Shown: piece after piece, positions 1 to 64,000 of the stretch
Layout: the number at the start of each line of letters is the position of its first letter
Numbering within the stretch: position 1 is the stretch's first letter
NCBI RefSeq assembly: GCF_017876575.1
Contig: NZ_JAGIOE010000001.1
Coordinates: 3,142,443 to 3,206,442 of the forward strand
From: Paeniglutamicibacter psychrophenolicus
GTDB taxonomy: Bacteria; Actinomycetota; Actinomycetes; Actinomycetales; Micrococcaceae
Reading direction: 5' to 3'
Length of the DNA: 64,000 bases
Translations under genes and position numbers: made by a program
Notes under the pieces: generated by a model
Told to the model about the DNA's origin: nothing
What the model saw: the letters and a program-made list of their open reading frames with translations, nothing else
The model's database searches: none

Positions 1-153
1 CCATTGATCAATGCTTTGTAGTTCGTCTGGTGATTCATTGTAAGGAGGGGCTGCGAAGCTCGAGACGAAGAGACTCGCGATCTCAGCCCAAATTTCGTCC
101 GGGGCAACATGCTCGAACCGGACGTAATCAACTTCCTGGTCGTTCTCTCTCAT
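1..153 (-). CDS. GNAT-like acetyltransferase, N-terminal part (runs off the left edge)
   Basis: An uninterrupted 51-codon frame starts at ATG 153 and leaves the window at base 1. The visible protein has an acidic start followed by ...IASLFVSSFAAPPYNE..., a hydrophobic helix and aromatic-Pro-Pro-Tyr-Asn-Glu turn typical of the first helix of many GNAT acetyltransferases. The catalytic acetyl-CoA site lies outside the window, so family membership is inferred. No strong ribosome-binding site precedes the ATG. It is divergent from the DHFR-like gene at 419, with 265 bases between that show no other gene. Confidence 0.55.
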   Translation of the reverse strand, partial: MRENDQEVDYVRFEHVAPDEIWAEIASLFVSSFAAPPYNESPDELQSIDQW

Positions 154-418
154 GGTGGCTCAGTCTATGTCCTGTTTCCTTAGGTGCAGGCCAGGCGGGG
201 AGGGAGGGACCCCCTCCGCGACAGTTCACCCGGAGTTGAGAACGAGTCCGAGCCCGCCACACTCGGCGCGCGTATCCAGGCTGGATTCGTGCGCCGACAC
301 TTCCGTCAAACGGCGAGGCTGCCTATCCTCGGACCATGGGTGGTTCAAGCCCAGCATCGCTCTGGCCGGTTGTCGGTTCGGTGAAAACGCACTGCGCGCA
401 TCAAGGGAGAGCAACGAG

Positions 419-988
419 ATGAGACAACTTCGATACTCGATCAACGTCACGCTCGACGGCTGCTGCCATCACGAGGCGGGGCTCCCCCCGGACGAGGAGT
501 CGATGAGCTACTGGACCGCCGAGATGGAGCGAGCCGATGCCCTGCTGTTCGGCCGGGTGACCTACGGGATGATGGAGTCGGCGTGGCGGAAGCCGTCCAC
601 CGGCACGTGGCCAGGCTGGGTGGAAGGGTGGCAGGTCCCGTTCGCCGAGGCCCTCGACCGGGCGAAGAAATACGTCGTGTCGAGCACGCTTGGCGGGGTC
701 GATTGGAATGCCGAGCTGCTGCGAGGCGACTTGGGGCAATCGGTGCAGCGGCTCAAGCAGGAGCCAGGCGAGGTTCTGTGGGTTGGTGGCGTAACGCTCC
801 CCCTGGCGTTGGCGGATCTGGGACTGATCGACGAGTACGAGTTCCTCGTGCAGCCGGTCCTTGCCGGGCATGGGCCGACGTTGCTCGCCGGTCTGCGCGA
901 GCGCATCCAGCTCGAGCTCGTGGATCGCCATGAGTTCCGGTCGGGGGCGATCGCCCTGCGATACCGGCCTACGCGAGCAACGGCTTGA
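419..988 (+). CDS. Dihydrofolate reductase family protein (RibD C-terminal domain)
   Basis: The 189-residue protein matches the stand-alone RibD-C/DHFR-like fold: an N-terminal strand with LDG (MRQLRYSINVTLDG), a central LLFGRVTYGMM nucleotide-binding helix, a VVSSTL strand, and a late LWVGGVTLPLALADLGLIDEYEF segment. Members are NADPH-dependent reductases of mostly unknown substrate; true folate reduction is unlikely. The open frame extends upstream to 152, but that extension is arginine-rich and unlike the family, so the ATG at 419, after AAGGGAGAG, was chosen. A second, divergent paralogue lies at 29309-29944. Confidence 0.85.
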   Translation: MRQLRYSINVTLDGCCHHEAGLPPDEESMSYWTAEMERADALLFGRVTYGMMESAWRKPSTGTWPGWVEGWQVPFAEALDRAKKYVVSSTLGGVDWNAELLRGDLGQSVQRLKQEPGEVLWVGGVTLPLALADLGLIDEYEFLVQPVLAGHGPTLLAGLRERIQLELVDRHEFRSGAIALRYRPTRATA

Positions 989-1138
989 CGTGGTTTGTTC
1001 CGGCACGTTGACCGCTGCCCCGCGACGAAGCAACGGTTCTCGCGCCTGGGATGAACCCTTCGTTCTCGGCCGCCACTGGAAACGCTCGGGACAAGGCCCC
1101 GACCCCGACGACTTCACCGATGCCCCATCCATAGCCAC

Positions 1139-1615
1139 TCACGCGACCCCCGATCGACTCCGGGAAGGTCGCGTATGAACGATGGGTCTCTTGGGCAGGC
1201 GCGCTACGATCTTGAACCGCTGCAGCACCAGCACCGTGTCGTCATCGACGGAGAAGTGGGGGTCGCCCATGGCATCGCGCATCTCCTGCGAATGCCAGAA
1301 ATCCTCGTGGCCGGCCCGCCACTGGGCGATGGTGGTGAAGCCCTCGCCCTCGTCGATTGCATGCTGCAGATCCACCTCTGCCAGCCGGACCTGGCGTACT
1401 TCCGTCATCTCAATTACGGCCACAGGCTTTCCGGCGGAGTCGATGACCACTTCCCGCAAACCTGCCACCGGCAGATCTTCCTGCTCAATCTCGTACTCAA
1501 TGAGCGTGGCAGTCGTGGAGGTCTTGGAACCGTCCAGAACGGCGGCCACCAGCTGGTCCCGGAGAGGGCCGGGGAAGGCGAATTCACACACGGGCAGGGC
1601 GCTGTAATCGGTCAC
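1139..1615 (-). CDS. ASCH domain protein
   Basis: This 158-residue protein carries the ASCH (PUA-like) signature: ...FPGPLRDQLVAAVLDGSKTSTT... near the N-terminus, with the conserved G-x-K-T-x-T motif, and a C-terminal DTVLVLQRFKIV strand. ASCH proteins bind RNA or nucleosides; some are amidohydrolases acting on modified cytidine, but the substrate cannot be read here. A GTG at 1615 gives a family-like start. A longer in-frame GTG at 1657 adds a glycine-rich leader with no better ribosome-binding site. It stands alone, tail-to-tail with the gene ending at 988. Confidence 0.8.
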   Translation of the reverse strand: MTDYSALPVCEFAFPGPLRDQLVAAVLDGSKTSTTATLIEYEIEQEDLPVAGLREVVIDSAGKPVAVIEMTEVRQVRLAEVDLQHAIDEGEGFTTIAQWRAGHEDFWHSQEMRDAMGDPHFSVDDDTVLVLQRFKIVARLPKRPIVHTRPSRSRSGVA

Positions 1616-1850
1616 TGTGAAAGCGTATCCCCCCGTGCCAAGTTTTCGCGGTCCCACCGTGGCAATTCATGGGACAGGTTCTCGGCGGCTTGTTCCGCCC
1701 ACGGTTCAAGGCCCTGGGCATATAAAACTGTCACCTTCTTGCCGTCAGCGGGCACAGTACGGCGGTCCGGCCGCGGATGAAGTCCTGCTCGGCGACGTGC
1801 ATGTAAGCGCCGTGCCGGTCTGGGATCGGCAAACGGGCATGACGCTCGTT
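1616..1850 (-). pseudogene. Possible decayed, frameshifted coding remnant
   Basis: Two overlapping minus-strand frames each look protein-like over part of this stretch. One reads LPIPDRHGAYMHVAEQDFI up to about 1735. The other continues as ADGKKVTVLYAQGLEPWAEQ to about 1616. Joining them with one frameshift near 1740 gives a continuous, normally composed sequence. I do not recognise the family. It may instead be chance reading in a high-GC intergenic region. Confidence 0.25.
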
Positions 1851-1945
1851 CCCGCGACCGTCTGCCGACCAGTTCGCAGTGTGTCCGTTCAACGTCCGAC
1901 TTCCGGGAGGGTCGCAATTTCTCATCGTCTGGGTAGGGTTGTGCC

Positions 1946-2248
1946 ATGACTTTCGCAAGCGCCGGAACACTCGGTGTGGTCCCTAGTAAGCGTGATGAGC
2001 TGGTTGCCCATCTGACTCAGCGCAGTGACATCCTCAGTCAGATCGGTTGCCTGGCCTATGAGGTGGGAGTCAGCGATGGCGACCTCGAAACGGTGTTCGT
2101 CATGGAACTCTGGGAGAGCGCCGAAGCGCATCAAGCTTCCCTCGCCTTGCCGGAGGTCCAAGCATCCATAGCGGCGGCACGACCGCTTCTGTCCGGCGCC
2201 TTTGGCGGGTTTCGCTTTAACGTCGTCGGATCGCCGCTACGCGACTGA
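1946..2248 (+). CDS. Antibiotic biosynthesis monooxygenase (ABM) domain protein
   Basis: This 100-residue ABM-fold protein has a first strand ending in GVVPSKRDELVAHL, a central IGCLAYEVGVSDGDLETVFVMELWES and the typical EAHQASLALPEVQASI helix. These ferredoxin-like dimeric domains oxidise quinol-type or reactive aromatics, or act as heme/small-molecule sensors (YgiN, quinol monooxygenase relatives). The W-E-S and H residues of the family are present. It is monocistronic and its ATG follows a G-rich leader (GGGTAGGG). The substrate is not predictable. Confidence 0.85.
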   Translation: MTFASAGTLGVVPSKRDELVAHLTQRSDILSQIGCLAYEVGVSDGDLETVFVMELWESAEAHQASLALPEVQASIAAARPLLSGAFGGFRFNVVGSPLRD

Positions 2249-2414
2249 ACCGCGGCGTGCCAAGAGCACGCCAAGCGATCCGTAGCCGGAACTCCTCAGC
2301 CGTCTCATTGAGGGCTCCCCTGACGGGACCCGACTCCCTGGACACAAAACAAACGGATTAGCTGAACCTTGCGGCTGGATTCGAGGTTTTGATCCGCATT
2401 TCCCGATTCGGTGG

Positions 2415-3249
2415 TCACCAGGACACTGTGCCGGTGATCCCGGAAACGGTGTCTCCCCCGACCCAGATGTCCTGGCCAATCTGTTCAATATGGATACGGC
2501 CACGGCGCTGCATTTTTGTCCCCTGGACCGCGGTGTAGGCATGCGGGGCTTTCCCCGCAGGTATCAGCCACTGGGCCATCGCCGCGTTCAGGCTCCCCGT
2601 GACCGGGTCTTCTCCGAGCGAGTTCATGGACGTAAGCGCCCGAACCTCGAATCCGGCATCGGCACCCGCAGGGTGGGGACCAATGAGCCCGATCTTGGGG
2701 GAAACCTCCGACGGCAGCCTTGGGAGGCTCGGCGGCCAGGACGCTTTTGGCATCGGCAAGCAGCAGAGCCACCCATCCCGGACCGTTGTCCGTCCAGCGT
2801 CCTTCGATCACGGCTTCGGCATCCAGCTTGAGTGCCTTCGCGATCAGTCTGATCTCCGATGCATCCAGTGCATCGCTTCGCACCAGTGGCGGCGCGGCAA
2901 AAGCCAGGCGGCCACCGTCTTGGCGTACGCGAACCAATCCGGCACCGCATTCTTGTACGATCTGTTCCTGCGCCTGCGGAGCGCCCCCGCAATCCAGCCA
3001 GGCACGCGCCGATCCGAGCGTCGGATGGCCGGCGAAGGGCAGCTCATGGAACGGAGTGAAGATCCTGACCCGATAGTCGGCGGCCGTGGTTGTGGGTTCA
3101 AGCAGAAACGTTGTTTCGCTCAGGTTTGTCCAACGGGCAAATGCCGCCATCTGGTCGTCGCTCAAGCGATCGGCTCCGTGAACCACGGCCACGGGATTGC
3201 CCAGCGTCAATTCGGACGTGAAGACATCTATCTGGCTATACGGAAACAC
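2415..3249 (-). pseudogene. PhzF family isomerase, one frameshift
   Basis: The 5' two-thirds reads as a PhzF-fold protein (QIDVFTSELTLGNPVAVV, then LPFAGHPTLGSARAWL, the family hallmark). The last third (IGLIGPHPAGADAGFEVRAL, EDPVTGSLNAAMAQWLI, RRGRIHI) lies in another frame. The frames join at a run of five G on the plus strand (2697-2701). Removing one base restores GGFPKIGLIGPH and a 277-residue protein of normal length. GTG 3249 is the chosen start because AGAAGGGG lies six bases upstream. Either a recent mutation or an assembly error in the homopolymer would explain it. A second damaged copy lies at 31969. Confidence 0.85.
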
Positions 3250-3518
3250 CCGTGGCCCCTTCTTGGTTGGCAAGCAAGTCTCGACCCTGTGCAGAGGGCG
3301 GCAAGGAATTGGAAATCCATGAAACCCAACTCCAAGCAACATCACCATCGCCGGAATCTGCAAACCGTGTCAATTTTCGACAAGCGACAACAGCACCGAA
3401 AGCAAGAACCGAACCGCCAGCTGCCGCAGCAACACGCCCTGTCCTTCCGCCGCAGCGGATAGAGTATGCCAGCGCACGGCTGGTGCATTTTTCCCAGGTG
3501 CAGGGGATAATTCCGTCC

Positions 3519-4016
3519 ATGAGCAGCACGGAGAACGACAAACCGGAAGTCCGGAAACCTGCCATACGCCTCGCGGCGCCGGTCGACGGCACCTTCACCC
3601 TGCCGGAAGCCATGACCGGCAGGGCAAGCCCCGCAAAGGCAGCGGTCGGCGACAAACCGGTCTTCGCCTACCTCGACAGCCTTCCACAGCCACAGCGCGG
3701 CATCGCCGAGGCGGTCGATGCACTGGCTGCCAAGACCCTGCCCGGCCTGCAGCGTTCGGTAAAATGGGGCATGGCCTACTACGGCGTCGGTGACGGGTGG
3801 TGCTTCAGCTGCGGAGGCTTTGCCCGCCACGTCAAGCTAATGTTCATCAACGGCACCGCCCTGGAACCCGTACCGCCGGTGACACCGGTAGGCATGGGCA
3901 AGGCGACGCGAGGGGTGGAGCTTGAATCCATCGACGACGTCGACGAATCCCGGATCGTGGAGTGGATGAAACAAGTCACCTCGGTGCCAGGCGTTGGCGG
4001 AGCCAAGAAACCCTGA
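3519..4016 (+). CDS. DUF1801 / YdhG-like small protein
   Basis: The 165-residue protein has the DUF1801 core: ...PVFAYLDSLPQPQRGIAEAVDALAAKTLPGLQ, then SVKWGMAYYGVGDGWCFSCGGFARHVKLMF and a C-terminal VEWMKQV helix. The family has an iron-chaperone-like (frataxin-type) fold and no agreed function. The start ATG at 3519 is preceded by AGGGGA about 12 bases upstream. The open frame reaches further 5', but that part is low-complexity. The first 30 residues form a variable, charged leader. Confidence 0.8.
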   Translation: MSSTENDKPEVRKPAIRLAAPVDGTFTLPEAMTGRASPAKAAVGDKPVFAYLDSLPQPQRGIAEAVDALAAKTLPGLQRSVKWGMAYYGVGDGWCFSCGGFARHVKLMFINGTALEPVPPVTPVGMGKATRGVELESIDDVDESRIVEWMKQVTSVPGVGGAKKP

Positions 4017-4146
4017 AGGCCGGGTTGTCGCCAAGGAATCGTTCGCCGGAGATTCCTGGCTCGTGAGCCGAACAGCACCAAAGACGGTGGAGATCCCCGG
4101 GTCACCCGCAATGGAGCATGATGGCATGCACCGGCCAGGGGAACGC

Positions 4147-4215
4147 GTGATTTTCGGCCGGCACGTGAAGGACCATGAAATAAGACTCCCCTGTCCGTGG
4201 TTACATCAGGTATGA
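4147..4215 (+). CDS. Possible 22-codon leader ORF overlapping the mycoredoxin start
   Basis: A GTG-initiated frame at 4147 follows AGGGGAA with three bases between. It ends in a TGA that overlaps the ATG at 4212 (ATGA). The downstream gene has no good ribosome-binding site of its own, so translational coupling is plausible. No conservation data are available, and short overlaps of this type also occur by chance. Confidence 0.25.
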   Translation: MIFGRHVKDHEIRLPCPWLHQV

Positions 4216-4484
4216 GCGAAAATGAAAAACTTGCCCCCTACATTCCCGCGGCCGGTGCGGTCACAATGTTCACCACTTCGTGGTGCGGTTACTGCCGCAA
4301 CCTCAAGCGCCTGATGGATGCCAAGGGAATCGGCTACACCGAGGTAAACATCGAGGAAGTCGAAGGCACCGCGGAGCTGGTGGAATCCTTCAACGGTGGA
4401 AACCAGACGGTCCCGACGCTGATCTTCCCGGACGGGACCTCTGCAACAAACCCGCGGATTGAGGAAGTCCTCGAGCGGGTCTAG
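4212..4484 (+). CDS. mrx1: Mycoredoxin (glutaredoxin-like)
   Basis: The 90-residue thioredoxin-fold protein has WCGYC (Cys25, Cys28), a TVPT cis-proline loop (66-69) and a C-terminal FPDGTSATNP, matching actinobacterial mycoredoxin-1. Mrx1 reduces protein-mycothiol mixed disulfides in the cytosol and is recycled by mycothiol and mycothione reductase. It sits directly upstream of the mycothiol-dependent mscR gene, which supports the assignment. ATG 4212 gives the expected length, although the nearest purine-rich stretch is poor (see the leader ORF at 4147). Confidence 0.92.
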   Translation: MSENEKLAPYIPAAGAVTMFTTSWCGYCRNLKRLMDAKGIGYTEVNIEEVEGTAELVESFNGGNQTVPTLIFPDGTSATNPRIEEVLERV

Positions 4485-4503
4485 TCGGGCTGTGATTGGA
4501 TGG

Positions 4504-4539
4504 AGGGGTGCCCCTCGCCGAAAGGCGGACGGCGCCCCT
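4504..4539 (+). terminator. Hairpin between mrx and mscR, probable terminator
   Basis: AGGGGTGCC (4504-4512) pairs with GGCGCCCCT (4531-4539) with one G-U pair, and an inner CGCC/GGCG stem caps it. It sits 20 bases after the mycoredoxin stop. There is no long T-run, as is common in actinobacterial terminators. Confidence 0.55.
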
Positions 4540-4591
4540 TCCTCGTTAAGCTTTGCGTCGCATGATTGCGACCGCGCATGAATGGAGTGTC

Positions 4592-5677
4592 ATGTCCCAA
4601 AAAGTTCAGGCCGTCATTGTCCGTGCCAAGGACGCCCCCGTCGAGACGGTGACCATCGTGGTTCCGGACCCGGGTCCGGGCGAGGCAGTGGTCGACATCC
4701 TCACCTGCGGCGTCTGCCACACCGACCTGCACTACAAGCTCGGCGGGATCGGCAACGACTACCCGTACCTGCTCGGGCACGAGGCCACCGGCGTGGTCTC
4801 GAAGATCGGCGAGAACGTGGCGAACGTCGCGGTCGGCGACCGCGTGATCCTGAACTGGCGCGCGGTCTGCGGGCAGTGCCGCGCCTGCGCCAAGGGCCAG
4901 GCCCAGTACTGCTTCAACACCGCCAACGCCACCCAGAAGATGACCCTGGAGGACGGCACCGAGCTCTCCCCCGCGCTGGGCATCGGCGCGTTCGCCGAAA
5001 AGACCCTGGTCGCCGCCGGCCAGTGCACCAAGGTGGATGAGGATGTCGACGCCGCCGCCGTGGGCCTGCTCGGTTGCGGCGTCATGGCCGGCATCGGTGC
5101 GGCCATGAACACCGGCGAGGTCAAGCGCGGCGAGTCCGTTGCGGTGATCGGCTGCGGCGGCGTCGGCATTGCCGCGATCGCCGGGGCGAAGCTGGCCGGG
5201 GCCACCACCATCGTGGCCGTGGACATCGACGACGACAAGCTGGCCATGGCCAGGAACATGGGTGCCACCCACACCGTGAACTCCAAGACCACCGACGCGG
5301 TCGAGGGCATCAAGTCGCACACCGGCGGCTTCGGCGCCGACGTGGTCATCGAGGCCGTGGGCCGCCCGGAAACCTACAAGCAGGCGTTCTACGCCCGCGA
5401 CCTGGCCGGCCGCGTGGTGCTGGTGGGCGTCCCGACCCCGGAGATGAAGCTGGAACTGCCGCTGCTGGATGTCTTCGGCCACGGCGGGTCGCTGAAGTCC
5501 TCCTGGTACGGCGATTGCCTGCCCTCGCGCGACTTCCCGATGCTGGTGGAGCAATACAAGCTCGGCCGCCTGGACTTGGACGCGTTCGTCTCCGAGCGCA
5601 TCTCCCTCGGCGACGTGGAGGCCGCCTTCACCAAGATGGGCGAGGGCAAGGTCCTGCGTTCGGTGGTGGAACTCTAA
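4592..5677 (+). CDS. mscR: S-(hydroxymethyl)mycothiol dehydrogenase
   Basis: This 361-residue zinc alcohol dehydrogenase of the class III, mycothiol-dependent type oxidises the formaldehyde-mycothiol adduct with NAD+. Visible features are catalytic-zinc ligands Cys42 (GVCHTD) and His63-Glu64 (LGHE), structural-zinc cysteines 93, 96, 99 and 107, and a GCGGVG Rossmann turn. GGAG lies five bases before ATG 4592. Its stop overlaps the start of the metallo-beta-lactamase gene by one base (TAATG), so the two are translationally linked and likely act in sequence on formaldehyde. Confidence 0.93.
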
Positions 5678-6306
5678 TGTCGGCACAGATCCAAAACATC
5701 GTCACCTCCGGCACGTTCTCCCTGGACGGGGGCACCTGGGAGGTGGACAACAACGTCTGGATCATCGGGAACCAGGACGAGGTCTTCGTGATCGACCCGG
5801 CCCACGAACCGGCCAAGATCAAGGAAGTCGTGGGCAACCGCGCGGTCAAGGCCGTGCTGCTGACCCATGGGCACGACGACCACATCCGGTACGCCCGCGA
5901 ATTCGCGGACCTGGTCGAGGCACCGATCCACCTGAACCCTGCCGACACGATGCTCTGGCAGGACGTGTTCCCCGGAACCACCGCCGACCACGAGATTACC
6001 GACGGGCAGGAGTTCGAGGTTGCCGGCACCACGCTGGTGGCCCTGCACACCCCCGGGCACTCCCCCGGTTCCACCTGCTTCTACGTGGAGTCCCTGGGCA
6101 CCCTGTTCTCCGGGGACACGCTGTTCAACGGCGGCCCGGGTGCCACCGGGCGCAGCCACTCGAGCTTCGAGACGATCATCGACTCGATCCGCGAACGCCT
6201 GCTCACCCTGCCCGAAACCACCGTGGTGAACACCGGCCACGGGGACGCCACCACGATCGGGGCCGAGGCACCGAACCTGGACGAGTGGATCAAGCGCGGC
6301 CACTGA
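5677..6306 (+). CDS. MBL-fold hydrolase partnered with MscR
   Basis: The 209-residue metallo-beta-lactamase-fold hydrolase has the zinc motif THGHDDH (His64, His66, Asp68, His69), a later HTPGHSPGS and FSGDTLF, and a terminal TGHGD. This pattern is that of glyoxalase II-like thioesterases. Genes of this type follow mscR in many actinobacteria, where they are thought to hydrolyse S-formylmycothiol or a related thioester. Substrate is inferred from context only. A strong hairpin terminator follows at 6321. Confidence 0.9.
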   Translation: MSAQIQNIVTSGTFSLDGGTWEVDNNVWIIGNQDEVFVIDPAHEPAKIKEVVGNRAVKAVLLTHGHDDHIRYAREFADLVEAPIHLNPADTMLWQDVFPGTTADHEITDGQEFEVAGTTLVALHTPGHSPGSTCFYVESLGTLFSGDTLFNGGPGATGRSHSSFETIIDSIRERLLTLPETTVVNTGHGDATTIGAEAPNLDEWIKRGH

Positions 6307-6320
6307 CCGGCATTGATCCG

Positions 6321-6369
6321 GGGTGTGGGCGGCGAAGGCACGATTCCCGTGTTTTCGCCGCCCACACCC
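6321..6369 (+). terminator. Terminator of the mscR operon
   Basis: A perfect 16-bp stem (6321-6336 with 6354-6369; arms GGGTGTGGGCGGCGAA and its complement) with a 17-base loop is followed by TTCTTC. It starts 14 bases after the stop of the MBL gene. Confidence 0.8.
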
Positions 6370-6435
6370 TTCTTCAAGGAACAGGCAACCGTCGCGCTTG
6401 GTGCCTTCACCCAACCAACGAAAAGGACACAGGCA

Positions 6436-6672
6436 ATGGACCTGATCATCACGTGGGCCATTTTTTGTGGACTCGCGGTGGTTATTATCCATTCCATCAG
6501 GACGGAACGGCCGGCCCGCCCGGAGCCTGCACACCGTGGCGGAAAGCCACTGCCTCGCAACCGCATCGCGCGAGTGTTCGCCTCCTTCCAGGTCATGGCC
6601 TGGTGCTTGATCCTCTGCGCGGTGGCGTTCCTCATCTCGGCCGTCATCGGGACCGCCGAGGCATTGTTCTGA
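6436..6672 (+). CDS. Small two-helix membrane protein
   Basis: The 78-residue protein has a first hydrophobic helix at about 3-20 (IITWAIFCGLAVVIIHSI), a basic proline-rich loop, and a second helix at about 50-72. No family is recognised. AAGGAC lies about eight bases before ATG 6436. It sits between the mscR terminator and the convergent kinase-like gene, and appears monocistronic. Confidence 0.65.
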   Translation: MDLIITWAIFCGLAVVIIHSIRTERPARPEPAHRGGKPLPRNRIARVFASFQVMAWCLILCAVAFLISAVIGTAEALF

Positions 6673-6750
6673 CCGGAATCCGCGGGTTCGTGCCCGAATC
6701 CTGGATGCTGGAAAACCAGCAAACGCCTTTGACTTGGGATGGCAAAGCCT

Positions 6751-7788
6751 TCAAATTCTCAGCTCACCGCTCGTGCCGTTGTATCGCGTAGCGGACGCAT
6801 CCTGCATGAGAAGGCCGAACATCTCGGTGATGTACACAGCTACATGCGCATGCCGGGCAATCAGGTCGGCACCTTCGCCGAGCGCAACGCGTACCGGGTC
6901 CAGTGCCGGCGTGGCAGGGTCGGCGGCGGCAGCACGCAACAATTCCATCCGCTGCGGACCGGAGGCATAACCCAGTTCGAAAAGCACCCAGTGGAACAGG
7001 TGCATCAGGGCTGTATCACGGTCAAAACCGGAATGCTCGGCCATGGACACTTTTTCCTCCGGGGTGAGCTCGAACCCGCGGTAAAGCCCCAGGCCGAAGT
7101 CGGTGAACAGCAGCCTGCCCTCGTGCACGAGGATGTTGCCCGGATGCACATCGAAGTGCTGGAACCCTTGGGTCTCCATCCATGCGGTGGCTTCCATGAC
7201 CTGGGCGACCACGTCGGCGAAGACTGTCGCCCCGGTTCCGGTGGCCAGGCTCCTGCGCAGCCAGGCGCCCAGGGTCTCCGGCACATACTCAAGGAAGAGC
7301 ACCATGGTCTTGGTCGCGTCCTTCATCGCGGTGAGTTGCCGCCGGACCTCGGGCCAATGCATCCCCCACTGGCGTTGCGGTACATCACCGTCAAATTCAT
7401 GCAAGTCCGATTCGCACGTCAGGTCAACGACCCTCCACCCCAGCAAAAGCGGGAAGAAGTCCGCTGCTCCATCGTGGACCCACCCGGTGGTCACATGGTG
7501 TGCCGCCAGTTCCCGCCCGACTCCGTGGGTGGGGCTTCCTATCCCGTAGTGGCTGACAAAGGGAAGCCGGAGGCGGATTGCAGTGGAGGTCGGATCCGCC
7601 TCTTCAAGGCTGGTCAGCGGGAGCTGTTTCACAAACACGGTCATTGCACCGATGCGGGCTGCCTTGGTGGTTCCCCCAATGCCTACGCCAACGGGCTCGG
7701 CAGTTTCCAGGAGCCGCCGCACACCGGCATCGTCGAGGCTTGCAAGCACGTCGGAGAGCCTGCGCGCCTTGTCAATACGTGTCGTCAT
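6751..7788 (-). CDS. Protein kinase-fold protein (RIO/APH-like)
   Basis: The 345-residue protein shows a kinase-like core: FVK near residue 54 as the probable ATP lysine, LFLEYVPETLG as hinge, HFDVHPGNIL near 211-220 as catalytic loop and FTDFGLGL near 229 as metal-binding DFG. HFDVHPGN resembles the catalytic loop of aminoglycoside/choline kinase and ABC1-type kinases more than Hanks kinases. A GTG at 7791 precedes ATG 7788; the ATG has AGGGTGAAG upstream. Substrate unknown. It is convergent with the small membrane protein. Confidence 0.75.
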   Translation of the reverse strand: MTTRIDKARRLSDVLASLDDAGVRRLLETAEPVGVGIGGTTKAARIGAMTVFVKQLPLTSLEEADPTSTAIRLRLPFVSHYGIGSPTHGVGRELAAHHVTTGWVHDGAADFFPLLLGWRVVDLTCESDLHEFDGDVPQRQWGMHWPEVRRQLTAMKDATKTMVLFLEYVPETLGAWLRRSLATGTGATVFADVVAQVMEATAWMETQGFQHFDVHPGNILVHEGRLLFTDFGLGLYRGFELTPEEKVSMAEHSGFDRDTALMHLFHWVLFELGYASGPQRMELLRAAAADPATPALDPVRVALGEGADLIARHAHVAVYITEMFGLLMQDASATRYNGTSGELRI

Positions 7789-7984
7789 CACTTCACCCTA
7801 CGACCTGGCCTCTGCCGCGCTCGGCATATCGGTGCTCGGGCCCCGAGTAGCCGAAGCGATCGAGGCAGCTGCGCCAAGGTGGAGGCTCCTGTCGCCTTGG
7901 ACCTCGACACGGTCATTGTGCGCGGCGATGAAGGTCCTCGCACCAATCGCACCTTGGTGCCCGGCTTCGTCCATCCTGCTTCGC

Positions 7985-8836
7985 CTAGGCACCCGTTTTC
8001 CGGGCGATGACGGTGTAGCTGCAAGGCACAAGATCACGCTCGGATTCCGGCCATGCGTAGCCGTCGGGCACCTCAACCATCCGGGGACTGAACTTCCACG
8101 GCAGCGACTTGTCCTCGTCGAAGCGAAGGATCTGCAGCCCGGCACCGATCAGTGCGTTGAGGATATCGGCGATGGGGTGTGCCCATTGAAAGGTTCGAGG
8201 GTGGGCCACCTTGCCCTCCCCGACATAGGTGGACTCGTCGTCCCAAATCTGTGCCCGGCCGTTGCCAAAGTATGGGTAGCGAAGCCGTAGCCCGTCGGCA
8301 TGCTCATCAATGGCATAGAGGGAAGGGTGCCCATCGCGGATGTAAAACGTCCCGTCGGTCCGCAGGAGACCGGCTATTTGGGTTGCCCAGCGGTCCAGAT
8401 CCGGAAGCCACGTGATGGTTCCGATGCTGGTGTAAACGAGGTCGAAGTCGCCGTCGACGGCGGCTCGGGCGTCAAGGACGTCGGTTTCCACCCAGGTGGT
8501 CTCGAGGCCCAGCCGATCTGCCAGCCCTGCGGCAGATTCCAGGGCGGAGGGGGAGAAATCGACGCCGGTGACCCTTGCCCCTGCCCGGGCCAAGGACAGC
8601 GTGTCCGTGCCGATGTGGCACTGCAGATGGCACACATCCAAGCCCGAGACCGTGCCGCCCGGGAGGAATGGAGCAAGTGCCCTCAGGTCGGTTCTGATGA
8701 CTCCGGTCAGGTGGTCGGGATCATCCAGGTCACTGACCGCGTATGCCGTTTCGTGCAGGGGAACCCGGTCTTCCCAATTCTCGCGATTGCTCGTGCGTGC
8801 GGATTCCCAATCGATCTCAATTCGGCTGTCGCTCAT
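7985..8836 (-). CDS. SAM-dependent class I methyltransferase
   Basis: The 283-residue protein has motif I around 65-80 (GLDVCHLQCHIGTDTL), the acidic ribose-binding strand GVDFS at about 91-95, and LVYTSIGTITWLPDLDRW after it. The C-terminal half contains the FYIRDGHP and RTFQWAHPIADILNAL elements of a common actinobacterial methyltransferase of unknown substrate. ATG 8836 gives the family-like N-terminus; the open frame extends 26 codons further upstream without a better start. It stands alone. Confidence 0.85.
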   Translation of the reverse strand: MSDSRIEIDWESARTSNRENWEDRVPLHETAYAVSDLDDPDHLTGVIRTDLRALAPFLPGGTVSGLDVCHLQCHIGTDTLSLARAGARVTGVDFSPSALESAAGLADRLGLETTWVETDVLDARAAVDGDFDLVYTSIGTITWLPDLDRWATQIAGLLRTDGTFYIRDGHPSLYAIDEHADGLRLRYPYFGNGRAQIWDDESTYVGEGKVAHPRTFQWAHPIADILNALIGAGLQILRFDEDKSLPWKFSPRMVEVPDGYAWPESERDLVPCSYTVIARKTGA

Positions 8837-9095
8837 GGAAGTCGAGTCTATGCAGAAGACCTGCGTAGTTGATAGTCGTTTCCTTCGGGCGCTTGGCCCC
8901 AAATACAGGCCCACGCCTCCTCAACCAGGCACCCCTGGCGTACTGCATGGGACCATGGGTGGCGCATCTGCCCACTCAACCTGTTTGCCGCGCAGAGCTG
9001 GCCTCTTCTTGGAGAAACCTCCGGCCAGCGTTCTGCGTACGGATAGCCAACGACCGCGTGGGCGGCCCTGGACTCATGGACAGGATTTCGGGAGT

Positions 9096-9602
9096 CTAGT
9101 CATGCAGGAGGACTTGGTAAAGGTTGTGGTCCTGCCACGTTCCGGCAATTTGCAAATATCGCGGAGCCATCCCGATCTGCCGGAATCCCGCCTTCAACAG
9201 CACCCTCTGTGAGCCGACGTTGTGCAGGAGAGTGCTTGCTTCCATGCGGTGCAAGCCAAGTTTTGCACGTGCGGTTTCAACGATCACCTGGACCCCGGCT
9301 GTTGCCAGACCGCGGCCCGCGTACTCGCTGTCCACCCAGTAACCCAGCCCCGCGCTTTGGAATGGTCCACGCACGATTCCGGCCACGTTGAATCGGCCTA
9401 CCAGGGTATCGCCTGCAAACAATGCCAGCGGATACCCTTCCCCGGCCTCGGTCGCGGCAAGGCGCCTGGCAATATCGGCGGCCTGCCACACCTCGGTGTA
9501 GTACTCCCGGGGACGCACGGGTTCCCAGGAAGAAAGGTACTCGCGGTTGCGCACATAGGCAGCGGCAAGCGCTGCGGCATCGGCCGGGCGCAGGATCCGC
9601 AT
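9096..9602 (-). CDS. RimJ/RimL-type GNAT N-acetyltransferase
   Basis: The 168-residue protein begins MRILRPADAAALAAAYVRNREYLSSWEP, typical of RimJ/L-like enzymes acetylating protein N-termini or amino groups. Acetyl-CoA-binding sequence GLGYWVDSEYAGRGLATAGVQ and the following LGLHRMEASTLLHNVGSQRVLLKAGF are the canonical motif A/B of this subfamily. ATG 9602 was chosen because homologues start there; an in-frame GTG at 9638 would add 12 residues. The target is not predictable. Confidence 0.88.
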   Translation of the reverse strand: MRILRPADAAALAAAYVRNREYLSSWEPVRPREYYTEVWQAADIARRLAATEAGEGYPLALFAGDTLVGRFNVAGIVRGPFQSAGLGYWVDSEYAGRGLATAGVQVIVETARAKLGLHRMEASTLLHNVGSQRVLLKAGFRQIGMAPRYLQIAGTWQDHNLYQVLLHD

Positions 9603-9799
9603 ATTGACTTCTTCACTAAGCTGGCATGTTTCAAACACGAGTCAAGAATACTGCCGCCATCGATGCCGACGGCGATACGTAAACGGCTGGAGCACCACAT
9701 GGCACCGAAACCAACGGGGCACCGCCCCGCCAGGGATCCCCTGGCGGACCCCCGGCGAATTCCGGACGAGCATGGGCCGCCGGCACAGCCGCTGCCGGG

Positions 9800-10921
9800 C
9801 TACGGCACCAACAGCCGGCGGATGACCCTGCCCTCGGCCAGCGCGTCCAACGCCTCGTTGATCTGGTCCAGCGGGCGGGTGTCGGTGTGCAGCAGATGCA
9901 CCGGAAGCCGGCCCTCGCGCCAGGCCTGGACGAAGAAGGCAATGTCCTCGGCCGGGCGGGCGTCCCCCATGTAGGACCCCAGCAGTCGTTTTCCCGCACC
10001 GGCGAAACCCAGCGCCGGCACGGTCAGCTGCGCCTCCGGGTGGGGCAGCCCGACGCAGACCACCGCCCCGCCGCGGGTCAGCACACCCAGCGCCTCGCCG
10101 ATCACTGCCGCGGAGCCGGAAGCCTCGATCGCGACGTCGACCCCGTCGCCGGTGGCCTCGGCGACCAGGGCCCGGGCCTGTTCGGGCGTCCCGACGGCGG
10201 TGGCCCCGCAGGCCAGCGCCAGGGCGTGCTTGTCCGTGTTCGGGTCGATGGCGATGATGCTGCCTGCGCCCTGGAGCACCGCGCCCATGACGGCCGCCAG
10301 CCCCACGGCACCCAGGCCGTAGACGATCACCGATTGGCCCGCCGCGAGCTGCGCGGTGTGGCGGATCGCGCCGATGCCGGTAAGCACGGCGCACCCGAAC
10401 ATGGCCGCCACCTCGTCGGGCACGTCCTCGTCGATGGGCACCAGTGACTCGGCGGCCACCACTGCGTGGCTGGCAAAGGCCGAGACGCCCAGGTGGTGGT
10501 TGATCCGCTCCCTGCGTGGCCCGCGCAGAAGTGCCGGGCCGTGCAGCAGGTCCCCGTCGGTGTTGCTGACCGCGGCCCTGTGGCACAGCGCCGGGCGCCC
10601 TGCCGCACAGGCCCGGCAATCCCCGCAGCTGGGCACGAAGACCAGCACGACCTTGGCACCGACCTGCAGGTGCGTCACTCCCTCGCCCAGGCTGGCGACC
10701 CTGCCAACGGCCTCGTGGCCCAGGGCCATGGGCAGCGGCCGGGGCCGGGAGCCGTTGATGACCGAGAGGTCCGAGTGGCACAGCGAGGAGAAGGTGATGT
10801 CCACCCCGACCTCCCCGGCGCGCGGGTGCGGGGTGGCCAGCTCCTCGATGGCCAGCGGACGGCTGTCGGAGTAGGGAACGGTCCCGCCGGCGGGCAGCTC
10901 GCGCAGGATCGCGGCGCGCAT
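9800..10921 (-). CDS. Zinc-dependent alcohol dehydrogenase
   Basis: The 373-residue medium-chain dehydrogenase has catalytic-zinc ligand Cys48 (SSLCHSD), His69-Glu70 (LGHE), structural-zinc cysteines 99, 102, 105 and 113, and a GLGAVGLAAV cofactor turn. Its ATG overlaps the stop of the 3-hydroxybutyrate dehydrogenase gene (ATGA), so it is the third gene of a leftward operon with the hydroxyacid dehydrogenase. It could supply hydroxy-aldehyde or acid substrates to the other two enzymes, but this is inferred from context. Confidence 0.88.
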   Translation of the reverse strand: MRAAILRELPAGGTVPYSDSRPLAIEELATPHPRAGEVGVDITFSSLCHSDLSVINGSRPRPLPMALGHEAVGRVASLGEGVTHLQVGAKVVLVFVPSCGDCRACAAGRPALCHRAAVSNTDGDLLHGPALLRGPRRERINHHLGVSAFASHAVVAAESLVPIDEDVPDEVAAMFGCAVLTGIGAIRHTAQLAAGQSVIVYGLGAVGLAAVMGAVLQGAGSIIAIDPNTDKHALALACGATAVGTPEQARALVAEATGDGVDVAIEASGSAAVIGEALGVLTRGGAVVCVGLPHPEAQLTVPALGFAGAGKRLLGSYMGDARPAEDIAFFVQAWREGRLPVHLLHTDTRPLDQINEALDALAEGRVIRRLLVP

Positions 10922-11703
10922 CACGCGTTCCACCCGCCGTCGAGCACGTAGGAGGCACCGGTGACCATGGCGGCCTGCTCCGAGGCCAGGAAGGCGACGA
11001 GCGTGGCGACCTCGTGCGGCTCGATGAGCCGCTTGATCGCGTTCTTGGTGAGCATGACGGTTTCCAGCACGGCGTCCTCGTTGATCCCGTGGGTGGCGGC
11101 CTGGTCCTTGAGCTGCCCCTCGACCATGGCGGTGCGCACGTAGCCGGGGTTCACGCAATTGCTCGTGACCCCGTGCGGTCCGCCCTCCCGGGCGGTGGCC
11201 TTGGAGAATCCTTCCAGCCCGTGCTTGGCCGCCACGTAGGCCGACTTGAATTCGGAGGCGCGCAGGCCGTGGATGGAGGAAATGTTGATGATGCGCCCGT
11301 GGCCCTGCCGGTACATGTGCGGCAGCGCGGCGCGGGTGAGCAGGAACGGGACCTCGAGCATCAGGGTGAGGATCCGGCGGAAGGCTGCGGGCTCGAAGTC
11401 CTGGATCGGGGCGATGGCTTGCACCCCGGCGTTGTTGATGAGCACGTCCACCTCCAGCCGCAGCGATTCGAGCGCCGTGGTGTCAAGGAAGTCCACTTCC
11501 CACGCTTCGCCGTTTACCTCGCTCGCCACCGCATTGGCCGCGGCCCCGTCGCGGTCGGCAACGATCAGGTGCGCACCCTGGCCGGCAAGCGTGCGGGCCA
11601 TGGCCGCGCCCAGTCCCCCGGCACCTCCGGTGACCAGGACGCGTTTGCCGGCAAGACCGGTGACCAGCGGCGGATAGTGGGTGGGTGCCGGCATCTCGGC
11701 CAT
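10921..11703 (-). CDS. 3-hydroxybutyrate dehydrogenase (SDR family)
   Basis: The 260-residue short-chain dehydrogenase has TGGAGGLG (25-32), NNAG (90-93), active-site Ser around 142-143, Tyr156 and Lys160. The stretches INISSIHGLRASEFKSAYV, VNPGYVRTAMVEGQ and IKRLIEPHEVATLVAFL are close to the BdhA subgroup, which interconverts D-3-hydroxybutyrate and acetoacetate with NAD. GGAGGT precedes ATG 11703. It follows the D-2-hydroxyacid dehydrogenase after 108 bases and overlaps the ADH by four. Confidence 0.88.
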   Translation of the reverse strand: MAEMPAPTHYPPLVTGLAGKRVLVTGGAGGLGAAMARTLAGQGAHLIVADRDGAAANAVASEVNGEAWEVDFLDTTALESLRLEVDVLINNAGVQAIAPIQDFEPAAFRRILTLMLEVPFLLTRAALPHMYRQGHGRIINISSIHGLRASEFKSAYVAAKHGLEGFSKATAREGGPHGVTSNCVNPGYVRTAMVEGQLKDQAATHGINEDAVLETVMLTKNAIKRLIEPHEVATLVAFLASEQAAMVTGASYVLDGGWNA

Positions 11704-11811
11704 GTCGTGTACCTCCGGGGTCGGGCAATGCTCGGTGCATTAGGCCGAGTATTGCCCGGTCCCTCCCGCCACGCAATGCCCACCCGCGCACAGGGCGTGT
11801 GCGTGCGGCGT

Positions 11812-14709
11812 TCAGGGCTCCAGGCGTGCGGCGGCGAGCACCTGTGCCAGGTGCATGCCGCTGGCGTCGGTGCCCTCGGATATCTGGGTGCGGCAGGAAA
11901 ACCCGTCGGCCAGCACCATGTCCCCCTCGGAGCGCCCGCGGATCGCCGGGAAGAGCTCGCGCTCGCCGAGGGAGCGGGAGAGCTCGGCGTGCCCGGGTTC
12001 GAATCCCCAGTTCCCGGCCAGCCCGCAGCATCCGGTGGCGATCTCGCGCTCATCAATGCCGAGGCCGGCAAGCACCTTCGCGGTTCCGGAGTGGTCTCCC
12101 AGCGAGCGTTCGTGGCAGTGCACCTGCGACACCGCCCCGGCATCCAAGGCACCAAAGGGCCAGGCGGCACCGGGCTTGCCGTCTGCCGGCAGGTGCCTGG
12201 CGACCAGGTCGCCGAAGGGCACCACGGCAGCGGCCAGCGCGGCTGCGCGCGGGTCGTCGGGGACCAGTTCGGTGATTTCGTGTCCCAGCATCACGGTGCA
12301 GGAGGGCTCCAGCCCGATGACCGGGTAGCCGGCATCCAGCAGCGGTTCCATGACCTTGAGCGTGTGGCGGATGACCTTGCGGGCAGCATCCAGTTGCCCG
12401 GTGGAGTGCCAGGTGAGCCCGCAGCAGACGAATCCGTCGGGGATGATGACGTTGTAGCCCAGGGCCTCGAGCACCTCGACGGCGGCCTTTCCGGGGCCGG
12501 TGTCCAGGTGGTTGTTGAAGGAGTCGGGCCACAGCACCACGGTGGAGCCGGAGGTTGCATTGGGTCTCGGCCGTTTGGAGAACCACCGCTGCAGGGACTC
12601 GGGTGCGAAGGTGATCATGGTGCGGGTAGGTTCGATTCCGCCAAGCTTCTTCACCAGCTTCTCCACCGGCGTGCAGCGCAGCAACGCGTTGGTGGCGCTG
12701 GCCGCCCCGGGTATCGCATGCAGGACCCGCGTCAGGATCGGCAGCCAGCCCATGGTGTAGTGGGCCATGGGGCGCAGCCGCTTGGCGTAGAAGCGGTGCA
12801 GGAACTCCGACTTGTAGGTGGCCATGTCCACGTTGACCGGGCACTCGGAGGCACAGGCCTTGCAGGACAGGCACAAGTCCAGTGCCTCCTTGACTTCCTC
12901 GGAGCGGTAGGCAGAGGGCAGGGATTCGCCGCGGAACATCTCCGAAAGCACCCGGGCCCGCCCGCGGGTGGAGTGCACCTCGTCGCCGGTCGCTTGGAAG
13001 GAGGGGCACATCGCACCCTCGTCGGAGCGGCACAGCCCCACCCCGACGCAGCGGTTCACGCCGTTGAGCAGCGATCCCTTGTCCCGGGAGAGCGCATGGA
13101 CGGGAGAGAGCTCGAAGGTGCGCTGCCCGGGCCCCGGGCGCAGCCGGTCATCGATCCGCTCGGGGTCGATGAGCACCCCGGGGTTGAACAGCCCGGTGGG
13201 GTCGAAGATGTTCTTGAAGTCCCTGAAGGCGCCCATCGCGGCCCCGCTGTACATGGTGCCCAGCAGTTCGGAGCGGGCGCGGCCGTCCCCGTGTTCCCCG
13301 GAGAGCGATCCGCCGTAGCGGGCCACGGTGTGTGCGGCGGCCTCCATGAAGGAGCGGAAGACCGCCACGCCTTCCTCGGTGCCCAGGGTGAAGGAAATGC
13401 GCACGTGCACGCAACCCTCTCCGAAGTGGCCGAAGGGGATGCCGCGCAGGCCGTGCGTCTCCATCAACGCGTAGAGGTCGCGCAGGTAGTCGGCCAGGTG
13501 CTCCGGCGGAACCGCCGAGTCCTCCCAGGAGGGCCAGGCCTCCCCGCCATCAGGCAGCCGGGTCACGATGCCGGCGGCCGCCTCGCGGATCCGCCACAGC
13601 GTGCGGGCCGCCGCGGGGTCGGTGACGACCGCCGCGTCAATGGCGGTGACCGAGTCGGCGGCCAGGCATTCGTTGGCCAATGCCTCGGCAATGGCCCGTG
13701 CAGCATCGGGGGTGTCCCCGGCGGTTTCGCAGAACAGCCAGCCGCCTGCCCGCTGGATCGACCCGTAGGGTCCGCCCATGCCCGGAAGGTCGGACCCCGC
13801 CAGCTCCTGTCCGGGGCGCGAGCGCAGGGCGTCGAGCAGGTCCCCGCCCATGCCCTCGGCGGTGGTGATGCCGGGGCGGCGCATGGTGGCAGCGGCGGCC
13901 GCGGCGTCGAAGACCGTTGCGAAGGCGAGCACGGCCAGGGCCGTGGCCTTGGGCTTTTGAACCAGCTTCACGGTGAGCTCGGTGATGATTCCGCAGGTTC
14001 CCTCGGTCCCGGCGAAGGCACGGGCGGCGTTGAACCCGTTTTCCGGCAGCAAGTGGTGCAGCCCGTAGCCGGAAACCTGGCGGGGGAAGCGGCCGAGCTC
14101 GGTGCGCAGCGTGGACAGGTTCGCGTCGCGCAGCTTCTTCAGCGCCACATCCAGCTCATGGTCGTCTGTTCCGTTGGCGCCCAGGGTGACGGTGGATCCG
14201 TCGGCGAACATGACCTTGATGGATTCGACGTTGTCCGCCGCGGTGCCCCAGGCCAGGGAATGGGAGCCGCAGGCGTTGTTCGCGACCATGCCGCCGACGG
14301 TGCAGCGGCTGTGGGTGGAGGGATCGGGCCCGTAGGTCAGCCCGAATTCCGCCGCCGCGTCGCGGAGCTTGTCGCACACGACCCCTGGCTGGATGCGCGC
14401 GGTGCGGGCCACCGGGTCGATCGACAGGATCTTGTTGAAGTAGCGCGAGGTGTCCAGCACCAGGCCCTCGCCGATCGCGTTGCCCGCCACCGAGGTTCCG
14501 CCGCCTCGGCTGGTCACGCCCAACCCCTCGGAGCGTGCGTAGGCCAGGGCAAGGGCGATGTCCGCCTCGCTGCGAACCTCCAGCACCGCGGCCGGGACGC
14601 GCCTGAAGATCGAGGCGTCCGAGACATATGCGGCTCGCGTTCCCATGTCGGTGCGCAAGCGCGAACGCATCTCGGCGGCCGCATCAACCGTGGTGGGCAT
14701 GGTTTCCAT
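11812..14709 (-). CDS. FAD/Fe-S D-2-hydroxyacid (D-lactate or glycolate type) dehydrogenase
   Basis: The 965-residue fusion has an N-terminal FAD-binding (PCMH) domain with RGGGTSVAG near 75, an FAD-oxidase C domain containing HFGEGCVHVR and SGEHGDGRARSELL, a ferredoxin domain with two cysteine groups near 556 and 615 (CLSCKACASECPVN), and two cysteine-rich CCG domains (VCCGL near 761, GCCGL near 893). Such single-chain GlcD-GlpC fusions oxidise D-lactate or similar hydroxyacids and pass electrons to the quinone pool. ATG 14709 follows AGAGAGG; the upstream frame extension crosses the GntR palindrome and is rejected. Confidence 0.9.
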   Translation of the reverse strand: METMPTTVDAAAEMRSRLRTDMGTRAAYVSDASIFRRVPAAVLEVRSEADIALALAYARSEGLGVTSRGGGTSVAGNAIGEGLVLDTSRYFNKILSIDPVARTARIQPGVVCDKLRDAAAEFGLTYGPDPSTHSRCTVGGMVANNACGSHSLAWGTAADNVESIKVMFADGSTVTLGANGTDDHELDVALKKLRDANLSTLRTELGRFPRQVSGYGLHHLLPENGFNAARAFAGTEGTCGIITELTVKLVQKPKATALAVLAFATVFDAAAAAATMRRPGITTAEGMGGDLLDALRSRPGQELAGSDLPGMGGPYGSIQRAGGWLFCETAGDTPDAARAIAEALANECLAADSVTAIDAAVVTDPAAARTLWRIREAAAGIVTRLPDGGEAWPSWEDSAVPPEHLADYLRDLYALMETHGLRGIPFGHFGEGCVHVRISFTLGTEEGVAVFRSFMEAAAHTVARYGGSLSGEHGDGRARSELLGTMYSGAAMGAFRDFKNIFDPTGLFNPGVLIDPERIDDRLRPGPGQRTFELSPVHALSRDKGSLLNGVNRCVGVGLCRSDEGAMCPSFQATGDEVHSTRGRARVLSEMFRGESLPSAYRSEEVKEALDLCLSCKACASECPVNVDMATYKSEFLHRFYAKRLRPMAHYTMGWLPILTRVLHAIPGAASATNALLRCTPVEKLVKKLGGIEPTRTMITFAPESLQRWFSKRPRPNATSGSTVVLWPDSFNNHLDTGPGKAAVEVLEALGYNVIIPDGFVCCGLTWHSTGQLDAARKVIRHTLKVMEPLLDAGYPVIGLEPSCTVMLGHEITELVPDDPRAAALAAAVVPFGDLVARHLPADGKPGAAWPFGALDAGAVSQVHCHERSLGDHSGTAKVLAGLGIDEREIATGCCGLAGNWGFEPGHAELSRSLGERELFPAIRGRSEGDMVLADGFSCRTQISEGTDASGMHLAQVLAAARLEP

Positions 14710-14745
14710 GGGAAGGACCTCTCTTCGGGGGCAAGTGAAGCCAGA

Positions 14746-14757
14746 GTAACATGTTAC
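14746..14757. promoter_or_regulatory. Perfect 12-bp palindrome, candidate GntR operator
   Basis: GTAACATGTTAC lies in the 123-base intergenic region between the divergent hydroxyacid dehydrogenase and the GntR/FCD gene. FCD regulators commonly bind short AT-cored palindromes of this size in divergent promoters. Binding by the adjacent regulator is inferred. Confidence 0.6.
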
Positions 14758-14832
14758 GTGCAAACGGCGATATGGTTGCTGCCAGAAGCTCCCATCCCCC
14801 CTCCGGTGCCCGAAAAATGAGAGAATCAGAAC

Positions 14833-15561
14833 ATGACTAGTCCCGATTCGCGCACCTTGCCCCAACGCGGGCAGTCCCTGACCGACCAGGTCATGAACCA
14901 CGTGCGCCACGCCGTGGTCACCGGGGAGATGGAAGTTGGACGGCTCTACAGCGTCTACCAGCTCGCCGAGCAGCTGGGCATCTCGCGCTCACCGGTCCGC
15001 GACGGACTGCTGCGCCTGGAAGAGGCCGGCCTGATCGAATTCTCGCGCAACCGCGGATTCCGGATCATCCCCACCAGCCCGCACGACGTGGCGGAAATCT
15101 TCTCGCTGCGCCTGGCCCTCGAGGTGCCGGCCGCACTGCGCGCTGCCCATGCCAGCACCCCGGCACTGGCCGCCACGTTCAACAACCTCGAGGCCCGCAT
15201 GCGCTCGGCCGCCGAACGCGAGTCCCTTGACGAGTTCTTCGACCTGGACCAGCAGGTGCACGACACCATCCTGAGTGCCGCGGGCTCCAACCGCGGCCGC
15301 GGCATCGTGAACCGGCTGCGCGATTCCACCCGGCTGCTGGGGGTCTCCACGGCAGGGAAGGAACGCTCGCTCACCGAGATCCTGGGCGAACACGCTCCCG
15401 TCATCGAGGCCATCAACGCCGGCAAGGGCCAGGAGGCAGCCGCAGCCATGCGCGAACACCTCACCCGCACCGGGCGGCTGCTGGTGTCCCAGGCCATCAC
15501 CGCCCAGCACCTCGACCTTGACCCCGACGAGCTCTGGCGGGATTTCACAACCGGTTACTGA
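14833..15561 (+). CDS. GntR family regulator, FCD subfamily
   Basis: The 242-residue protein has an N-terminal winged HTH (YQLAEQLGISRSPVRDGLLRL, about 44-64) and an all-helical FCD ligand domain with LRLALEVPAALRAAH, FDLDQQVHDTIL and EHAPVIEAINAG, including the Asp/His metal ligands of the family. FCD regulators sense small carboxylic acids. It is divergent from the dehydrogenase cluster it probably controls (LldR-like context). Confidence 0.9.
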   Translation: MTSPDSRTLPQRGQSLTDQVMNHVRHAVVTGEMEVGRLYSVYQLAEQLGISRSPVRDGLLRLEEAGLIEFSRNRGFRIIPTSPHDVAEIFSLRLALEVPAALRAAHASTPALAATFNNLEARMRSAAERESLDEFFDLDQQVHDTILSAAGSNRGRGIVNRLRDSTRLLGVSTAGKERSLTEILGEHAPVIEAINAGKGQEAAAAMREHLTRTGRLLVSQAITAQHLDLDPDELWRDFTTGY

Positions 15562-15594
15562 CCAGCACATATCCGCTTTGGCCATGGCATACTG

Positions 15595-15900
15595 ATGCCC
15601 ATGGACGACACCACTCCCAGGCCGCAAAAACCAGCACGCGCACCGCGGACCAGGCTCCCGGCCCTCGCCGGAATCCTCGCTGCGCTCTTCCTGCTCGCGG
15701 GCATCCTGGTCTTCGCTCTCGGCCCCCGGGAGGACGCCTCGTTTGGCTGGTTCTCCTATGCCCCGTTGAGCGATACCGTGTTCGTTCCGGGCATGCACTT
15801 CTTGACCACGGCGCAGATCCTCGGCTGGCTCCTGCTCGCCCTGGCTGCCTGCGCGGCAACATTCTGGGCCGGACTCAAAGCCGGCCGCCGCTCCCGCTGA
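15595..15900 (+). CDS. Small membrane protein with two predicted helices
   Basis: The 101-residue protein has a proline/arginine-rich head, one helix at about 25-43 (LAGILAALFLLAGILVFAL) and a second at about 73-92, ending in basic residues. No family is recognised. Starts at ATG 15595 and ATG 15601 are both possible and neither has a Shine-Dalgarno. CATACT at 15588-15593 ends seven bases before 15601, compatible with a leaderless transcript starting there; this is a weak inference. Confidence 0.65.
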   Translation: MPMDDTTPRPQKPARAPRTRLPALAGILAALFLLAGILVFALGPREDASFGWFSYAPLSDTVFVPGMHFLTTAQILGWLLLALAACAATFWAGLKAGRRSR

Positions 15901-15922
15901 CAGGCCTTGGTTCGGGCCCTGC

Positions 15923-16660
15923 CTAGGGTTCGACCAGTTCGGCGTGCCGACCGTATTCGGAAAGCAGGTCCTTGGTGAAGGCCTCCGTGCTGTAGCCGGG
16001 AAGCAGGTCGTCGGCCGCGCCGACCGTGGACGGGTCCATCTCGATCCCCATAGCCCGGTAAACCGAATCCAGCACCGCGCGGATGGGCGCCGAATCCTCG
16101 ATGACAAACACGCTGGAAAACAGCCAGGCCCCCGACACCACCCGTTGGGCGGTGCCCACAAGCTTGATGGGGTTCCGCGCCCTGGACCCCACGCCGGGCA
16201 CCCCGTGGACGCTGTAGTCACCGGCGCAGTATTCCCCGGGAATCTCCCCCACCCGCGCATCGATCCCCGAGGTGCGCAGGGCATCGGCATAGAGCTTGCC
16301 CAGAACCTTGAAGCGGTGCTGGTGGCCCATCATGGCATCGGTGGCCGGCTCGACGTGGTCCACGATCACCGTGCCCGAGTGGTAGGCCGCAGCCCGTCCC
16401 CCGGCCTTGCGCACCACCGGGGCAAAACCCCGCTCCAGGGATTCCGCCACGGCCCGGCCGTACCCCGCCAGCCGCACATCGCGCTGCCCGAAGGCCACCG
16501 TCGGGTTCGGGCGGTAGAGCCGCAGCGTCGCCGGCAAGCTGCCCTCGCGCACTGCGTTCAGCAGCGTGATTCCGGCCATCAGATCCGCCTCCGCGTCGCC
16601 CGTCGGGTCCTCGACGCATACGTGAAGGGCGTGGTCGGCATCGGGATTCCAAAGACTCAT
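15923..16660 (-). CDS. Lipoate-protein ligase A family protein
   Basis: The 245-residue BirA/LplA-fold protein has LRLYRPNPTVAFGQRDVRLAGY, VVRKAGGRAAAYHSGTVIVDHV (the lipoyl-AMP-binding GGR loop) and RNPIKLVGTAQRVVSGAWLF with the catalytic lysine. Members ligate lipoate or octanoate to the lysine of E2/GcvH domains, or are amidotransferases; which cannot be decided. It is divergent from the P-loop gene at 16698, sharing a short 37-base spacer. ATG 16660 is preferred over in-frame GTG 16666. Confidence 0.85.
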   Translation of the reverse strand: MSLWNPDADHALHVCVEDPTGDAEADLMAGITLLNAVREGSLPATLRLYRPNPTVAFGQRDVRLAGYGRAVAESLERGFAPVVRKAGGRAAAYHSGTVIVDHVEPATDAMMGHQHRFKVLGKLYADALRTSGIDARVGEIPGEYCAGDYSVHGVPGVGSRARNPIKLVGTAQRVVSGAWLFSSVFVIEDSAPIRAVLDSVYRAMGIEMDPSTVGAADDLLPGYSTEAFTKDLLSEYGRHAELVEP

Positions 16661-16697
16661 GGGCACGATTCTAGGTCCGGATGCCCGGCAGGGAATA

Positions 16698-17315
16698 ATG
16701 GGTGTCGTGCCGAAACAACAAACGCCCCTGATATTGCTCGGAGGGGCCTCCGGATCCGGAAAATCCTACCTGGCCCACCGCTTCGGCCGGCCCCACGTGG
16801 AGCTGGACAACTTCTACCGGGAGATCTCCGAGCACACACCGGCAACGCCGTTGCCGCAGACCGGATACGGGGAAATCGACTGGGACCATCCGGGCACCTG
16901 GAATTGCGAGAAGGCCGTCGATGCATTGATTGAATTGCTGGAATCCGGGCAGACCCAGGTCCCCAACTATTCGATCAGCACCTCCAGCTACGACGGGACG
17001 CGCGGGATCGAACTCAATGGCGGCCCGCTGCTGTCCGAGGGGATCTTCGTGTCCGAGATCCTGGCACCGCTGCAGCGCCTCGGCGTCGACGTCCGGGCCT
17101 ACTACATCGATGTTTCGCCGGTATCCACGGCCATGCGCCGCTTCGTGCGCGACGTCAAGGAGCGGCGCAAGCCGCTGGGGTTCCTGCTTAAGCGCGGGTA
17201 CGCCCTGTTCCGTGCCGACCGGCAAATCCGCGGCAGGCACCTGTCCGCCGGGTTCACCCCGATGAGGAAGAAGGCCGTCAAGGCGATGCTCGCGTCGTTG
17301 GCCAGAGATATGTAG
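16698..17315 (+). CDS. Uridine kinase-like P-loop protein
   Basis: The 205-residue protein has a Walker A GGASGSGKS near 16-24, followed by VELDNFYREI, DWDHPGTWN and GIFVSEI, the layout of uridine/cytidine kinase-like P-loop enzymes. A C-terminal arginine-rich lid (RRFVRDVKERRKPLGFLLKRGY) would contact phosphate. AGGGA lies four bases before ATG 16698. Phosphorylation of a nucleoside or similar small molecule is inferred from family. Confidence 0.85.
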   Translation: MGVVPKQQTPLILLGGASGSGKSYLAHRFGRPHVELDNFYREISEHTPATPLPQTGYGEIDWDHPGTWNCEKAVDALIELLESGQTQVPNYSISTSSYDGTRGIELNGGPLLSEGIFVSEILAPLQRLGVDVRAYYIDVSPVSTAMRRFVRDVKERRKPLGFLLKRGYALFRADRQIRGRHLSAGFTPMRKKAVKAMLASLARDM

Positions 17316-17318
17316 CCG

Positions 17319-17570
17319 TCAAGAGGCGTAGAAAAGCCCCAGATCCATTTCGTGCTCGACCAGCTCGGCAATGAACCGGGCCAGGTGGCCCTCGGGCAGC
17401 CACTCGTCCAGGGACGGAGAAAACAGCATCACCGCATTCGGCCCAAAGTCCTTGAACCGCATTTTCGCCCCGCCGTTCAGGTCGATCCGGATATCTGCCG
17501 ACCCCTCCAGCCGCCCCATCAGGAGCTCGCCAAACAACCCATCCTGCGGCAGCGAAGAACCGGTATCCAT
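17319..17570 (-). pseudogene. IS1182-family transposase, N-terminal fragment
   Basis: The last 48 residues of this frame (from about 17462) read FGPNAVMLFSPSLDEWLPEG then HLARFIAELVEHEMDLGLFYAS, matching the first 50 residues of IS1182/IS5-like transposases. The frame then stops, four bases from the end of the P-loop gene, and no catalytic DDE portion follows. The upstream 35 codons are not transposase-like. It is most likely a truncated insertion-sequence remnant. Confidence 0.6.
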
Positions 17571-17667
17571 GCCCCTAATTATCCCGGTTTTGCCGCAGAT
17601 TCCGGGTTAATCCTCCGGCGTTTTAAGGATTCCCCGAAACACCGTTTCCGACTACTGACCCACGCAC

Positions 17668-18888
17668 CTAGGGCGACGATGGAAGGTGAGCGTTCAGGAA
17701 GAACCCGCTATCTCTCGGCCCCCATTTGATGCTCCCACCGGCGATTTCCACTCTCGCTTTGAGCCCGATGAGCCCATACCCTGTGCCGCCGGCAGAAGGA
17801 CTTTCTGACTTTCCGGATCCATCATCGGAAATGTTGAGAGTCAGCGAGTCAGGTTCCCACTGAAGCTCAATCAGCGCGTTCGTTCCAGGTCCGGCGTGCT
17901 TGGCAATGTTCGTCAGCGACTCCTGCACCACCCGGTAAGCCGCGTGGCCTACGCTGGCGTCAAGCTTCCAGGCCTGTCCCGTTTCCTTTACGTCCACGTG
18001 CACCCCCGCTGACCGGACAGGCTTGAGCAGCCATTCAAGGTCTCTAAGGGTCGGCAGCGGGCTTTGCTGTTCTTCGTTTGCCTTCTCACCGTGAAGCTTC
18101 AACAGTTTCAAAAGACGGGCAAGTTCCTGCGTCGCCTCGGTGCCAACGGACTCGATAACATCCAGAGCTTGGGCGGCACGTTGGGGATCCGAATCAATCA
18201 CTTTGCGTCCACCGGCGGCGTGCAGCGTCATCACGGTCACGGCATGGGAGACGATATCATGCAATTCCGCGGCGACATGCGCGCGTTCCTCGGCTATCGC
18301 GGCTTCAGCCCTGCGTTGCTCTTCTTCCAATGAACTAATGCGAAGGCGGTTTCGAGCAATAAAACGGCCGAAGGCCCAGGCCCCTCCCAGCCACACGGCT
18401 CCGGTACCGATGAACCAGAGATCATCCGAAAAGGTTCTGCCTCGTGACGAAACCAGGACGGGAACGGCGATTGCGATAACACAGGCAGCCAGGGAATGCC
18501 GCATCGACCGATCCGATGCCACTGCGGACAGCGCCACCAGGACTGCCATTACAGGCATGTACGGAACACGGAAAATTTCTGAGAAATTGAAATAGTTCGG
18601 AGTTAAGAAAATCTCGAAGAGCGCTTGATGTAGCAAAAGCCCGGCAAAAACCATCATCGGGGCGCGGTGCCGCCATAGGAGGGCAACAGATCCGCACGCC
18701 ACGTAAACAAGAGCTACTCCGGTCAGGACTCCAGAGAGTGAACCAGCGGTAGCCGGGAAAAAGCTGGCTAGCTCGATGGAGAATGCCAATACGACGACGA
18801 CGAAATCGGCCCTTGTGAAGACAAATGACCGATGCACCGCCGCCGGACCATGGCGCGCCACCTTGGTTACCGGATATTTTCGGACCAT
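17668..18888 (-). CDS. Two-component sensor histidine kinase (NarL-partner type)
   Basis: The 406-residue membrane kinase has four to five hydrophobic segments between about 28 and 175, then a dimerisation helix with phospho-acceptor His210 (AAELHDIVSHAVTVM, HisKA_3), and an ATPase domain with YRVVQESLTNIAKHAGP (N-box) and a late ISDDGSG (G-box). No extracytoplasmic sensor domain is evident, so it probably senses within the membrane. ATG 18888 has AGGTGG upstream. It follows its response regulator by 164 bases. Confidence 0.9.
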   Translation of the reverse strand: MVRKYPVTKVARHGPAAVHRSFVFTRADFVVVVLAFSIELASFFPATAGSLSGVLTGVALVYVACGSVALLWRHRAPMMVFAGLLLHQALFEIFLTPNYFNFSEIFRVPYMPVMAVLVALSAVASDRSMRHSLAACVIAIAVPVLVSSRGRTFSDDLWFIGTGAVWLGGAWAFGRFIARNRLRISSLEEEQRRAEAAIAEERAHVAAELHDIVSHAVTVMTLHAAGGRKVIDSDPQRAAQALDVIESVGTEATQELARLLKLLKLHGEKANEEQQSPLPTLRDLEWLLKPVRSAGVHVDVKETGQAWKLDASVGHAAYRVVQESLTNIAKHAGPGTNALIELQWEPDSLTLNISDDGSGKSESPSAGGTGYGLIGLKARVEIAGGSIKWGPRDSGFFLNAHLPSSP

Positions 18889-19052
18889 TGCCCACCTCAC
18901 AACGAGTTGCCAGACAAAGACTTTGTCTCTATCACCAGTCTGCCCCCAGGCACAGGTGCTCGTCATCCACCTTCCGCATGTCAGTGGCATACATCTGCGG
19001 GTTTAGCCGGGACCACGATAGTCATCGGGGACAGCCGCCCAGGCAGGAATGT

Positions 19053-19808
19053 TCAGCCACGCCCGTCCGGCTTGACCAGGCCCAACCGGTACGCCACCGC
19101 TACAGCCTGCGCGCGGTCCGCCACTCCAAGTTTCATGAGGATACGGTGCACGTGCGTTTTCACGGTCGCCTCACTCATAAATAGCTTTCCGGCGACGTCG
19201 GCGTTGTTCATTCCGCGAGCAATCGCGGCGAGCACTTCCCGTTCACGACGTGTCAGCATATCCAGCTCTGCAGGGGTGGGGAGAAGAGGCTCCGGTCTGT
19301 TGGAAAATTCCTCGAGAAGCTTATGGGTGACGCTCGGGTCAAGCCAGCCCGCTCCCCCGGCGAGGGCACGGATGGCGGATGCCAGGATGCGTGGCGCAGA
19401 GTTCTTAAGGATGAAGCCAGAAGCGCCGGCACGGAGGGCGGCATGGACGGCTTCATCTTCGTTGAAGGTGGTGAGTATCAGCACCGGTATCGCTTCCCTG
19501 CCCCCGGCATTGAACGCTTCGGAAGTGAGAATGCGGGTCGCCGTGACGCCGTCCATGATGGGCATACGAACATCCATCACCACGACATCGGGCTGAAGTC
19601 CCGCGACCATTTCCACACCTGCACGGCCGTCGCCAGCCTCCCCGACGACGACCATGTCGGGCTCAGACTCCAACAGCAAGGCAAGTCCCGCCCTGATCAG
19701 GGTTTCGTCGTCGACAAGGACAACCCGCAAACGGCCCTCTGATTCACCGGCCGTCAACGCGGCACCACCAGCGGCTTCGTGTGTCTTCCATGACTGGACA
19801 ATATCCAT
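19053..19808 (-). CDS. NarL/LuxR-family response regulator
   Basis: The 251-residue protein has a receiver domain with acidic pocket VDDE (32-35), phospho-acceptor Asp79 (VVVMDVRMP) and LTTFNEDEA, and a C-terminal LuxR HTH (LTRREREVLAAIARGMNN, then ATVKTHVHRILMKLGV). A 25-residue N-terminal extension precedes the receiver. It pairs with the HisKA_3 kinase downstream. The palindrome at 19970 and the divergent membrane-protein gene are its likely targets. Confidence 0.92.
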   Translation of the reverse strand: MDIVQSWKTHEAAGGAALTAGESEGRLRVVLVDDETLIRAGLALLLESEPDMVVVGEAGDGRAGVEMVAGLQPDVVVMDVRMPIMDGVTATRILTSEAFNAGGREAIPVLILTTFNEDEAVHAALRAGASGFILKNSAPRILASAIRALAGGAGWLDPSVTHKLLEEFSNRPEPLLPTPAELDMLTRREREVLAAIARGMNNADVAGKLFMSEATVKTHVHRILMKLGVADRAQAVAVAYRLGLVKPDGRG

Positions 19809-19969
19809 TCTGAAGCCGGAAAGCCATGGACAAACTCATCGAACGGATCGACCGGATCGACCAGCGCTACACCCTGCGACGTAGTCAATGACCGCGCAGC
19901 ATCCCCTACTGACGTACATCGGAATGGCAACCGTGGGTAGACGCGCTCCAGGCCCCCGGTGATCAACAC

Positions 19970-19981
19970 TGATAGCTATCA
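19970..19981. promoter_or_regulatory. Perfect 12-bp palindrome between response regulator and membrane-protein gene
   Basis: TGATAGCTATCA lies in the divergent intergenic region, 46 bases before the small ORF at 20028. It is a plausible binding site for the adjacent LuxR-type response regulator. No second copy was seen. Confidence 0.45.
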
Positions 19982-20027
19982 ATTCCATGAAAGAAAGATC
20001 ATGGACGAGAGCATCGGAGGAGTCATC

Positions 20028-20138
20028 ATGCATCAGATTTTCAAGCAGGCCGCAAGTGTGGCCACGTACGCGGGTCCATCGACGTCAGCGTTGAACAATG
20101 CGCTTGGAGCACTATGTCCTAACCGGGAGGAGCCATGA
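20028..20138 (+). CDS. Small 36-residue ORF with a strong ribosome-binding site
   Basis: ATG 20028 is preceded by GGAGGAG with five bases between, a near-perfect Shine-Dalgarno. The frame encodes MHQIFKQAASVATYAGPSTS... and stops in a TGA overlapping the next gene's ATG (ATGA at 20135). A leader peptide or a genuine small protein are both possible. It has no recognisable domain; a start at ATG 20001 in the same frame lacks a comparable site. Confidence 0.5.
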   Translation: MHQIFKQAASVATYAGPSTSALNNALGALCPNREEP

Positions 20139-20806
20139 AAACCATAGATAGGGTGGGAGCGTTTAGCGGAGCGGCATTCGTGTTGGTGGTCAATATTAGT
20201 AGCGCGTTGGTGGGTGAGGGTTCCAGCGGTGCGGATTCCCGCGGGCAGCGAGTTCTGGACGAGCAGCAGCGATTCGCCGCGAATCCGTGGACGGCTGTGG
20301 CCTTTGCCATGATATTCCTCGCGTTGGCGGCCTTCATGATGTTTGTTGGTTACTTGTGCTCTCGGGTGTGGAAAGCCGGGTGGCTCGCGACCACGGCCCT
20401 CATCGGAGGGACCCTCTCGATGCTGGCGTATCTCACCTCCGCGGCAATTGTGATGACCATATTCGTCCTCCGGGCCGACATGTCACCGGAACTCGCCCGG
20501 GCTCTGGAAGACCTTGATGGGGCAGGACATATGATGCAGCTGCTGACCTTGGGAGTGTTCGTGCTATTCGCTTCTGGCGCAGCATTGGTGACCCACACGC
20601 TCGGCCGGGTGCTGAGCTGGGCCGGCATGGCGATCGGTGCCACAAACATTGTCGTGCTCGCCGCAACCGGGTTAGCGACGAACGAGGAATTCTTCGCTTG
20701 GCCGTTTCTGCTGGTCCTGCTGTGGATGGTTGTGATCAGCCTTCGACTCGGCTTCGCCCGAAACCGGGATACGGCGCCTGCTGCCGTCGCAGCAACGGCA
20801 GGTTGA
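20135..20806 (+). CDS. Multi-pass membrane protein (DUF4386-like)
   Basis: The 223-residue protein has about six hydrophobic helices: after an N-terminal segment, near 53-75, 80-115, 130-155, 160-180 and 190-208. Charged loops carry RFAANPWTA and LRADMSPELARALEDLDGAG. No transport or catalytic motif is recognised. GGGAGGAGCC precedes the ATG. It is divergent from the two-component system and preceded by the small ORF, so it is a likely output gene of that system, perhaps in envelope stress. Confidence 0.75.
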   Translation: MKTIDRVGAFSGAAFVLVVNISSALVGEGSSGADSRGQRVLDEQQRFAANPWTAVAFAMIFLALAAFMMFVGYLCSRVWKAGWLATTALIGGTLSMLAYLTSAAIVMTIFVLRADMSPELARALEDLDGAGHMMQLLTLGVFVLFASGAALVTHTLGRVLSWAGMAIGATNIVVLAATGLATNEEFFAWPFLLVLLWMVVISLRLGFARNRDTAPAAVAATAG

Positions 20807-20831
20807 GGTCTCGGACGAAGGGTTCGAGGTG

Positions 20832-20862
20832 TCAGGCGGCCGACGCCTTGTCGGCCGCCTGA
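20832..20862. terminator. Bidirectional terminator hairpin
   Basis: A perfect 13-bp stem TCAGGCGGCCGAC / GTCGGCCGCCTGA with loop GCCTT lies between convergent genes ending at 20806 and 20937. Confidence 0.75.
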
Positions 20863-20936
20863 CCGGCCCCGGGTCCACGGGAGCATGGCCGAAATGGCAA
20901 CAGCGCGGGCAGAGCTCGAATCCATGACTTAGACCC

Positions 20937-21437
20937 CTAGGCGCGGGCCTGAACAAGATTGGCGAACGGCAAGCTTCCGTAGGATTGCTGGAACTGCGCA
21001 TGGTAGTTCGCCTGGGCCTCGTTGAGCGCATCCGCAGGCAATTCCTTCCATGCCACAAGCAAGGACCCCGCATCGGCCAGCTGCCAGATCAGTCGGCCGT
21101 CCCAGTGCCCTGGCGGCCTTCCCCTCCCGAAGTCCACAAATTCCTGGATCTGGCGTCGAAGCCCGCGGTTGCCCTTGCTTCCGGGGCCGGCCTTGCCGAT
21201 GAACAGCACATCCGCATCCGCCACCCATTCGGCGGATAGCTCGGCGTTGGCCAGTGAAGGGTTCTTCTTCTTGAAAACCCCTGCGGTGCTCTTGGCGAGG
21301 AACCGCGGCTCAAACCCCGCAGGACGCAACACGGCGAATATGCCCTGGTGTTGCGGAATCCGGTTGATCTCAAGGGCCTCGATGGGCCGGAATCCAGCGA
21401 ATCCATCGTCTTTGAGTGCTTTTTTGTCTAACTTCAT
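20937..21437 (-). CDS. Stand-alone GIY-YIG-like protein
   Basis: The 166-residue protein has a GIFAVLRP strand, then VLFIGKAGPGSKGNRGLRRQ with conserved G-K and arginines, a region resembling the second half of the GIY-YIG nuclease core, and HWDGRLIWQLADAGSLLVAWK. The canonical Y-x-Y is replaced by F-x-V and F-I-G-K, so nuclease activity is uncertain. AAGGA lies six bases before ATG 21437. It could be a nuclease or a non-catalytic DNA-binding relative. Confidence 0.55.
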   Translation of the reverse strand: MKLDKKALKDDGFAGFRPIEALEINRIPQHQGIFAVLRPAGFEPRFLAKSTAGVFKKKNPSLANAELSAEWVADADVLFIGKAGPGSKGNRGLRRQIQEFVDFGRGRPPGHWDGRLIWQLADAGSLLVAWKELPADALNEAQANYHAQFQQSYGSLPFANLVQARA

Positions 21438-21914
21438 CGGAATCCTTGGATCTGGGCGGCGGGATTGTTGTTGGGCTTTTTCCCGCGGGTGCGGTGAATC
21501 GCACCTCCGATGCTACCCGGCCGGCGTGGCGCAGCATTTCCCGATCCCCCGGGGAGTCCGAACCCCGAACCCGGCCAAGCCCTGCGTCCACTGGCCGCTG
21601 CTGTCCGGCTGCGGACACGTAGCCCCCCGCGGTCCCGTGCCCTTGCCCCATCGTGGCGGTCCCAGGCCAAAGGCGTTCGCAAGCCGGAAGCCGACGGTTG
21701 ATTCAGCGGCTGCGACGGGTTCCGGCACGGTCGAGTCGCTTCGGCCAAGGCAGCAGTATTACCTGGCTCTCTCGGATGAAATGGTCTGGTGGCTCGCCCC
21801 CTGTCCGAGGGCTATACAGCTCCCCGCCCTTGACCAATGCCGCGGGCCGGGTTGCAATGGAAGCAGGAGGCCCGGCATCCCAAGAATCCGGACCCTGGAC
21901 CTGGAGGTGGCGTG
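21438..21914. other. 477-base interval with no supported gene
   Basis: Both strands carry several short overlapping open frames with no ribosome-binding site, family resemblance or consistent codon use. It presumably holds the promoters of the flanking divergent genes. I see no clear operator or terminator. Confidence 0.5.
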
Positions 21915-22544
21915 GTGCTCGCCCCAACCCTTGGAGCGCTGGCCATGCTCGCTGGCGTCCTGACGACATGGGTCGTCAACACCCGACCCGCTTCCGAGCA
22001 GGACCCTGACGCCCGTTTCTGGTATGTCTTCACCGGCGCATGGGTGGTGGCACCGCTGGTCCTCGGTGCAAGCGTGATCGACCGAGGGATCGGCGTCGCG
22101 ACAGTGGCCGCGGTGGCAGGTACCGTCCTGGCCGCCAACAAGTATTCCTCCCGCGTCTTCCGACGCCGGGTGGACGCCGAACACCAATCGATTCTGGCGG
22201 CCGAGCACTCGGCCCTTGCCGCACGCCACGAATCGGTGCTCCGGGCTTGGAGCCGCTACGAACTGGATCCCGAAGCGGCCATCAACCATCCGTCAATGAA
22301 CGACGTCGGCAGCCCGCCGACCGCGGCCCTCGTCCGGGCCCTGGCTGCAGCCGAGGACCTTCGCCTCCAGCATCCGGAGCAGGAGTCGGGCGGGGTCGAT
22401 GCCGGCTACCGACAAGCAGTCATCGAACTGGAAACAGCCTTTCGGCAGGCCGAACTGGCCGAAACACGGGTCCCGGCCATCGTGGAAGCGCCGTCGTTGC
22501 GGACGTCGCGAACTTCGCCCCAACCGCAGGCGGGCGCCTGTTGA
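21915..22544 (+). CDS. Membrane protein with a soluble C-terminal tail
   Basis: The 209-residue protein has two adjacent hydrophobic segments (APTLGALAMLAGVLTTWVV at about 3-21 and a block at about 38-72), then a charged helical tail (AEHSALAARHESVLRAWSRY, LVRALAAAEDLRLQHPEQES). The start is chosen at GTG 21915 because GGAGG ends seven bases upstream; GTG 21912 is also possible. The family is widespread in Arthrobacter-like genomes but of unknown function. The tail looks like a coiled-coil or adaptor region. Confidence 0.65.
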   Translation: MLAPTLGALAMLAGVLTTWVVNTRPASEQDPDARFWYVFTGAWVVAPLVLGASVIDRGIGVATVAAVAGTVLAANKYSSRVFRRRVDAEHQSILAAEHSALAARHESVLRAWSRYELDPEAAINHPSMNDVGSPPTAALVRALAAAEDLRLQHPEQESGGVDAGYRQAVIELETAFRQAELAETRVPAIVEAPSLRTSRTSPQPQAGAC

Positions 22545-22798
22545 GCCACAGCCTGCCTCGCGGCACGGTGACGCCCCTGTATCGGGTCGGACCCACCGGT
22601 TAAGACCTGTTTTGGGGCCTCCTTCATCGCGTGGTGGCCCGTTGAGGTGCCGCCGTCGGCTTCGACAGGGAGCACCCGGGTGATGGCGGTAGGCTTAAAA
22701 TGTGACCAATTCCGTGCACCGCATGCCTTCCATGGGTTTTTTGGCGGCGTTACCCTGAGGCCATAAGGATTCACGTCAAACACAAGGAAGTGTTGGCC

Positions 22799-24673
22799 AT
22801 GGGCCTCGCACACGAAGTGGAGCGCGGAACATTCGAATCGGCGGACAAGGGCCTCAAGCGAAGTTTGTCCCTGACCCAGTTGCTTCTGTTGGGTGTCAGT
22901 GCACAGATCGGATCGGGCTGGCTCTTCGGGGTCCTGGCGGCCGCAGGCGTTGCGGGCCCCGCCGCCATCCTCTCCTGGATCATCGCCTCCGTCCTGGTTT
23001 TCCTGATCGCCCTGACCTACCTGGAACTCGGGGCGATGCTGCCCCGCTCCGGGGCAATTGTCAGGTACACCTTCCTGAGCCATGGCGCATTTTCGGGGTG
23101 GATCATTGGCTGGGCCTACTGGCTCTCCGTCGTTTCCATTCCTCCCATCGAGGCCGAGGCAACCTTGACCTACCTCGGCGGCCGATTCCCCGAAACCCAC
23201 TTCTTGACCACCGTTGACGGGGTGCAGCTGCTGAGTTGGCCAACAGGAATCCTCAGCGGTTTCGTTTTGATGTTCGTCTTCTTCGCCCTGAATTTTTTCG
23301 GCGCACGATTCCTGGCGGAGTCCAACCGCTGGGTGACCTTGTGGAAGATCGCCCTGCCGACCGTGACGTTCATCTTCCTGTTCTTCATCCTCAACGGCAG
23401 CAATTTCACTTCGTACGGTGGGTTCGCCCCGATGGGCGTGCCCCCGATCTTCCATGCCATCGCCACAACAGGGATCATCTTCTCCTTGTTGGGGTTCCGG
23501 CAGGCGCTGGACTACGGAGGGGAATCACGAAACCCGCAACGGGACGTCCCCTTGGCAACCATCGGCTCCATTGCCATTCCCGCAGTCATCTACACCTTGC
23601 TGCAGGTGGCCTTCATCGGTGCCATCAACTGGCAGGACATGGGCCTGGAAGGTGGCCAATGGGACAAGCTGGTCTCGGGCGGTTGGGCCGATGGCCCCTT
23701 GTTCCACGCCCTGGACTCGGCGAACATGGCCGCCCTGGCCGCCCTTGGCACCTTCCTGCTGATTGATGCCGCGATTTCGCCGCTAGCCACCGGTTGGGTG
23801 TATCTGGGCACCGGCTCGCGCACGGGCTACGGGTTGGGCGTGAACCGAAACATTCCACAAAAGTTCACCGCGAGCAACCGCTTCGGAATCCCCTGGCTGG
23901 CCCTGGCCGTCTCGGCGGTCGTCGGCTGCGTGTTCTTCGTCCCCGCACCGAGCTGGTACCAACTGGTCGGGTTCATCAGCTCCGCTGCAGTGCTGACCTA
24001 CATCATGGGCGGGGTCGGGCTTCCGGTCCTGCGCAAGACGGCCGGCGCCCTGAAACGGCCGTTCAAGCTACGGGCATACCGCTTCTGGTCCCCGGTCTCC
24101 TTCCTGGCTGCGGTGTTGATCCTTTATTGGAGCGGTTTCTCCACCCTGGCCAATGTCTTCACGGCCACATTCATTGGGCTGCCGTTCTTCACCGCGTACT
24201 ACGCCTGGAAGAGCGGATGGATAGCCGCCGTCCCCAGCGCGGTGATCAGTATCGTGTTCTTCATCCTGTGGATCTGGACAGCCACCGCGGGCGGCTGGGT
24301 CCTGAGCGGTGCGCAAGTCCAGCGTCCCGGCGGATGGCCATTCCCGGTCTACTACGCGGTCTTCTGCATACTGGTCATCGCATTCTGCGCCGCCTTGTGG
24401 TTGTTCAGCAACAAGACCGGCCGCAAGCATGTCAACGCCACCTGGTGGTTGGTATGGCTGCTGCTGGCGTCGCTGCTGGTGGGCTACCTTGGCGTTTACG
24501 GACCGCTGGACTCCCCGGTGTTCCGCTTCCCCTGGGGAATGGGAGTCGAACTGCTGGTCGGCATCGTGACCTACATATGGGCGATCCGGTCCGGCTTTGA
24601 CACCGACGAGATCCGGGAGATCGTGGCCAGCGAAACGGAAAGCGGCGGCGAGGTTGCTGCCACGGCAAATTGA
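22799..24673 (+). CDS. APC-superfamily permease (aspartate/proton symporter-like)
   Basis: The 624-residue integral membrane protein has at least 12 hydrophobic helices. Its first helix GVSAQIGSGWLFGVLAAAGVAGPAAILSW corresponds to the APC substrate-binding unwound region (G-S-G-W), followed by YLELGAMLPRSGAIVRY. Layout, including the LQVAFIGAI and LILYWSGF segments, resembles YveA-like aspartate:H+ symporters. It is about 100 residues longer than most because of an extended C-terminal pair of helices. AAGGAAG lies nine bases before ATG 22799. Substrate is inferred. Confidence 0.82.
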   Translation: MGLAHEVERGTFESADKGLKRSLSLTQLLLLGVSAQIGSGWLFGVLAAAGVAGPAAILSWIIASVLVFLIALTYLELGAMLPRSGAIVRYTFLSHGAFSGWIIGWAYWLSVVSIPPIEAEATLTYLGGRFPETHFLTTVDGVQLLSWPTGILSGFVLMFVFFALNFFGARFLAESNRWVTLWKIALPTVTFIFLFFILNGSNFTSYGGFAPMGVPPIFHAIATTGIIFSLLGFRQALDYGGESRNPQRDVPLATIGSIAIPAVIYTLLQVAFIGAINWQDMGLEGGQWDKLVSGGWADGPLFHALDSANMAALAALGTFLLIDAAISPLATGWVYLGTGSRTGYGLGVNRNIPQKFTASNRFGIPWLALAVSAVVGCVFFVPAPSWYQLVGFISSAAVLTYIMGGVGLPVLRKTAGALKRPFKLRAYRFWSPVSFLAAVLILYWSGFSTLANVFTATFIGLPFFTAYYAWKSGWIAAVPSAVISIVFFILWIWTATAGGWVLSGAQVQRPGGWPFPVYYAVFCILVIAFCAALWLFSNKTGRKHVNATWWLVWLLLASLLVGYLGVYGPLDSPVFRFPWGMGVELLVGIVTYIWAIRSGFDTDEIREIVASETESGGEVAATAN

Positions 24674-24780
24674 CCCCCTTCCCGAACTTCGTGCACGGAG
24701 AAGCACTGGCACGCTCGAACCACCGGCTTCGACCTTGGTGAAAGCCCTGCCTCGGTCGTAGCATCAAGACAGGAGCGGCG

Positions 24781-24843
24781 ATGGAAACTTTGAGCTTGGC
24801 AACCACATCAATTCCCTGCAGCCCGAAACGGCCAACACCATGA
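24781..24843 (+). CDS. 20-codon leader ORF coupled to the S53 protease gene
   Basis: ATG 24781 has AGGAG five bases upstream. The frame encodes 20 residues starting METLSLATTS and ends in a TGA that overlaps ATG 24840 (ATGA). The protease gene itself lacks a visible ribosome-binding site, so ribosomes terminating the leader probably restart on the protease. No attenuator structure was recognised between the two. Confidence 0.45.
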   Translation: METLSLATTSIPCSPKRPTP

Positions 24844-26477
24844 ACATCGATGCCAACCACTCCCGCCATTCCAATGATTCCCCGGCCTTCGTTCCGCTGC
24901 CTGGCAGCGAACGCGGCCCCGAGCCCGGACCTGCTGCCATGCCGGGCCTGCGCGCCCCGGCTCCCGAAGACCAGGAAATCGAGATCAGCGTCTACCTGCG
25001 CCGCGGAAAGCCGGTTCCCGAACAACTGCTTCCCGGCGGCCCGCCGGACGTCGGCCCCGGAACCGGCCATGGCGCGGATCCTTCGGACATCGAGTTGGCA
25101 ACCCGGACCCTGACTTCCTTGGGCGCCCGGATCATCCACGCCGATCCCCAAACACGCTGTCTTCGTGTCGGAGGATCCACCGGGACCCTGGCGGCGATCT
25201 TCGGCACCCGGCTGGAAATCCTCCACGGCAACGCCACCGCTCCACGGCGCCACCGCAACGGCGGGCTGTCCGTCCCGGCGGAGCTGGACGGGATCATCAC
25301 CGCGGTGCTCGGACTCGATGACAGGCCAGCGGCCCGGCCCCGGTTTCATTTCGCCCCGGCAGCAACGCAGAACGCCAGCTACACGCCGCTCGACCTGGCC
25401 CGCATCTACGATTTCCCCGCAGGAACCGACGGCAACGGATCGGTGATCGCCATCATCGAGCTTGGCGGTGGCTACGGGATGGCCGACCTGCAGGCCTACT
25501 TCTCCTCCCTGGAAATTCCCGTTCCGAAGGTCACCGCCATCGCTGTCAACGGCGCCAGGAACGTGCCCGGAGCCGACCCGCAGGGCGCCGACGGAGAGGT
25601 GCTGCTGGACATCGAGGTCGCCGGGGCCCTTGCACCGAAGGCGGAGATCAAGGTCTACTTTGCGCCCAACACCGATGCCGGGTTCATCGACGCAGTGTCC
25701 CGGGCTGCCCACGATTCCCCCACCCCGGCGGCGATCAGCATCAGCTGGGGGCAGGCCGAGGACCAATGGACGGAGCAGGCCCGCACCCAAATGGACGAGG
25801 CCTTCATCGACGCCACGCTGCTGGGAGCCACTGTCACCGCGGCTGCGGGCGACAACGGCAGCGCCGACAATGTCCCCGACGGGAGGAACCATGCCGACTT
25901 CCCCGCCTCCAGCCCGCACGCCCTGGCGTGCGGGGGCACCAGCCTGCTGGCGGATCCGCGCACCGGGAAGGTGGCCTCGGAAACCGTGTGGAACGACTCG
26001 ACGCATTCGGCAACCGGCGGCGGGGTTTCGGACGCCTTCGACGTCCCGGCGTGGCAGGGCCACCTGAGCGTGGCCACCGGCACCGCACCCGCCACTGCCC
26101 TGGCCGGGCGGGGCGTGCCCGACGTGGCGGCGGTGGCAGACCCGCGGACCGGGTACAAGGTGCGCGTCGACGGCAGCGACGTGGTCATTGGCGGCACCAG
26201 CGCCGTCGCCCCGCTCTGGGCGGCACTGCTGGCCCGTCTGTCCGGGGCCTCCGGGCACGGCGGCGGACTGCTGCAGCCGGCCCTCTACGCAGGCGCTCCC
26301 GCAGGCACCACTGGTGCCGCGTTCCGCGACATCATTGCCGGGAACAATGGAACATACCTGGCCACGACGGGCTGGGATGCCTGCACGGGCCTCGGCGTGC
26401 CGATCGGCACGGCCCTGGCAGGCCGCATCCGGGGTCCCGCACCCGCTATTTCTGCCCCGGGGCCGGACGCACCGTAA
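24840..26477 (+). CDS. S53 family serine-carboxyl peptidase (sedolisin/kumamolisin type)
   Basis: The 545-residue protein has an N-terminal pro-domain (about 40-170), then a catalytic domain with E253 and D257 (GEVLLDIEVAG), oxyanion Asp338 (AAAGDNGS) and nucleophile Ser454 (GGTSAVAPLW), the full Ser-Glu-Asp-Asp set of sedolisins. DIIAGNNGTY near the end resembles the calcium loop. These are acid-active endopeptidases, usually secreted. No signal peptide is visible, so the export route is unclear, as in other kumamolisin-like proteins. Its 3' end overlaps the convergent thioesterase gene by 32 bases. Confidence 0.9.
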   Translation: MNIDANHSRHSNDSPAFVPLPGSERGPEPGPAAMPGLRAPAPEDQEIEISVYLRRGKPVPEQLLPGGPPDVGPGTGHGADPSDIELATRTLTSLGARIIHADPQTRCLRVGGSTGTLAAIFGTRLEILHGNATAPRRHRNGGLSVPAELDGIITAVLGLDDRPAARPRFHFAPAATQNASYTPLDLARIYDFPAGTDGNGSVIAIIELGGGYGMADLQAYFSSLEIPVPKVTAIAVNGARNVPGADPQGADGEVLLDIEVAGALAPKAEIKVYFAPNTDAGFIDAVSRAAHDSPTPAAISISWGQAEDQWTEQARTQMDEAFIDATLLGATVTAAAGDNGSADNVPDGRNHADFPASSPHALACGGTSLLADPRTGKVASETVWNDSTHSATGGGVSDAFDVPAWQGHLSVATGTAPATALAGRGVPDVAAVADPRTGYKVRVDGSDVVIGGTSAVAPLWAALLARLSGASGHGGGLLQPALYAGAPAGTTGAAFRDIIAGNNGTYLATTGWDACTGLGVPIGTALAGRIRGPAPAISAPGPDAP

Positions 26478-27276
26478 GGATCTGTTCACTGCGCCCGAAG
26501 GGCCCGTGCACATCGTGCAGCACCGCGCTGGTCAGCCCGATGCCATCGGTGCCGTAGGTCTGCTGGGCCTGGATCCCGAGCCACTGGCCCACCGGTCCGC
26601 GGTGCATGTGGATCTGCAAATCAACGTTCGGGAACATCCAGGAATCGGGTCCCGGCTCCACGCGCGGCGCCACGCCATTGGCGGTGTCGACCATGCCCAG
26701 CAACCGCACCAGGTCCGAGGTGTGCGTTCCGGCGACCATTTCGAAGTTGTTGCGCATCCACACGATGCCCTTGCCCGGACGGTGGCCGTCGGCGCCACGG
26801 AATTCCAGGCCCTCGATGTACCCGCCGGGCCACGGCGACATGCCGGCGAAGGTCTCAAGCTCCTCGGGGTGCACCACCGGGGCATCCTCGCTTGCTGCCA
26901 CCGCGGAGCTGTCCAGCGTCGTGAGCCTCCAGCCGCGGGCGACGATGCAGGTGCGGCCGTGCGAAAGCATTTCCGCCTCGATCAGCTCGATGGTCCGGCC
27001 CGGGCGGACCATGCGGGTCTTGACCTCGAATTCCCCGCCGTGGATGACCCCGTAGATGTCCAGGGACACCCGCGCCATGCGCATGTCGCTGCGCGGGGCG
27101 AATAGTTCCAGCTCGTGCACCAGCACCCCGGTGGCCGGGGCCATGTGCTGCTCGTGCGGATTCCAGGCGCCCTGGGCGTGCACCGTGGACCGGTAGGTGC
27201 CCTGCCCGGTTGGCTCGTAATAGAAGTCTCCCACCGCGAGTTCCGGAAGGTTCTGCTCGGCAGCCGTATGCGTCAT
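26446..27276 (-). CDS. Acyl-CoA thioesterase family protein (double hotdog)
   Basis: The 276-residue protein has two hotdog-like halves: the N-terminal half around ELFAPRSDMRMARVSLDIYG and VRPGRTIELIEAEMLSHGRT, the C-terminal half around DLVRLLGMVDTANGVAP and NVDLQIHMHRGPVGQWLG. This is the TesB-like/4HBT_3 arrangement, which hydrolyses acyl-CoA thioesters in the cytosol. ATG 27276 lacks a strong ribosome-binding site. Divergent from poxB. Confidence 0.82.
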   Translation of the reverse strand: MTHTAAEQNLPELAVGDFYYEPTGQGTYRSTVHAQGAWNPHEQHMAPATGVLVHELELFAPRSDMRMARVSLDIYGVIHGGEFEVKTRMVRPGRTIELIEAEMLSHGRTCIVARGWRLTTLDSSAVAASEDAPVVHPEELETFAGMSPWPGGYIEGLEFRGADGHRPGKGIVWMRNNFEMVAGTHTSDLVRLLGMVDTANGVAPRVEPGPDSWMFPNVDLQIHMHRGPVGQWLGIQAQQTYGTDGIGLTSAVLHDVHGPFGRSEQILTVRPAPGQK

Positions 27277-27469
27277 GGTCCCTGTTCCCTTTGTTCCCGT
27301 GGCGACATCGCCACCATGTTTCCGGGATTCAGCTTAGCCAGCAATGCGATCCGGACCACAATCCAAACCGGGCCAGGAGTCCGGGTCTCCGGCACCGAAT
27401 CCTTGGCGAGCCCCGCGCCGCCCGCATAGTGTGGGGAACAATCGTCCCGACCAGCAGGAAGAGATACCG

Positions 27470-29194
27470 ATGGGCACTGTCGCCGAAACCATGATCGCAA
27501 CCCTCAGGGCCAACGGGGTCAAACGGATCTACGGGGTGGCCGGGGACTCGCTCAACGGCCTAACCGATGCCATGCGCAAGGACGGTTCCATCTCCTGGCT
27601 CGGTGTGCGGCACGAGGAGAGCGCCGCGTTCGCCGCCGGGGCCGAGGCGGAAATGACCGGGAACCTGGCCGTGTGCGCCGGAAGCTGCGGACCTGGAAAC
27701 CTGCATCTGGTCAACGGCCTCTACGACGCGAACCGCAACCGGGTCCCGGTGCTGGCCATCGCCGCCCACATCCCCAGTTCCGAGATCGGCAGCAACTACT
27801 TCCAGGAAACCCACCCGGCCGAGCTCTTCCGCGAGGCCAGCGTGTTCTGCGAGGTCGTCTCCACACCGGAGCAGATGCCGCGCCTGCTGGAAATCGCCAT
27901 GCGCACCGCGATCGAGCGCCGCGGCGTGGCGGTGCTGGTGATGCCCGGCGACGTCGCACTGGCCCAGGCCGCCGGCACCCGGACCTCCGTGATCACCGCC
28001 AGCCGCTCCGCGGTGCTCCCCCACCCCGAAGACCTTGCCCGGGCTGCCGGCTTGCTCAATGCGGGCCGGCGGGTCACCATCCTTGCCGGCGCCGGCGTTG
28101 CAGGGGCCCACTCCCAGGTCATGGACATTGCCGGGCTGCTCGGCGCCCCGATCGTGCACGCGCTGCGCGGGAAGGAGCACATCGAGTTCGACAATCCCTA
28201 CGACGTCGGGATGACCGGGCTGCTGGGGTTCGCCTCCGGGTACCGTGCCATGGACGCGGCGGACACCATCCTGCTGCTGGGCACCGACTTCCCCTACCAG
28301 CAGTTCTACCCGCAGGACGCGACGATCATCCAGGTCGACGTGCGCGGGGAACAGCTGGGCCGGCGCACCAAGATCGACGCGGGCCTTGTCGGCACCGTGG
28401 CCGACACCCTGGAGGTCCTGGCGCCGCTGCTTGAGCGCAAGGCCGACACCACGCACCTGCAGGACGCGCAGAAGCACTACCGCAAGACCCGCGAAAAGCT
28501 CGACGACCTGGCCACCCCGACGCGCAAGGGCGCCAAGATCCACCCGCAATACCTGGCCCGCACCCTCGACGAGCTGGCCGACGAAGACACCGTGTTCCTG
28601 GCCGATGTCGGCTCGCCTGTCGTCTGGGCAGCCCGGTACCTCACCATGAACGGAAAACGCCGGCTGCTCGGATCCTTCAGCCACGGCTCCATGGCCAACT
28701 CGATCCCGCAGGCCATCGGGGTCCAGGCCACCCACCCCGAGAGGCAGGTCGTGACGCTCTCGGGCGACGGCGGGCTCGCCATGCTCATGGGAGACCTGCT
28801 CACCCTGGTCCAGTCGAAGCTGCCGGTGAAGATCGTGGTGTTCAACAACTCGTCGCTGAACTTCGTGGAGCTGGAGATGAAGGCGGCCGGGTTCGTCACC
28901 TTCGCCACCGACCTCGAAAACCCGAACTTCGCCGACGTCGCCACGGCACTGGGCATCCGCGGCTTCCGGGTGGAGCATTCCAAGGACCTGCCCGGGGCGC
29001 TGCGCGAGGCGCTGGCGCATGAGGGTCCGGCCCTCATCGACGTGGTGACAGACCGGCAGGAACTGTCGATGCCGCCGGCCATCACCGCCGAGCAGGCCAA
29101 GGGTTTCGCGCTCTATGCGATCCGCACCGTGATGTCCGGCAAGGGCGACGAGCTGCTGGATCTGGCGTCCACCAACTGGCGCCAGCTCTTCTAG
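27470..29194 (+). CDS. poxB: Pyruvate:quinone oxidoreductase (pyruvate oxidase)
   Basis: The 574-residue TPP/FAD enzyme has catalytic Glu50 (VRHEESAAFAAG), a central FAD domain (LAGAGVAGAHSQV), and the TPP-binding GDGGLAMLMGD...FNNSSLNF motif near 430. It oxidatively decarboxylates pyruvate to acetate and CO2, donating electrons to menaquinone at the membrane; the C-terminal tail (AIRTVMSGKGDELLDL) is the membrane-activating segment. AGGAAGAG precedes ATG 27470. A decayed copy of this tail lies at 32794-32940. Confidence 0.93.
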   Translation: MGTVAETMIATLRANGVKRIYGVAGDSLNGLTDAMRKDGSISWLGVRHEESAAFAAGAEAEMTGNLAVCAGSCGPGNLHLVNGLYDANRNRVPVLAIAAHIPSSEIGSNYFQETHPAELFREASVFCEVVSTPEQMPRLLEIAMRTAIERRGVAVLVMPGDVALAQAAGTRTSVITASRSAVLPHPEDLARAAGLLNAGRRVTILAGAGVAGAHSQVMDIAGLLGAPIVHALRGKEHIEFDNPYDVGMTGLLGFASGYRAMDAADTILLLGTDFPYQQFYPQDATIIQVDVRGEQLGRRTKIDAGLVGTVADTLEVLAPLLERKADTTHLQDAQKHYRKTREKLDDLATPTRKGAKIHPQYLARTLDELADEDTVFLADVGSPVVWAARYLTMNGKRRLLGSFSHGSMANSIPQAIGVQATHPERQVVTLSGDGGLAMLMGDLLTLVQSKLPVKIVVFNNSSLNFVELEMKAAGFVTFATDLENPNFADVATALGIRGFRVEHSKDLPGALREALAHEGPALIDVVTDRQELSMPPAITAEQAKGFALYAIRTVMSGKGDELLDLASTNWRQLF

Positions 29195-29230
29195 CGCGCG
29201 GGGGCGCCGGAGCGCAGTGCCGCAACCGCG

Positions 29231-29252
29231 TCCTCCGGCTCCTGCCGGAGGA
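29231..29252. terminator. Hairpin terminator between poxB and convergent gene
   Basis: TCCTCCGGC (29231-29239) pairs perfectly with GCCGGAGGA (29244-29252) around a TCCT loop, 36 bases after poxB. Confidence 0.6.
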
Positions 29253-29308
29253 GGTCGGCGCTGGCCACAAGGAGAGTCCGTCCATGAAGGCCCCGCCCGC
29301 GGATGGGC

Positions 29309-29944
29309 TCACTTCGGTGCGGTGCCCGGCGGACAGCTGAGCACGGTGGGGACATATTCGAGCAGCTGAAGCCGTCCGTCGAAGGTCCTGCTGCCAACCA
29401 TCTCAAGTGCCACGTCCGGATACCCGTCATAGATGCGTTCCATGCCGGTCCGGCCCGTGATCACCGGGAAGATGACCAGCCGGAACCGGTCCACGAGGCC
29501 CGCTGCCAGTAGCGACCGGCTCAGGCTGAGGCTCCCGAGGGTGCTCATCGGCCCGTTGCCGCTCCGCTTCATCTCCGCCACGGCCTCGACCGCGTCCCCG
29601 CCCACCAGTCTCGAATTCGGCCAGTTCAGGGGCTCCCGCAGGGACGAGGAGAAGACGACTTTGGGAACCGCGTCAAGGCCCGTCAGGCTGGCGGCCTCGG
29701 TCTTGGAGAATCCGGAATCCGCGGTCGCCGCCTGCGCCGACATGGCGGACATCAACCGGTAGGTGTTCGCGCCCAGAAGGTAGGTGTACTGCTTCTGCCC
29801 TTCCCGCTCGAGCCAGGCGAGGTATTCCGGTGCCTCCAGGCCCCACCAACCGGGCCAGCCCTCGGCCGAGGCATACCCGTCCAGGGAAATAATCAAGTCC
29901 ATCATCAGCTCCGCCGACGACGTCCCTGCCGCAGTCCCGCCCAT
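29309..29944 (-). CDS. Dihydrofolate reductase family protein (RibD C-terminal), second copy
   Basis: The 211-residue protein has MDLIISLDGYASAEGWPGWWG, the YLLGANTYRLMS nucleotide helix, VVFSSSL, and LGSLSLSRSLLAAGLVDRFRLVIFPVITG, a closer match to the YyaP/YwjB subgroup than the copy at 419. Substrate unknown. ATG 29944 follows GGTGAGAGC. ATG 29905, directly before DLIISLDG and behind GGCGGAG, is an equally credible start. Convergent with poxB. Confidence 0.82.
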   Translation of the reverse strand: MGGTAAGTSSAELMMDLIISLDGYASAEGWPGWWGLEAPEYLAWLEREGQKQYTYLLGANTYRLMSAMSAQAATADSGFSKTEAASLTGLDAVPKVVFSSSLREPLNWPNSRLVGGDAVEAVAEMKRSGNGPMSTLGSLSLSRSLLAAGLVDRFRLVIFPVITGRTGMERIYDGYPDVALEMVGSRTFDGRLQLLEYVPTVLSCPPGTAPK

Positions 29945-30287
29945 GACGCTCTCACCGCACCGATCGATGTAGCCCTCTACCGGCACCTCTGCCGAGGACG
30001 GCCGGTTCGGTTCCGGGCTTCAGCGGCACCGCGCCCATCGGGTGCACCATCGGTGCCCGTGGCAGCAATGCTAGGCCCGGTCCCCATCGAAGTTCAAGGG
30101 GGGCCGCACTGGCCATTTCCACCGAAACCGACCACGTCGTGCAGGCCAGGCGCCCGCACGTGTGCCGCCAACATTCAAGGCCAACGCACTGGGAAAATCC
30201 CGCCTTGCCCGGCCAAGGCAGTGCTTCTCCCCCGAAGAAATGGTTCCCCACTAGGATGTTCTAAACATCAACCGCAAGTGGGGGACC
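29945..30287. other. 343-base divergent intergenic region
   Basis: It separates the DHFR-like gene from the DUF4357-like gene. No gene is supported. A small inverted repeat, ATGTT-CTA-AACAT (30256-30268), lies 20-32 bases upstream of the next ATG and could be a promoter-proximal operator. Confidence 0.45.
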
Positions 30288-31826
30288 ATGAAAATCGCCT
30301 TTGCAGTGGATCTCGAGCACGATCCCGACTTCGGTCACCCCGCGGTCGGGACACCTGCCATTCCGATTCCCTTCTCCTTGTTCCTGGGCAGCAGCCCATC
30401 CGTGCTGCCGAGCGCCCAACGATCTTTCCCGGCCGCGGGAACAACGGCCGCGCTGGGCGTTGAACTCTGGTGGATCCAGGGGTGCTGCCCGGTCGTCACG
30501 ATCGACTCAACCGGAACCATGGCCCCGCAGCCCCCAGAGAAAATCACGCGTGCGGAACTCGCCGAAACCATCGAATCCCTGCTCCAGGGGTTCGGAGCCG
30601 GAGGGATGAGGCTTCCTGCTATCTTCCCCCTGCTGCCGCTCGCTGCACCGCATCCGGACGGAGCGCCGCCAGCCGGCCGCGATGGTTCGCTGGACTGGTC
30701 CGACATTTTCGTGGATTCCCCCGCGCCGGGCGAGCCCGCCGTTTCCTTCAGCCGCATCGATGCCGCGAGCCCTCCGCACCCCGAAATCCTTCGGCTCGGG
30801 CTGGAGGCAAACGTTAATCGGCTGGCCCGGGGGCTGCGCAGCTGGGCCGAGGGTCCCGCCGGTGGCGACGAAGCCGAATTCACCTACTGGCAGGTGTCTG
30901 GAACCGCGCTTCTCCACCGGATCACCGGCAGTTACGTCGCAGTCGGCACGCAGGTACCGGCTCCCGGGACGGCTTTGGACGTGATCGGACCGCTTGTCGT
31001 GCAATTGCGCCGGCTCCATGCCGATGCCACAACAGTCATTCCCGTGCTTCAACAGGCGCTGGCGCAACAGCGGGAAGGATCGCTCGAAGAGGAACGTGAG
31101 GCGACCCAGCGGCAGCGGCGCGCCGAAGCCGAGGTGCGCAGGGCCCAGGATGCGGCGCTGGCCCAGAAGGAAGAGCGGATCCACAAGCTCCGCGACCGCT
31201 TCGACCGGCAGAAGTCATACGCCTACGGTGCGGTCGGGCTGGTCATCTCCATCATTGCCCTGGTCCCCACGATTGGGGCGCTGCACCCCGATTCCCTCGA
31301 AACGCCCTACGGTGGCCAGATTGCATGGATCGCCGCGTCGCTGCCCCTGTTGCTGACGTTCGCGATCAGTTTCATCATCCTGATGCGCTCACGCGGCAAC
31401 CTGACCGCCGAACTTCTCAGGCTCACCGCCGATCACCTCGAGACAAAACAGCTCGCGTCCGGAGCCGCTCCACAGCAGCCCATCCCCGGACCGCGAACGG
31501 CCACCCACGAGCTCGACTCCGCCGGCGGCCTTCATGCGGAGGCGCTCGTCCTACCCGACGGCACCGCCCTGGTGCTCAAGGGCTCATTGGCCCAGGCAAG
31601 GTCCCATTCGAGCGTTTCCGTGCGAACCAACGAGCTTCGCAAGGAACTGCTCTCCTCGGGGGTCCTCGTGGCCCAGCCAGGCAGCGGCTACCTGGCCTTC
31701 GCCGAGGACCACGCCTTCGTGTCGCTCGCCGCCGCCACGCGGGCCATCCGCGCCAAGGCCGTCAGCGGCCCGGCGTGGGTGCGCGTTGGCCACCACGGTC
31801 GTCCGCCGGAAGGCCAAACGTCCTGA
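30288..31826 (+). CDS. Membrane protein with coiled coil, two TM helices and DUF4357-like C-terminus
   Basis: Residues 1-250 form a soluble N-terminal region (MKIAFAVDLEHDPDFGHPAV start, then ALGVELWWIQGCCPVV) of no recognised family. About 252-308 is a highly charged coiled coil (LEEEREATQRQRRAEAEV). Two hydrophobic helices follow at about 311-333 and 346-367. Residues about 415-505 (GLHAEALVLPDGTALVLKGS, NELRKELLSSGVLV, YLAFAEDHAFVSLAAATRAI, AWVRVG) resemble DUF4357, a domain usually attached to GIY-YIG or restriction enzymes. GGGGGA precedes ATG 30288. The role is unknown; the layout suggests a membrane-anchored sensor or effector. Confidence 0.7.
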   Translation: MKIAFAVDLEHDPDFGHPAVGTPAIPIPFSLFLGSSPSVLPSAQRSFPAAGTTAALGVELWWIQGCCPVVTIDSTGTMAPQPPEKITRAELAETIESLLQGFGAGGMRLPAIFPLLPLAAPHPDGAPPAGRDGSLDWSDIFVDSPAPGEPAVSFSRIDAASPPHPEILRLGLEANVNRLARGLRSWAEGPAGGDEAEFTYWQVSGTALLHRITGSYVAVGTQVPAPGTALDVIGPLVVQLRRLHADATTVIPVLQQALAQQREGSLEEEREATQRQRRAEAEVRRAQDAALAQKEERIHKLRDRFDRQKSYAYGAVGLVISIIALVPTIGALHPDSLETPYGGQIAWIAASLPLLLTFAISFIILMRSRGNLTAELLRLTADHLETKQLASGAAPQQPIPGPRTATHELDSAGGLHAEALVLPDGTALVLKGSLAQARSHSSVSVRTNELRKELLSSGVLVAQPGSGYLAFAEDHAFVSLAAATRAIRAKAVSGPAWVRVGHHGRPPEGQTS

Positions 31827-31968
31827 CGGTGATTCCGTACATCCCCCTGGACCGCGGGCTCGTCGTCGCTTCCGAGGTGAACATCGTGCACCTCGTGGGC
31901 ACTGCGCGCGATCAGCCGAAGCTGGGCATCACTCCTTCGGCACCAGCGGAATACCGGACGCGGCCGCC

Positions 31969-32625
31969 ATGAATACATGGCGACCACTGGGATTCCTGCT
32001 AAGTTTGCGGAATGGAATCGCGCCGCTGGGTTCGGCCAAGGCCTGGCTCGATGCCTGCGGCATTGTGCCCGCGAACGGGTTGGTTGTTCAGGAGTGCCCC
32101 GCAGGCCTGGTGCGGGTGCGCGTTGCCGATGGGCGCATGGCATTCGAGGCACCGCCATTGACACGATACGAGGCAGTCGCGGAAAAAGACCTCGACCGGG
32201 CAGCCAAGGCCTTGGACATTTCACGCGCAGACATCCTCGATTCTTCGTGGCTTGTCAACGGCCCCAGATGGCTGGGCGTGCGCCTTGCATCGGCGGAGGC
32301 CGTGCTGGGGTTGCGTCCCGATCCCGGAAAATTGAACGACCTCGAAATCGACGTGATTGGTCCACATGCCGCCGGGTCCGAGACACAATTCGAGGTGCGC
32401 GCCTTCTTTGGAGGCGAAGCCGTGTGGGAGGAGCCCGTGACCGGCAGCCTGAACGCAGGCTTTGCGCAATGGCTGACCGATACGGGTATCGCTCCCCCGA
32501 ATTATGTGGCCTCCCAGGGCCAGGTATTGGGCCGCCGAGGTTCGATCCACGTCAACGTCGAAGACGGTGCCATCTGGGTTGGCGGCAACGTCCGGAGCTG
32601 CATCGCTGGCACGATCGAGATCTAG
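31969..32625 (+). pseudogene. PhzF family protein lacking its N-terminal domain half
   Basis: The 218-codon frame starts with a non-homologous leader (ATG 31969), joins the PhzF sequence at LGSAKAWLDACG, and continues to a normal C-terminus (IDVIGPHAAGSETQFEVRAF, EEPVTGSLNAGFAQWL, LGRRGSIHV). About 65-70 N-terminal residues, including the catalytic acidic residue region, are missing, so it is almost certainly inactive. It is a paralogue of the frameshifted copy at 2415. Confidence 0.8.
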
Positions 32626-32793
32626 CGGCCAGCAGACGATTACCTGGCGCAAACGCGGCCTGCCCGCATCGAAATGAATCCGGCATCCTGTGCTTCCGGA
32701 TGCTGCCAGGAAGGACCATGAAACACCCCTGGGCTACTCCCGGCCGGCCTTCTGAACGCCACGCCCCGAAGGCAACAGGCGATCAGGGGCACG

Positions 32794-32940
32794 GTGCGGC
32801 CGCTGGCCAACGACGGCCGCTTCCTCGTCGACGTGATGACCGAACGGCAGGAATTCTCCACGCCGCCTGGCATCACCTCCGGGCAGGCCAGGGGCTCCGC
32901 CATGATGCGATCCGCACCGCCTTTGGCGCAAAAAGGCAAC
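32794..32940 (+). pseudogene. Relic of a poxB-like 3' end
   Basis: The frame from 32794 reads FLVDVMTERQEFSTPPGITS, GQARG, matching ALIDVVTDRQELSMPPAITA, EQAKG of the intact poxB. The match then continues in another frame as HDAIRTAFGAKRQ, aligned with YAIRTVMSGKG. One missing base at about 32900 accounts for the shift; GCGATCCGCACCG is identical in both. Only about 50 C-terminal codons survive. Confidence 0.65.
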
Positions 32941-33092
32941 GTGCCGCATGCCCCTGCCCGCCTCCAACCGGCACCGGGTCTTCGACCATGTAGCGTCACC
33001 CGGCGACGTCTCATAACGATTGGCCCGGTGTTTCATGCCCGCGCCCCACAAGCAACAACCTTGAGCAACAATCCGACAACAAAATCGCAACT

Positions 33093-33121
33093 TTGAACTG
33101 ACTTGCAGTCAGGACTATTGC
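33093..33121 (+). promoter_or_regulatory. Promoter of the carnitine operon with embedded operator
   Basis: A -35-like TTGAAC (33093-33098) and a -10-like TATTGC (33116-33121) are separated by 17 bases. The spacer holds the palindrome CTGACT-TGC-AGTCAG (33098-33112), so a bound repressor would block RNA polymerase. A transcript would start near 33128, about 26 bases before the regulator's ATG. Confidence 0.6.
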
Positions 33122-33153
33122 GGAAAGCGCAAACTGTGGCCTAGTGTGGCAGG

Positions 33154-34032
33154 ATGCACGAACCCGTCAAGAGCCCATCCGCAATTGCCGATCGCACCCG
33201 TGAGGCCATCCGCAACACCGGCCTGCCCCAGCGCGAAATATCGAAGCTGACCGGCTTCGAGGAATCCAAGCTCTCCAAGTCCCTGCGCGGGACACGAAAA
33301 TTCACCAGCGAGGAAATCGTGGCGCTGGCCACCGTCACCGGTGTCACGGCCAACTGGCTGATCACCGGTTCCGACTCGGCGCCGGCACCCTCAGCGGCCC
33401 CCTCGCCCGGCATACTTCCGACCCGGCACCGGGAGGACGAAAAGCATGCCCAGCGCCGGCGCAGCATCATCAAGCGCGCCTGGTGGCTGTTCGCCCAGCA
33501 GGGCTTTGCCGCTGTTCGCATGGCCGACATCGCCAAGGATGTTGGGATCAGCACGCCGACCGTGCACTACTACTTCCCGACCAAGCAGGCCCTCTTCGCC
33601 GAAACACTGCATTATTCGGTGAAGCTCGCCTACGACCGCCAGGTCGCCGAACTTCAACCCATCTCCGATCCGGTGAGCCAGCTCAAGCGGCTGATCGAAC
33701 TGCAACTGCCGCTGGGCCTGGAGGGCCGCGCCGAATGGTCGATCTGGATGCAGACCTGGACCAAGCTGGCGGTCAACGAGGAGGGTCTGGACACCCACTC
33801 CGGCGGCTACCGGCGGTGGGTGACGACGGTGCGGGAGATCATCTCCGGCGGCCAGACAACCGGGCACTTCGTGGATCACGATCCGTCCATTCTCACCGCC
33901 GAGCTGACCGCCATGTTTGACGGCATGGGCATCCAGGTGCTGACCGGCCAACTGACTTCGAGTCAGATGTTCGCAAACATATGTGGGTACATCGACAGAA
34001 ACATCATCAAGAAGCAAGGAGCCACACCATGA
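33154..34032 (+). CDS. Chimeric XRE-TetR regulator of the carnitine operon
   Basis: This 292-residue protein joins two DNA-binding domains. Residues about 10-70 form an XRE-type HTH ([20 protein letters not shown]). After a proline/alanine linker, about 98-145 is a TetR HTH ([19 protein letters not shown]) followed by an all-helical ligand domain. TetR proteins are dimeric ligand-released repressors; the added XRE head is unusual. The gene leads the operon, its stop overlaps the BKACE start (ATGA), and the same 15-bp palindrome lies in its promoter and near its 3' end, arguing for autoregulation. Confidence 0.85.
33952..33966. promoter_or_regulatory. Second copy of the 15-bp operator, inside the regulator gene
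   Basis: CTGACT-TCG-AGTCAG lies in the 3' end of the XRE-TetR gene, 62 bases before the BKACE ATG. It matches the promoter copy at 33098 in both six-base arms and differs only in the middle three bases. It may act as an auxiliary operator or control an internal promoter. Confidence 0.55.
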
Positions 34033-34916
34033 GCCGCAAGATCATCGTCACCTGCGCCCTCACCGGGGCCGGGGACACCACCTCGCGCAGCGAGCACGTA
34101 CCGGTCACCCCGGACCAGATCGCCGCCGACGCCATCGCCGCCGCGCGTGCAGGGGCCTCCGTGGTACACATCCACGTCAGGGACATCGCCACCGGGCAGG
34201 GCTCGCGCGACGTGGCCCTGTACCGCGAGGTGGTCCGCCAGGTGGCGGCCTCAGACGTGGACCCGGTCATCAACCTGACCGCTGGCATGGGCGGGGACCT
34301 GTTCATCGACCCGTCGAACCCCACCGTGCACCTGCCCGGAACCGACCTGGTCTCCGGACTCGAACGCTTGGCGCACGTGGAGGAACTTCGCCCGGAAATC
34401 TGCACCATCGACTGCGGTTCGCTGAACTTCGGCGAAGGCTCCCAGCTCTACGTCAGCACCCCCGACATGCTGCGCGAGGGCGCGGCGCGGATCCGGGAAC
34501 TGGGCGTGAAGCCGGAAATGGAAATCTTCGACACCGGCAACCTCTGGTTTGCCAACGTCATGGTCGAGGAGGGACTCATCGCTCCCCCTCCGCTGTACCA
34601 GCTGTGCATGGGAATCCCCTACGGGGCCCCCGTCGACTCCGGCCTGCTCCAGGCCATGGTGAACATGCTGCCCGCCGGCGCCGAGTTCACCTCGTTCGCC
34701 ATCGGCCGCAACCAGCTGCCCTGGGTTGCCCAATCGGTGCTGCTCGGCGGCCACGTCCGCGTCGGCCTCGAGGACAACCTCTACCTCTCGCGCGGGGTGA
34801 AGGCCACCAACGCGCAGCTGACTGCGCGCGCCATCGACATCGTCGAGTCGATGGGCCACTCCGTGGCCACCCCCGACGAAGCCCGTGAAATCCTCAAGCT
34901 CGACAAGGCGGCCTAG
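34029..34916 (+). CDS. BKACE family enzyme (DUF849), probable dehydrocarnitine-cleavage enzyme
   Basis: The 295-residue TIM-barrel protein has the zinc-binding HIHVRD (His47, His49), [27 protein letters not shown] and the late [13 protein letters not shown] typical of beta-keto acid cleavage enzymes. BKACEs condense a beta-keto acid with acetyl-CoA and cleave it to acetoacetate plus a new CoA ester. With L-carnitine dehydrogenase immediately downstream, the likely substrate is 3-dehydrocarnitine, giving betainyl-CoA. The start overlaps the regulator stop by four bases. Confidence 0.9.
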
Positions 34917-34918
34917 GC

Positions 34919-35893
34919 GTGGAAAGCAACTACCCCGAATTCACCGACATCACCACCGTGGCCTGCGTCGGAGTGGGCACCATCGGCGGCGGCTGGGCCG
35001 CCTACTTCCTCTCCCGCGGGTTGGCCGTGCGCGCCTGGGACCCCTCGCCCGACGCGGAGGCGAAGCTGCGCCGGCTCATCGACGCCGCCTGGCCGGCGCT
35101 GAGCGCACTCGGCCTGGCCGAGAACGCGTCCAAGGACAACTTCACCGTCCACGCCGACCTGGCCGAGGCCCTGGCGGGCGTGGGGTTCATCCAGGAAAGC
35201 GCGCCCGAGGACCTTGCGCTGAAGCGGGACCTGCTGGCGCGGATCGCCGCGGCGGCCCCCGGGAACGTGGTCGTCGGCTCCTCCACCTCCGGCTACGGAA
35301 TGACCGAGATGGCCGTCGACGCCGCCGACCCGTCCCGGCTGGTCGTTGGCCACCCGTTCAATCCTCCCTACCTGATCCCGCTCGTCGAGGTCGTTGGCGG
35401 CCGGGCCACCGATGCCAAGGCCACCGAGTGGGCCTCGGGCTGGTACGAGTTCATCGGCAAGTCCGTGATCACCATGGACCGCGAGGTTCCCGGATTCATT
35501 GCCAACCGGCTGCAGGAAGCCCTCTGGCGCGAGGCCCTGCACATGGTCGACAACGGCGAGGCAACCGTGGAACAGATCGACCTGGCCATCACCGACGGAC
35601 CCGGGCTGCGCTGGCCGCTGCAGGGCCCCATGCTGACCTTCCACCTGGCCGGGGGCGAGGGCGGCATGGCCCACATGCTCGACCATTTCGGTCCCTCGCT
35701 GAAGTCCCCCTGGACCCGGCTCGAGGCCCCTGAACTGACGGACAAGCTCCGCAAGGACGTGATCGACGGCTGCGACGACGAGGCCGACGGACGCACCATC
35801 GCCGAGTTGGTCGCCGCCCGCGATGCGGCGATCATTGCCGTGCGCCAGGCGATCGAGGGCATCGGGCAGCCCGGCCGGGAGCGCAACAAGTGA
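34919..35893 (+). CDS. L-carnitine 3-dehydrogenase
   Basis: The 324-residue 3-hydroxyacyl-CoA dehydrogenase-like enzyme begins with VACVGVGTIGGGWAAYFLSRGL (NAD-binding GxGxxG at 18-25), then GHPFNPPYLIPLVEVVGG and FIANRLQEALWREALHMV, matching the L-carnitine dehydrogenase subgroup. It oxidises carnitine to 3-dehydrocarnitine with NAD+. A GTG start lies two bases after the BKACE stop. Its own stop overlaps the thioesterase GTG (GTGA). Downstream genes supply uptake. Confidence 0.9.
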   Translation: MESNYPEFTDITTVACVGVGTIGGGWAAYFLSRGLAVRAWDPSPDAEAKLRRLIDAAWPALSALGLAENASKDNFTVHADLAEALAGVGFIQESAPEDLALKRDLLARIAAAAPGNVVVGSSTSGYGMTEMAVDAADPSRLVVGHPFNPPYLIPLVEVVGGRATDAKATEWASGWYEFIGKSVITMDREVPGFIANRLQEALWREALHMVDNGEATVEQIDLAITDGPGLRWPLQGPMLTFHLAGGEGGMAHMLDHFGPSLKSPWTRLEAPELTDKLRKDVIDGCDDEADGRTIAELVAARDAAIIAVRQAIEGIGQPGRERNK

Positions 35894-36330
35894 GCCTGCC
35901 CCCATACCGCTGCTCCGTGAAGCCCGACTGGATCGACTACAACGGGCACATGTCCGAGGCCTACTACGTGCTGGCCTTCGGGGACGCGACCACCGCTGCC
36001 ATGGACGCGCTGGGCATGGACGAGTCCTACCGCCGCTCCAGCGCCCGCTCCCTCTACACGGTCGAAGCGCATGTTCGCTACCTGCGGGAGGCTTCCCTCG
36101 CCGAGGAGCTCGAAATCACCACCGTCATCGTTGCCGCGGGACCAAAGAAGCTGCACCTGGCCCATGAAATGCGCCGAGGGGCCGAACTCATTGCCACGGA
36201 AGAAGTGCTGGGCCTGCACGTGGACCAGGCCACCGGTAGAACGGTTCCCTTCCCGACCGACATCCTGGGGCGCATCGCCGGACACCAGCACGGAACCCCG
36301 GATTGGAGCGGCCGGTCCATCACAGCCTGA
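35890..36330 (+). CDS. Hotdog thioesterase, probable betainyl-CoA thioesterase
   Basis: The 146-residue single hotdog protein has the active-site motif DWIDYNGHM (Asp16, Asn18, Gly19, His20) followed by YYVLAFGDATTAAM and VEAHVRYLREA, as in 4-hydroxybenzoyl-CoA thioesterase-like enzymes. In carnitine pathways a gene of this type releases glycine betaine from betainyl-CoA. The GTG start overlaps the dehydrogenase stop by four bases. Confidence 0.85.
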   Translation: MSLPPYRCSVKPDWIDYNGHMSEAYYVLAFGDATTAAMDALGMDESYRRSSARSLYTVEAHVRYLREASLAEELEITTVIVAAGPKKLHLAHEMRRGAELIATEEVLGLHVDQATGRTVPFPTDILGRIAGHQHGTPDWSGRSITA

Positions 36331-36364
36331 CCCCGTCGCGCCCTTCACGAGAATCGAGTACGCC

Positions 36365-37966
36365 TTGAATTCCGCTACATCACCATTTGAACGAACGCCG
36401 GGCACCGGGCCCGCACCAAGCCGCCGAGCGCTGCTGGGCGGTGGAGTGGCCCTGGGACTGGGCTTGCTCCTCACCGCGTGCGGTTCGTCCGAGGCCTCGG
36501 TGCTGGAAGCCCCCGCCGGGGAACCGCTGAGGGGAGGATCGCTGCGGGTGGGCCTGGCAGGCGGCGGTGCCGCTGACTCGCTTGATCCCCACTCCCCCGT
36601 CAGCACCACCGACATCGCCCGCGTGGTGAACTTGTACGAATCGCTGCTGTACCGGGACGAGGATTTCGCGCTCAAGCCCCTGCTGGCCCTCAGCGCCGTC
36701 CCGGATGCCACGGCCAGGGTGTGGACCGTGAAGTTGCGGCCCGGGGTGAAGTTCCACGACGGCCGGCCCGTCACCGCCACCGACGTGGCCGCCACCTTTG
36801 CCCGGGTCACCAATCCGGACGATCCCAAGAGCGGGGCCGCTGCCCTCTCGATCCTCGACAAGGTCAAGGTCATCGACGACCTGACCGTCGAGTTCAGGCT
36901 CAACACGCCCAGCGCCACGTTCGATGATTCGCTGGGGCAGTACGCGCTGGGCATCGTCCCGGCGGATTTCGATGTGGCCCACCCCGTCGGCACCGGCCCG
37001 TTCAAGGCCTCCAGCTTCGACCCCGGGCTCCGCTCGGTGTTCGTGCGCAACGACGGCTACTGGCGCGATCAGCAACCGTACCTGGATGAACTGGTCATCC
37101 TGAATTTCTCGGACGACGACGCCATGCTCAATGCCCTGCTGTCCAGCCAGGTCGATGCGATCGGCCAGATCCCGCTGGCCCTGCTGGAAGTCATCGCCGC
37201 CGACCCCAGAATCAGCATCCTGAATTCCGAGACCGGGGCCTGGCTTCCGTTCACGATGCGCATCGACAAGGCGCCCTTCGACGACGTCCGGGTGCGCCAG
37301 GCTTTCCGCTTGGTGGTGGACCGGCAACAAATGATCGAACAGGTGTTGAGCGGCAACGGAGCCTTGGGCAACGACCTCTACGCACCATTCGATCCGGGCT
37401 ATGCCGGCAGCCTGCCCCAACGCACCCAGGACATCGGCAGGGCCAAGGAACTGCTTGCCGAGGCCGGCTACCCCGACGGACTGGACATCGAATTGGTGAC
37501 GGCACCCATCCAGGCCGGTGCCGTGGAAGCGGCCCAGGTGTTCGCCCAGCAAGCCAAGGCGGCAGGGATCCGGGTCAAGATCCGCAGGGTGGACACCACC
37601 ACCTTCTTCGGCGACGACTACCTCTCATGGACCTTCGCCCAGGACTTCTGGTACACCCGCAACTTCCTGCCCCAGGTCAACAACAGTTCGCTGCCCACCA
37701 GTCCGTTCAACGAAACGCATTGGGACGACCCGGAATTCCTGAAGCTTGTCGAGGCCGCCGCCACCGAGGTCGATGAAACCAAGCGCAACGCACTGATCAC
37801 CAAGGCACAGGAGATCGAATACGAGCGCGGCGGATACATCATCTGGGGCCACCCCAACCAGGCGGACGCCTACCAAAAGTACGTGGCTGGGTTGATTCCG
37901 AACAAGACCGGCCTGGCACTGTCCGGATTCGAATTCCGCCGCGCATGGATCGGAGTTACCAAGTGA
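36365..37966 (+). CDS. ABC transporter substrate-binding lipoprotein (SBP_bac_5)
   Basis: The 533-residue protein has a twin-arginine-like SRRALLGGG (Arg20-21), a hydrophobic helix and lipobox LLTAC with lipidated Cys39. The mature part carries YESLLYRDEDFALKPLLA, VWTVKLRPGVKFHDGRPVTA and VGTGPFK, the dipeptide/oligopeptide-binding family signature. It starts at TTG 36365, 34 bases after the thioesterase. The family binds peptides, nickel, and also opines and quaternary-amine derivatives, so an acylcarnitine-like ligand is reasonable but inferred. Confidence 0.9.
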   Translation: MNSATSPFERTPGTGPAPSRRALLGGGVALGLGLLLTACGSSEASVLEAPAGEPLRGGSLRVGLAGGGAADSLDPHSPVSTTDIARVVNLYESLLYRDEDFALKPLLALSAVPDATARVWTVKLRPGVKFHDGRPVTATDVAATFARVTNPDDPKSGAAALSILDKVKVIDDLTVEFRLNTPSATFDDSLGQYALGIVPADFDVAHPVGTGPFKASSFDPGLRSVFVRNDGYWRDQQPYLDELVILNFSDDDAMLNALLSSQVDAIGQIPLALLEVIAADPRISILNSETGAWLPFTMRIDKAPFDDVRVRQAFRLVVDRQQMIEQVLSGNGALGNDLYAPFDPGYAGSLPQRTQDIGRAKELLAEAGYPDGLDIELVTAPIQAGAVEAAQVFAQQAKAAGIRVKIRRVDTTTFFGDDYLSWTFAQDFWYTRNFLPQVNNSSLPTSPFNETHWDDPEFLKLVEAAATEVDETKRNALITKAQEIEYERGGYIIWGHPNQADAYQKYVAGLIPNKTGLALSGFEFRRAWIGVTK

Positions 37967-38922
37967 TCACCCGAATGATAGCCAAACGGCTGCTGGTCAG
38001 CCTGATCATCCTCTTCATCGTTTCAGTGCTGGTGTTTGTGGCAACGCTGCTGCTGCCCGGCGACCCGGCCCAGGCCATCCTGGGCCAGCAGGCCACCCCC
38101 GAACGGCTGGCCGCACTGCGCGAGCAGATGAACCTCAACGACCCGGTCTTCGTCAGGTACTTCACCTGGCTCGGCGGCCTGTTCACCGGAAACCTCGGAT
38201 ATTCGGCAGCCACCGGCGGTCCCGTCACCGCACTGCTGGCCGACCGCATCCAATCCTCGCTGGTGCTGATGGGCCTGGCCGCACTAATTTCCATTCCGGT
38301 CGGCATCATCGTTGGCACCTTCTCCGCCCTGAAGCGTGGGCGCGCCTTTGACAACGCCACCACCGGCGTTTCACTGGTGCTGGCTTCACTGCCCGAATTC
38401 GTGATCGGCATCGGGCTGGTTGCGTTGTTCTCGACCTCCGTGTTCAAGATCCTTCCCTCGGTGACCATGGCACCGCCCGGCGAGGCGGTGTGGAACTATC
38501 CGGTGCAGCTGGTGCTGCCCACCATCACCCTCGCCCTGGTGGTGACCCCGTACATTGTCCGGATGATGCGCGCCACCATGCTTGAGGTCCTCGATTCCGG
38601 GTTCGTGGAGATGGCACGCCTCAAGGGTGTGCCCGAGCGCCAGGTGGTGCTGCGGCACGCGGTGCCGCACGCATTGGCCCCGGTCGCGCAGGTCATCGCG
38701 ATCCAGCTGGCCTGGATGGCCGGCGGCGTGGTCGTGATCGAATTCCTCTTCAGGTACCCCGGCATCGGCCAGGCCCTGGTGGATGCGGTCGCCAACCGCG
38801 ACGTGCAGGTGGTGCAGGCGCTGTCCATCCTGATTGCCGCGGCCTACATCGTGGTCAACCTGCTGGCCGATTTGGTGGGAATCTTCACGAATCCGAAACT
38901 ACGCACGGAGAAAGCCGCATGA
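37963..38922 (+). CDS. ABC transporter permease (DppB type)
   Basis: The 319-residue permease has six predicted helices, an N-terminal LLVSLIILFIVSVLVFVATLLLPGDPAQ segment and the ATPase-contact loop EMARLKGVPERQVVLRHAVPHAL. A GTG start overlaps the binding-protein stop (GTGA). It forms the channel together with the next gene. Confidence 0.92.
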   Translation: MITRMIAKRLLVSLIILFIVSVLVFVATLLLPGDPAQAILGQQATPERLAALREQMNLNDPVFVRYFTWLGGLFTGNLGYSAATGGPVTALLADRIQSSLVLMGLAALISIPVGIIVGTFSALKRGRAFDNATTGVSLVLASLPEFVIGIGLVALFSTSVFKILPSVTMAPPGEAVWNYPVQLVLPTITLALVVTPYIVRMMRATMLEVLDSGFVEMARLKGVPERQVVLRHAVPHALAPVAQVIAIQLAWMAGGVVVIEFLFRYPGIGQALVDAVANRDVQVVQALSILIAAAYIVVNLLADLVGIFTNPKLRTEKAA

Positions 38923-39800
38923 GCACCGTCGATAATGCAGTTGAACAGGGCGTTGCCGTCTCCCGCCCGCCGCGGCTCCTGGCGCGGATGATGCGCCAGC
39001 GGCAAGCCAAGGTCGGCATGGTCCTGACCCTGGCCGTGCTGCTGGTCGCCCTGGCCGGGCCGCTGCTGCTGCCCTGGCTGACCGGGCACACCAGCACCGA
39101 GTTCACGGGGCGCCCGTTCACGGACACGGGAATGTTCGGAACCGACAACCTGGGGCGGGATGTGCTCTCGCGCTTCCTGGACGGCGGGTTGCGACTGATC
39201 ATCTATGCGGCGCTTGCCACCGCGCTGGGCATGGTCGTCGGGGTTGCCGTGGGCATGACCGCTGCCTATTCCCGCGGCCGGGTCGATGCACTGATCATGC
39301 GCGGCAACGACGTGCTGCTGGCCCTGCCGCAGCTGGTCTTCGCACTGCTGGCCATCACCGTCCTCGGCCCGCAGGGCTGGGTGCTCGTGGTGGTCATCGG
39401 GATCACCCACGCCCCGCGCATTGCCCGGGTCACCCGTTCGGCCACCGCGTCGGTGATCACCGAGGACTACATCCGTGCCAGTGAAATGTACGCGGCTCCG
39501 AAGTGGAAGATCCTGCTCACCGAGGTCCTGCCCAATATCACCGGTCCGCTGATGGTCGAACTCGGGTTGCGCATGACCTACTCGATCGGCTTTGTGGCTG
39601 CGCTGTCCTTCCTTGGACTGGGCATGCAACCGCCCACCGCGGACTGGGGGCTGATGATCAACGAAAGCCGGATCGCGCTTGTGGTCCAGCCCTGGGGCGT
39701 GCTCCTGCCCGTTGCGGCCATCGCCGTGCTGACCGTGGGAACCAACCTCCTGACCGACTCGCTCGCGCGGGCCTCGGCCAACATGAATGCGGGGAACTGA
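38919..39800 (+). CDS. ABC transporter permease (DppC type)
   Basis: The 293-residue permease has six helices, the DppC landmark FGTDNLGRDVLSRFLDG near 74-90 and the EAA-type loop YIRASEMYAAPKWKILLTEVLPN. It overlaps the DppB-type gene by four bases (ATGA). An N-terminal charged tail precedes the first helix at about 32-53. Confidence 0.92.
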   Translation: MSTVDNAVEQGVAVSRPPRLLARMMRQRQAKVGMVLTLAVLLVALAGPLLLPWLTGHTSTEFTGRPFTDTGMFGTDNLGRDVLSRFLDGGLRLIIYAALATALGMVVGVAVGMTAAYSRGRVDALIMRGNDVLLALPQLVFALLAITVLGPQGWVLVVVIGITHAPRIARVTRSATASVITEDYIRASEMYAAPKWKILLTEVLPNITGPLMVELGLRMTYSIGFVAALSFLGLGMQPPTADWGLMINESRIALVVQPWGVLLPVAAIAVLTVGTNLLTDSLARASANMNAGN

Positions 39801-39802
39801 GC

Positions 39803-41539
39803 ATGAGCACCAACACCATTGAAGCCGAGGTCACCACCAGTGCACTGTGCGCCACCGACCTGCGGGTGGAAACCGAAGCCGGGGTGGAAATCCTGCACGG
39901 GATCAGCTTCACCCTGCAGCCCGGGCGCATCCTGGCCCTGGTCGGCGAATCCGGCTCGGGCAAGACCACCGCGGGACTCGCCTGCATGGGGCATTTCCGG
40001 CAGGGGCTGGCCAAGGGCACCGGGACGGTGTCCCTGGGGGACGGGGAAACGGGAAACATCCTGGATTTGCCGGATCACCAATTGCGGCGCTTGCGCGGCA
40101 AAACCATCTCCTACGTGCCCCAGGACCCGGCGCTGTCGCTGAACCCGTCCATGCGCATCGGCGAGCAGATTGCCGAGACCCTGCGCGTGCACCAAATCGG
40201 TGCCACCGATTCCGAACGCCGGCTGCGGGTTGCCGAGGTCCTGGCCGAGGTTGGACTGTCCAACGACCGCGCCTACCAGCGTCGCTATCCCCACCAGCTT
40301 TCGGGCGGTCAGCAGCAGCGCGTGGGCATTGCCATGGCCTTCGCCTGCCGCCCGTCGGTGATTGTGCTCGACGAGCCGACCACCGGCCTGGACGTCACCA
40401 CCCAGGCCGTGGTGCTGCAAACAATCGACGAATTGGCCGAACGGCACCAGGTTGCGGGGCTCTACATCACCCACGATTTGGCCGTGGTGGCGCAGATCGC
40501 CGACGAGGTCGCCGTCATGCTCGAGGGCGACATCGTGGAGCACGGGGACACCGACCAGGTGCTCTATTCTCCGCGGCACCGTTACACCCGCAGGCTTCTT
40601 GCCGCGGTTCCCGACCTGGCCGGCAAACGCCGGGTGGGCCAGGTGGAGGCAATCACCGGCGAACAGCCGCTGGTCGTCCCCGGCCCGCACGGTGTCCCGG
40701 ACACCACCGGCGCCATATCCCAGGTTGATGACGCCAAGCTGTTGACCGGCACCGGGCCCCGGGAAACCCCTGCTGCGGCTGATCCGCAGCCACTGATGCG
40801 CGTGCGCGACCTGTCCCTCTCATACGGGGAACACAAGGTCCTGGACGGGATCGGCTTCCAGCTGCTCGAAGGCGAGTCAATGATGCTGCTGGGCGAGTCG
40901 GGGTCGGGCAAGACCACGCTCTCTCGCTGCGTGGCGGGACTCAATGACGAATACACCGGCTCGATCGAGCTGTTCGGCGAGGAACTGGCCACCGGCACGA
41001 GGGCACGTTCCCCCGAGGACCGCCGCCGGATCCAGTACGTTTTCCAGTCGCCGTTCTCCTCGTTGAACCCGCGCCGGACGATTGCCGAGTCAGTGGGCGT
41101 CCCGTTGCAGATGTCCGGAATCAGCGACAAGCGCAAGCGCCGCGCACTGGTGCTCGAAGCCCTGGACCAGGTCAAGCTCGGCGAACGCTTCATGGAGCGC
41201 CGCCCCGGGGACCTCAGCGGCGGTGAACGCCAGCGTGCGGCGATTGCCCGCGCCCTGGTCAACGCCCCCTCGCTGCTGGTCTGCGACGAGATCACCAGCG
41301 CCCTGGATGTCTCGGTGCAGGCCTCGATACTGGATCTGTTGCGCACGCTGCAGACGGACCACAACATGTCGATGCTCATTGTCACCCACAACATTGCCCT
41401 GGCCCGGCACATTTCCCAGCGTCTGGCGGTCCTGCAAAAGGGCAAGATCGTGGACATCGGAACCACCGACGATGTCCTGGACAACCCGCAGCACCGCTAC
41501 ACCCAGGAACTGCTGGCCAACGTCCCGACATTCAAGTGA
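39803..41539 (+). CDS. Fused dual ABC ATPase (DppD-DppF type)
   Basis: The 578-residue protein contains two complete ATPase domains: first Walker A GESGSGKTT at 48-56, signature LSGGQQQR near 168 and Walker B VIVLDEPT; second Walker A near 364, signature LSGGERQR near 472 and Walker B LLVCDEIT. Each half carries H-loops (THDLAVV, THNIALA). Instead of separate D and F subunits, one chain energises the importer. The start is two bases after the permease stop. Confidence 0.92.
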   Translation: MSTNTIEAEVTTSALCATDLRVETEAGVEILHGISFTLQPGRILALVGESGSGKTTAGLACMGHFRQGLAKGTGTVSLGDGETGNILDLPDHQLRRLRGKTISYVPQDPALSLNPSMRIGEQIAETLRVHQIGATDSERRLRVAEVLAEVGLSNDRAYQRRYPHQLSGGQQQRVGIAMAFACRPSVIVLDEPTTGLDVTTQAVVLQTIDELAERHQVAGLYITHDLAVVAQIADEVAVMLEGDIVEHGDTDQVLYSPRHRYTRRLLAAVPDLAGKRRVGQVEAITGEQPLVVPGPHGVPDTTGAISQVDDAKLLTGTGPRETPAAADPQPLMRVRDLSLSYGEHKVLDGIGFQLLEGESMMLLGESGSGKTTLSRCVAGLNDEYTGSIELFGEELATGTRARSPEDRRRIQYVFQSPFSSLNPRRTIAESVGVPLQMSGISDKRKRRALVLEALDQVKLGERFMERRPGDLSGGERQRAAIARALVNAPSLLVCDEITSALDVSVQASILDLLRTLQTDHNMSMLIVTHNIALARHISQRLAVLQKGKIVDIGTTDDVLDNPQHRYTQELLANVPTFK

Positions 41540-41547
41540 GGAACACC

Positions 41548-42726
41548 ATGAATGAACCACGTGAAAAGCCCTTTGCCGGCCACAACGACGGATTGCCCCA
41601 GGCCGGGTTCGAGATGCTGTCTGGGGTCTTCGAGCGGCATCTGGCGGCCGCGGAAGGCGGCATGGCACTGTGCGTGTACCGCGAGGGCCTGCCCCTGGCC
41701 CGCTTCTACGGAGGCACCACCGTCAGGGAAGGCGACTCCCCCGCCGCAGGCACCGGATTCTCGCGCCCTTGGACGGATTCAACGATGGCTGTCTTGTTTT
41801 CCGGGACCAAGGGCCTGATGGCCACCATCGCCGCGATATTGATTGACCGCCGGCTGCTGGACCCGGACGCCACCGTGGCCACCTACTGGCCTGAATTCGC
41901 CGCGGCCGGGAAGCAGGACGCCACCGTCGCCCACATCCTGGGCCACACCGTGGGACTGGTCTACGTCGATCCGGATCCAGGGCCCGGAACCCGCTACGAG
42001 AACCGGAAAATCGCAGGGGTCCTGGCCGACCAGGCTCCGCTGTGGGCACCCGGGACCAAGGTCGCCTACCACGCGCTGACCTACGGCTACCTGGTGGCGG
42101 AGCTGTTCTTCCGCATCACCGGCAAGGGGCCCGGGCAACTGGTGCGCGAACTGCTGGCCGAGCCTCTGGGACTCGACCTGCACTTGGGGCTCCCCGAGGA
42201 GCTTGACCCGAGGGTCGCCACCATATTCCGCGACGGGAACTACGCGATCTCGACATTCCTGCAGGACCCGGAACGCCGCAAGATCGTGGACCGGATGTAC
42301 GCCGGCTCGTTGACCGGAGCCGATGACCCGTTCAACTCCGTGGCCATGCGGCGTGCCGAAATGGCCGCCGGCGGGGCCATCGCCACCGCCGACGCCATGG
42401 CCTCGCTGTATTCCCACTTGGCGGCACCGGAGTCCCCCCTGGTTTCTGCCCACGCGCTGGCCACCTCTATCGCGACCTGGTCCGAGGGCGTGGATGCGGT
42501 CAACGACCGCCCGCTGCGCTTCGGGCTTGGCTTCGAGCTGGCCGATCCGCTGGGGACCTACGGTCCGGTCACCCCGGCCTTCGGCCATTCCGGAGCCGGA
42601 GGCGGGTTGCACGGGGCATGGACCGAGAAGAACATTGGCTTTTCGTTTTTGACCAACGAAATGCTTGCAGAGGATCAGGACCGCCGGGCCAAGGACCTGC
42701 TGGGGGCCCTGGCCCGCACGGTGTAA
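41548..42726 (+). CDS. Cytosolic serine hydrolase (beta-lactamase/EstB-like)
   Basis: The 392-residue penicillin-binding-like hydrolase has nucleophile Ser85 in SGTKG (SxxK), a YHALTYGYLV second motif, and HSGAGGG near 350 as the third. No signal peptide is present, so it acts inside the cell. GAGGAAC precedes ATG 41548, nine bases after the ATPase. As the last gene of the carnitine operon it may hydrolyse an imported ester such as an acylcarnitine. That substrate is my inference; family members also cleave other esters or D-peptides. Confidence 0.85.
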   Translation: MNEPREKPFAGHNDGLPQAGFEMLSGVFERHLAAAEGGMALCVYREGLPLARFYGGTTVREGDSPAAGTGFSRPWTDSTMAVLFSGTKGLMATIAAILIDRRLLDPDATVATYWPEFAAAGKQDATVAHILGHTVGLVYVDPDPGPGTRYENRKIAGVLADQAPLWAPGTKVAYHALTYGYLVAELFFRITGKGPGQLVRELLAEPLGLDLHLGLPEELDPRVATIFRDGNYAISTFLQDPERRKIVDRMYAGSLTGADDPFNSVAMRRAEMAAGGAIATADAMASLYSHLAAPESPLVSAHALATSIATWSEGVDAVNDRPLRFGLGFELADPLGTYGPVTPAFGHSGAGGGLHGAWTEKNIGFSFLTNEMLAEDQDRRAKDLLGALARTV

Positions 42727-42737
42727 GTCCATCCGCT

Positions 42738-42771
42738 GCGCCCCGGAGCTCCGGGAAGGTTCCCGGGGCGC
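42738..42771. terminator. Terminator at the end of the carnitine operon
   Basis: GCGCCCCGG (42738-42746) pairs with CCGGGGCGC (42763-42771), with an inner CCGGG/CCCGG possible in the loop. It lies 12 bases after the hydrolase stop, between convergent genes. Confidence 0.7.
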
Positions 42772-42824
42772 GGCTTCATGCCCGACCGGTGCCGCGGAGC
42801 TTCCGTGGATGCGCTTCCCCATTC

Positions 42825-43787
42825 CTATGCGACGGGTGCACCGGCCCGCAGGGAAGCCACCGCTTCCTCCGTTTCCTCCTGGATGAGGTCGGCGTTGACC
42901 ATGGCACCGACCCGCAGCCCGTCGGCTGCGGCCATCATCACCTGTGCCATCGGATCCCGCGTGTTGCCCGCCGCCCACAGGCCCGGAATTTCGGTCTTGC
43001 CCGTTTCATCGGCGACCACGTAGGTGCCGATCCCCGAGGGATGCGCCGCGGCCGCCAGGCCCACGCCCGCAAGGGCCGCGGTCCCGGCAGCGAAGTGCGG
43101 CATGACCACCAGCGCGTCGGCAGCGAGCTCGCCACCGTCCCGGAAGACCAGGTGCGTCAGGTGGGTGTCGTTGCCGCGCACGCCGGTGACTTCGCGTTGC
43201 ACCACCGCTATGCCTCGCGCATCCAGCTTTTCCCGCTCCGCCGGCTCGATTTCCCGATCCGGCGTCGTGAATACGGTGACGCGGTCACTCAGCTGCCGGA
43301 ACATCAGGGCCTGGTGGACGGCAAACTGGCTGTCGAGCACGGCTATGTCCCGGTCCCTGACCTCCCAGCCGTGGCAATAGGGGCAGTGCAGCGCGTTCTT
43401 GCCCCAATAGGCTTCCAGCCCCGCTACCTCGGGCAGCGTGTCGCTGACGCCGGTGGCGAGGATGATGCGGCGGGCCACAAGCGCCTCCCCGCCATCCAAT
43501 TCGATGGTGAAGCCCTGCCCGTCACGGTGGGTTGCAGTAGCCAGGGCGTTGCGGAAGTCCACACCGTATGCCTCAGCTTCCGCCCGGCCGAGGTCCAGCA
43601 GCTCGCGCGGCGGTGTGCCATCGCGCGTGAGGAAGTTATGCACACCTTCTGCCGGGGCGTTGCGTGGTTCCCCGGCATCAATGACGACGACGCGCCTGCG
43701 TGAGCGTCCCAGTGCCTGAGCGGCGGCAAGTCCCGCCGCTCCCCCGCCAATGATTGCCACGTCGTATATCGGTTGCATCGTGTCCAT
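42825..43787 (-). CDS. Thioredoxin reductase-like FAD/NAD(P) oxidoreductase
   Basis: The 320-residue flavoprotein has an FAD dinucleotide-binding GGGAAG (14-19), redox-active-looking CPYC (135-138, HCPYCHGWEV) and the late GLWAAGNTRDPMAQVMMAAADG FAD motif. The second NAD(P) domain is shortened relative to TrxB. This subgroup occurs beside XRE-cupin regulators and is annotated as a thioredoxin reductase or pyridine-nucleotide disulfide oxidoreductase; its partner is unknown. AAGGAG precedes ATG 43787. Divergent from the XRE-cupin gene. Confidence 0.88.
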   Translation of the reverse strand: MDTMQPIYDVAIIGGGAAGLAAAQALGRSRRRVVVIDAGEPRNAPAEGVHNFLTRDGTPPRELLDLGRAEAEAYGVDFRNALATATHRDGQGFTIELDGGEALVARRIILATGVSDTLPEVAGLEAYWGKNALHCPYCHGWEVRDRDIAVLDSQFAVHQALMFRQLSDRVTVFTTPDREIEPAEREKLDARGIAVVQREVTGVRGNDTHLTHLVFRDGGELAADALVVMPHFAAGTAALAGVGLAAAAHPSGIGTYVVADETGKTEIPGLWAAGNTRDPMAQVMMAAADGLRVGAMVNADLIQEETEEAVASLRAGAPVA

Positions 43788-43870
43788 GCTCCATGCTCCT
43801 TGGTCCTGCCGCACGGCTGGTTCCGTGCGCACAACCAACGATGTACCCACAACTCCCCCAACTGCAAAGT

Positions 43871-43891
43871 ATTTTGCTGTTATGGCAAAAT
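43871..43891. promoter_or_regulatory. 7-7-7 inverted repeat, candidate XRE-cupin operator
   Basis: ATTTTGC (43871-43877) and GCAAAAT (43885-43891) are exact inverted repeats with a seven-base spacer. The right arm ends seven bases before the XRE-cupin ATG and overlaps its leader. A bound dimer would block that gene and could control the divergent flavoprotein. Confidence 0.6.
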
Positions 43892-43897
43892 GGGAGC

Positions 43898-44500
43898 ATG
43901 GAACAAGACGTCGAGCGCACGCTGGCCCAGGTTGGTTCCCGGCTGCGCAGCCTGCGCACGGGCAACGGATACACCCTGCAGGAACTCTCCGCGCAAACCG
44001 GGATCTCGGTGAGCACCCTCTCGCGGCTGGAATCGGGCCAGCGACGGCCCACACTCGAGCAGCTGCTGCCGCTGGCGCGTGCCCACGGAGTGCCGCTGGA
44101 CGACCTGGTTGGCGCTCCGGCCACCGGGGATCCGCGCATCCACATCAAGCCGATCACCCACCATGGCATGACCATCCTGCCCTTGAGCCGCGGGTCGGGC
44201 GGCGGGCTGCAGGCCTTCAAGCACCTGATCCCCGCCGGCCGACCGGCAGCCGACCCCGAGTTGCAGACCCATGAGGGCTACGAATGGCTCTATGTCCTCA
44301 AGGGCAGGCTTCGGCTGCGGCTGGGAGAGCACGACCTGGTCCTGCCCGCCGGCGAGGCCGCGGAATTCGACACGCACACCCCGCACTGGTTTGGACGGGC
44401 GGACAACAACGCGGTGGAGTTCCTCAGCCTCTTCGGGCCTCAGGGAGAACGCATGCACGTGCGTGCCCGGCCGGCGAAGAGGCCCTCCGCATCCACCTGA
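43898..44500 (+). CDS. XRE-cupin transcriptional regulator
   Basis: The 200-residue protein has an N-terminal HTH (TLQELSAQTGISVSTLSRLE, about 27-46) and a C-terminal cupin barrel (HEGYEWLYVLKGRLRLRLGE, then LPAGEAAEFDTHTPHWFGRA) with metal-ligand-like His/Glu residues. Members repress a neighbouring flavoprotein or redox gene and respond to a small ligand in the cupin. The ATG lies two bases after GGGAGC. Divergent from the oxidoreductase. Confidence 0.9.
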   Translation: MEQDVERTLAQVGSRLRSLRTGNGYTLQELSAQTGISVSTLSRLESGQRRPTLEQLLPLARAHGVPLDDLVGAPATGDPRIHIKPITHHGMTILPLSRGSGGGLQAFKHLIPAGRPAADPELQTHEGYEWLYVLKGRLRLRLGEHDLVLPAGEAAEFDTHTPHWFGRADNNAVEFLSLFGPQGERMHVRARPAKRPSAST

Positions 44501-44583
44501 GCTTCCCAGACCGAAACCGCCAGCCCTTGCACGCCTCCCAACCCAATGCTTAGCTTGAAACAGCCTCGGGAAGAAGGAACCTC

Positions 44584-45393
44584 ATGAAGCGGATTTCATT
44601 GGCAATCTCCGCATTCGGCATCGAAGCGGCTCTCACGGAAGCGCGCGGGCTGGGCCGCCGGGCGTTTGGCGACAAGTACGGGTTCCCTTCCGCCTCGCCA
44701 ATGACCCTCATCTTGGATGACCGCCATCTCGACGTGCCGGCTCTCTTGGCTTCGGCCCACGCCCACAGCGAATCCGACCTGCATTTTTCCCATGGGGACT
44801 TCGTCGACAATCCCGAGGCCCCGGCCATCCTCGCCCGCTTTGAACAGAGTTCGTTTGATGCCACCAACCTGAAGGAACTCGTGGCACGCACCACCCCGTC
44901 CGGCAATTTTGCCGCAGACGGGGGAAGCACCCGCTATTGGTGGGTCAACCAGGGCCGCCACTTCCGTGAAACGGCCGCGGGCCATCACTTGTGGGCGGCA
45001 AATGAACGCGCGGACGGCCACCGCGGCCACAAGGACTGGCGCGCGTTGGAGGAGATGCTCCCCGGTGATGTGGTCTTCCATCATGCAAACGGCGCACTGC
45101 GCGAGCTCTCCCGGGTCGCCAAGGCTGCCGTTCCTGCGCCCAGGCCCACCGAACGGGGCCCGAACACGGGCCCGAACACGGGCCACGACGAGGGCCTTCT
45201 GGTAGTCGTCGCTGCCCTGGTGCGGGACATCGAGATCGATTTGCCTCTGCTGCAATCCTTCATCCAACCTGGCCAGGCTCCGTTCAACAGGGGAAGCAGG
45301 CCAGGCGGCGCATATGCCGCGGAAATGGAGCCGGAATTGGCAGCACCCCTGGCAACTATCCTGGCTTACGGGGACAGCGGGGAAAACATCTAG
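44584..45393 (+). CDS. EVE/PUA-like protein resembling the head domain of type IV restriction enzymes
   Basis: The 269-residue protein has an N-terminal alpha/beta region, then TRYWWVNQGRHFRET (117-130), HHLWAANERADGH and MLPGDVVFHHANGALRELSRV, which resemble EVE/PUA-like modified-base readers and the head of ScoMcrA-like restriction proteins. A short repeat GPNTGPNTG follows at 192-200, then a C-terminal helical region. No HNH or other nuclease motif is present. It could be a stand-alone reader of modified DNA or a defence remnant. AAGAAGGAACCTC precedes the ATG. Confidence 0.6.
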   Translation: MKRISLAISAFGIEAALTEARGLGRRAFGDKYGFPSASPMTLILDDRHLDVPALLASAHAHSESDLHFSHGDFVDNPEAPAILARFEQSSFDATNLKELVARTTPSGNFAADGGSTRYWWVNQGRHFRETAAGHHLWAANERADGHRGHKDWRALEEMLPGDVVFHHANGALRELSRVAKAAVPAPRPTERGPNTGPNTGHDEGLLVVVAALVRDIEIDLPLLQSFIQPGQAPFNRGSRPGGAYAAEMEPELAAPLATILAYGDSGENI

Positions 45394-45426
45394 CCATCTC
45401 CGCCCCTTGATCCCGTGGTGAACGGA

Positions 45427-45887
45427 TCATTCGGGCTCCGGCGGGGCACCATCGCTTCCACTGAGCACATCGACCGCACCCTTCCCGTCGAGTGGAAAAC
45501 GGCAGGCGGTCAAATGCGGCACGGTGCCGACAGCCGTGGCAGCGGCGGTTGCAGCCGCCAGCTCCGCTGCCGGCAACGTAACCGATCCTCCCCCAGGCTG
45601 CAGCGGCGGGACCACCCGCGCGTAGATCTCCTGCGCCATGGGACACCTGGTGCGGAAGCCGCAGCCGCTGGGCGGATCCATGGCCGAGGGCAGCTCGCCG
45701 CGCACCCCCAGCTTGGCCTTGCTGCGTTGCACCACAGGATCCGGGGTGGGGATGGTGTCGATCAAACCGCGGGTGTAGTGGTGGTGCGGGTGGGAGTAGA
45801 TCTCCGCGGCGGGGCCCAGCACCTCAACCACCCGGCCCAGGTACATCATGACGATGACGTCTGAAGGGTAGCGGACCACCGACAGGT
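45427..45887 (-). pseudogene. C-terminal fragment of an oligopeptide ABC ATPase
   Basis: The frame begins abruptly at HDLSVVRYPSDVIVMMYLGR, the H-loop of Opp/Dpp ATPases, and continues through EVLGPAAEIYSHPHHHYTRG and a cysteine-bearing FRTRCPMAQ tail (oligo_HPY). The Walker A, signature and Walker B sequences are missing upstream, where the low-GC mobile-element zone starts. The breakpoint is near 45890. No ribosome-binding site remains. Confidence 0.8.
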
Positions 45888-46093
45888 CATGGCGTCATCT
45901 GGGCATATTTGCCATCAACTGGAATGAGTAGCGAATCCCGATCGCCGCCGGCGGTAATGACACAGAATGCAGGTCGGCTTTGATGAGGCAGTCAGCGTCC
46001 AGCTCGACGAGACTTTCCGTAGGTAGCGACTTCCGTTCAGATCTTCCCCAAACGCTTCCAGCTGCGGACCACCAAAAGCGTTGGCAGTCCGGA

Positions 46094-46135
46094 CGCATGA
46101 AGGGCCGGCTCCATTCAGAGCCGGCCCTTCATGCG
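46094..46135. terminator. Perfect 18-bp hairpin
   Basis: CGCATGAAGGGCCGGCTC and its exact complement flank a six-base loop (CATTCA), with TTAAT following. It is a strong stem typical of a bidirectional terminator, but no intact gene on either side obviously uses it, so it may be a relic of a disrupted locus. Confidence 0.55.
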
Positions 46136-46690
46136 TTAATCCGACCCATTTTGAAGGCCTCGTAGCCCGTATCCTGGAAGCCGCGGCTAGGTGTGGCCTA
46201 ACGACAGCACGTGCGTAAGAAGACAAGTGCGGACAGTCTAACGACAACTAGCTTGAAAACTCACAGCATGTGAGATTCCACGGTACCTGGCAATTTTCCA
46301 GCTACTTGTCACCCCGAATCGCGGGGTTTCTGCGGAACGAGAATGCTCCGGAATTTCCAAACTAGTTGGCAACTTTTCTGGAATGGTGGCCCCCGAAGCG
46401 CTCCTCTCGTCGTTCATGAACATGCCGTAGACGCCTGATTGCAAAGCTTGACTCTTTTCCCGATTCGTTTTGCCGAGGGAGGTTCCGCGCATGGGTCAAT
46501 TCTGGCTTGATTGGGCTGCGCTGCGACCGAAGACCACGAAAAAATCTAATCGACTGTGCACCGAGGTTCGAAATATCCTAGAGAGTTAGGAAGAGTCCGA
46601 ACCTAGACTGAAGATTTCCTGCGCATCTTGCAATCCTTCAAAAAGCGGCATGAAATACAGGACGCTTCAGTTTGTCCTAAAGTAGGGTTC
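46136..46690. other. Non-coding, lower-GC mobile-element debris
   Basis: No gene is supported. The stretch is visibly richer in A/T than the rest. It holds several IS-end-like sequences (46220-46380, described separately). It also holds an inverted repeat AGGTTCG...CGAACCT (46565-46605) with an inner TCCTA...TAGGA. Confidence 0.5.
46220..46380. repeat. Cluster of insertion-sequence terminus-like repeats
   Basis: On the minus strand, the bases ending at 46265 read TGTGAGTTTTCAAGCTAGTT followed by GTCGTTAGAC. On the plus strand, TGTGAGATTCCACGGTACCT starts at 46269, so two termini face away from each other across GCA. Further plus-strand matches are TTTTCCAGCTACTTGTCACC near 46294 and TTTCCAAACTAGTTGGCAAC near 46354. 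A related end is at 47868-47891. These resemble IS481-type ends. Confidence 0.5.
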
Positions 46691-46882
46691 ATGACTATCC
46701 GGGTGAACGATGGGGGCAACCTCTACACAATGAATGACTGTTACAGTTGCGACTACGAGGGGCCTCACTACTCTTCATTTGTTGTTGGCGGGAGGCCCTT
46801 TTTTCAGTGTGCGCGGTGCATGGGACCGGTCAGCGATACTTCGCCGATCCCATCCACATGGTTGCCCGGAACTCCGGGGTAG
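46691..46882 (+). CDS. Small zinc-ribbon-like protein
   Basis: The 63-residue ORF has two cysteine pairs, CYSC and CARC, spaced as a zinc ribbon (CYSCDYEGPHYSSFVVGG then RPFFQCARCMGPV). AGTAGGG lies a few bases before ATG 46691. However, GGGCCTC (46760-46766) and GAGGCCC (46792-46798) followed by six T would form a terminator inside the gene, so either the ORF or the terminator may be spurious. It lies in DNA with lower GC than its surroundings. Confidence 0.4.
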   Translation: MTIRVNDGGNLYTMNDCYSCDYEGPHYSSFVVGGRPFFQCARCMGPVSDTSPIPSTWLPGTPG

Positions 46883-46949
46883 GTACGTCCGAAGGAACTG
46901 TCCAGCAGTTGATGCCGCTGTCATTCCAAAAGTGGGATCACATGCAAGT

Positions 46950-47526
46950 GGGCTGTTCTCGTGGCGTGCGTAGGCCAAGGTCCCCACGTCGTAGCGGGTG
47001 GCATCGTCGATGAGCTGGTAGATCGTTTTGGTCTTTCCGTTGGGCAGCCGGTATTCGAAGGCGTCGAGCTGCCACAGGGACATGGCGGTGGACCGGACGA
47101 AGGGAACGTAGGAGGATTTGGGCCGCTTCCTGGGTGAGGCGTCGACCTGCCCGACGCTGGCGAGCAACCGGTCGATATGGTTGCCACCGAGGGCACCTTG
47201 CCGCCGGGGAAGCCGTCCTGGAGGGCTGCGTCGTAGTGGATCGAGCGCGGGCCGTAATCCCAACCATCCGTCTCGAGCCGTTTGCGGATCTTGACCACCT
47301 CGTTGATGACCTCGGGGCCATACTGCCTGGACGGCTGCTTCGGGGCACGGGACCTGGGATGCAAGGCGGCGGTGGATTCGCTGGCTGCGCGGGTGCGTAT
47401 CTTGTAGAACACGCTGCGGGAGACCATGACCGACCTGCAGAACTCGGTCACGTTCAAGGCATGCGGCTGGGTCGGATCGTAGTTGATGATTGCGGCTCGG
47501 GCCTGGGGAGAAAGGGCGTTTGTCAT
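46950..47526 (-). pseudogene. IS481-family transposase, frameshifted and 3' truncated
   Basis: The N-terminal part (MTNALSPQARAAIINYDPTQ, HTH with NVTEFCRSVMVSRSVFYKI, KVPSVATI) starts at ATG 47526. The DDE portion continues in another frame as DRLLASVGQVDAS, SLWQLDAFEYRLPNGKTKTI and YQLIDDATRYDVGTLAYARHEN. A two-base ATAT duplication near 47172 explains the shift. The sequence stops matching after HENS near 46960, so the second half of the catalytic domain is gone. Confidence 0.85.
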
Positions 47527-47560
47527 GGCACCGAGCCTGTCACCGCCACCTGCCAACACA

Positions 47561-47698
47561 GTGTGCACGACGTGTTGAGACTTGGTGTCTCCGATGTCAT
47601 GAGATCGTGTGTCCACGATGTTTTGAGGCAGGACACACGAAGCCTTGAGACTACCTGCCCACGAAGAGACGAGGTCTGGTGTCCACGATGTTGCGAGG
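47561..47698. repeat. Four imperfect repeats upstream of the IS481 transposase
   Basis: Repeats GTGTGCACGACGTGTTGAGA (47561), GTGTCTCCGATGTCATGAGA (47585), GTGTCCACGATGTTTTGAGG (47609) and GTGTCCACGATGTTGCGAGG (47679) share a GTGTCCACGATGTnnTGAGG consensus. They lie just before the transposase start, as expected for transposase-binding sites in an IS481 terminus. Confidence 0.65.
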
Positions 47699-47796
47699 TT
47701 ACACACCGGATCGACCCGCATCCGCTACCCAATGCCTCGTCTATACAGCCCAGCCGCTGGGCCCACGGGCTCCTTAATATCCAGCTAGGTGAACGA

Positions 47797-47829
47797 AGAG
47801 CCCAGCTCCATTTTCGGAGCTGGGCTCTT
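47797..47829. terminator. Strong intrinsic terminator
   Basis: AGAGCCCAGCTCC (47797-47809) pairs perfectly with GGAGCTGGGCTCT (47816-47828) around ATTTTC, with TTTCT following on the plus strand and A-rich sequence on the other side. It lies about 110 bases after the leftward nrdF stop and probably terminates that operon. Confidence 0.8.
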
Positions 47830-47867
47830 TCTATATCTCGCGATTCTCGACGAAACGGATACTGGCT

Positions 47868-47891
47868 TTGGCCAACTATCTTGGAAACTCA
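47868..47891 (-). repeat. IS-end-like sequence close to nrdF
   Basis: Read on the minus strand from 47891, TGTGAGTTTCCAAGATAGTT then GGCC matches the terminus ending at 46265 in most positions (18 of 20 over the core) and is an imperfect inverted repeat of the end starting at 46269. Confidence 0.45.
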
Positions 47892-47937
47892 CACCGGAGC
47901 TGCTTACTTCCCGCAGTGGCCTGTTTCAGAAGAGGGC

Positions 47938-49011
<1,074 letters not shown>

Positions 49012-49049
49012 TTATCGCTACCTTGCAACCTGTGGTGAATCGGCGGCTC

Positions 49050-51191
49050 CTAGAGCGCGCAGGAAACGCAGCCCTCGACCTCGGTGCCTTCGAGGGCCAT
49101 CTGGCGCAGGCGGATGTAGTAGAGCGTCTTGATGCCCTTCTTCCATGCGTAGATCTGCGCCTTGTTGATGTCGCGGGTCGTGGCGGTGTCCTTGAAGAAC
49201 AGCGTCAGGGACAGGCCCTGGTCCACGTGCTGCGTGGCAACGGCGTAGGTGTCGATGACCTTTTCGTAGCCGATTTCGTACGCATCCTGGTAGAACTCCA
49301 GGTTGTCGTTGGTCAGGTAGGGAGCCGGGTAGTACACGCGCCCGATCTTGCCTTCCTTGCGGATCTCGATCTTCGCGGCCACCGGGTGGATCGAGGAGGT
49401 CGAGTTGTTGATGTAGGAGATCGACCCGGTCGGCGGAACGGCCTGCAGGTTCTGGTTGTAGATGCCGTGCTCCATGACGGAGGCCTTCAGCGCACGCCAG
49501 TCGTCCTGTGTCGGGATGTCGATCCCGGCAAAGAGTTCACGCACGCGCTCGGTGGTCGGGACCCATTCGGCCTCGGTGTACTTGTCGAAGTACTCGCCGG
49601 TGGCGTACTTCGAGTCGGCGAAGCCCTCGAAGGCCTCGTTCTTCTCGATGGCCAGCAGGTTTGAGGCACGCAGCGCGTGGAACACGACGGTGTAGAAGTA
49701 GATGTTGGTGAAGTCCAACCCTTCTTCCGAGCCGTAGTGGACGCGTTCGCGGGCCAGGTAGCCGTGCAGGTTCATCTGCCCCAGGCCGATGGCATGGGTC
49801 TTGGCGTTGCCCTGGGCAATCGAGGGAACCGAGTTGATGTACGACATGTCGGAGACGGCCGAAAGCGCGCGGATGGCGGTTTCGATCGAGGCACCGAGGT
49901 TCTTGCCGTCCATCGCCTTGGCGATGTTCATCGACCCGAGGTTGCAGGAAATGTCCTTGCCAACGGTGTCGTAGCTCAGGTCTTCGTTGTACTCCGAGGC
50001 GGTCGAAACCTGCAGGATCTCCGAGCACAGGTTGCTCATCGAGATCTTGCCCTTGATCGGGTTGGCGCGGTTTACGGTGTCCTCGAACATGATGTACGGG
50101 TAGCCGGACTCGAACTGGATCTCTGCCAGTGTCTGGAAGAACTCGCGAGCATTGATCTTGGTCTTCTTGATGCGGGCATCGTCGACCATCTCGTAGTACT
50201 TCTCGGTGACAAAGATGTCGCTGAACGGAACGCCGTAGACCCGCTGGACGTCGTAAGGCGAGAACAGGTACATGTCCTCGTTCTTGCGGGCAAGGTCGAA
50301 GGTGATGTCCGGAACCACGACGCCCAGCGACAGGGTCTTGATGCGGATCTTCTCATCGGCGTTCTCGCGCTTGGTGTCGAGGAAGCGCAGGATGTCCGGG
50401 TGGTGGGCGTTGAGGTAAACGGCACCGGCACCCTGGCGTGCGCCAAGCTGGTTGGCGTAGGAGAAGCTGTCTTCGAGGAGCTTCATCACGGGGATGACGC
50501 CGGAGGACTGGTTCTCGATTTGCTTGATCGGGGCGCCGTGTTCGCGGACGTTGGTCAGCGACAGTGCAACACCGCCGCCGCGCTTGGAAAGTTGCAGCGA
50601 GGAGTTGATGCCACGGGAGATCGATTCCATGTTGTCTTCGATGCGAAGCAGGAAGCAGGAAACGAGCTCACCGCGCTGGGCCTTGCCGGCGTTCAGGAAC
50701 GTCGGGGTCGCCGGCTGGAAGCGTCCTTCGATGATCTCGTCGACCAGGGCGATGGCAACCTTCTCGTCGCCGCGGGCCAGGTGCAAGGCAACCATGCAGA
50801 CACGGTCCTCGTAGCGTTCGAGGTAGCGCTTGCCGTCAAAGGTCTTCAAGGTGTACGAGGTGTAGAACTTGAAGGCGCCCAGGAAGGTCTCGAAGCGGAA
50901 CTTCTTGGCGTAGGCGCCTCGGTAGAGGTCGCGGATGAAGTTCATCGTGTACTGGTCGAGCGTCTCGCGCTCGTAGTACTCGTGCTTGACCAGGTACTCG
51001 AGCTTCTCGTCGAGGTCGTGGAAGAACACGGTGTTGTTGTTCACGTGCTCCAAGAAGTACTGACGTGCTGCGGCACGGTCTGCCTCGAACTGGATGCGTC
51101 CGTCGGAACCGTAAAGGTTCAACATGGCGTTCAACTCGTGGTAACCCAGGCCCTGGAAAGCTGCGGGCAATTCCTTAGAATCCTGCTTCAT
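49050..51191 (-). CDS. nrdE: Class Ib ribonucleotide reductase alpha subunit
   Basis: The 713-residue catalytic subunit has the NrdE core: [21 protein letters not shown] with the active-site cysteine, [21 protein letters not shown] with the catalytic N-x-C-x-[19 protein letters not shown] and the C-terminal CVSCAL redox pair served by NrdH. ATG 51191 overlaps the nrdI stop (ATGA) and was chosen; TTG 51218, behind GGAAG, would add nine residues. It reduces ribonucleoside diphosphates. Confidence 0.95.
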
Positions 51192-51670
51192 TTCAGGTTC
51201 TGCGACTTTCGTGTCCAAAAGACTTCCAATCCTTCGCGAACTCGGGTCACATCTTCTGGAGTGCCCATCAGTTCAAATTTGTATAGAAGCGGAACATTGC
51301 ATTTGGCTGCGATCTTGATCGCGGCCAAGCAATAGGTGGTTCCAAAGTTGGTGTTTCCGGCACCTATTACGCCTCGTAACAGGTTTCGGTTGCGTACATC
51401 GTTGAGGAACTTTACGACCTGCGGCGGGATCGAACGTTCTCCCTTTTCGCCACCGTAGGTGGGAAGCAAGAGCACGAACGGCTCGTTTGCCACAAGGTGT
51501 GGATCGCGGTTCATCAACGGAATGCGAGAGCATTCCAGACCAAGTTTCCCCATGAACCGGTGTGTATAACCGGAAGCCGAGGAGAAATAGATCAAGTTGC
51601 TGTTGGTAAGTACCTCCGCCGGCACGGCGTGATCATGCATTGGTGGTGTGGCCAACGCTGAACTAGGCAT
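51188..51670 (-). CDS. nrdI: NrdI flavodoxin-like protein
   Basis: The 160-residue flavodoxin-like protein ([23 protein letters not shown] loop, [38 protein letters not shown]) supplies the oxidant that assembles the Mn-tyrosyl cofactor in NrdF. Its stop overlaps the nrdE start. GAGGCG precedes ATG 51670. Confidence 0.95.
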
Positions 51671-51720
51671 TTTTTGATCGCCTCGTAATTACTCGAATCG
51701 GTAAGGCTGGGCGTGGCTGG

Positions 51721-51966
51721 TTAGGCTACGGACGAAGCCATTTCCTGGGCCAGCGCGTCGATCTTGTCCGGGCGGAAGCCCGACCAATGGTCGGCGTCAG
51801 TGATGACAACAGGTGCCTGCATGTAGCCCAAGGCACGAACGCGCTCCAGTGCTGCGGGATCCTGCGAAATGTCAACGCTCTGGTAAACGATGCCCTTCTT
51901 GTCAAGAGCTCGGTAGGTTGCGTTGCACTGTACGCATGCTGGCTTCGTGTAAACCGTGACGGTCAT
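51721..51966 (-). CDS. nrdH: NrdH glutaredoxin-like thioredoxin
   Basis: The 81-residue redoxin has CVQC (Cys11-Cys14), the APVVITD cis-proline loop and WSGFRPDKI, diagnostic of NrdH, which reduces NrdE and is itself reduced by thioredoxin reductase. GAGGGGA lies nine bases before ATG 51966. First gene of nrdHIEF. Confidence 0.95.
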   Translation of the reverse strand: MTVTVYTKPACVQCNATYRALDKKGIVYQSVDISQDPAALERVRALGYMQAPVVITDADHWSGFRPDKIDALAQEMASSVA

Positions 51967-52148
51967 GTCCGTAAATCCCCTCGTGCAAAAATCTGTGTAT
52001 GTGATGTGGCTGGTTCCCTATGCGCGCTCCCCGTGGGAGTGTTGCATACGGACATTGTGTCCCGGCGGCTACGAAGCCTTCGGGGCGGAGATTCGTACAT
52101 TTCTCCGTATTCCGGAAGTTCGCGCACTAGGCCTCACCAGCTAATTCA

Positions 52149-52197
52149 ATACTACATCTAGTGGGGCCTCGAGGGTTAGACCCCAACATGATGTATT
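52149..52197. promoter_or_regulatory. Pair of NrdR-box-like sites upstream of nrdH
   Basis: ATACTACATCTAGTGG (52149-52164) resembles the actinobacterial NrdR box. A second match lies on the other strand, ATACATCATGTTGGGG (complement of 52181-52196). Both share tACATC-x-x-GTxGGG, and their centres are about 33 bases apart, a spacing typical of paired NrdR boxes. No nrdR gene is in the window. Confidence 0.55.
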
Positions 52198-52225
52198 ACA
52201 CCCCTGTCATTCAACTCACCGGCAG

Positions 52226-52305
52226 TCCACAAGCACTGTGGATAAACATCCCTCGTTAAACCGCGTGAATCCAACGAAATCGAAAATCTATCCACACCCT
52301 GTGGA
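52226..52305. promoter_or_regulatory. Two inverted pairs of DnaA-box-like sites upstream of nrdHIEF
   Basis: TCCACA (52226-52231) faces TGTGGATAA (52237-52245), the exact complement of consensus DnaA box TTATCCACA. CTATCCACA (52288-52296), one base off consensus, faces TGTGGA (52300-52305). This gives four half-sites in 80 bases beside the NrdR-like boxes. Confidence 0.5.
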
Positions 52306-52795
52306 GCAATCGACCAGGGATTAAAGAGTTGGCGTGTCGTTCGGCACGGCGTGTCGATCCTTGGCCGCTGAACCACAAGATATGGCGTGGACGATTGAAC
52401 GTTAGCACTACGGGTAGTGCCCCGGCTGGCCCGACACCGCACTTTCCCCCACAAAAGGTGCACCTCGGCTTGCGCGGCCCAAGCCGGAGGCAAAAGCCAA
52501 CCCCGACCACGGCCGCCCGACGGGACAGTACCCACCCCGGGCGACTGCCCGACGAACTTGCCACCACCTTCGATCGGCCACGAATGCGGTTCCTCTGGGA
52601 CCATCAGGCTCGGACGACCTTTCGCGCGGTTCAGCGCCCGGATCGTCAACGGCGTGACGATCCGGGGGTTGAGGGCAGGTAGGCGTTTCATCGAGATTGG
52701 TTTGCCCTTGGCACTTCACCGGCGGATCAATCCGTCACCAGGAAAGGCACAGTGAGCGGCAGCTCACATAGGGGTTGCTCCAGCAGAAGGCAAAA
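52306..52795. other. 490-base interval with no supported gene
   Basis: Open frames on both strands lack ribosome-binding sites and family resemblance, and the longest (minus strand, 52176-52691) would run across the DnaA-like and NrdR-like sites. No terminator was recognised. Confidence 0.5.
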
Positions 52796-53722
52796 CTACG
52801 CCGTCGGGGGCCTCGTCGAAAAATACGGGTCCCCGCCGGCAAGCGCCCTGGCGGTGGCGCGCGCTGCGTCGGCAATCGCGTCTTCGAGGCCACACCCGTT
52901 CAGCAGGGCCCCCACGGTTGTGCCCAGGAAGAAGTCCCCCGCACCCTTGGCCCGGCTTTCAACCAGTGGTGTCTCAACCAATCTTGTGCCCGCATCCGTG
53001 ACCAGCAGCGTGTCCACGGTGGCAGCACCGGTGCCGGAGGAGGGTGCGGCGCCGGTGCCGGAGGAGGGTGCGGCGCCGGTGCCGGAGGAGGGTGCGGCGC
53101 TGGTGCCGGAGGAGGGTGCGGCGCCGGTGCCGGAGGAGGGTGCGGCGCTGGTGATTGCAACCCATCTGAGCGTTGGGGTCAGCAGCGACCGCGCCCTTTC
53201 TTCCGCCGAGTGGCCGTCGTGCCCCTCGGTGAGCAATCCAAGCTCAAAGTTGTTGGGCGTGACCGCGCTGGCCAACGGCATCAAATGCCTGATGTAGCCC
53301 TCCACGACCTCGGGGGCCGTGTAAAGGCCCACGTCGTCATCACCCATGGCCGGATCCACTACCAGCTGGATGCCCGGGTTGCTTCCGCGCACCCTGGAAA
53401 ACCATTCGCCGATGATTCGTGCCTGGCCCGGATGCGCCAGGTACCCGACACAGACGAATCTTGCTTCCCCGAGGACCGCACGCGCCAGAAGGTCATCAAG
53501 GATCCCGCCCAGCCAGCCGTCGTCCAGCGCTCCCCCGGCCAGCGAGTGGTAGTGGGGCAGGTTGCTGAACATGACGGTCGGGATGCAGATGACCCGGTGC
53601 CCGGCTCGTTCAATCACCCTGCCGATCACATTGTTCCCCACCGAGCCGAAGGCCAGTTGGGAGCTGATGACGACGGCGGCAACCGGGCGTTGGTCCAATT
53701 CGTAGGGCAGGTCCGGGCTCAT
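52796..53722 (-). CDS. pdxY: Pyridoxal kinase with an in-frame repeat insertion
   Basis: The 308-residue PfkB/ribokinase-like enzyme has VVISSQLAFGSVGNNVIG at the N-terminus, a VVDPAMGDDDVGLY substrate region, and KGAGDFF with catalytic Asp263, as in pyridoxal kinases that phosphorylate vitamin B6 in the cytosol. Residues 193-232 are five tandem AAPSSGTG units (one ends GTS) inserted between LRWVAITS and VDTLLVTDAG, where homologues have a short loop. The gene lies 12 bases after yggS. Confidence 0.85.
   Translation of the reverse strand: MSPDLPYELDQRPVAAVVISSQLAFGSVGNNVIGRVIERAGHRVICIPTVMFSNLPHYHSLAGGALDDGWLGGILDDLLARAVLGEARFVCVGYLAHPGQARIIGEWFSRVRGSNPGIQLVVDPAMGDDDVGLYTAPEVVEGYIRHLMPLASAVTPNNFELGLLTEGHDGHSAEERARSLLTPTLRWVAITSAAPSSGTGAAPSSGTSAAPSSGTGAAPSSGTGAAPSSGTGAATVDTLLVTDAGTRLVETPLVESRAKGAGDFFLGTTVGALLNGCGLEDAIADAARATARALAGGDPYFSTRPPTA
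53023..53150. repeat. 24-bp minisatellite inside pdxY
   Basis: Five tandem copies of GCGGCGCCGGTGCCGGAGGA-GGGT (24 bases) lie at 53023-53142, plus a partial sixth. Copies differ at only a few positions (A/G in the first unit, one C-to-T in the fourth). Each unit encodes AAPSSGTG on the minus strand, so copy-number change keeps the frame. Confidence 0.9.
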
Positions 53723-53734
53723 GGGACTGGCGGC

Positions 53735-54550
53735 CTACTGCGCGGCGGGCTTGGGCGTGGCGGGCTTCTCTCCGGCGAACCCGGGCCAGTAGTGGCTGTC
53801 GGGCAATGCCCGTGCACCGAAGATGCCCTGGCCCACGCGGACGACGGTGGCGCCTTCCTGGATGGCGAGTTCGAAATCGCCGCTCATGCCCATGGACAGC
53901 TCTTCGATCTCCATGCCTTCCGGTGCGCTCTCGCGCAGCATGTCGCGCAGCTCCCGCAGGCGCACGAAGCATGCCCGCACCGCTTCCTTGTCGTCGCTGA
54001 ACAGGGCCAGGGTCATCAGGCCCTTGACGTGGAGCCGGTCAAATTGCGGGAGCTGGTCGACGAATTCCTGCACCTCGGCCGGCGGGAGCCCGAACTTGCT
54101 TTCCTCGTTGGAGGTATTGACCTGGACGAAAACATCGAGCTGGCGGTCCTCGGCCTCGAGTCGGCGTTGCAGGGCCGCGGCCTGGCGGATGTTGTCCAGC
54201 GCCTGGAACTCGTCGGCAAATTTCGCCACGAACTTCGCCTTGTTGGTCTGCAGGTTGCCAATGACCGAGAACTTCAAACCCGGGATGTCGGCAAGGTTCT
54301 CGGCCTTGCGCGCGGCCTCCTGGACCTTGTTCTCTCCCAGGAAATCCATTCCCGCCGCAACGGCCAGGCGCAAACGGTCCTCGGGCACGGTCTTGCTGAC
54401 CGGCAGCAGGCGGATCGAGGCCGGATCGCGTCCCGCGTTGCGCGCGGCGGCATCGATGCGGGCCTTGATGGAGGCGAGGTTGTGCTTGAAATCCTCGATG
54501 GAGCTGGCGTGGGCTGCGGCAGGTTCGGGGGTGTTCACGGGCAATGTCAT
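53735..54550 (-). CDS. yggS: PLP homeostasis protein (YggS/PROSC family)
   Basis: The 271-residue alanine-racemase-fold protein has Lys53 in LLPVSKTVP as the PLP-binding lysine, FLGENKVQEA, LKFSVIGNLQTNKAKF and a terminal LSMGMSGDFELAIQEGATVVRVG motif. It carries and buffers pyridoxal phosphate rather than catalysing a known reaction. Neighbouring pdxY supports a B6 role. ATG 54550 is chosen because the longer frame is unlike the family. Confidence 0.92.
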   Translation of the reverse strand: MTLPVNTPEPAAAHASSIEDFKHNLASIKARIDAAARNAGRDPASIRLLPVSKTVPEDRLRLAVAAGMDFLGENKVQEAARKAENLADIPGLKFSVIGNLQTNKAKFVAKFADEFQALDNIRQAAALQRRLEAEDRQLDVFVQVNTSNEESKFGLPPAEVQEFVDQLPQFDRLHVKGLMTLALFSDDKEAVRACFVRLRELRDMLRESAPEGMEIEELSMGMSGDFELAIQEGATVVRVGQGIFGARALPDSHYWPGFAGEKPATPKPAAQ

Positions 54551-54653
54551 GGCGGGGGCAGAGTCTTTCACGATGAGGAACTTCGGATGCTTCAACGCAG
54601 GGCCCAAGCGGGTCGATGCGCCACCGCCAACATAGCACGACGATACTGGGCCC

Positions 54654-55778
54654 CTAGTCACGATCGGGTGCAAGTTCATTGGCGCCATGCTCGGAAGCGT
54701 GCGGCGAGGCAGTTGCCCCATGGTGCGGCATCCGGCGCGCCAGGTGGCGGGCATCGCGTCCCGCGCCACCGATGATCCCGGACGTCAGCCCGTACTGGAA
54801 CGGGAGGCCCAGGAACCCCAGCCCGGGGACCCGGGTGCTGATCCCCCGGTGGTGGAAGGGATAGCCCGCCTCGTCCACTTCCAGGCCGTGGATCCAGGAG
54901 AAGTCGGGCCGGTACCCTGTCGCCCAGATGATCGTGGAGGCCTCGATTACCGCCCCGTCTTGCGCCACCATCACACCGTCGCGCACTTCGGCGATCTTTC
55001 CGGCGCGGATGACACCGGCGGAGTCGACGTCGTCCGCCGTCAGCCCGATCAGTGGTGCACCGTGGGCGAGGAATCCCTTGGCGACCTTGCGTCCGGCCGG
55101 CGTCCGACGCGTCAGGATGCGGTGGACCAGCAGCCAGTACAGCGCCGGCGCGAAATGGATGAGGGCGTCGGGCACATGGGCGGTGGGCTTCCCGCACAGC
55201 GTGACCTGCCTACTGGCGGCCAGCTCGCAGGCGATCTGGGCCCCCGAGGTGCCGAATCCCACCACGGCAACCGGGCCTTCGGGAAGCATCTGCGGGTTCC
55301 GGTACCCGCTCGAATGCAGCTGGGTCGTGGCGGCGGAAACCCGGGCGGCAAATGCCGGGATCTTCGGCGCCTGGTGGACGCCCGTGGCCACGACCACGCG
55401 GTCCGCGGTGAAGATCCCGTCGGTGGTGTGCACCGTGAATCCCCCGGCTGCGCCGATGTCCATGCCCGTGACCGTGGTCGAGGAATGGATCGGCATGCCA
55501 AAGGCCTCGGCGTATGACTCCAGGTAGTCGGCGACGGCGCCCGCGGCCGGAAGCACCGAGCGCCTTGCCGGGAACCGGCGTCCGGGCAGCCCGTCGTGTG
55601 CGGCGGGCGTGAAGAGTTGCAGGGAGTCCCAGCGTGATCGCCAGCTGCTGCCCGGTGCCGGCCCGGAATCCAGCACGATAAGGTCCTCGCCTGATTTCCC
55701 CAGCTGGTGGGCCATGGACAACCCGCAGTGGCCGGCTCCCACGATGATCGTGCGGTGGTTGTTGGTCTGGCCTTGCAT
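54654..55778 (-). CDS. Flavin-containing monooxygenase-like oxidoreductase
   Basis: The 374-residue FAD/NAD(P) enzyme has GAGHCG (14-19), a WRSRWDSLQLFTPA FMO-like motif, the second dinucleotide fold VVGFGTSGAQIACEL and an ATGYRPDFSWI landmark near the C-terminus. It probably oxidises a small nucleophilic or carbonyl substrate with O2 and NADPH. GAGGAGTCCACC precedes ATG 55778. It is divergent from a TetR gene, a common pair for xenobiotic response. Confidence 0.88.
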   Translation of the reverse strand: MQGQTNNHRTIIVGAGHCGLSMAHQLGKSGEDLIVLDSGPAPGSSWRSRWDSLQLFTPAAHDGLPGRRFPARRSVLPAAGAVADYLESYAEAFGMPIHSSTTVTGMDIGAAGGFTVHTTDGIFTADRVVVATGVHQAPKIPAFAARVSAATTQLHSSGYRNPQMLPEGPVAVVGFGTSGAQIACELAASRQVTLCGKPTAHVPDALIHFAPALYWLLVHRILTRRTPAGRKVAKGFLAHGAPLIGLTADDVDSAGVIRAGKIAEVRDGVMVAQDGAVIEASTIIWATGYRPDFSWIHGLEVDEAGYPFHHRGISTRVPGLGFLGLPFQYGLTSGIIGGAGRDARHLARRMPHHGATASPHASEHGANELAPDRD

Positions 55779-55825
55779 GGTGGACTCCTCGTTCCGCGCG
55801 TAGCGACCCCCCCTATTCATTAGAG

Positions 55826-55850
55826 TACGCTTCCAGTCAGTGGAGCGCTA
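55826..55850. promoter_or_regulatory. Imperfect inverted repeat, candidate TetR operator
   Basis: TACGCTTCCA (55826-55835) and TGGAGCGCTA (55841-55850) match as inverted arms at seven of ten positions with a five-base spacer. It lies between the divergent monooxygenase and TetR genes. Confidence 0.4.
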
Positions 55851-55860
55851 TTCTTTTGTC

Positions 55861-56490
55861 ATGGAATCCACCCCGCGGCCCAAGCCCAACCGCCGGGCGC
55901 AGCAGAGCGCCGAGACGAGTAGGTTGATCATTTCGACGGCACGCCGACTCTTCATGGAGCGGGGCTTCGTCCCCACCACCGTCGAGAAGCTGGCACGAGA
56001 GTGCGGGGTCGCGGTCCAGACCATCTACAACTCGGTCGGCAACAAGACGCAGATCCTGTCCCGGATCATCGACCAGGCAGCCTCGGGAGAACGCGCGCCG
56101 GCGTCCCCGCTTGAGTTCCTCGCCGCCGAGCTGGAGCGCACCACCACGCCCGACGACGTTGCCACGGTCCTCTCGGCGTGGTTTGCCGATGTCAACGGGC
56201 GCATGGCCCCGGTCTACAAGGTCCTCAGTGAGGCCGCGGCGGTGGATCCCGCGGCGGCCAGCTTGCAGCGGGCCCGCGATGCCCAGCGCTTTGAGCGCTA
56301 CCTGGCGACCCCGGGCCTGCTGCGGGATCGGGGCGGACTGCAACGCGGACAGGATGATGAGGATGTCGCGGCACTCATCTGGAATACGGGGCATCCCGAG
56401 ACCTACCGCTTCCTGGTCGCCGGGCGCGGCTGGTCATCGGAGCGCTACGAACGCTGGTGCCATGCGACACTGGCTGGCGCATTTTCCTGA
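55861..56490 (+). CDS. TetR/AcrR family regulator
   Basis: The 209-residue protein has an N-terminal HTH (TTVEKLARECGVAVQTIYNS) and a helical ligand-binding domain. It probably represses itself and the divergent monooxygenase. ATG 55861 is used; an in-frame GTG at 55840 lies inside the candidate operator. Ligand unknown. Confidence 0.88.
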   Translation: MESTPRPKPNRRAQQSAETSRLIISTARRLFMERGFVPTTVEKLARECGVAVQTIYNSVGNKTQILSRIIDQAASGERAPASPLEFLAAELERTTTPDDVATVLSAWFADVNGRMAPVYKVLSEAAAVDPAAASLQRARDAQRFERYLATPGLLRDRGGLQRGQDDEDVAALIWNTGHPETYRFLVAGRGWSSERYERWCHATLAGAFS

Positions 56491-56525
56491 GGGACCCGCA
56501 ATCGCCTCGACCGCGGGCACGACAA

Positions 56526-56559
56526 GGCGCCGCCCTCCCCTTGGGGGAAGGACGGCGCC
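56526..56559. terminator. Terminator between convergent tetR and phnA-like genes
   Basis: GGCGCCG (56526-56532) pairs with CGGCGCC (56553-56559), with an inner CCTCCCC/GGGGGAAGG stem, giving a long GC hairpin. Confidence 0.7.
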
Positions 56560-56581
56560 GGGAGTCTGCATCCGGGTGCTG

Positions 56582-56932
56582 CTAGACCTTCTTGACGACG
56601 GAGGATTTCAGGTGCATCGGCCCGAAGCCGTCGACCTTGCACGAGATGTCGTGGCCGTCGATGGGGTCGACCAGGCGGATGTTGCGCACCTTGGTGCCGA
56701 CCTTGATGGACTGGGCCTGGCCCTTGACCTTCAGGTCCTTGACCACCGAGACGGTGTCGCCGTCCGCCAGCACGTTGCCGACCGAGTCCTTGATGACTGT
56801 TTCCTGCGGCTCCTCGACGGTTTCCGCTTCGGCGGTCCACTCATGGGCACACTCGGGGCACACCAGCAGGGCGCCCATTTCGTAGGTGTAGGGACTTGAA
56901 CACTGTGGGCACGATGGCAAAACGTCACTCAT
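56582..56932 (-). CDS. PhnA/YjdM zinc-ribbon protein
   Basis: The 116-residue protein has an N-terminal zinc ribbon (Cys8, 11, 25, 28: CPQC and CPEC) and a C-terminal SH3-like barrel (VIKDSVGNVLADGDTVSVVK, VKGQAQSIKVGTKVRNIRLV). This is the YjdM/PhnA-like family, named after a phosphonate operon but of uncertain function. It appears monocistronic. Confidence 0.9.
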   Translation of the reverse strand: MSDVLPSCPQCSSPYTYEMGALLVCPECAHEWTAEAETVEEPQETVIKDSVGNVLADGDTVSVVKDLKVKGQAQSIKVGTKVRNIRLVDPIDGHDISCKVDGFGPMHLKSSVVKKV

Positions 56933-57181
56933 GGCACCCATTCTAGGCGGCGGGTACAAATCGGTGGTGCCACCGGCCGGAACCACCGTCGAGGCCGGAT
57001 CGCTATGCCCCATGGAACGCAAGACCGTTGCCGCCCGGACCGACCAACGCTCGCGCACCGCTCCGGGCCCTGGCCGGTCCCCCAATGAAAGGCCACGGTG
57101 TCTTCACCAACGGACCACGAGCGGTCCAAGGACGAGGCGTACGGTCGCATGCCAAAGCCCACGGTGCTCGACGGAGACGGC

Positions 57182-57382
57182 TCACCCGCCGTTCCAGCGG
57201 AAGTACCGGATGCCGATGAACGCAAACACGATGGTGTAGCCAACGCAGGCAAGCAGCGCATAGGGAGCCAGCCCATGCAGGATCGAACCTACAACGACCA
57301 CGATGCCCGACACCACGAGGTGTGCAACGACCTGCACCGGGTTCCGGCTTCCCCCGATCACCGAGGTCGGCGCCGGTGTCAC
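57182..57382 (-). pseudogene. C-terminal fragment of an ABC-2 type permease
   Basis: The 66-codon frame has two hydrophobic helices (VVAHLVVSGIVVVVGSILHG and LLACVGYTIVFAFIGIRYF) and ends in the FRWNGG tail of ABC-2 exporter permeases. The N-terminal helices are missing. It directly follows the ATPase fragment on the same strand, so the pair is an internal-deletion scar of one exporter operon. Confidence 0.65.
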
Positions 57383-57543
57383 CCGCGGCCGCTGCAGGAT
57401 TCCCGCTTCGCGGTCCTGGGCCCGAGCAGCCCGAAGATCACGCCACGTTCGATGCTGAATCCGATCCCGTCCACCGCGACGCGTGAACCAGAGGCGACCG
57501 TCAAATCCACGACTTCAAGCATCGGTGTCGGTTCCTGGCCCAT
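57379..57543 (-). pseudogene. N-terminal fragment of an ABC exporter ATPase
   Basis: MLEVVDLTVASGSRVAVDGI then FSIERGVIFGLLGP is the start of an ABC ATPase, but the Walker A that should follow (N-G-A-G-K-T-T) is replaced by RTAKRESC and a stop. All later ATPase motifs are missing. It joins the permease C-terminal fragment within four bases of overlap. Confidence 0.75.
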
Positions 57544-57784
57544 GCCGCCCCTCCAAACCCATCCCCCACGACCCGTGGAGCCGACCTGCGCGGCGGCGTG
57601 CCGCCCCACCCTGAATGCAGGCTTCGGCAATGTCGATGGCCAGGGCGGCGGCTGTGCCCGGGCTGTGGCTTCCCCGCCGGTTCCCGCAGGGCGTTGCGGC
57701 ACGGGGCACCCGGCGGGCAAGTCGCGTCAACTAGAGTTTGAGACGCAAGGGCAGGTCACCGGCAGGGCAAGGGAGCACACCACC

Positions 57785-59761
57785 ATGGAATTCGCCGAGA
57801 TCCTGGGCCGCATCTTGATCAGTGCCGTCATCGCCGTGGCATTCATCGTGGTGCTGGCCATGTTTGTGCGCCGGCTGCTGGGCGTGGCCGTGGGCCTGGG
57901 CCGGATCATCGTGGCCGGCGTGCTCGGGCTGGGCGCGGAGGTGGCCTTCGAGTCACGCTTCGTGTGGCCCGACCCCAACGCCAGCCTGGCGTTGGTGCCC
58001 GTGCAGATCGGCATCGTGCTGATCATTGCCTCGCTCTTCCTGATGCTTGCCGAGCTCGTGGTTCCCACCGGGACGATCCTTCGGCCCGACAAATGGGTGG
58101 GCGCTGCCAGGGCCCGGTTTGCCCGGACAAGGCGCTACACCCAGGTCACCCGCATAGCCCTGTCGCACGGGATCCTGCCGGCCAAGCGCCCCGCCGAGGG
58201 CCACACGCCCCAGGCCGCGGCCGAACGAACCGCTGCGGGCCGCTCCCTGCGACTGGCGCTCCAGGAATCCGGGGTGACCTTCGTGAAGTTCGGCCAGGTG
58301 CTCTCCACCCGCGCGGAGCTGCTTCCCGCCGAATACATCGACGAGCTGGCCAAGCTGCAGCAAGAGGTGGCCCCCGAACCCTGGGAGAACATCCGCACGC
58401 TGATCGCCGGCGAACTCGGGCGGGAAGTCGAAGAGGCCTTCGCCGAGTTCGACCCGGTGCCGCTGGCCGCCGCCTCCATCGGGCAGGTGCACCGGGCACG
58501 GCTGCACAGCGGGGAAGTGGTCGCGGTCAAGGTCCAGCGCCCGGGTGTCGTTCCGCTGGTTGAACGCGACCTGGACATCGCCCTGCGCATGGCCCGGACC
58601 CTGGAACGATCCACCGACTGGGGCAGGTCCCTGGGGATCGCCAAGGTCGCCGACGGCTTTGCCGAGTCCCTGCGCGACGAGCTCGACTACGAGCTGGAGG
58701 CCATGAACATCCAGGCGCTGCGCACCACCCAGCTCAAGCACCCGGCCTCCGAACGCGTCGGGATCCCCGAGCACTACCCGCATTTGAGCACCCGGCGGGT
58801 GCTGGTCATGGACCTGGTTGCCGGCAGCACGCTCGGTTCCGCGGGCAGCGTCGAGGGCCACCCGCCCGAGGTCCGGGCGGCCCAGGCCGTTGCGCTGTTC
58901 AGGTCGCTGATGCACCAGATCATGGACGACGGCGTCTTCCACGCCGACCTGCATCCGGGAAACATCGTGCTGGCTCCCGACGGGACGGCCACGCTGCTGG
59001 ATTTCGGGTCGGTCGGGCGCCTCGATGCCGAATTGCGCGAGCTGGTCTCCGAGGTGCTGCTGGCCTTCTACCGCGGCGACTCGCGCGCCATCGCCGACGC
59101 GCTGCTGGGCATGGTCCCGGTCCCCGAATCGTTCGACGAGACGGCGCTGCGCCGCGAGCTCAGCCACTTCATGTCCCGGCACATGGGTCCCGGCGCGGAA
59201 CTGAAGGCGGAGGTCTTCACGCTGATGGTGGCGCTGCTGGCCAGGCACCGGCTATCGATCCCCGGCGAGCTCACCCTGGCCTTCCGCGCGGTTGCCGTGC
59301 TGGAAGGCACGCTGCGCCGGCTCGATCCCGGTTTCGACCTGCTCGCCGCCGCCAAGGACTACGGCCAGGCGCGGATGCGCTCGGGCCTGCGCCCCTCCTC
59401 GGTCGCCGAGGCCCTCAACAACGAGGTGCTCTCGCTGCTGCCGATGCTCAGGCGCCTGCCGCGACGGCTCGACGCGATCACCGGGGACCTGGAAGCCGGA
59501 CGCCTGGGCATCAACATGCGGCTGCTGGCCCACCCGCAGGACAGGAAGATGCTCCTGTCCCTGGCCCACGAGGCCATCCTCACGTTCCTGGCAGGCGTCA
59601 CCGGGATCATGGCCACCATCCTGCTGGTCAGCGGCGGCGGCCCCATGGTCACCTCCACGATGAGCCTCTACCAGCTCTTCGGCTACACGCTGGTCGTCGT
59701 GGCCTCGGTCTTCATCCTGCGCGTGGTCTTTGACCTCTTCCGGCGGCGAAAGAACGACTAG
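57785..59761 (+). CDS. UbiB/AarF (ABC1) family atypical kinase
   Basis: The 658-residue membrane-attached protein has two to three N-terminal hydrophobic helices (about 5-30, 35-80), then the ABC1 core: FVKFGQVLSTRAELLP (the KxGQ motif), AAASIGQVHRA, VVAVKVQRPGV with the ATP lysine, and HADLHPGNI...LLDFGSVG near 385-410. Two further helices close the C-terminus. UbiB proteins are ATPases that help quinone or lipid handling at the membrane. GGGAG precedes ATG 57785. Confidence 0.92.
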   Translation: MEFAEILGRILISAVIAVAFIVVLAMFVRRLLGVAVGLGRIIVAGVLGLGAEVAFESRFVWPDPNASLALVPVQIGIVLIIASLFLMLAELVVPTGTILRPDKWVGAARARFARTRRYTQVTRIALSHGILPAKRPAEGHTPQAAAERTAAGRSLRLALQESGVTFVKFGQVLSTRAELLPAEYIDELAKLQQEVAPEPWENIRTLIAGELGREVEEAFAEFDPVPLAAASIGQVHRARLHSGEVVAVKVQRPGVVPLVERDLDIALRMARTLERSTDWGRSLGIAKVADGFAESLRDELDYELEAMNIQALRTTQLKHPASERVGIPEHYPHLSTRRVLVMDLVAGSTLGSAGSVEGHPPEVRAAQAVALFRSLMHQIMDDGVFHADLHPGNIVLAPDGTATLLDFGSVGRLDAELRELVSEVLLAFYRGDSRAIADALLGMVPVPESFDETALRRELSHFMSRHMGPGAELKAEVFTLMVALLARHRLSIPGELTLAFRAVAVLEGTLRRLDPGFDLLAAAKDYGQARMRSGLRPSSVAEALNNEVLSLLPMLRRLPRRLDAITGDLEAGRLGINMRLLAHPQDRKMLLSLAHEAILTFLAGVTGIMATILLVSGGGPMVTSTMSLYQLFGYTLVVVASVFILRVVFDLFRRRKND

Positions 59762-59801
59762 CGGCGCATCGCGGGCCCCGGAAACCGGCCCGGGTCCGCC
59801 G

Positions 59802-60353
59802 CTAGGAAGAGATAAGCCGGCCAACGCCAACCGCGGCACAGGCCCACAGGACACTGACGAAGGTCCCCAGGATGAATTGCTCGGCGGCGGCATGCTGCTT
59901 GAGTTCGGAGAACCTGCCAAGCCCCTTCACCGCCAGGACCACGGCCAGGCCCTCGGGCCAGGAGGCCCAGAGCGTCGCGGCAATCGCCGCGCGTTCCAGC
60001 AGTCCGATCCACATGCCCCCGCGCAGCGGGCTGGCATCCGGGTCGCGGTCTTCACCGGCATGGCCCCGTGCCCGCTTGAATGCCGCGAGCCGGAAGACGG
60101 TCTCGGTGACGGGCCCGCCGCCTAGTGTTGCCGCGGCCACGCTGGCAACGATGACCAGCTCGGGCGGAACCTGCCAGGCGCCGGGGGCATGGTTTCCAAG
60201 TGCGGCGAGGATTCCGGCGAGCGCCAGCGCCGCCACCAGCAGGGCGCTGGTCAGCGACTGCTTCAACGGCCAGCGGAAGCCCGATGCGGCGAAGTACCGC
60301 GGGGCGCCCAGGGCAAGTACCGCCAGGAGCAGTACCCAGGCAATCCAGTTCAT
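59802..60353 (-). CDS. Membrane protein encoded with a SatD-like regulator
   Basis: The 183-residue protein has about five hydrophobic segments (WIAWVLLLAVLALGA at 3-17, then near 36-53, 63-82, 118-140 and 160-178). No motif is recognised. Its ATG overlaps the stop of the SatD-like gene (ATGA), so the two are translationally coupled. AAGGAAG precedes it. Confidence 0.75.
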   Translation of the reverse strand: MNWIAWVLLLAVLALGAPRYFAASGFRWPLKQSLTSALLVAALALAGILAALGNHAPGAWQVPPELVIVASVAAATLGGGPVTETVFRLAAFKRARGHAGEDRDPDASPLRGGMWIGLLERAAIAATLWASWPEGLAVVLAVKGLGRFSELKQHAAAEQFILGTFVSVLWACAAVGVGRLISS

Positions 60354-60955
60354 GTGCGTCGGCTTCCTTCCGTGATCAGGGCATATTCGTGCAGGGCCAA
60401 ACCCGCCGCGGCGGCCAGCCGGGTGGCTTCGTACCAAAGTCCGGAGGCCAGCCGTGCCGAGACCGCCTGCTGCGAGATGCCCAGCTTGGCCGCGACCTGC
60501 TGTTGGGTCAGGCCCCGGGAGACCAATATGCCAGCTTCGGCCGACGATTCGGTGCGGCGCGCGTTGACCATCGCGACCAGTTGCAATTCGGCTTCCAGGC
60601 GCTCTGCCCCGTCCCCGGGCCCGGACAGTGCCAGGGACCCGCTGGAACCCTTGGCCCGTTCCACGGCGTCGCGGGCATGTTCGAAGGCGGGGCCGCGGCC
60701 GGCGCGCGTCTGCTCGGGCATCGGGGTCTCCACAGCCCCGACGCCGATGCCCACGCTCCACTCCCCCGTGCGCGCCACCTCGAGGGCCAGGTCGACCGCG
60801 GCTGCCCCGTCCCGGAGCACGCCCTGGATCTCGTCGCCGGCGGTTCGCTCGAATCCGCGCACGGCCTCGTAGTCGTTGGCCAGCCGATGCAGCAGGGCTT
60901 CGACCTTGTCCGGCCCCGATCGGGAGCGGCGCTGGTCTATGGTGATGACGATCAT
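60350..60955 (-). CDS. SatD-like DNA-binding protein
   Basis: The 201-residue protein has an N-terminal alpha/beta domain (MIVITIDQRRSRSG, GFERTAGDEIQGVL, WSVGIGVGAVETPMP) like SatD, which resembles a cyclase-type fold. The C-terminal HTH is LTQQQVAAKLGISQQAVSAR. SatD proteins are of unsettled function. An inverted repeat lies 32-49 bases upstream of ATG 60955. Confidence 0.7.
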   Translation of the reverse strand: MIVITIDQRRSRSGPDKVEALLHRLANDYEAVRGFERTAGDEIQGVLRDGAAAVDLALEVARTGEWSVGIGVGAVETPMPEQTRAGRGPAFEHARDAVERAKGSSGSLALSGPGDGAERLEAELQLVAMVNARRTESSAEAGILVSRGLTQQQVAAKLGISQQAVSARLASGLWYEATRLAAAAGLALHEYALITEGSRRT

Positions 60956-60986
60956 GCCACAAACTTACAGACTTGTACTGATCTTC

Positions 60987-61004
60987 ACAAGCCCTACGGC
61001 TTGT
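60987..61004. promoter_or_regulatory. Inverted repeat upstream of the SatD-like gene
   Basis: ACAAGCC-CTAC-GGCTTGT is an exact seven-base inverted repeat. A half-like ACTTGT follows nearer the gene (60971-60976). It is a candidate autoregulatory site for the HTH of the SatD-like protein. Confidence 0.5.
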
Positions 61005-61145
61005 ATCTCGATCCACAAGGGAACGACGGGTGCGGCAGCGCCGTTGCCTGGTCCCGCCCCGGGGGCATAGCATCCAAGGGATGAGGATAGTTGCGATGGA
61101 CCGCGGGAGTTGCGCCGGGTTCCCCACCGGCGGCATGGAACATCC

Positions 61146-61913
61146 ATGTCCAGCCACCTGATCGTCCACGGTGCCGGCTCCCGCCTGTCCTGCACCGTCT
61201 CACCCGGCACCGGTCCCGAGGTGCTCTTCCTCAACGGTGCATTTTCCACCGGGCACGATTGGAAGCAGGTCCTGCGCGATCTTTCCCCCGACCACCACAC
61301 CGTGACCTTTGACGCCCGCGGCCGGGGCCACTCACCAAGCCACGCGGACTATTCGTTTTCCGGGGCGCTGGAGGACGTGGCAAGCGTGCTCACCGCCACG
61401 AAGCTGCAACACCCCATCCTGGTCGGCTGGTCGCACGGGGCAACCCTGGCCCTGCGCTACGCCGCCACCCATCCGGGCGCGGTCGCCGGGATCGTGCTCA
61501 TTGACGGTGCCTTCCCCGTGCGGGTCTTCCACGAAAAGGCACAAAGACGCATCCGCAGGCAGTACCGGCTGCTCAAGGCACCGATGGCAGTGCTGGGCTC
61601 CCTGGGGATCATGTCCCGACTGGCGCACCACCGGGCCGCCGATCTGGTGGTGGAGCTCGATGAGATCGACGCGGGGCTGCTGCCCGACTACCGCTCCCTT
61701 GACTGCCCGGCGTTGATCATCGCCGGCTCGGGGCCGCACCCGGGCTCCCCCGCGGCGGAGATGCGCACCATGCGCGCCGCTGCGGCACTGGCCTGCGAGG
61801 CCAATGCGCGGGTGCGGCTGTTCTCCACGGTTCAGGCCAACCACCTGCGGATCCTGCCCAGGCACGCCACCGTCATCATCTCCGCCATCCACGCCCTGGC
61901 GCCCCGCACCTAG
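61146..61913 (+). CDS. Alpha/beta hydrolase
   Basis: The 255-residue hydrolase has an FLNGAFSTGHDW oxyanion strand, TFDARGRGHS, nucleophile Ser96 in GWSHGA, and a late AGSGPHPGS acid loop plus QANHLRI with the catalytic His. Substrate unknown. ATG 61146 has no clear ribosome-binding site; the frame extends to 61110. It is divergent from the SatD-like gene, with the inverted repeat in between. Confidence 0.85.
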   Translation: MSSHLIVHGAGSRLSCTVSPGTGPEVLFLNGAFSTGHDWKQVLRDLSPDHHTVTFDARGRGHSPSHADYSFSGALEDVASVLTATKLQHPILVGWSHGATLALRYAATHPGAVAGIVLIDGAFPVRVFHEKAQRRIRRQYRLLKAPMAVLGSLGIMSRLAHHRAADLVVELDEIDAGLLPDYRSLDCPALIIAGSGPHPGSPAAEMRTMRAAAALACEANARVRLFSTVQANHLRILPRHATVIISAIHALAPRT

Positions 61914-62280
61914 CCACCGCACCCTTGCCGGAGGACCGCGTGGTCCGGAGGTGCACCCGCCGCCCCTTGACTTGCCGGCATTTGCGGCGACACTTTAGTC
62001 AGGAGCACCCCGGAACCACCGCCCGGCATCGAATGGGGACCAGCAACGCCGGGCACACCACCGGCTTCCGGGAAACACTCGCCTGATATGCGCCCCCAGG
62101 GGGTGCCTTGGGGCTCACGCCATCGGCCCGATGGTGCCGTTGGGGGCACCCGCCGGGATGGCGAAACGGTGCCGCGAAGCCGCGGCACCTCCCGATCCGG
62201 CGCCGTCCTCCCGGATGCCGGCATCGCCGCCACGCACGGGGCCGCCACCCGCACACCCGCTTCCCAAGGAGATCCCACCC
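61914..62280. other. 367-base leader region of the FAD oxidase gene
   Basis: TTGACT (61967-61972) and ACACTT (61990-61995) are spaced 17 bases and could be a promoter. Further on, nested inverted repeats occur: GGGTGCC (62101-62107) with GGCACCC (62145-62151), and inside them CCATC...GATGG (62120-62134). A long structured 5' leader is therefore possible; no known riboswitch class is recognised. Confidence 0.4.
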
Positions 62281-63651
62281 ATGGCCACCAACGGCATCGC
62301 CGCCTCCGCATTGCGCTCCGCGATCGACGGCGAGGTATTCGATTCCACCGACCCCGGGTTCGAAGCCGCCTGCCTCGGATTCAACCTGGCCCACGAGTTC
62401 CGGCCGGACATCGCGGTGCTGCCGCGCTCAAGCAGGGACGTCGCCGCCGCGGTGCGCCATGCCGCCGACCACGGGCTGGAGGTCCACGTGCAGGCCACCG
62501 GCCACGGGCTGGGCACCCAGGCCCACGGCGGGCTGCTCGTCAACACCGCGGGGCTGCAGGAACTGGACCTGGATCCGGAGGCCCGCAGCGTGCGCGTCGG
62601 GGCCGGGGTGCGCTGGAGCAAGGTCATTGCCGCAGCCGCACCGCACGGGCTGGCCCCGCTGAACGGTTCCTCCCCGGAGGTCGGGGTCGTCGGCTACACG
62701 ATGGGCGGTGGCATCGGGCCGATGGGGCGCACCTTCGGGTTTGCCGCGGACCATGTCACCGCCCTGCGGATGGTCACCGCCTCCGGCGACACGCTCGAGG
62801 TCGACGCCGTGCGGGAGCCGGAACTTTTCTGGGCGCTGCGCGGCGGCAAGTGCTCCGTCGGCATCGTCACGCAGCTGCAGTTCGCCCTGCAGCCCGTCGC
62901 CGAGGTCTACGGCGGCGGCATCTTCTTTGCCGGGCAGCACGCTCCGGAGCTGTTCCACGCCTTCGGCCCATGGGCGCGCTCCCTGCCCGAGTCCACGACC
63001 GCCTCCATCGCCTTGCTGCGGCTGCCCGACGCCCCGGAGTTCCCCGAACCGTTGCGCGGCAAGACAACGGTGCACCTGCGCTATGTCCACGTGGGCGGCG
63101 AACAGCAGGGTGCTGCGTTGCTCGCCCCCATGCGCGGCACCGCCGGTGCACTGGTCGACATGGTGGCGATGATGCCGTACTCCCTGATCGGGTCCGTCCA
63201 CCAGGACCCCACCGACCCGATGCCCGCCTGGGACGCCTCGCTGCTGCTGGGCTCCCTGGACGCCGACGCCATCGACGCCCTGCTGGAAACGGCCGGGCCC
63301 CAGCTGCAGGTCCCGCTCATCCTTGCCGAGCTGCGCCACCTGGGCGGCGCCTTTGCCCGCCAGCCCGAGCATCCCAACGCCGTGGGCAGGCGGGATGCCG
63401 CCTTCGCGGTGAACGTGGTCGGCCCCTACGCCCCTCCGCTGCAAGAAGCGGTGGCGGCCAGTGGCCAGGCGGTGCTGGACGCCATGGAACCGTGGTCCCA
63501 CGGAGGACCCTCGATCAATTTTCGCGGCTTCTCCTGGGCCCCGGAGGATGTGCGCAAGGCCTGGGAGCCAGGGCACGTCGAGCGCCTGCGCCGGATCAAG
63601 GCCGACCGGGACCCGGATTCGCGATTCCGCTTCGGCTACCTGCTGGACTGA
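62281..63651 (+). CDS. FAD-linked oxidase (berberine bridge enzyme-like)
   Basis: The 456-residue protein has a PCMH FAD-binding domain (VLPRSSRDVAAAVRHAADHG, VQATGHGLGTQAHGG, VRVGAGVRWSKVIAAA, GYTMGGGIGPMGRTFGFAAD) and a C-terminal BBE-type end (NFRGFSWAPEDVRKAWEPGH, DSRFRFGYLL). It likely oxidises a hydroxy or amine substrate using covalently or tightly bound FAD. AAGGAGAT lies eight bases before the ATG. No signal peptide. Confidence 0.88.
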   Translation: MATNGIAASALRSAIDGEVFDSTDPGFEAACLGFNLAHEFRPDIAVLPRSSRDVAAAVRHAADHGLEVHVQATGHGLGTQAHGGLLVNTAGLQELDLDPEARSVRVGAGVRWSKVIAAAAPHGLAPLNGSSPEVGVVGYTMGGGIGPMGRTFGFAADHVTALRMVTASGDTLEVDAVREPELFWALRGGKCSVGIVTQLQFALQPVAEVYGGGIFFAGQHAPELFHAFGPWARSLPESTTASIALLRLPDAPEFPEPLRGKTTVHLRYVHVGGEQQGAALLAPMRGTAGALVDMVAMMPYSLIGSVHQDPTDPMPAWDASLLLGSLDADAIDALLETAGPQLQVPLILAELRHLGGAFARQPEHPNAVGRRDAAFAVNVVGPYAPPLQEAVAASGQAVLDAMEPWSHGGPSINFRGFSWAPEDVRKAWEPGHVERLRRIKADRDPDSRFRFGYLLD

Positions 63652-63886
63652 GCACCGGGACCCTCCCCCCTTGGCGCACGGGGGCCAGCTGGCGGCGGCA
63701 CCAACTCCCGGCCATGCAGGGGTTCGATGCCCACGGCATTCCGAATGCGAAATTTCGGGACCGGCACTTCCACCTTCCCGCAGGCCACGTCCACGGGGGG
63801 ACTATTTGCCCTATCGGCCACCGATTCCCGGGCGTACGTTGGTGCCCAGCACGGCGGCTCGCGTTCCCACCCCGAGGAGGCACATC

Positions 63887-64000
63887 ATGTCATGGGGAAT
63901 TTTCCGCACGAAAACCATTGAGCAGACGATGGCCGAAACCGAGGAGCCCGAACACAAGCTCAAGAAAAACCTCGGCGCGCTGGATTTGATCGTCTTCGGC
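63887..64000 (+). CDS. APC-family amino acid permease, N-terminal part (runs off the right edge)
   Basis: The 38 visible codons read MSWGIFRTKTIEQTMAETEE, then PEHKLKKNLGALDLIVFG, the typical cytosolic head of actinobacterial cationic amino acid/APC permeases just before the first helix. GAGGAGG lies seven bases before ATG 63887. The rest lies outside the window. Confidence 0.85.
   Translation, partial: MSWGIFRTKTIEQTMAETEEPEHKLKKNLGALDLIVFG

Follow-up and report, generated by a model that had tools for sequence, protein, structure and literature searches.

A nine-gene actinobacterial operon probably serving the uptake, hydrolysis and oxidation of O-acylcarnitines

What is imported and degraded by the products of a compact cluster of genes in the actinobacterium Paeniglutamicibacter psychrophenolicus, in which a set of enzymes resembling those of carnitine catabolism is joined to a peptide-type importer and a serine hydrolase? 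The cluster lies within a stretch of 64,000 nucleotides, which we refer to as the window. We consider it probable (roughly 0.6) that the operon serves the use of O-acylcarnitines via import, hydrolysis and carnitine oxidation, short-chain esters such as acetylcarnitine being the likeliest substrates. The features on which this reading is built are the following, in window coordinates:

33098..33112, no strand assigned: putative operator 1, CTGACT-TGC-AGTCAG, non-coding, 56 bases 5' of the regulator start
33154..34032, + strand: regulator; Pfam finds an N-terminal XRE-type HTH, TetR_N and a BetI-type C-terminus (TetR_C_6)
33952..33966, no strand assigned: putative operator 2, CTGACT-TCG-AGTCAG, within the 3' end of the regulator gene, 77 bases 5' of BKACE
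34029..34916, + strand: BKACE, CdhC-like (Pfam PF05853, 323 bits)
34919..35893, + strand: CDH, L-carnitine dehydrogenase-like, CdhA-like, start GTG (Pfam 3HCDH; NF005471, 337 bits)
35890..36330, + strand: betainyl-CoA thioesterase-like, CdhB-like, start GTG (Pfam 4HBT_2)
36365..37966, + strand: substrate-binding lipoprotein (SBP), SBP_bac_5, peptide/nickel family (PF00496, 272.6 bits)
37975..38922, + strand: permease 1, DppB/NikB type (Pfam BPD_transp_1, NCBIfam)
38919..39800, + strand: permease 2, DppC/NikC type (Pfam BPD_transp_1, NCBIfam)
39803..41539, + strand: fused ATPase, GsiA-like arrangement (two stretches of PF00005, two of oligo_HPY)
41536..42726, + strand: serine hydrolase SerH, family VIII carboxylesterase/class C beta-lactamase fold (PF00144), proposed acylcarnitine hydrolase
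42735..42774, + strand: GC-rich hairpin without a T run, possible operon end, weakly supported

As the preliminary description of this DNA had stated, nine tightly packed, co-directional genes occupy positions 33154-42726 (ORFs, sequence and Pfam agree): according to ORF calls and the sequence, neighbouring genes overlap by 4 bases at four of the junctions and are separated by 2, 34, 8 and 2 bases at the remaining four, the TTG start of the lipoprotein gene being our choice. The grouping exceeds chance, because identical content and order recur in relatives. The hairpin has a predicted energy of −33.1 kcal/mol (z −1.4), matched in stability by 24 of 200 shuffles; a terminator scan found 3 candidates versus 5.8 expected, and a scan for sigma-70 promoters found no match.

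The assignment to carnitine, also made in that description, is supported by synteny: contiguous BKACE, CDH-like and 4HBT thioesterase genes correspond in order and homology to Pseudomonas cdhCAB (identities of 63, 51 and 40%, respectively, in P. canadensis). BKACE is 61–65% identical to its counterparts in Pseudomonas, Burkholderia and Caballeronia loci (61–63% for Pseudomonas), and its HxH and RxGxED motifs, to which we presume zinc/catalytic roles, align with those of the Kce structure 2y7d. For CDH the best NCBIfam match is the L-carnitine dehydrogenase model NF005471, whose cut-off of 414 bits is not reached; orthologues from two other actinobacterial trio loci reach 372 and 328 bits and that of P. 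canadensis 663. Since the score is below the cut-off, the name rests on synteny, and the shortfall counts against the carnitine reading. The thioesterase aligns with the C-terminal portion of a CDH-thioesterase fusion model (114.6 bits versus 592 for the whole model), and so does the Pseudomonas thioesterase gene (137.6 bits). The homologues suggest three successive steps: CDH would convert L-carnitine to 3-dehydrocarnitine, BKACE would turn this and acetyl-CoA into acetoacetate and betainyl-CoA, and the thioesterase would release glycine betaine from the latter. PMC12482172, which describes the dehydrocarnitine/betainyl-CoA route, has DhcAB rather than a thioesterase perform the betainyl-CoA step of P. 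aeruginosa, a point against our reading, and reports that a Sinorhizobium dehydrogenase also turns betainyl-CoA into betaine; because the last step is given to DhcAB there, the thioesterase step in our operon rests on domain similarity.

The importer is complete and of the Dpp/Opp/Nik type, with one fused two-domain ATPase, as had been proposed: Pfam identifies an SBP_bac_5 lipoprotein, two BPD_transp_1 permeases and oligo_HPY domains in the ATPase, and a lipobox-like Cys39 of the SBP is invariant in 19 of 19 aligned sequences. The Dpp, Nik and GsiABCD importers share the SBP_bac_5 protein and the two permeases, and GsiA also shares the two-domain fused ATPase; in contrast, the SBP and permeases studied here are below the cut-offs of all the models listed, the best equivalog scores being 159 of 600 bits for the SBP and 256 of 350 and 190 of 300 for the permeases. 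The ATPase exceeds the NikD, NikE and PRK11308 cut-offs, but with a score that sums two domains. As the predicted model of the SBP is poor (mean pLDDT 45), a reading of its binding pocket and a fold search were dropped.

SerH is better modelled (pLDDT 86). Its five best matches in the PDB are family VIII-type esterases (TM 0.78–0.83), and the carboxylesterases of this type 5gkv, 7y3z, 8j5v, 3zyt and 5gmx have the same fold at 25–31% identity in structural alignment. S89-x-x-K92, Y178 and H351-S-G do not vary among the 15 sequences compared, and we take the SxxK and Tyr motifs to be those of family VIII; with a PF00144 fold closer to esterases than to beta-lactamases, SerH thus falls among the family VIII carboxylesterases. 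No signal peptide was seen by eye. PF00144 is a promiscuous family, which counts against a firm substrate assignment; to our knowledge no family VIII-type carboxylesterase is known to act on carnitine esters, and a literature search found no paper linking the two. From the genomic context we infer that an acylcarnitine is both the substrate of SerH and the ligand of the importer: the lipoprotein and its Opp/Dpp-type ABC importer would take up the O-acylcarnitine, and the cytosolic esterase would split it into a carboxylic acid and L-carnitine. Among the matches listed, SerH is found at 57% identity or more in 4 of 394 genomes of the class (window included), in all four within the importer operon; the next match has 37% identity (193 versus 369 bits), and weaker ones range from 37% near full length up to 44% over parts.

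That an ester would be imported, hydrolysed and its carnitine oxidised, the central idea of the preliminary description, is well supported by genomic context and has a precedent in P. aeruginosa. HocS, presumably an alpha/beta hydrolase where our operon has a PF00144 enzyme, is the acylcarnitine hydrolase of that species. It is reported to be encoded in an operon caiX-cdhCAB-hocS (PMC5806209) and to cleave acetyl- and butyl-carnitine (PMC5979481), acylcarnitines being abundant in host tissues (PMC5806209). In both organisms, one operon unites genes of the BKACE-CDH-thioesterase type (the trio) with a component for uptake and a hydrolase for acylcarnitines (in our case a proposed one). Gene order was compared in P. 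canadensis rather than in P. aeruginosa itself, and there (locus L139) it is AraC/DJ-1 regulator, CaiX, BKACE, CDH, thioesterase and a gamma-butyrobetaine-hydroxylase-like gene. Uptake in P. aeruginosa relies on the CaiX binding protein with CbcWV, whereas here there is a complete Opp/Dpp-type importer, and the regulator CdhR (AraC/DJ-1 in L139) is replaced by an XRE-TetR protein. Against this precedent, the importer family and the esterase family look new.

The operon recurs in relatives. CDH orthologues of at least 69% identity occur in 30 of 295 genomes of the family Micrococcaceae (window included, one of them split), and in 24 of these 30 loci the importer adjoins the trio. The trio stands without importer in the other 6, and a BCCT match, a point in favour of the acylcarnitine reading, is present in the fetched stretches of 5 of them (about 7 kb away in L054), with Pfam confirmation for two of the five. 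All nine genes are also found in Prauserella isguenensis, Amycolatopsis saalfeldensis, a Pseudonocardia and a Citricoccus plasmid, and eight of the nine, without SerH, in Sciscionella marina. In Nocardioides currus, Isoptericola cucumis and Agilicoccus flavus the order is changed to importer-hydrolase-trio, and the hydrolase, SerH2, belongs to PF00144 (Pfam in Nocardioides and Isoptericola) and is too distant for a SerH query to find; in L193, a locus related to this cluster, an IclR gene adjoins the importer. An Opp-type importer (SBP 30% identical) adjoins the trio in a Rhodospirillum MAG (L129). The named loci are the best 80 from a BKACE alignment scan, from which close relatives of the window genome may have been left out. 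Among these best 80, both BKACE and CDH are matched in 77, and a CaiX-type OpuAC binding protein in 31; importer and trio occur together in 8, and the trio without importer in 69. The latter include 31 loci with CaiX and 8 with BCCT (CaiX being present as well in two of the 8), together with 26 that have no CaiX, BCCT or PotA-query match, many from Streptomyces and Acidimicrobiia.

The actinobacterial BCCT trio loci L056-L059 are close to ours (identities of 76–81% for BKACE, 70–74% for CDH and 48–59% for the thioesterase, with the regulator also in three of the four), but with a BCCT gene in place of the ABC importer. A SerH relative is present in just one of them, L056, which counts against the acylcarnitine reading.

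Which hydrolase goes with importer and trio? The doubt that homologous loci might lack importer and hydrolase does not hold: besides the window there are 36 importer-plus-trio loci after removal of duplicates (L199=L073, L183=L079, L226=L049), three pairs of which come from near-identical genomes, and 34 are untruncated, two stopping at contig ends. An ester hydrolase is found in 32 of the 34, from four groups and two unrelated folds: SerH in 22, SerH2 in 6, an ABH46 type in 2 (L046, assigned to PF07859 by Pfam, and L129, with a homologue of 38% identity adjoining the importer) and an ABH53 type in 2 (L053, assigned to PF00561 by Pfam, and L042, with an upstream homologue of 63% identity on the other strand). 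The substitutes of L046 and L053 lie directly 3' of the ATPase, at the place of SerH. None of the four groups was found in the remaining two loci, L075 and L193. The hydrolase step would thus have been replaced repeatedly, in some loci by an unrelated fold, which looks new. ABH46 homologues (32–37%) also follow the thioesterase match, within about 110 bases and on the same strand, in 8 Burkholderia/Paraburkholderia loci, just where hocS stands in the operon described for P. aeruginosa; this favours the acylcarnitine reading. The comparison is biased, because the hydrolase queries were taken from importer loci. As a control, Pfam was applied to the surroundings of actinobacterial trio loci without importer, 124 ORFs from 25 loci in all (9 of 133 ORFs were dropped, mostly for length, and locus L082 with them); the totals, which are not per locus, were 4 for PF00561, 5 for BCCT and, outside the 25 families listed, at most 2 each for PF00144 and PF07859.

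The importer was also followed on its own. A class-level survey of 394 genomes gave 23 SBP relatives of at least 42% identity besides the window, 7 with the trio and 11 with neither trio nor SerH/SerH2; 2 others lie beside other genes or on a short contig. The acylcarnitine reading draws support from the remainder: in L184 (genome G514, without a BKACE match) SerH accompanies the importer although the trio is missing, and in L200 and L201, of one genus, the importer relatives are arranged tail-to-tail with a carnitine acyltransferase gene of PF00755, which 41 of the 394 class genomes contain. An invariable link between importer and carnitine genes was considered and rejected, given the 11 relatives that lack it. 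The genomes of these lone importers have a BKACE of 68–70% identity elsewhere in 6 cases and none in 5. A gene for a TAP-like alpha/beta hydrolase, a class of secreted peptidases, lies about 2–5 kb from 5 of the 11 (L189, L190, L194, L196, L198), and an ABH46 homologue on the opposite strand near 2 (L186, L188). The TAP-like neighbours would suit peptide substrates and count against the acylcarnitine reading; because of them, the ABH46 genes and the 11 relatives, the importer clade as a whole is not proven for acylcarnitines.

These observations can be set against three other interpretations. If free L-carnitine were the substrate of the importer, alone or together with acylcarnitines, the hydrolase would be an accessory, relevant at times; L075 and L193, with no visible hydrolase, and the 11 lone importers do speak against ester-only specificity, and both the BCCT genes, a carrier class for free betaine/carnitine, in five of the six importer-less family loci and the SerH relative beside BCCT in L056 fit such a scheme. 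We nevertheless regard it as unlikely, with a hydrolase in 32 of 34 loci that in some is substituted by an unrelated fold, not lost, and with a host genome that already holds 6 BCCT genes. Still less likely, in our estimate, is the import of some other carnitine-releasing conjugate, be it an amide, a peptide-like or lipid-like compound or a gamma-butyrobetaine derivative: peptide-family importers often carry larger solutes, TAP-like genes lie near 5 of the 11 trio-less importers and several ester types would fit the hydrolase groups, yet Pfam recognizes no gamma-butyrobetaine enzyme among the nine genes, and the HocS precedent and the carnitine acyltransferase neighbours indicate ordinary acylcarnitines. 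We give very little credence to a different beta-hydroxy acid or quaternary amine handled by enzymes that are only related to those for carnitine. BKACE families accept many beta-keto acids, and the sub-threshold scores of CDH and its two actinobacterial orthologues would agree with this; the identical three-gene order, the match of the thioesterase to a carnitine CDH fusion and the BCCT genes of the importer-less family loci speak against it.

Beyond the use of O-acylcarnitines by this operon, we propose more tentatively, at somewhat less than even odds, that a clade of peptide/nickel-family ABC importers is dedicated to O-acylcarnitines and operon-coupled to carnitine degradation, the hydrolase role being filled by four groups of two unrelated folds, and that it stands beside carnitine acyltransferase in another actinobacterial genus. 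A literature search, with most subscription journals outside its reach, found no dedicated bacterial acylcarnitine importer. If the proposal is true, a function is gained for an actinobacterial operon so far generically annotated (one annotated record labels its genes 3-keto-5-aminohexanoate cleavage protein and serine hydrolase), the peptide importer family gains a substrate class, and one enzyme step provides a case of repeated non-homologous replacement.

As to regulation, the palindrome CTGACTnnnAGTCAG occurs in two perfect copies, 5' of the regulator and 5' of BKACE, the window containing 2 matches with at most one mismatch versus 0.12 expected. In 28 family regions (window included; mutually related and so not independent) the operator 1 motif scores at least 8/10 in 61% of the upstream regions versus 5.6% after letter shuffling, mostly 47–60 bases 5' of the start, and the operator 2 motif in 82% versus 7.3%; outside the family only scattered partial matches are seen. 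Operator 2 contains codons that the operon seldom uses, ACT making up 0.9% of its Thr codons and AGT 2.9% of its Ser codons. By analogy with the TetR family and from its context, the XRE-TetR protein may be a repressor, which would act from the two palindromes until a pathway compound binds. Such a regulator with a family-conserved palindrome looks new with respect to the Pseudomonas precedent.

The fate of the betaine can be addressed in the host genome, where a GbcA/GbcB-like locus (394 and 241 bits, below the cut-offs) also holds a BCCT gene and FdhA, a glutathione-independent formaldehyde dehydrogenase whose score exceeds its cut-off; because of this locus the host is probably able to use betaine. 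PF00755 carnitine acyltransferase has no match in the host genome. A few minor observations concern other loci. SBP relatives on Rhizobium plasmids (43–45%) lie in other contexts, one beside genes for a DMFA2_C-domain protein, an S-formylglutathione hydrolase and a class III alcohol dehydrogenase, another with an arginase gene nearby. Genome G200 has a second dehydrogenase locus, L064, that might serve carnitine in that genome; it was set aside, since the dehydrogenase scores lower (271 bits) and the BKACE exceeds the cut-off of the 3,5-dioxohexanoate model. The second BKACE of the host (L001), as read from the sequences, lies beside an SDR gene and a glycerate-kinase-like gene.

The nine-gene operon is present in its entirety on a 138 kb plasmid of Citricoccus sp. 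SGAir0253 (L226, NZ_CP039425.1), and it can thus occupy different replicons. Its regulator (33154-34032) has two DNA-binding domains, with an XRE-type HTH joined to a whole TetR protein; homologues of this regulator are found at loci carrying the BKACE, carnitine dehydrogenase-like (CDH) and thioesterase trio, both with and without the Dpp/Opp-type importer.

At two loci of the same genus, relatives of the importer lie tail-to-tail with the following genes:

L200, 14604-16304, divergent bacterial carnitine acyltransferase
L201, 8456-10240, divergent bacterial carnitine acyltransferase

These two acyltransferases score about 290-300 bits, the other matches listed >500. A gene for a TAP-like alpha/beta hydrolase is located a few kb from same-clade importers at five further loci (L189, L190, L194, L196, L198), all devoid of carnitine genes, and its proximity suggests that the ligand there may be a peptide.

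A second dehydrogenase-BKACE pair, in a relative (genome G200, locus L064, 4852-7970), adjoins a gene for a Rieske oxygenase and another suspected to encode a BCCT transporter. The BKACE of this pair scores 508 bits against the 3,5-dioxohexanoate transferase model (cut-off 430 bits), and the pair may encode a different pathway. Two alphaproteobacterial plasmids (L229, L230) combine CDH and BKACE with genes for an enoyl-CoA hydratase/carnitinyl-CoA dehydratase, an acyl-CoA dehydrogenase and a CoA ligase family member, along with a different ABC importer; this set would represent an alternative route or substrate.

Upstream of the operon, positions 32794-32930 resemble by eye the C-terminal end of a thiamine-diphosphate (pyruvate-oxidase-like) gene (27344-29194), of which they are likely a partial duplicate. 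An ORF at 45427-45879 (-), similar by eye to a C-terminal piece of a Dpp/Opp ATPase, is possibly a remnant.
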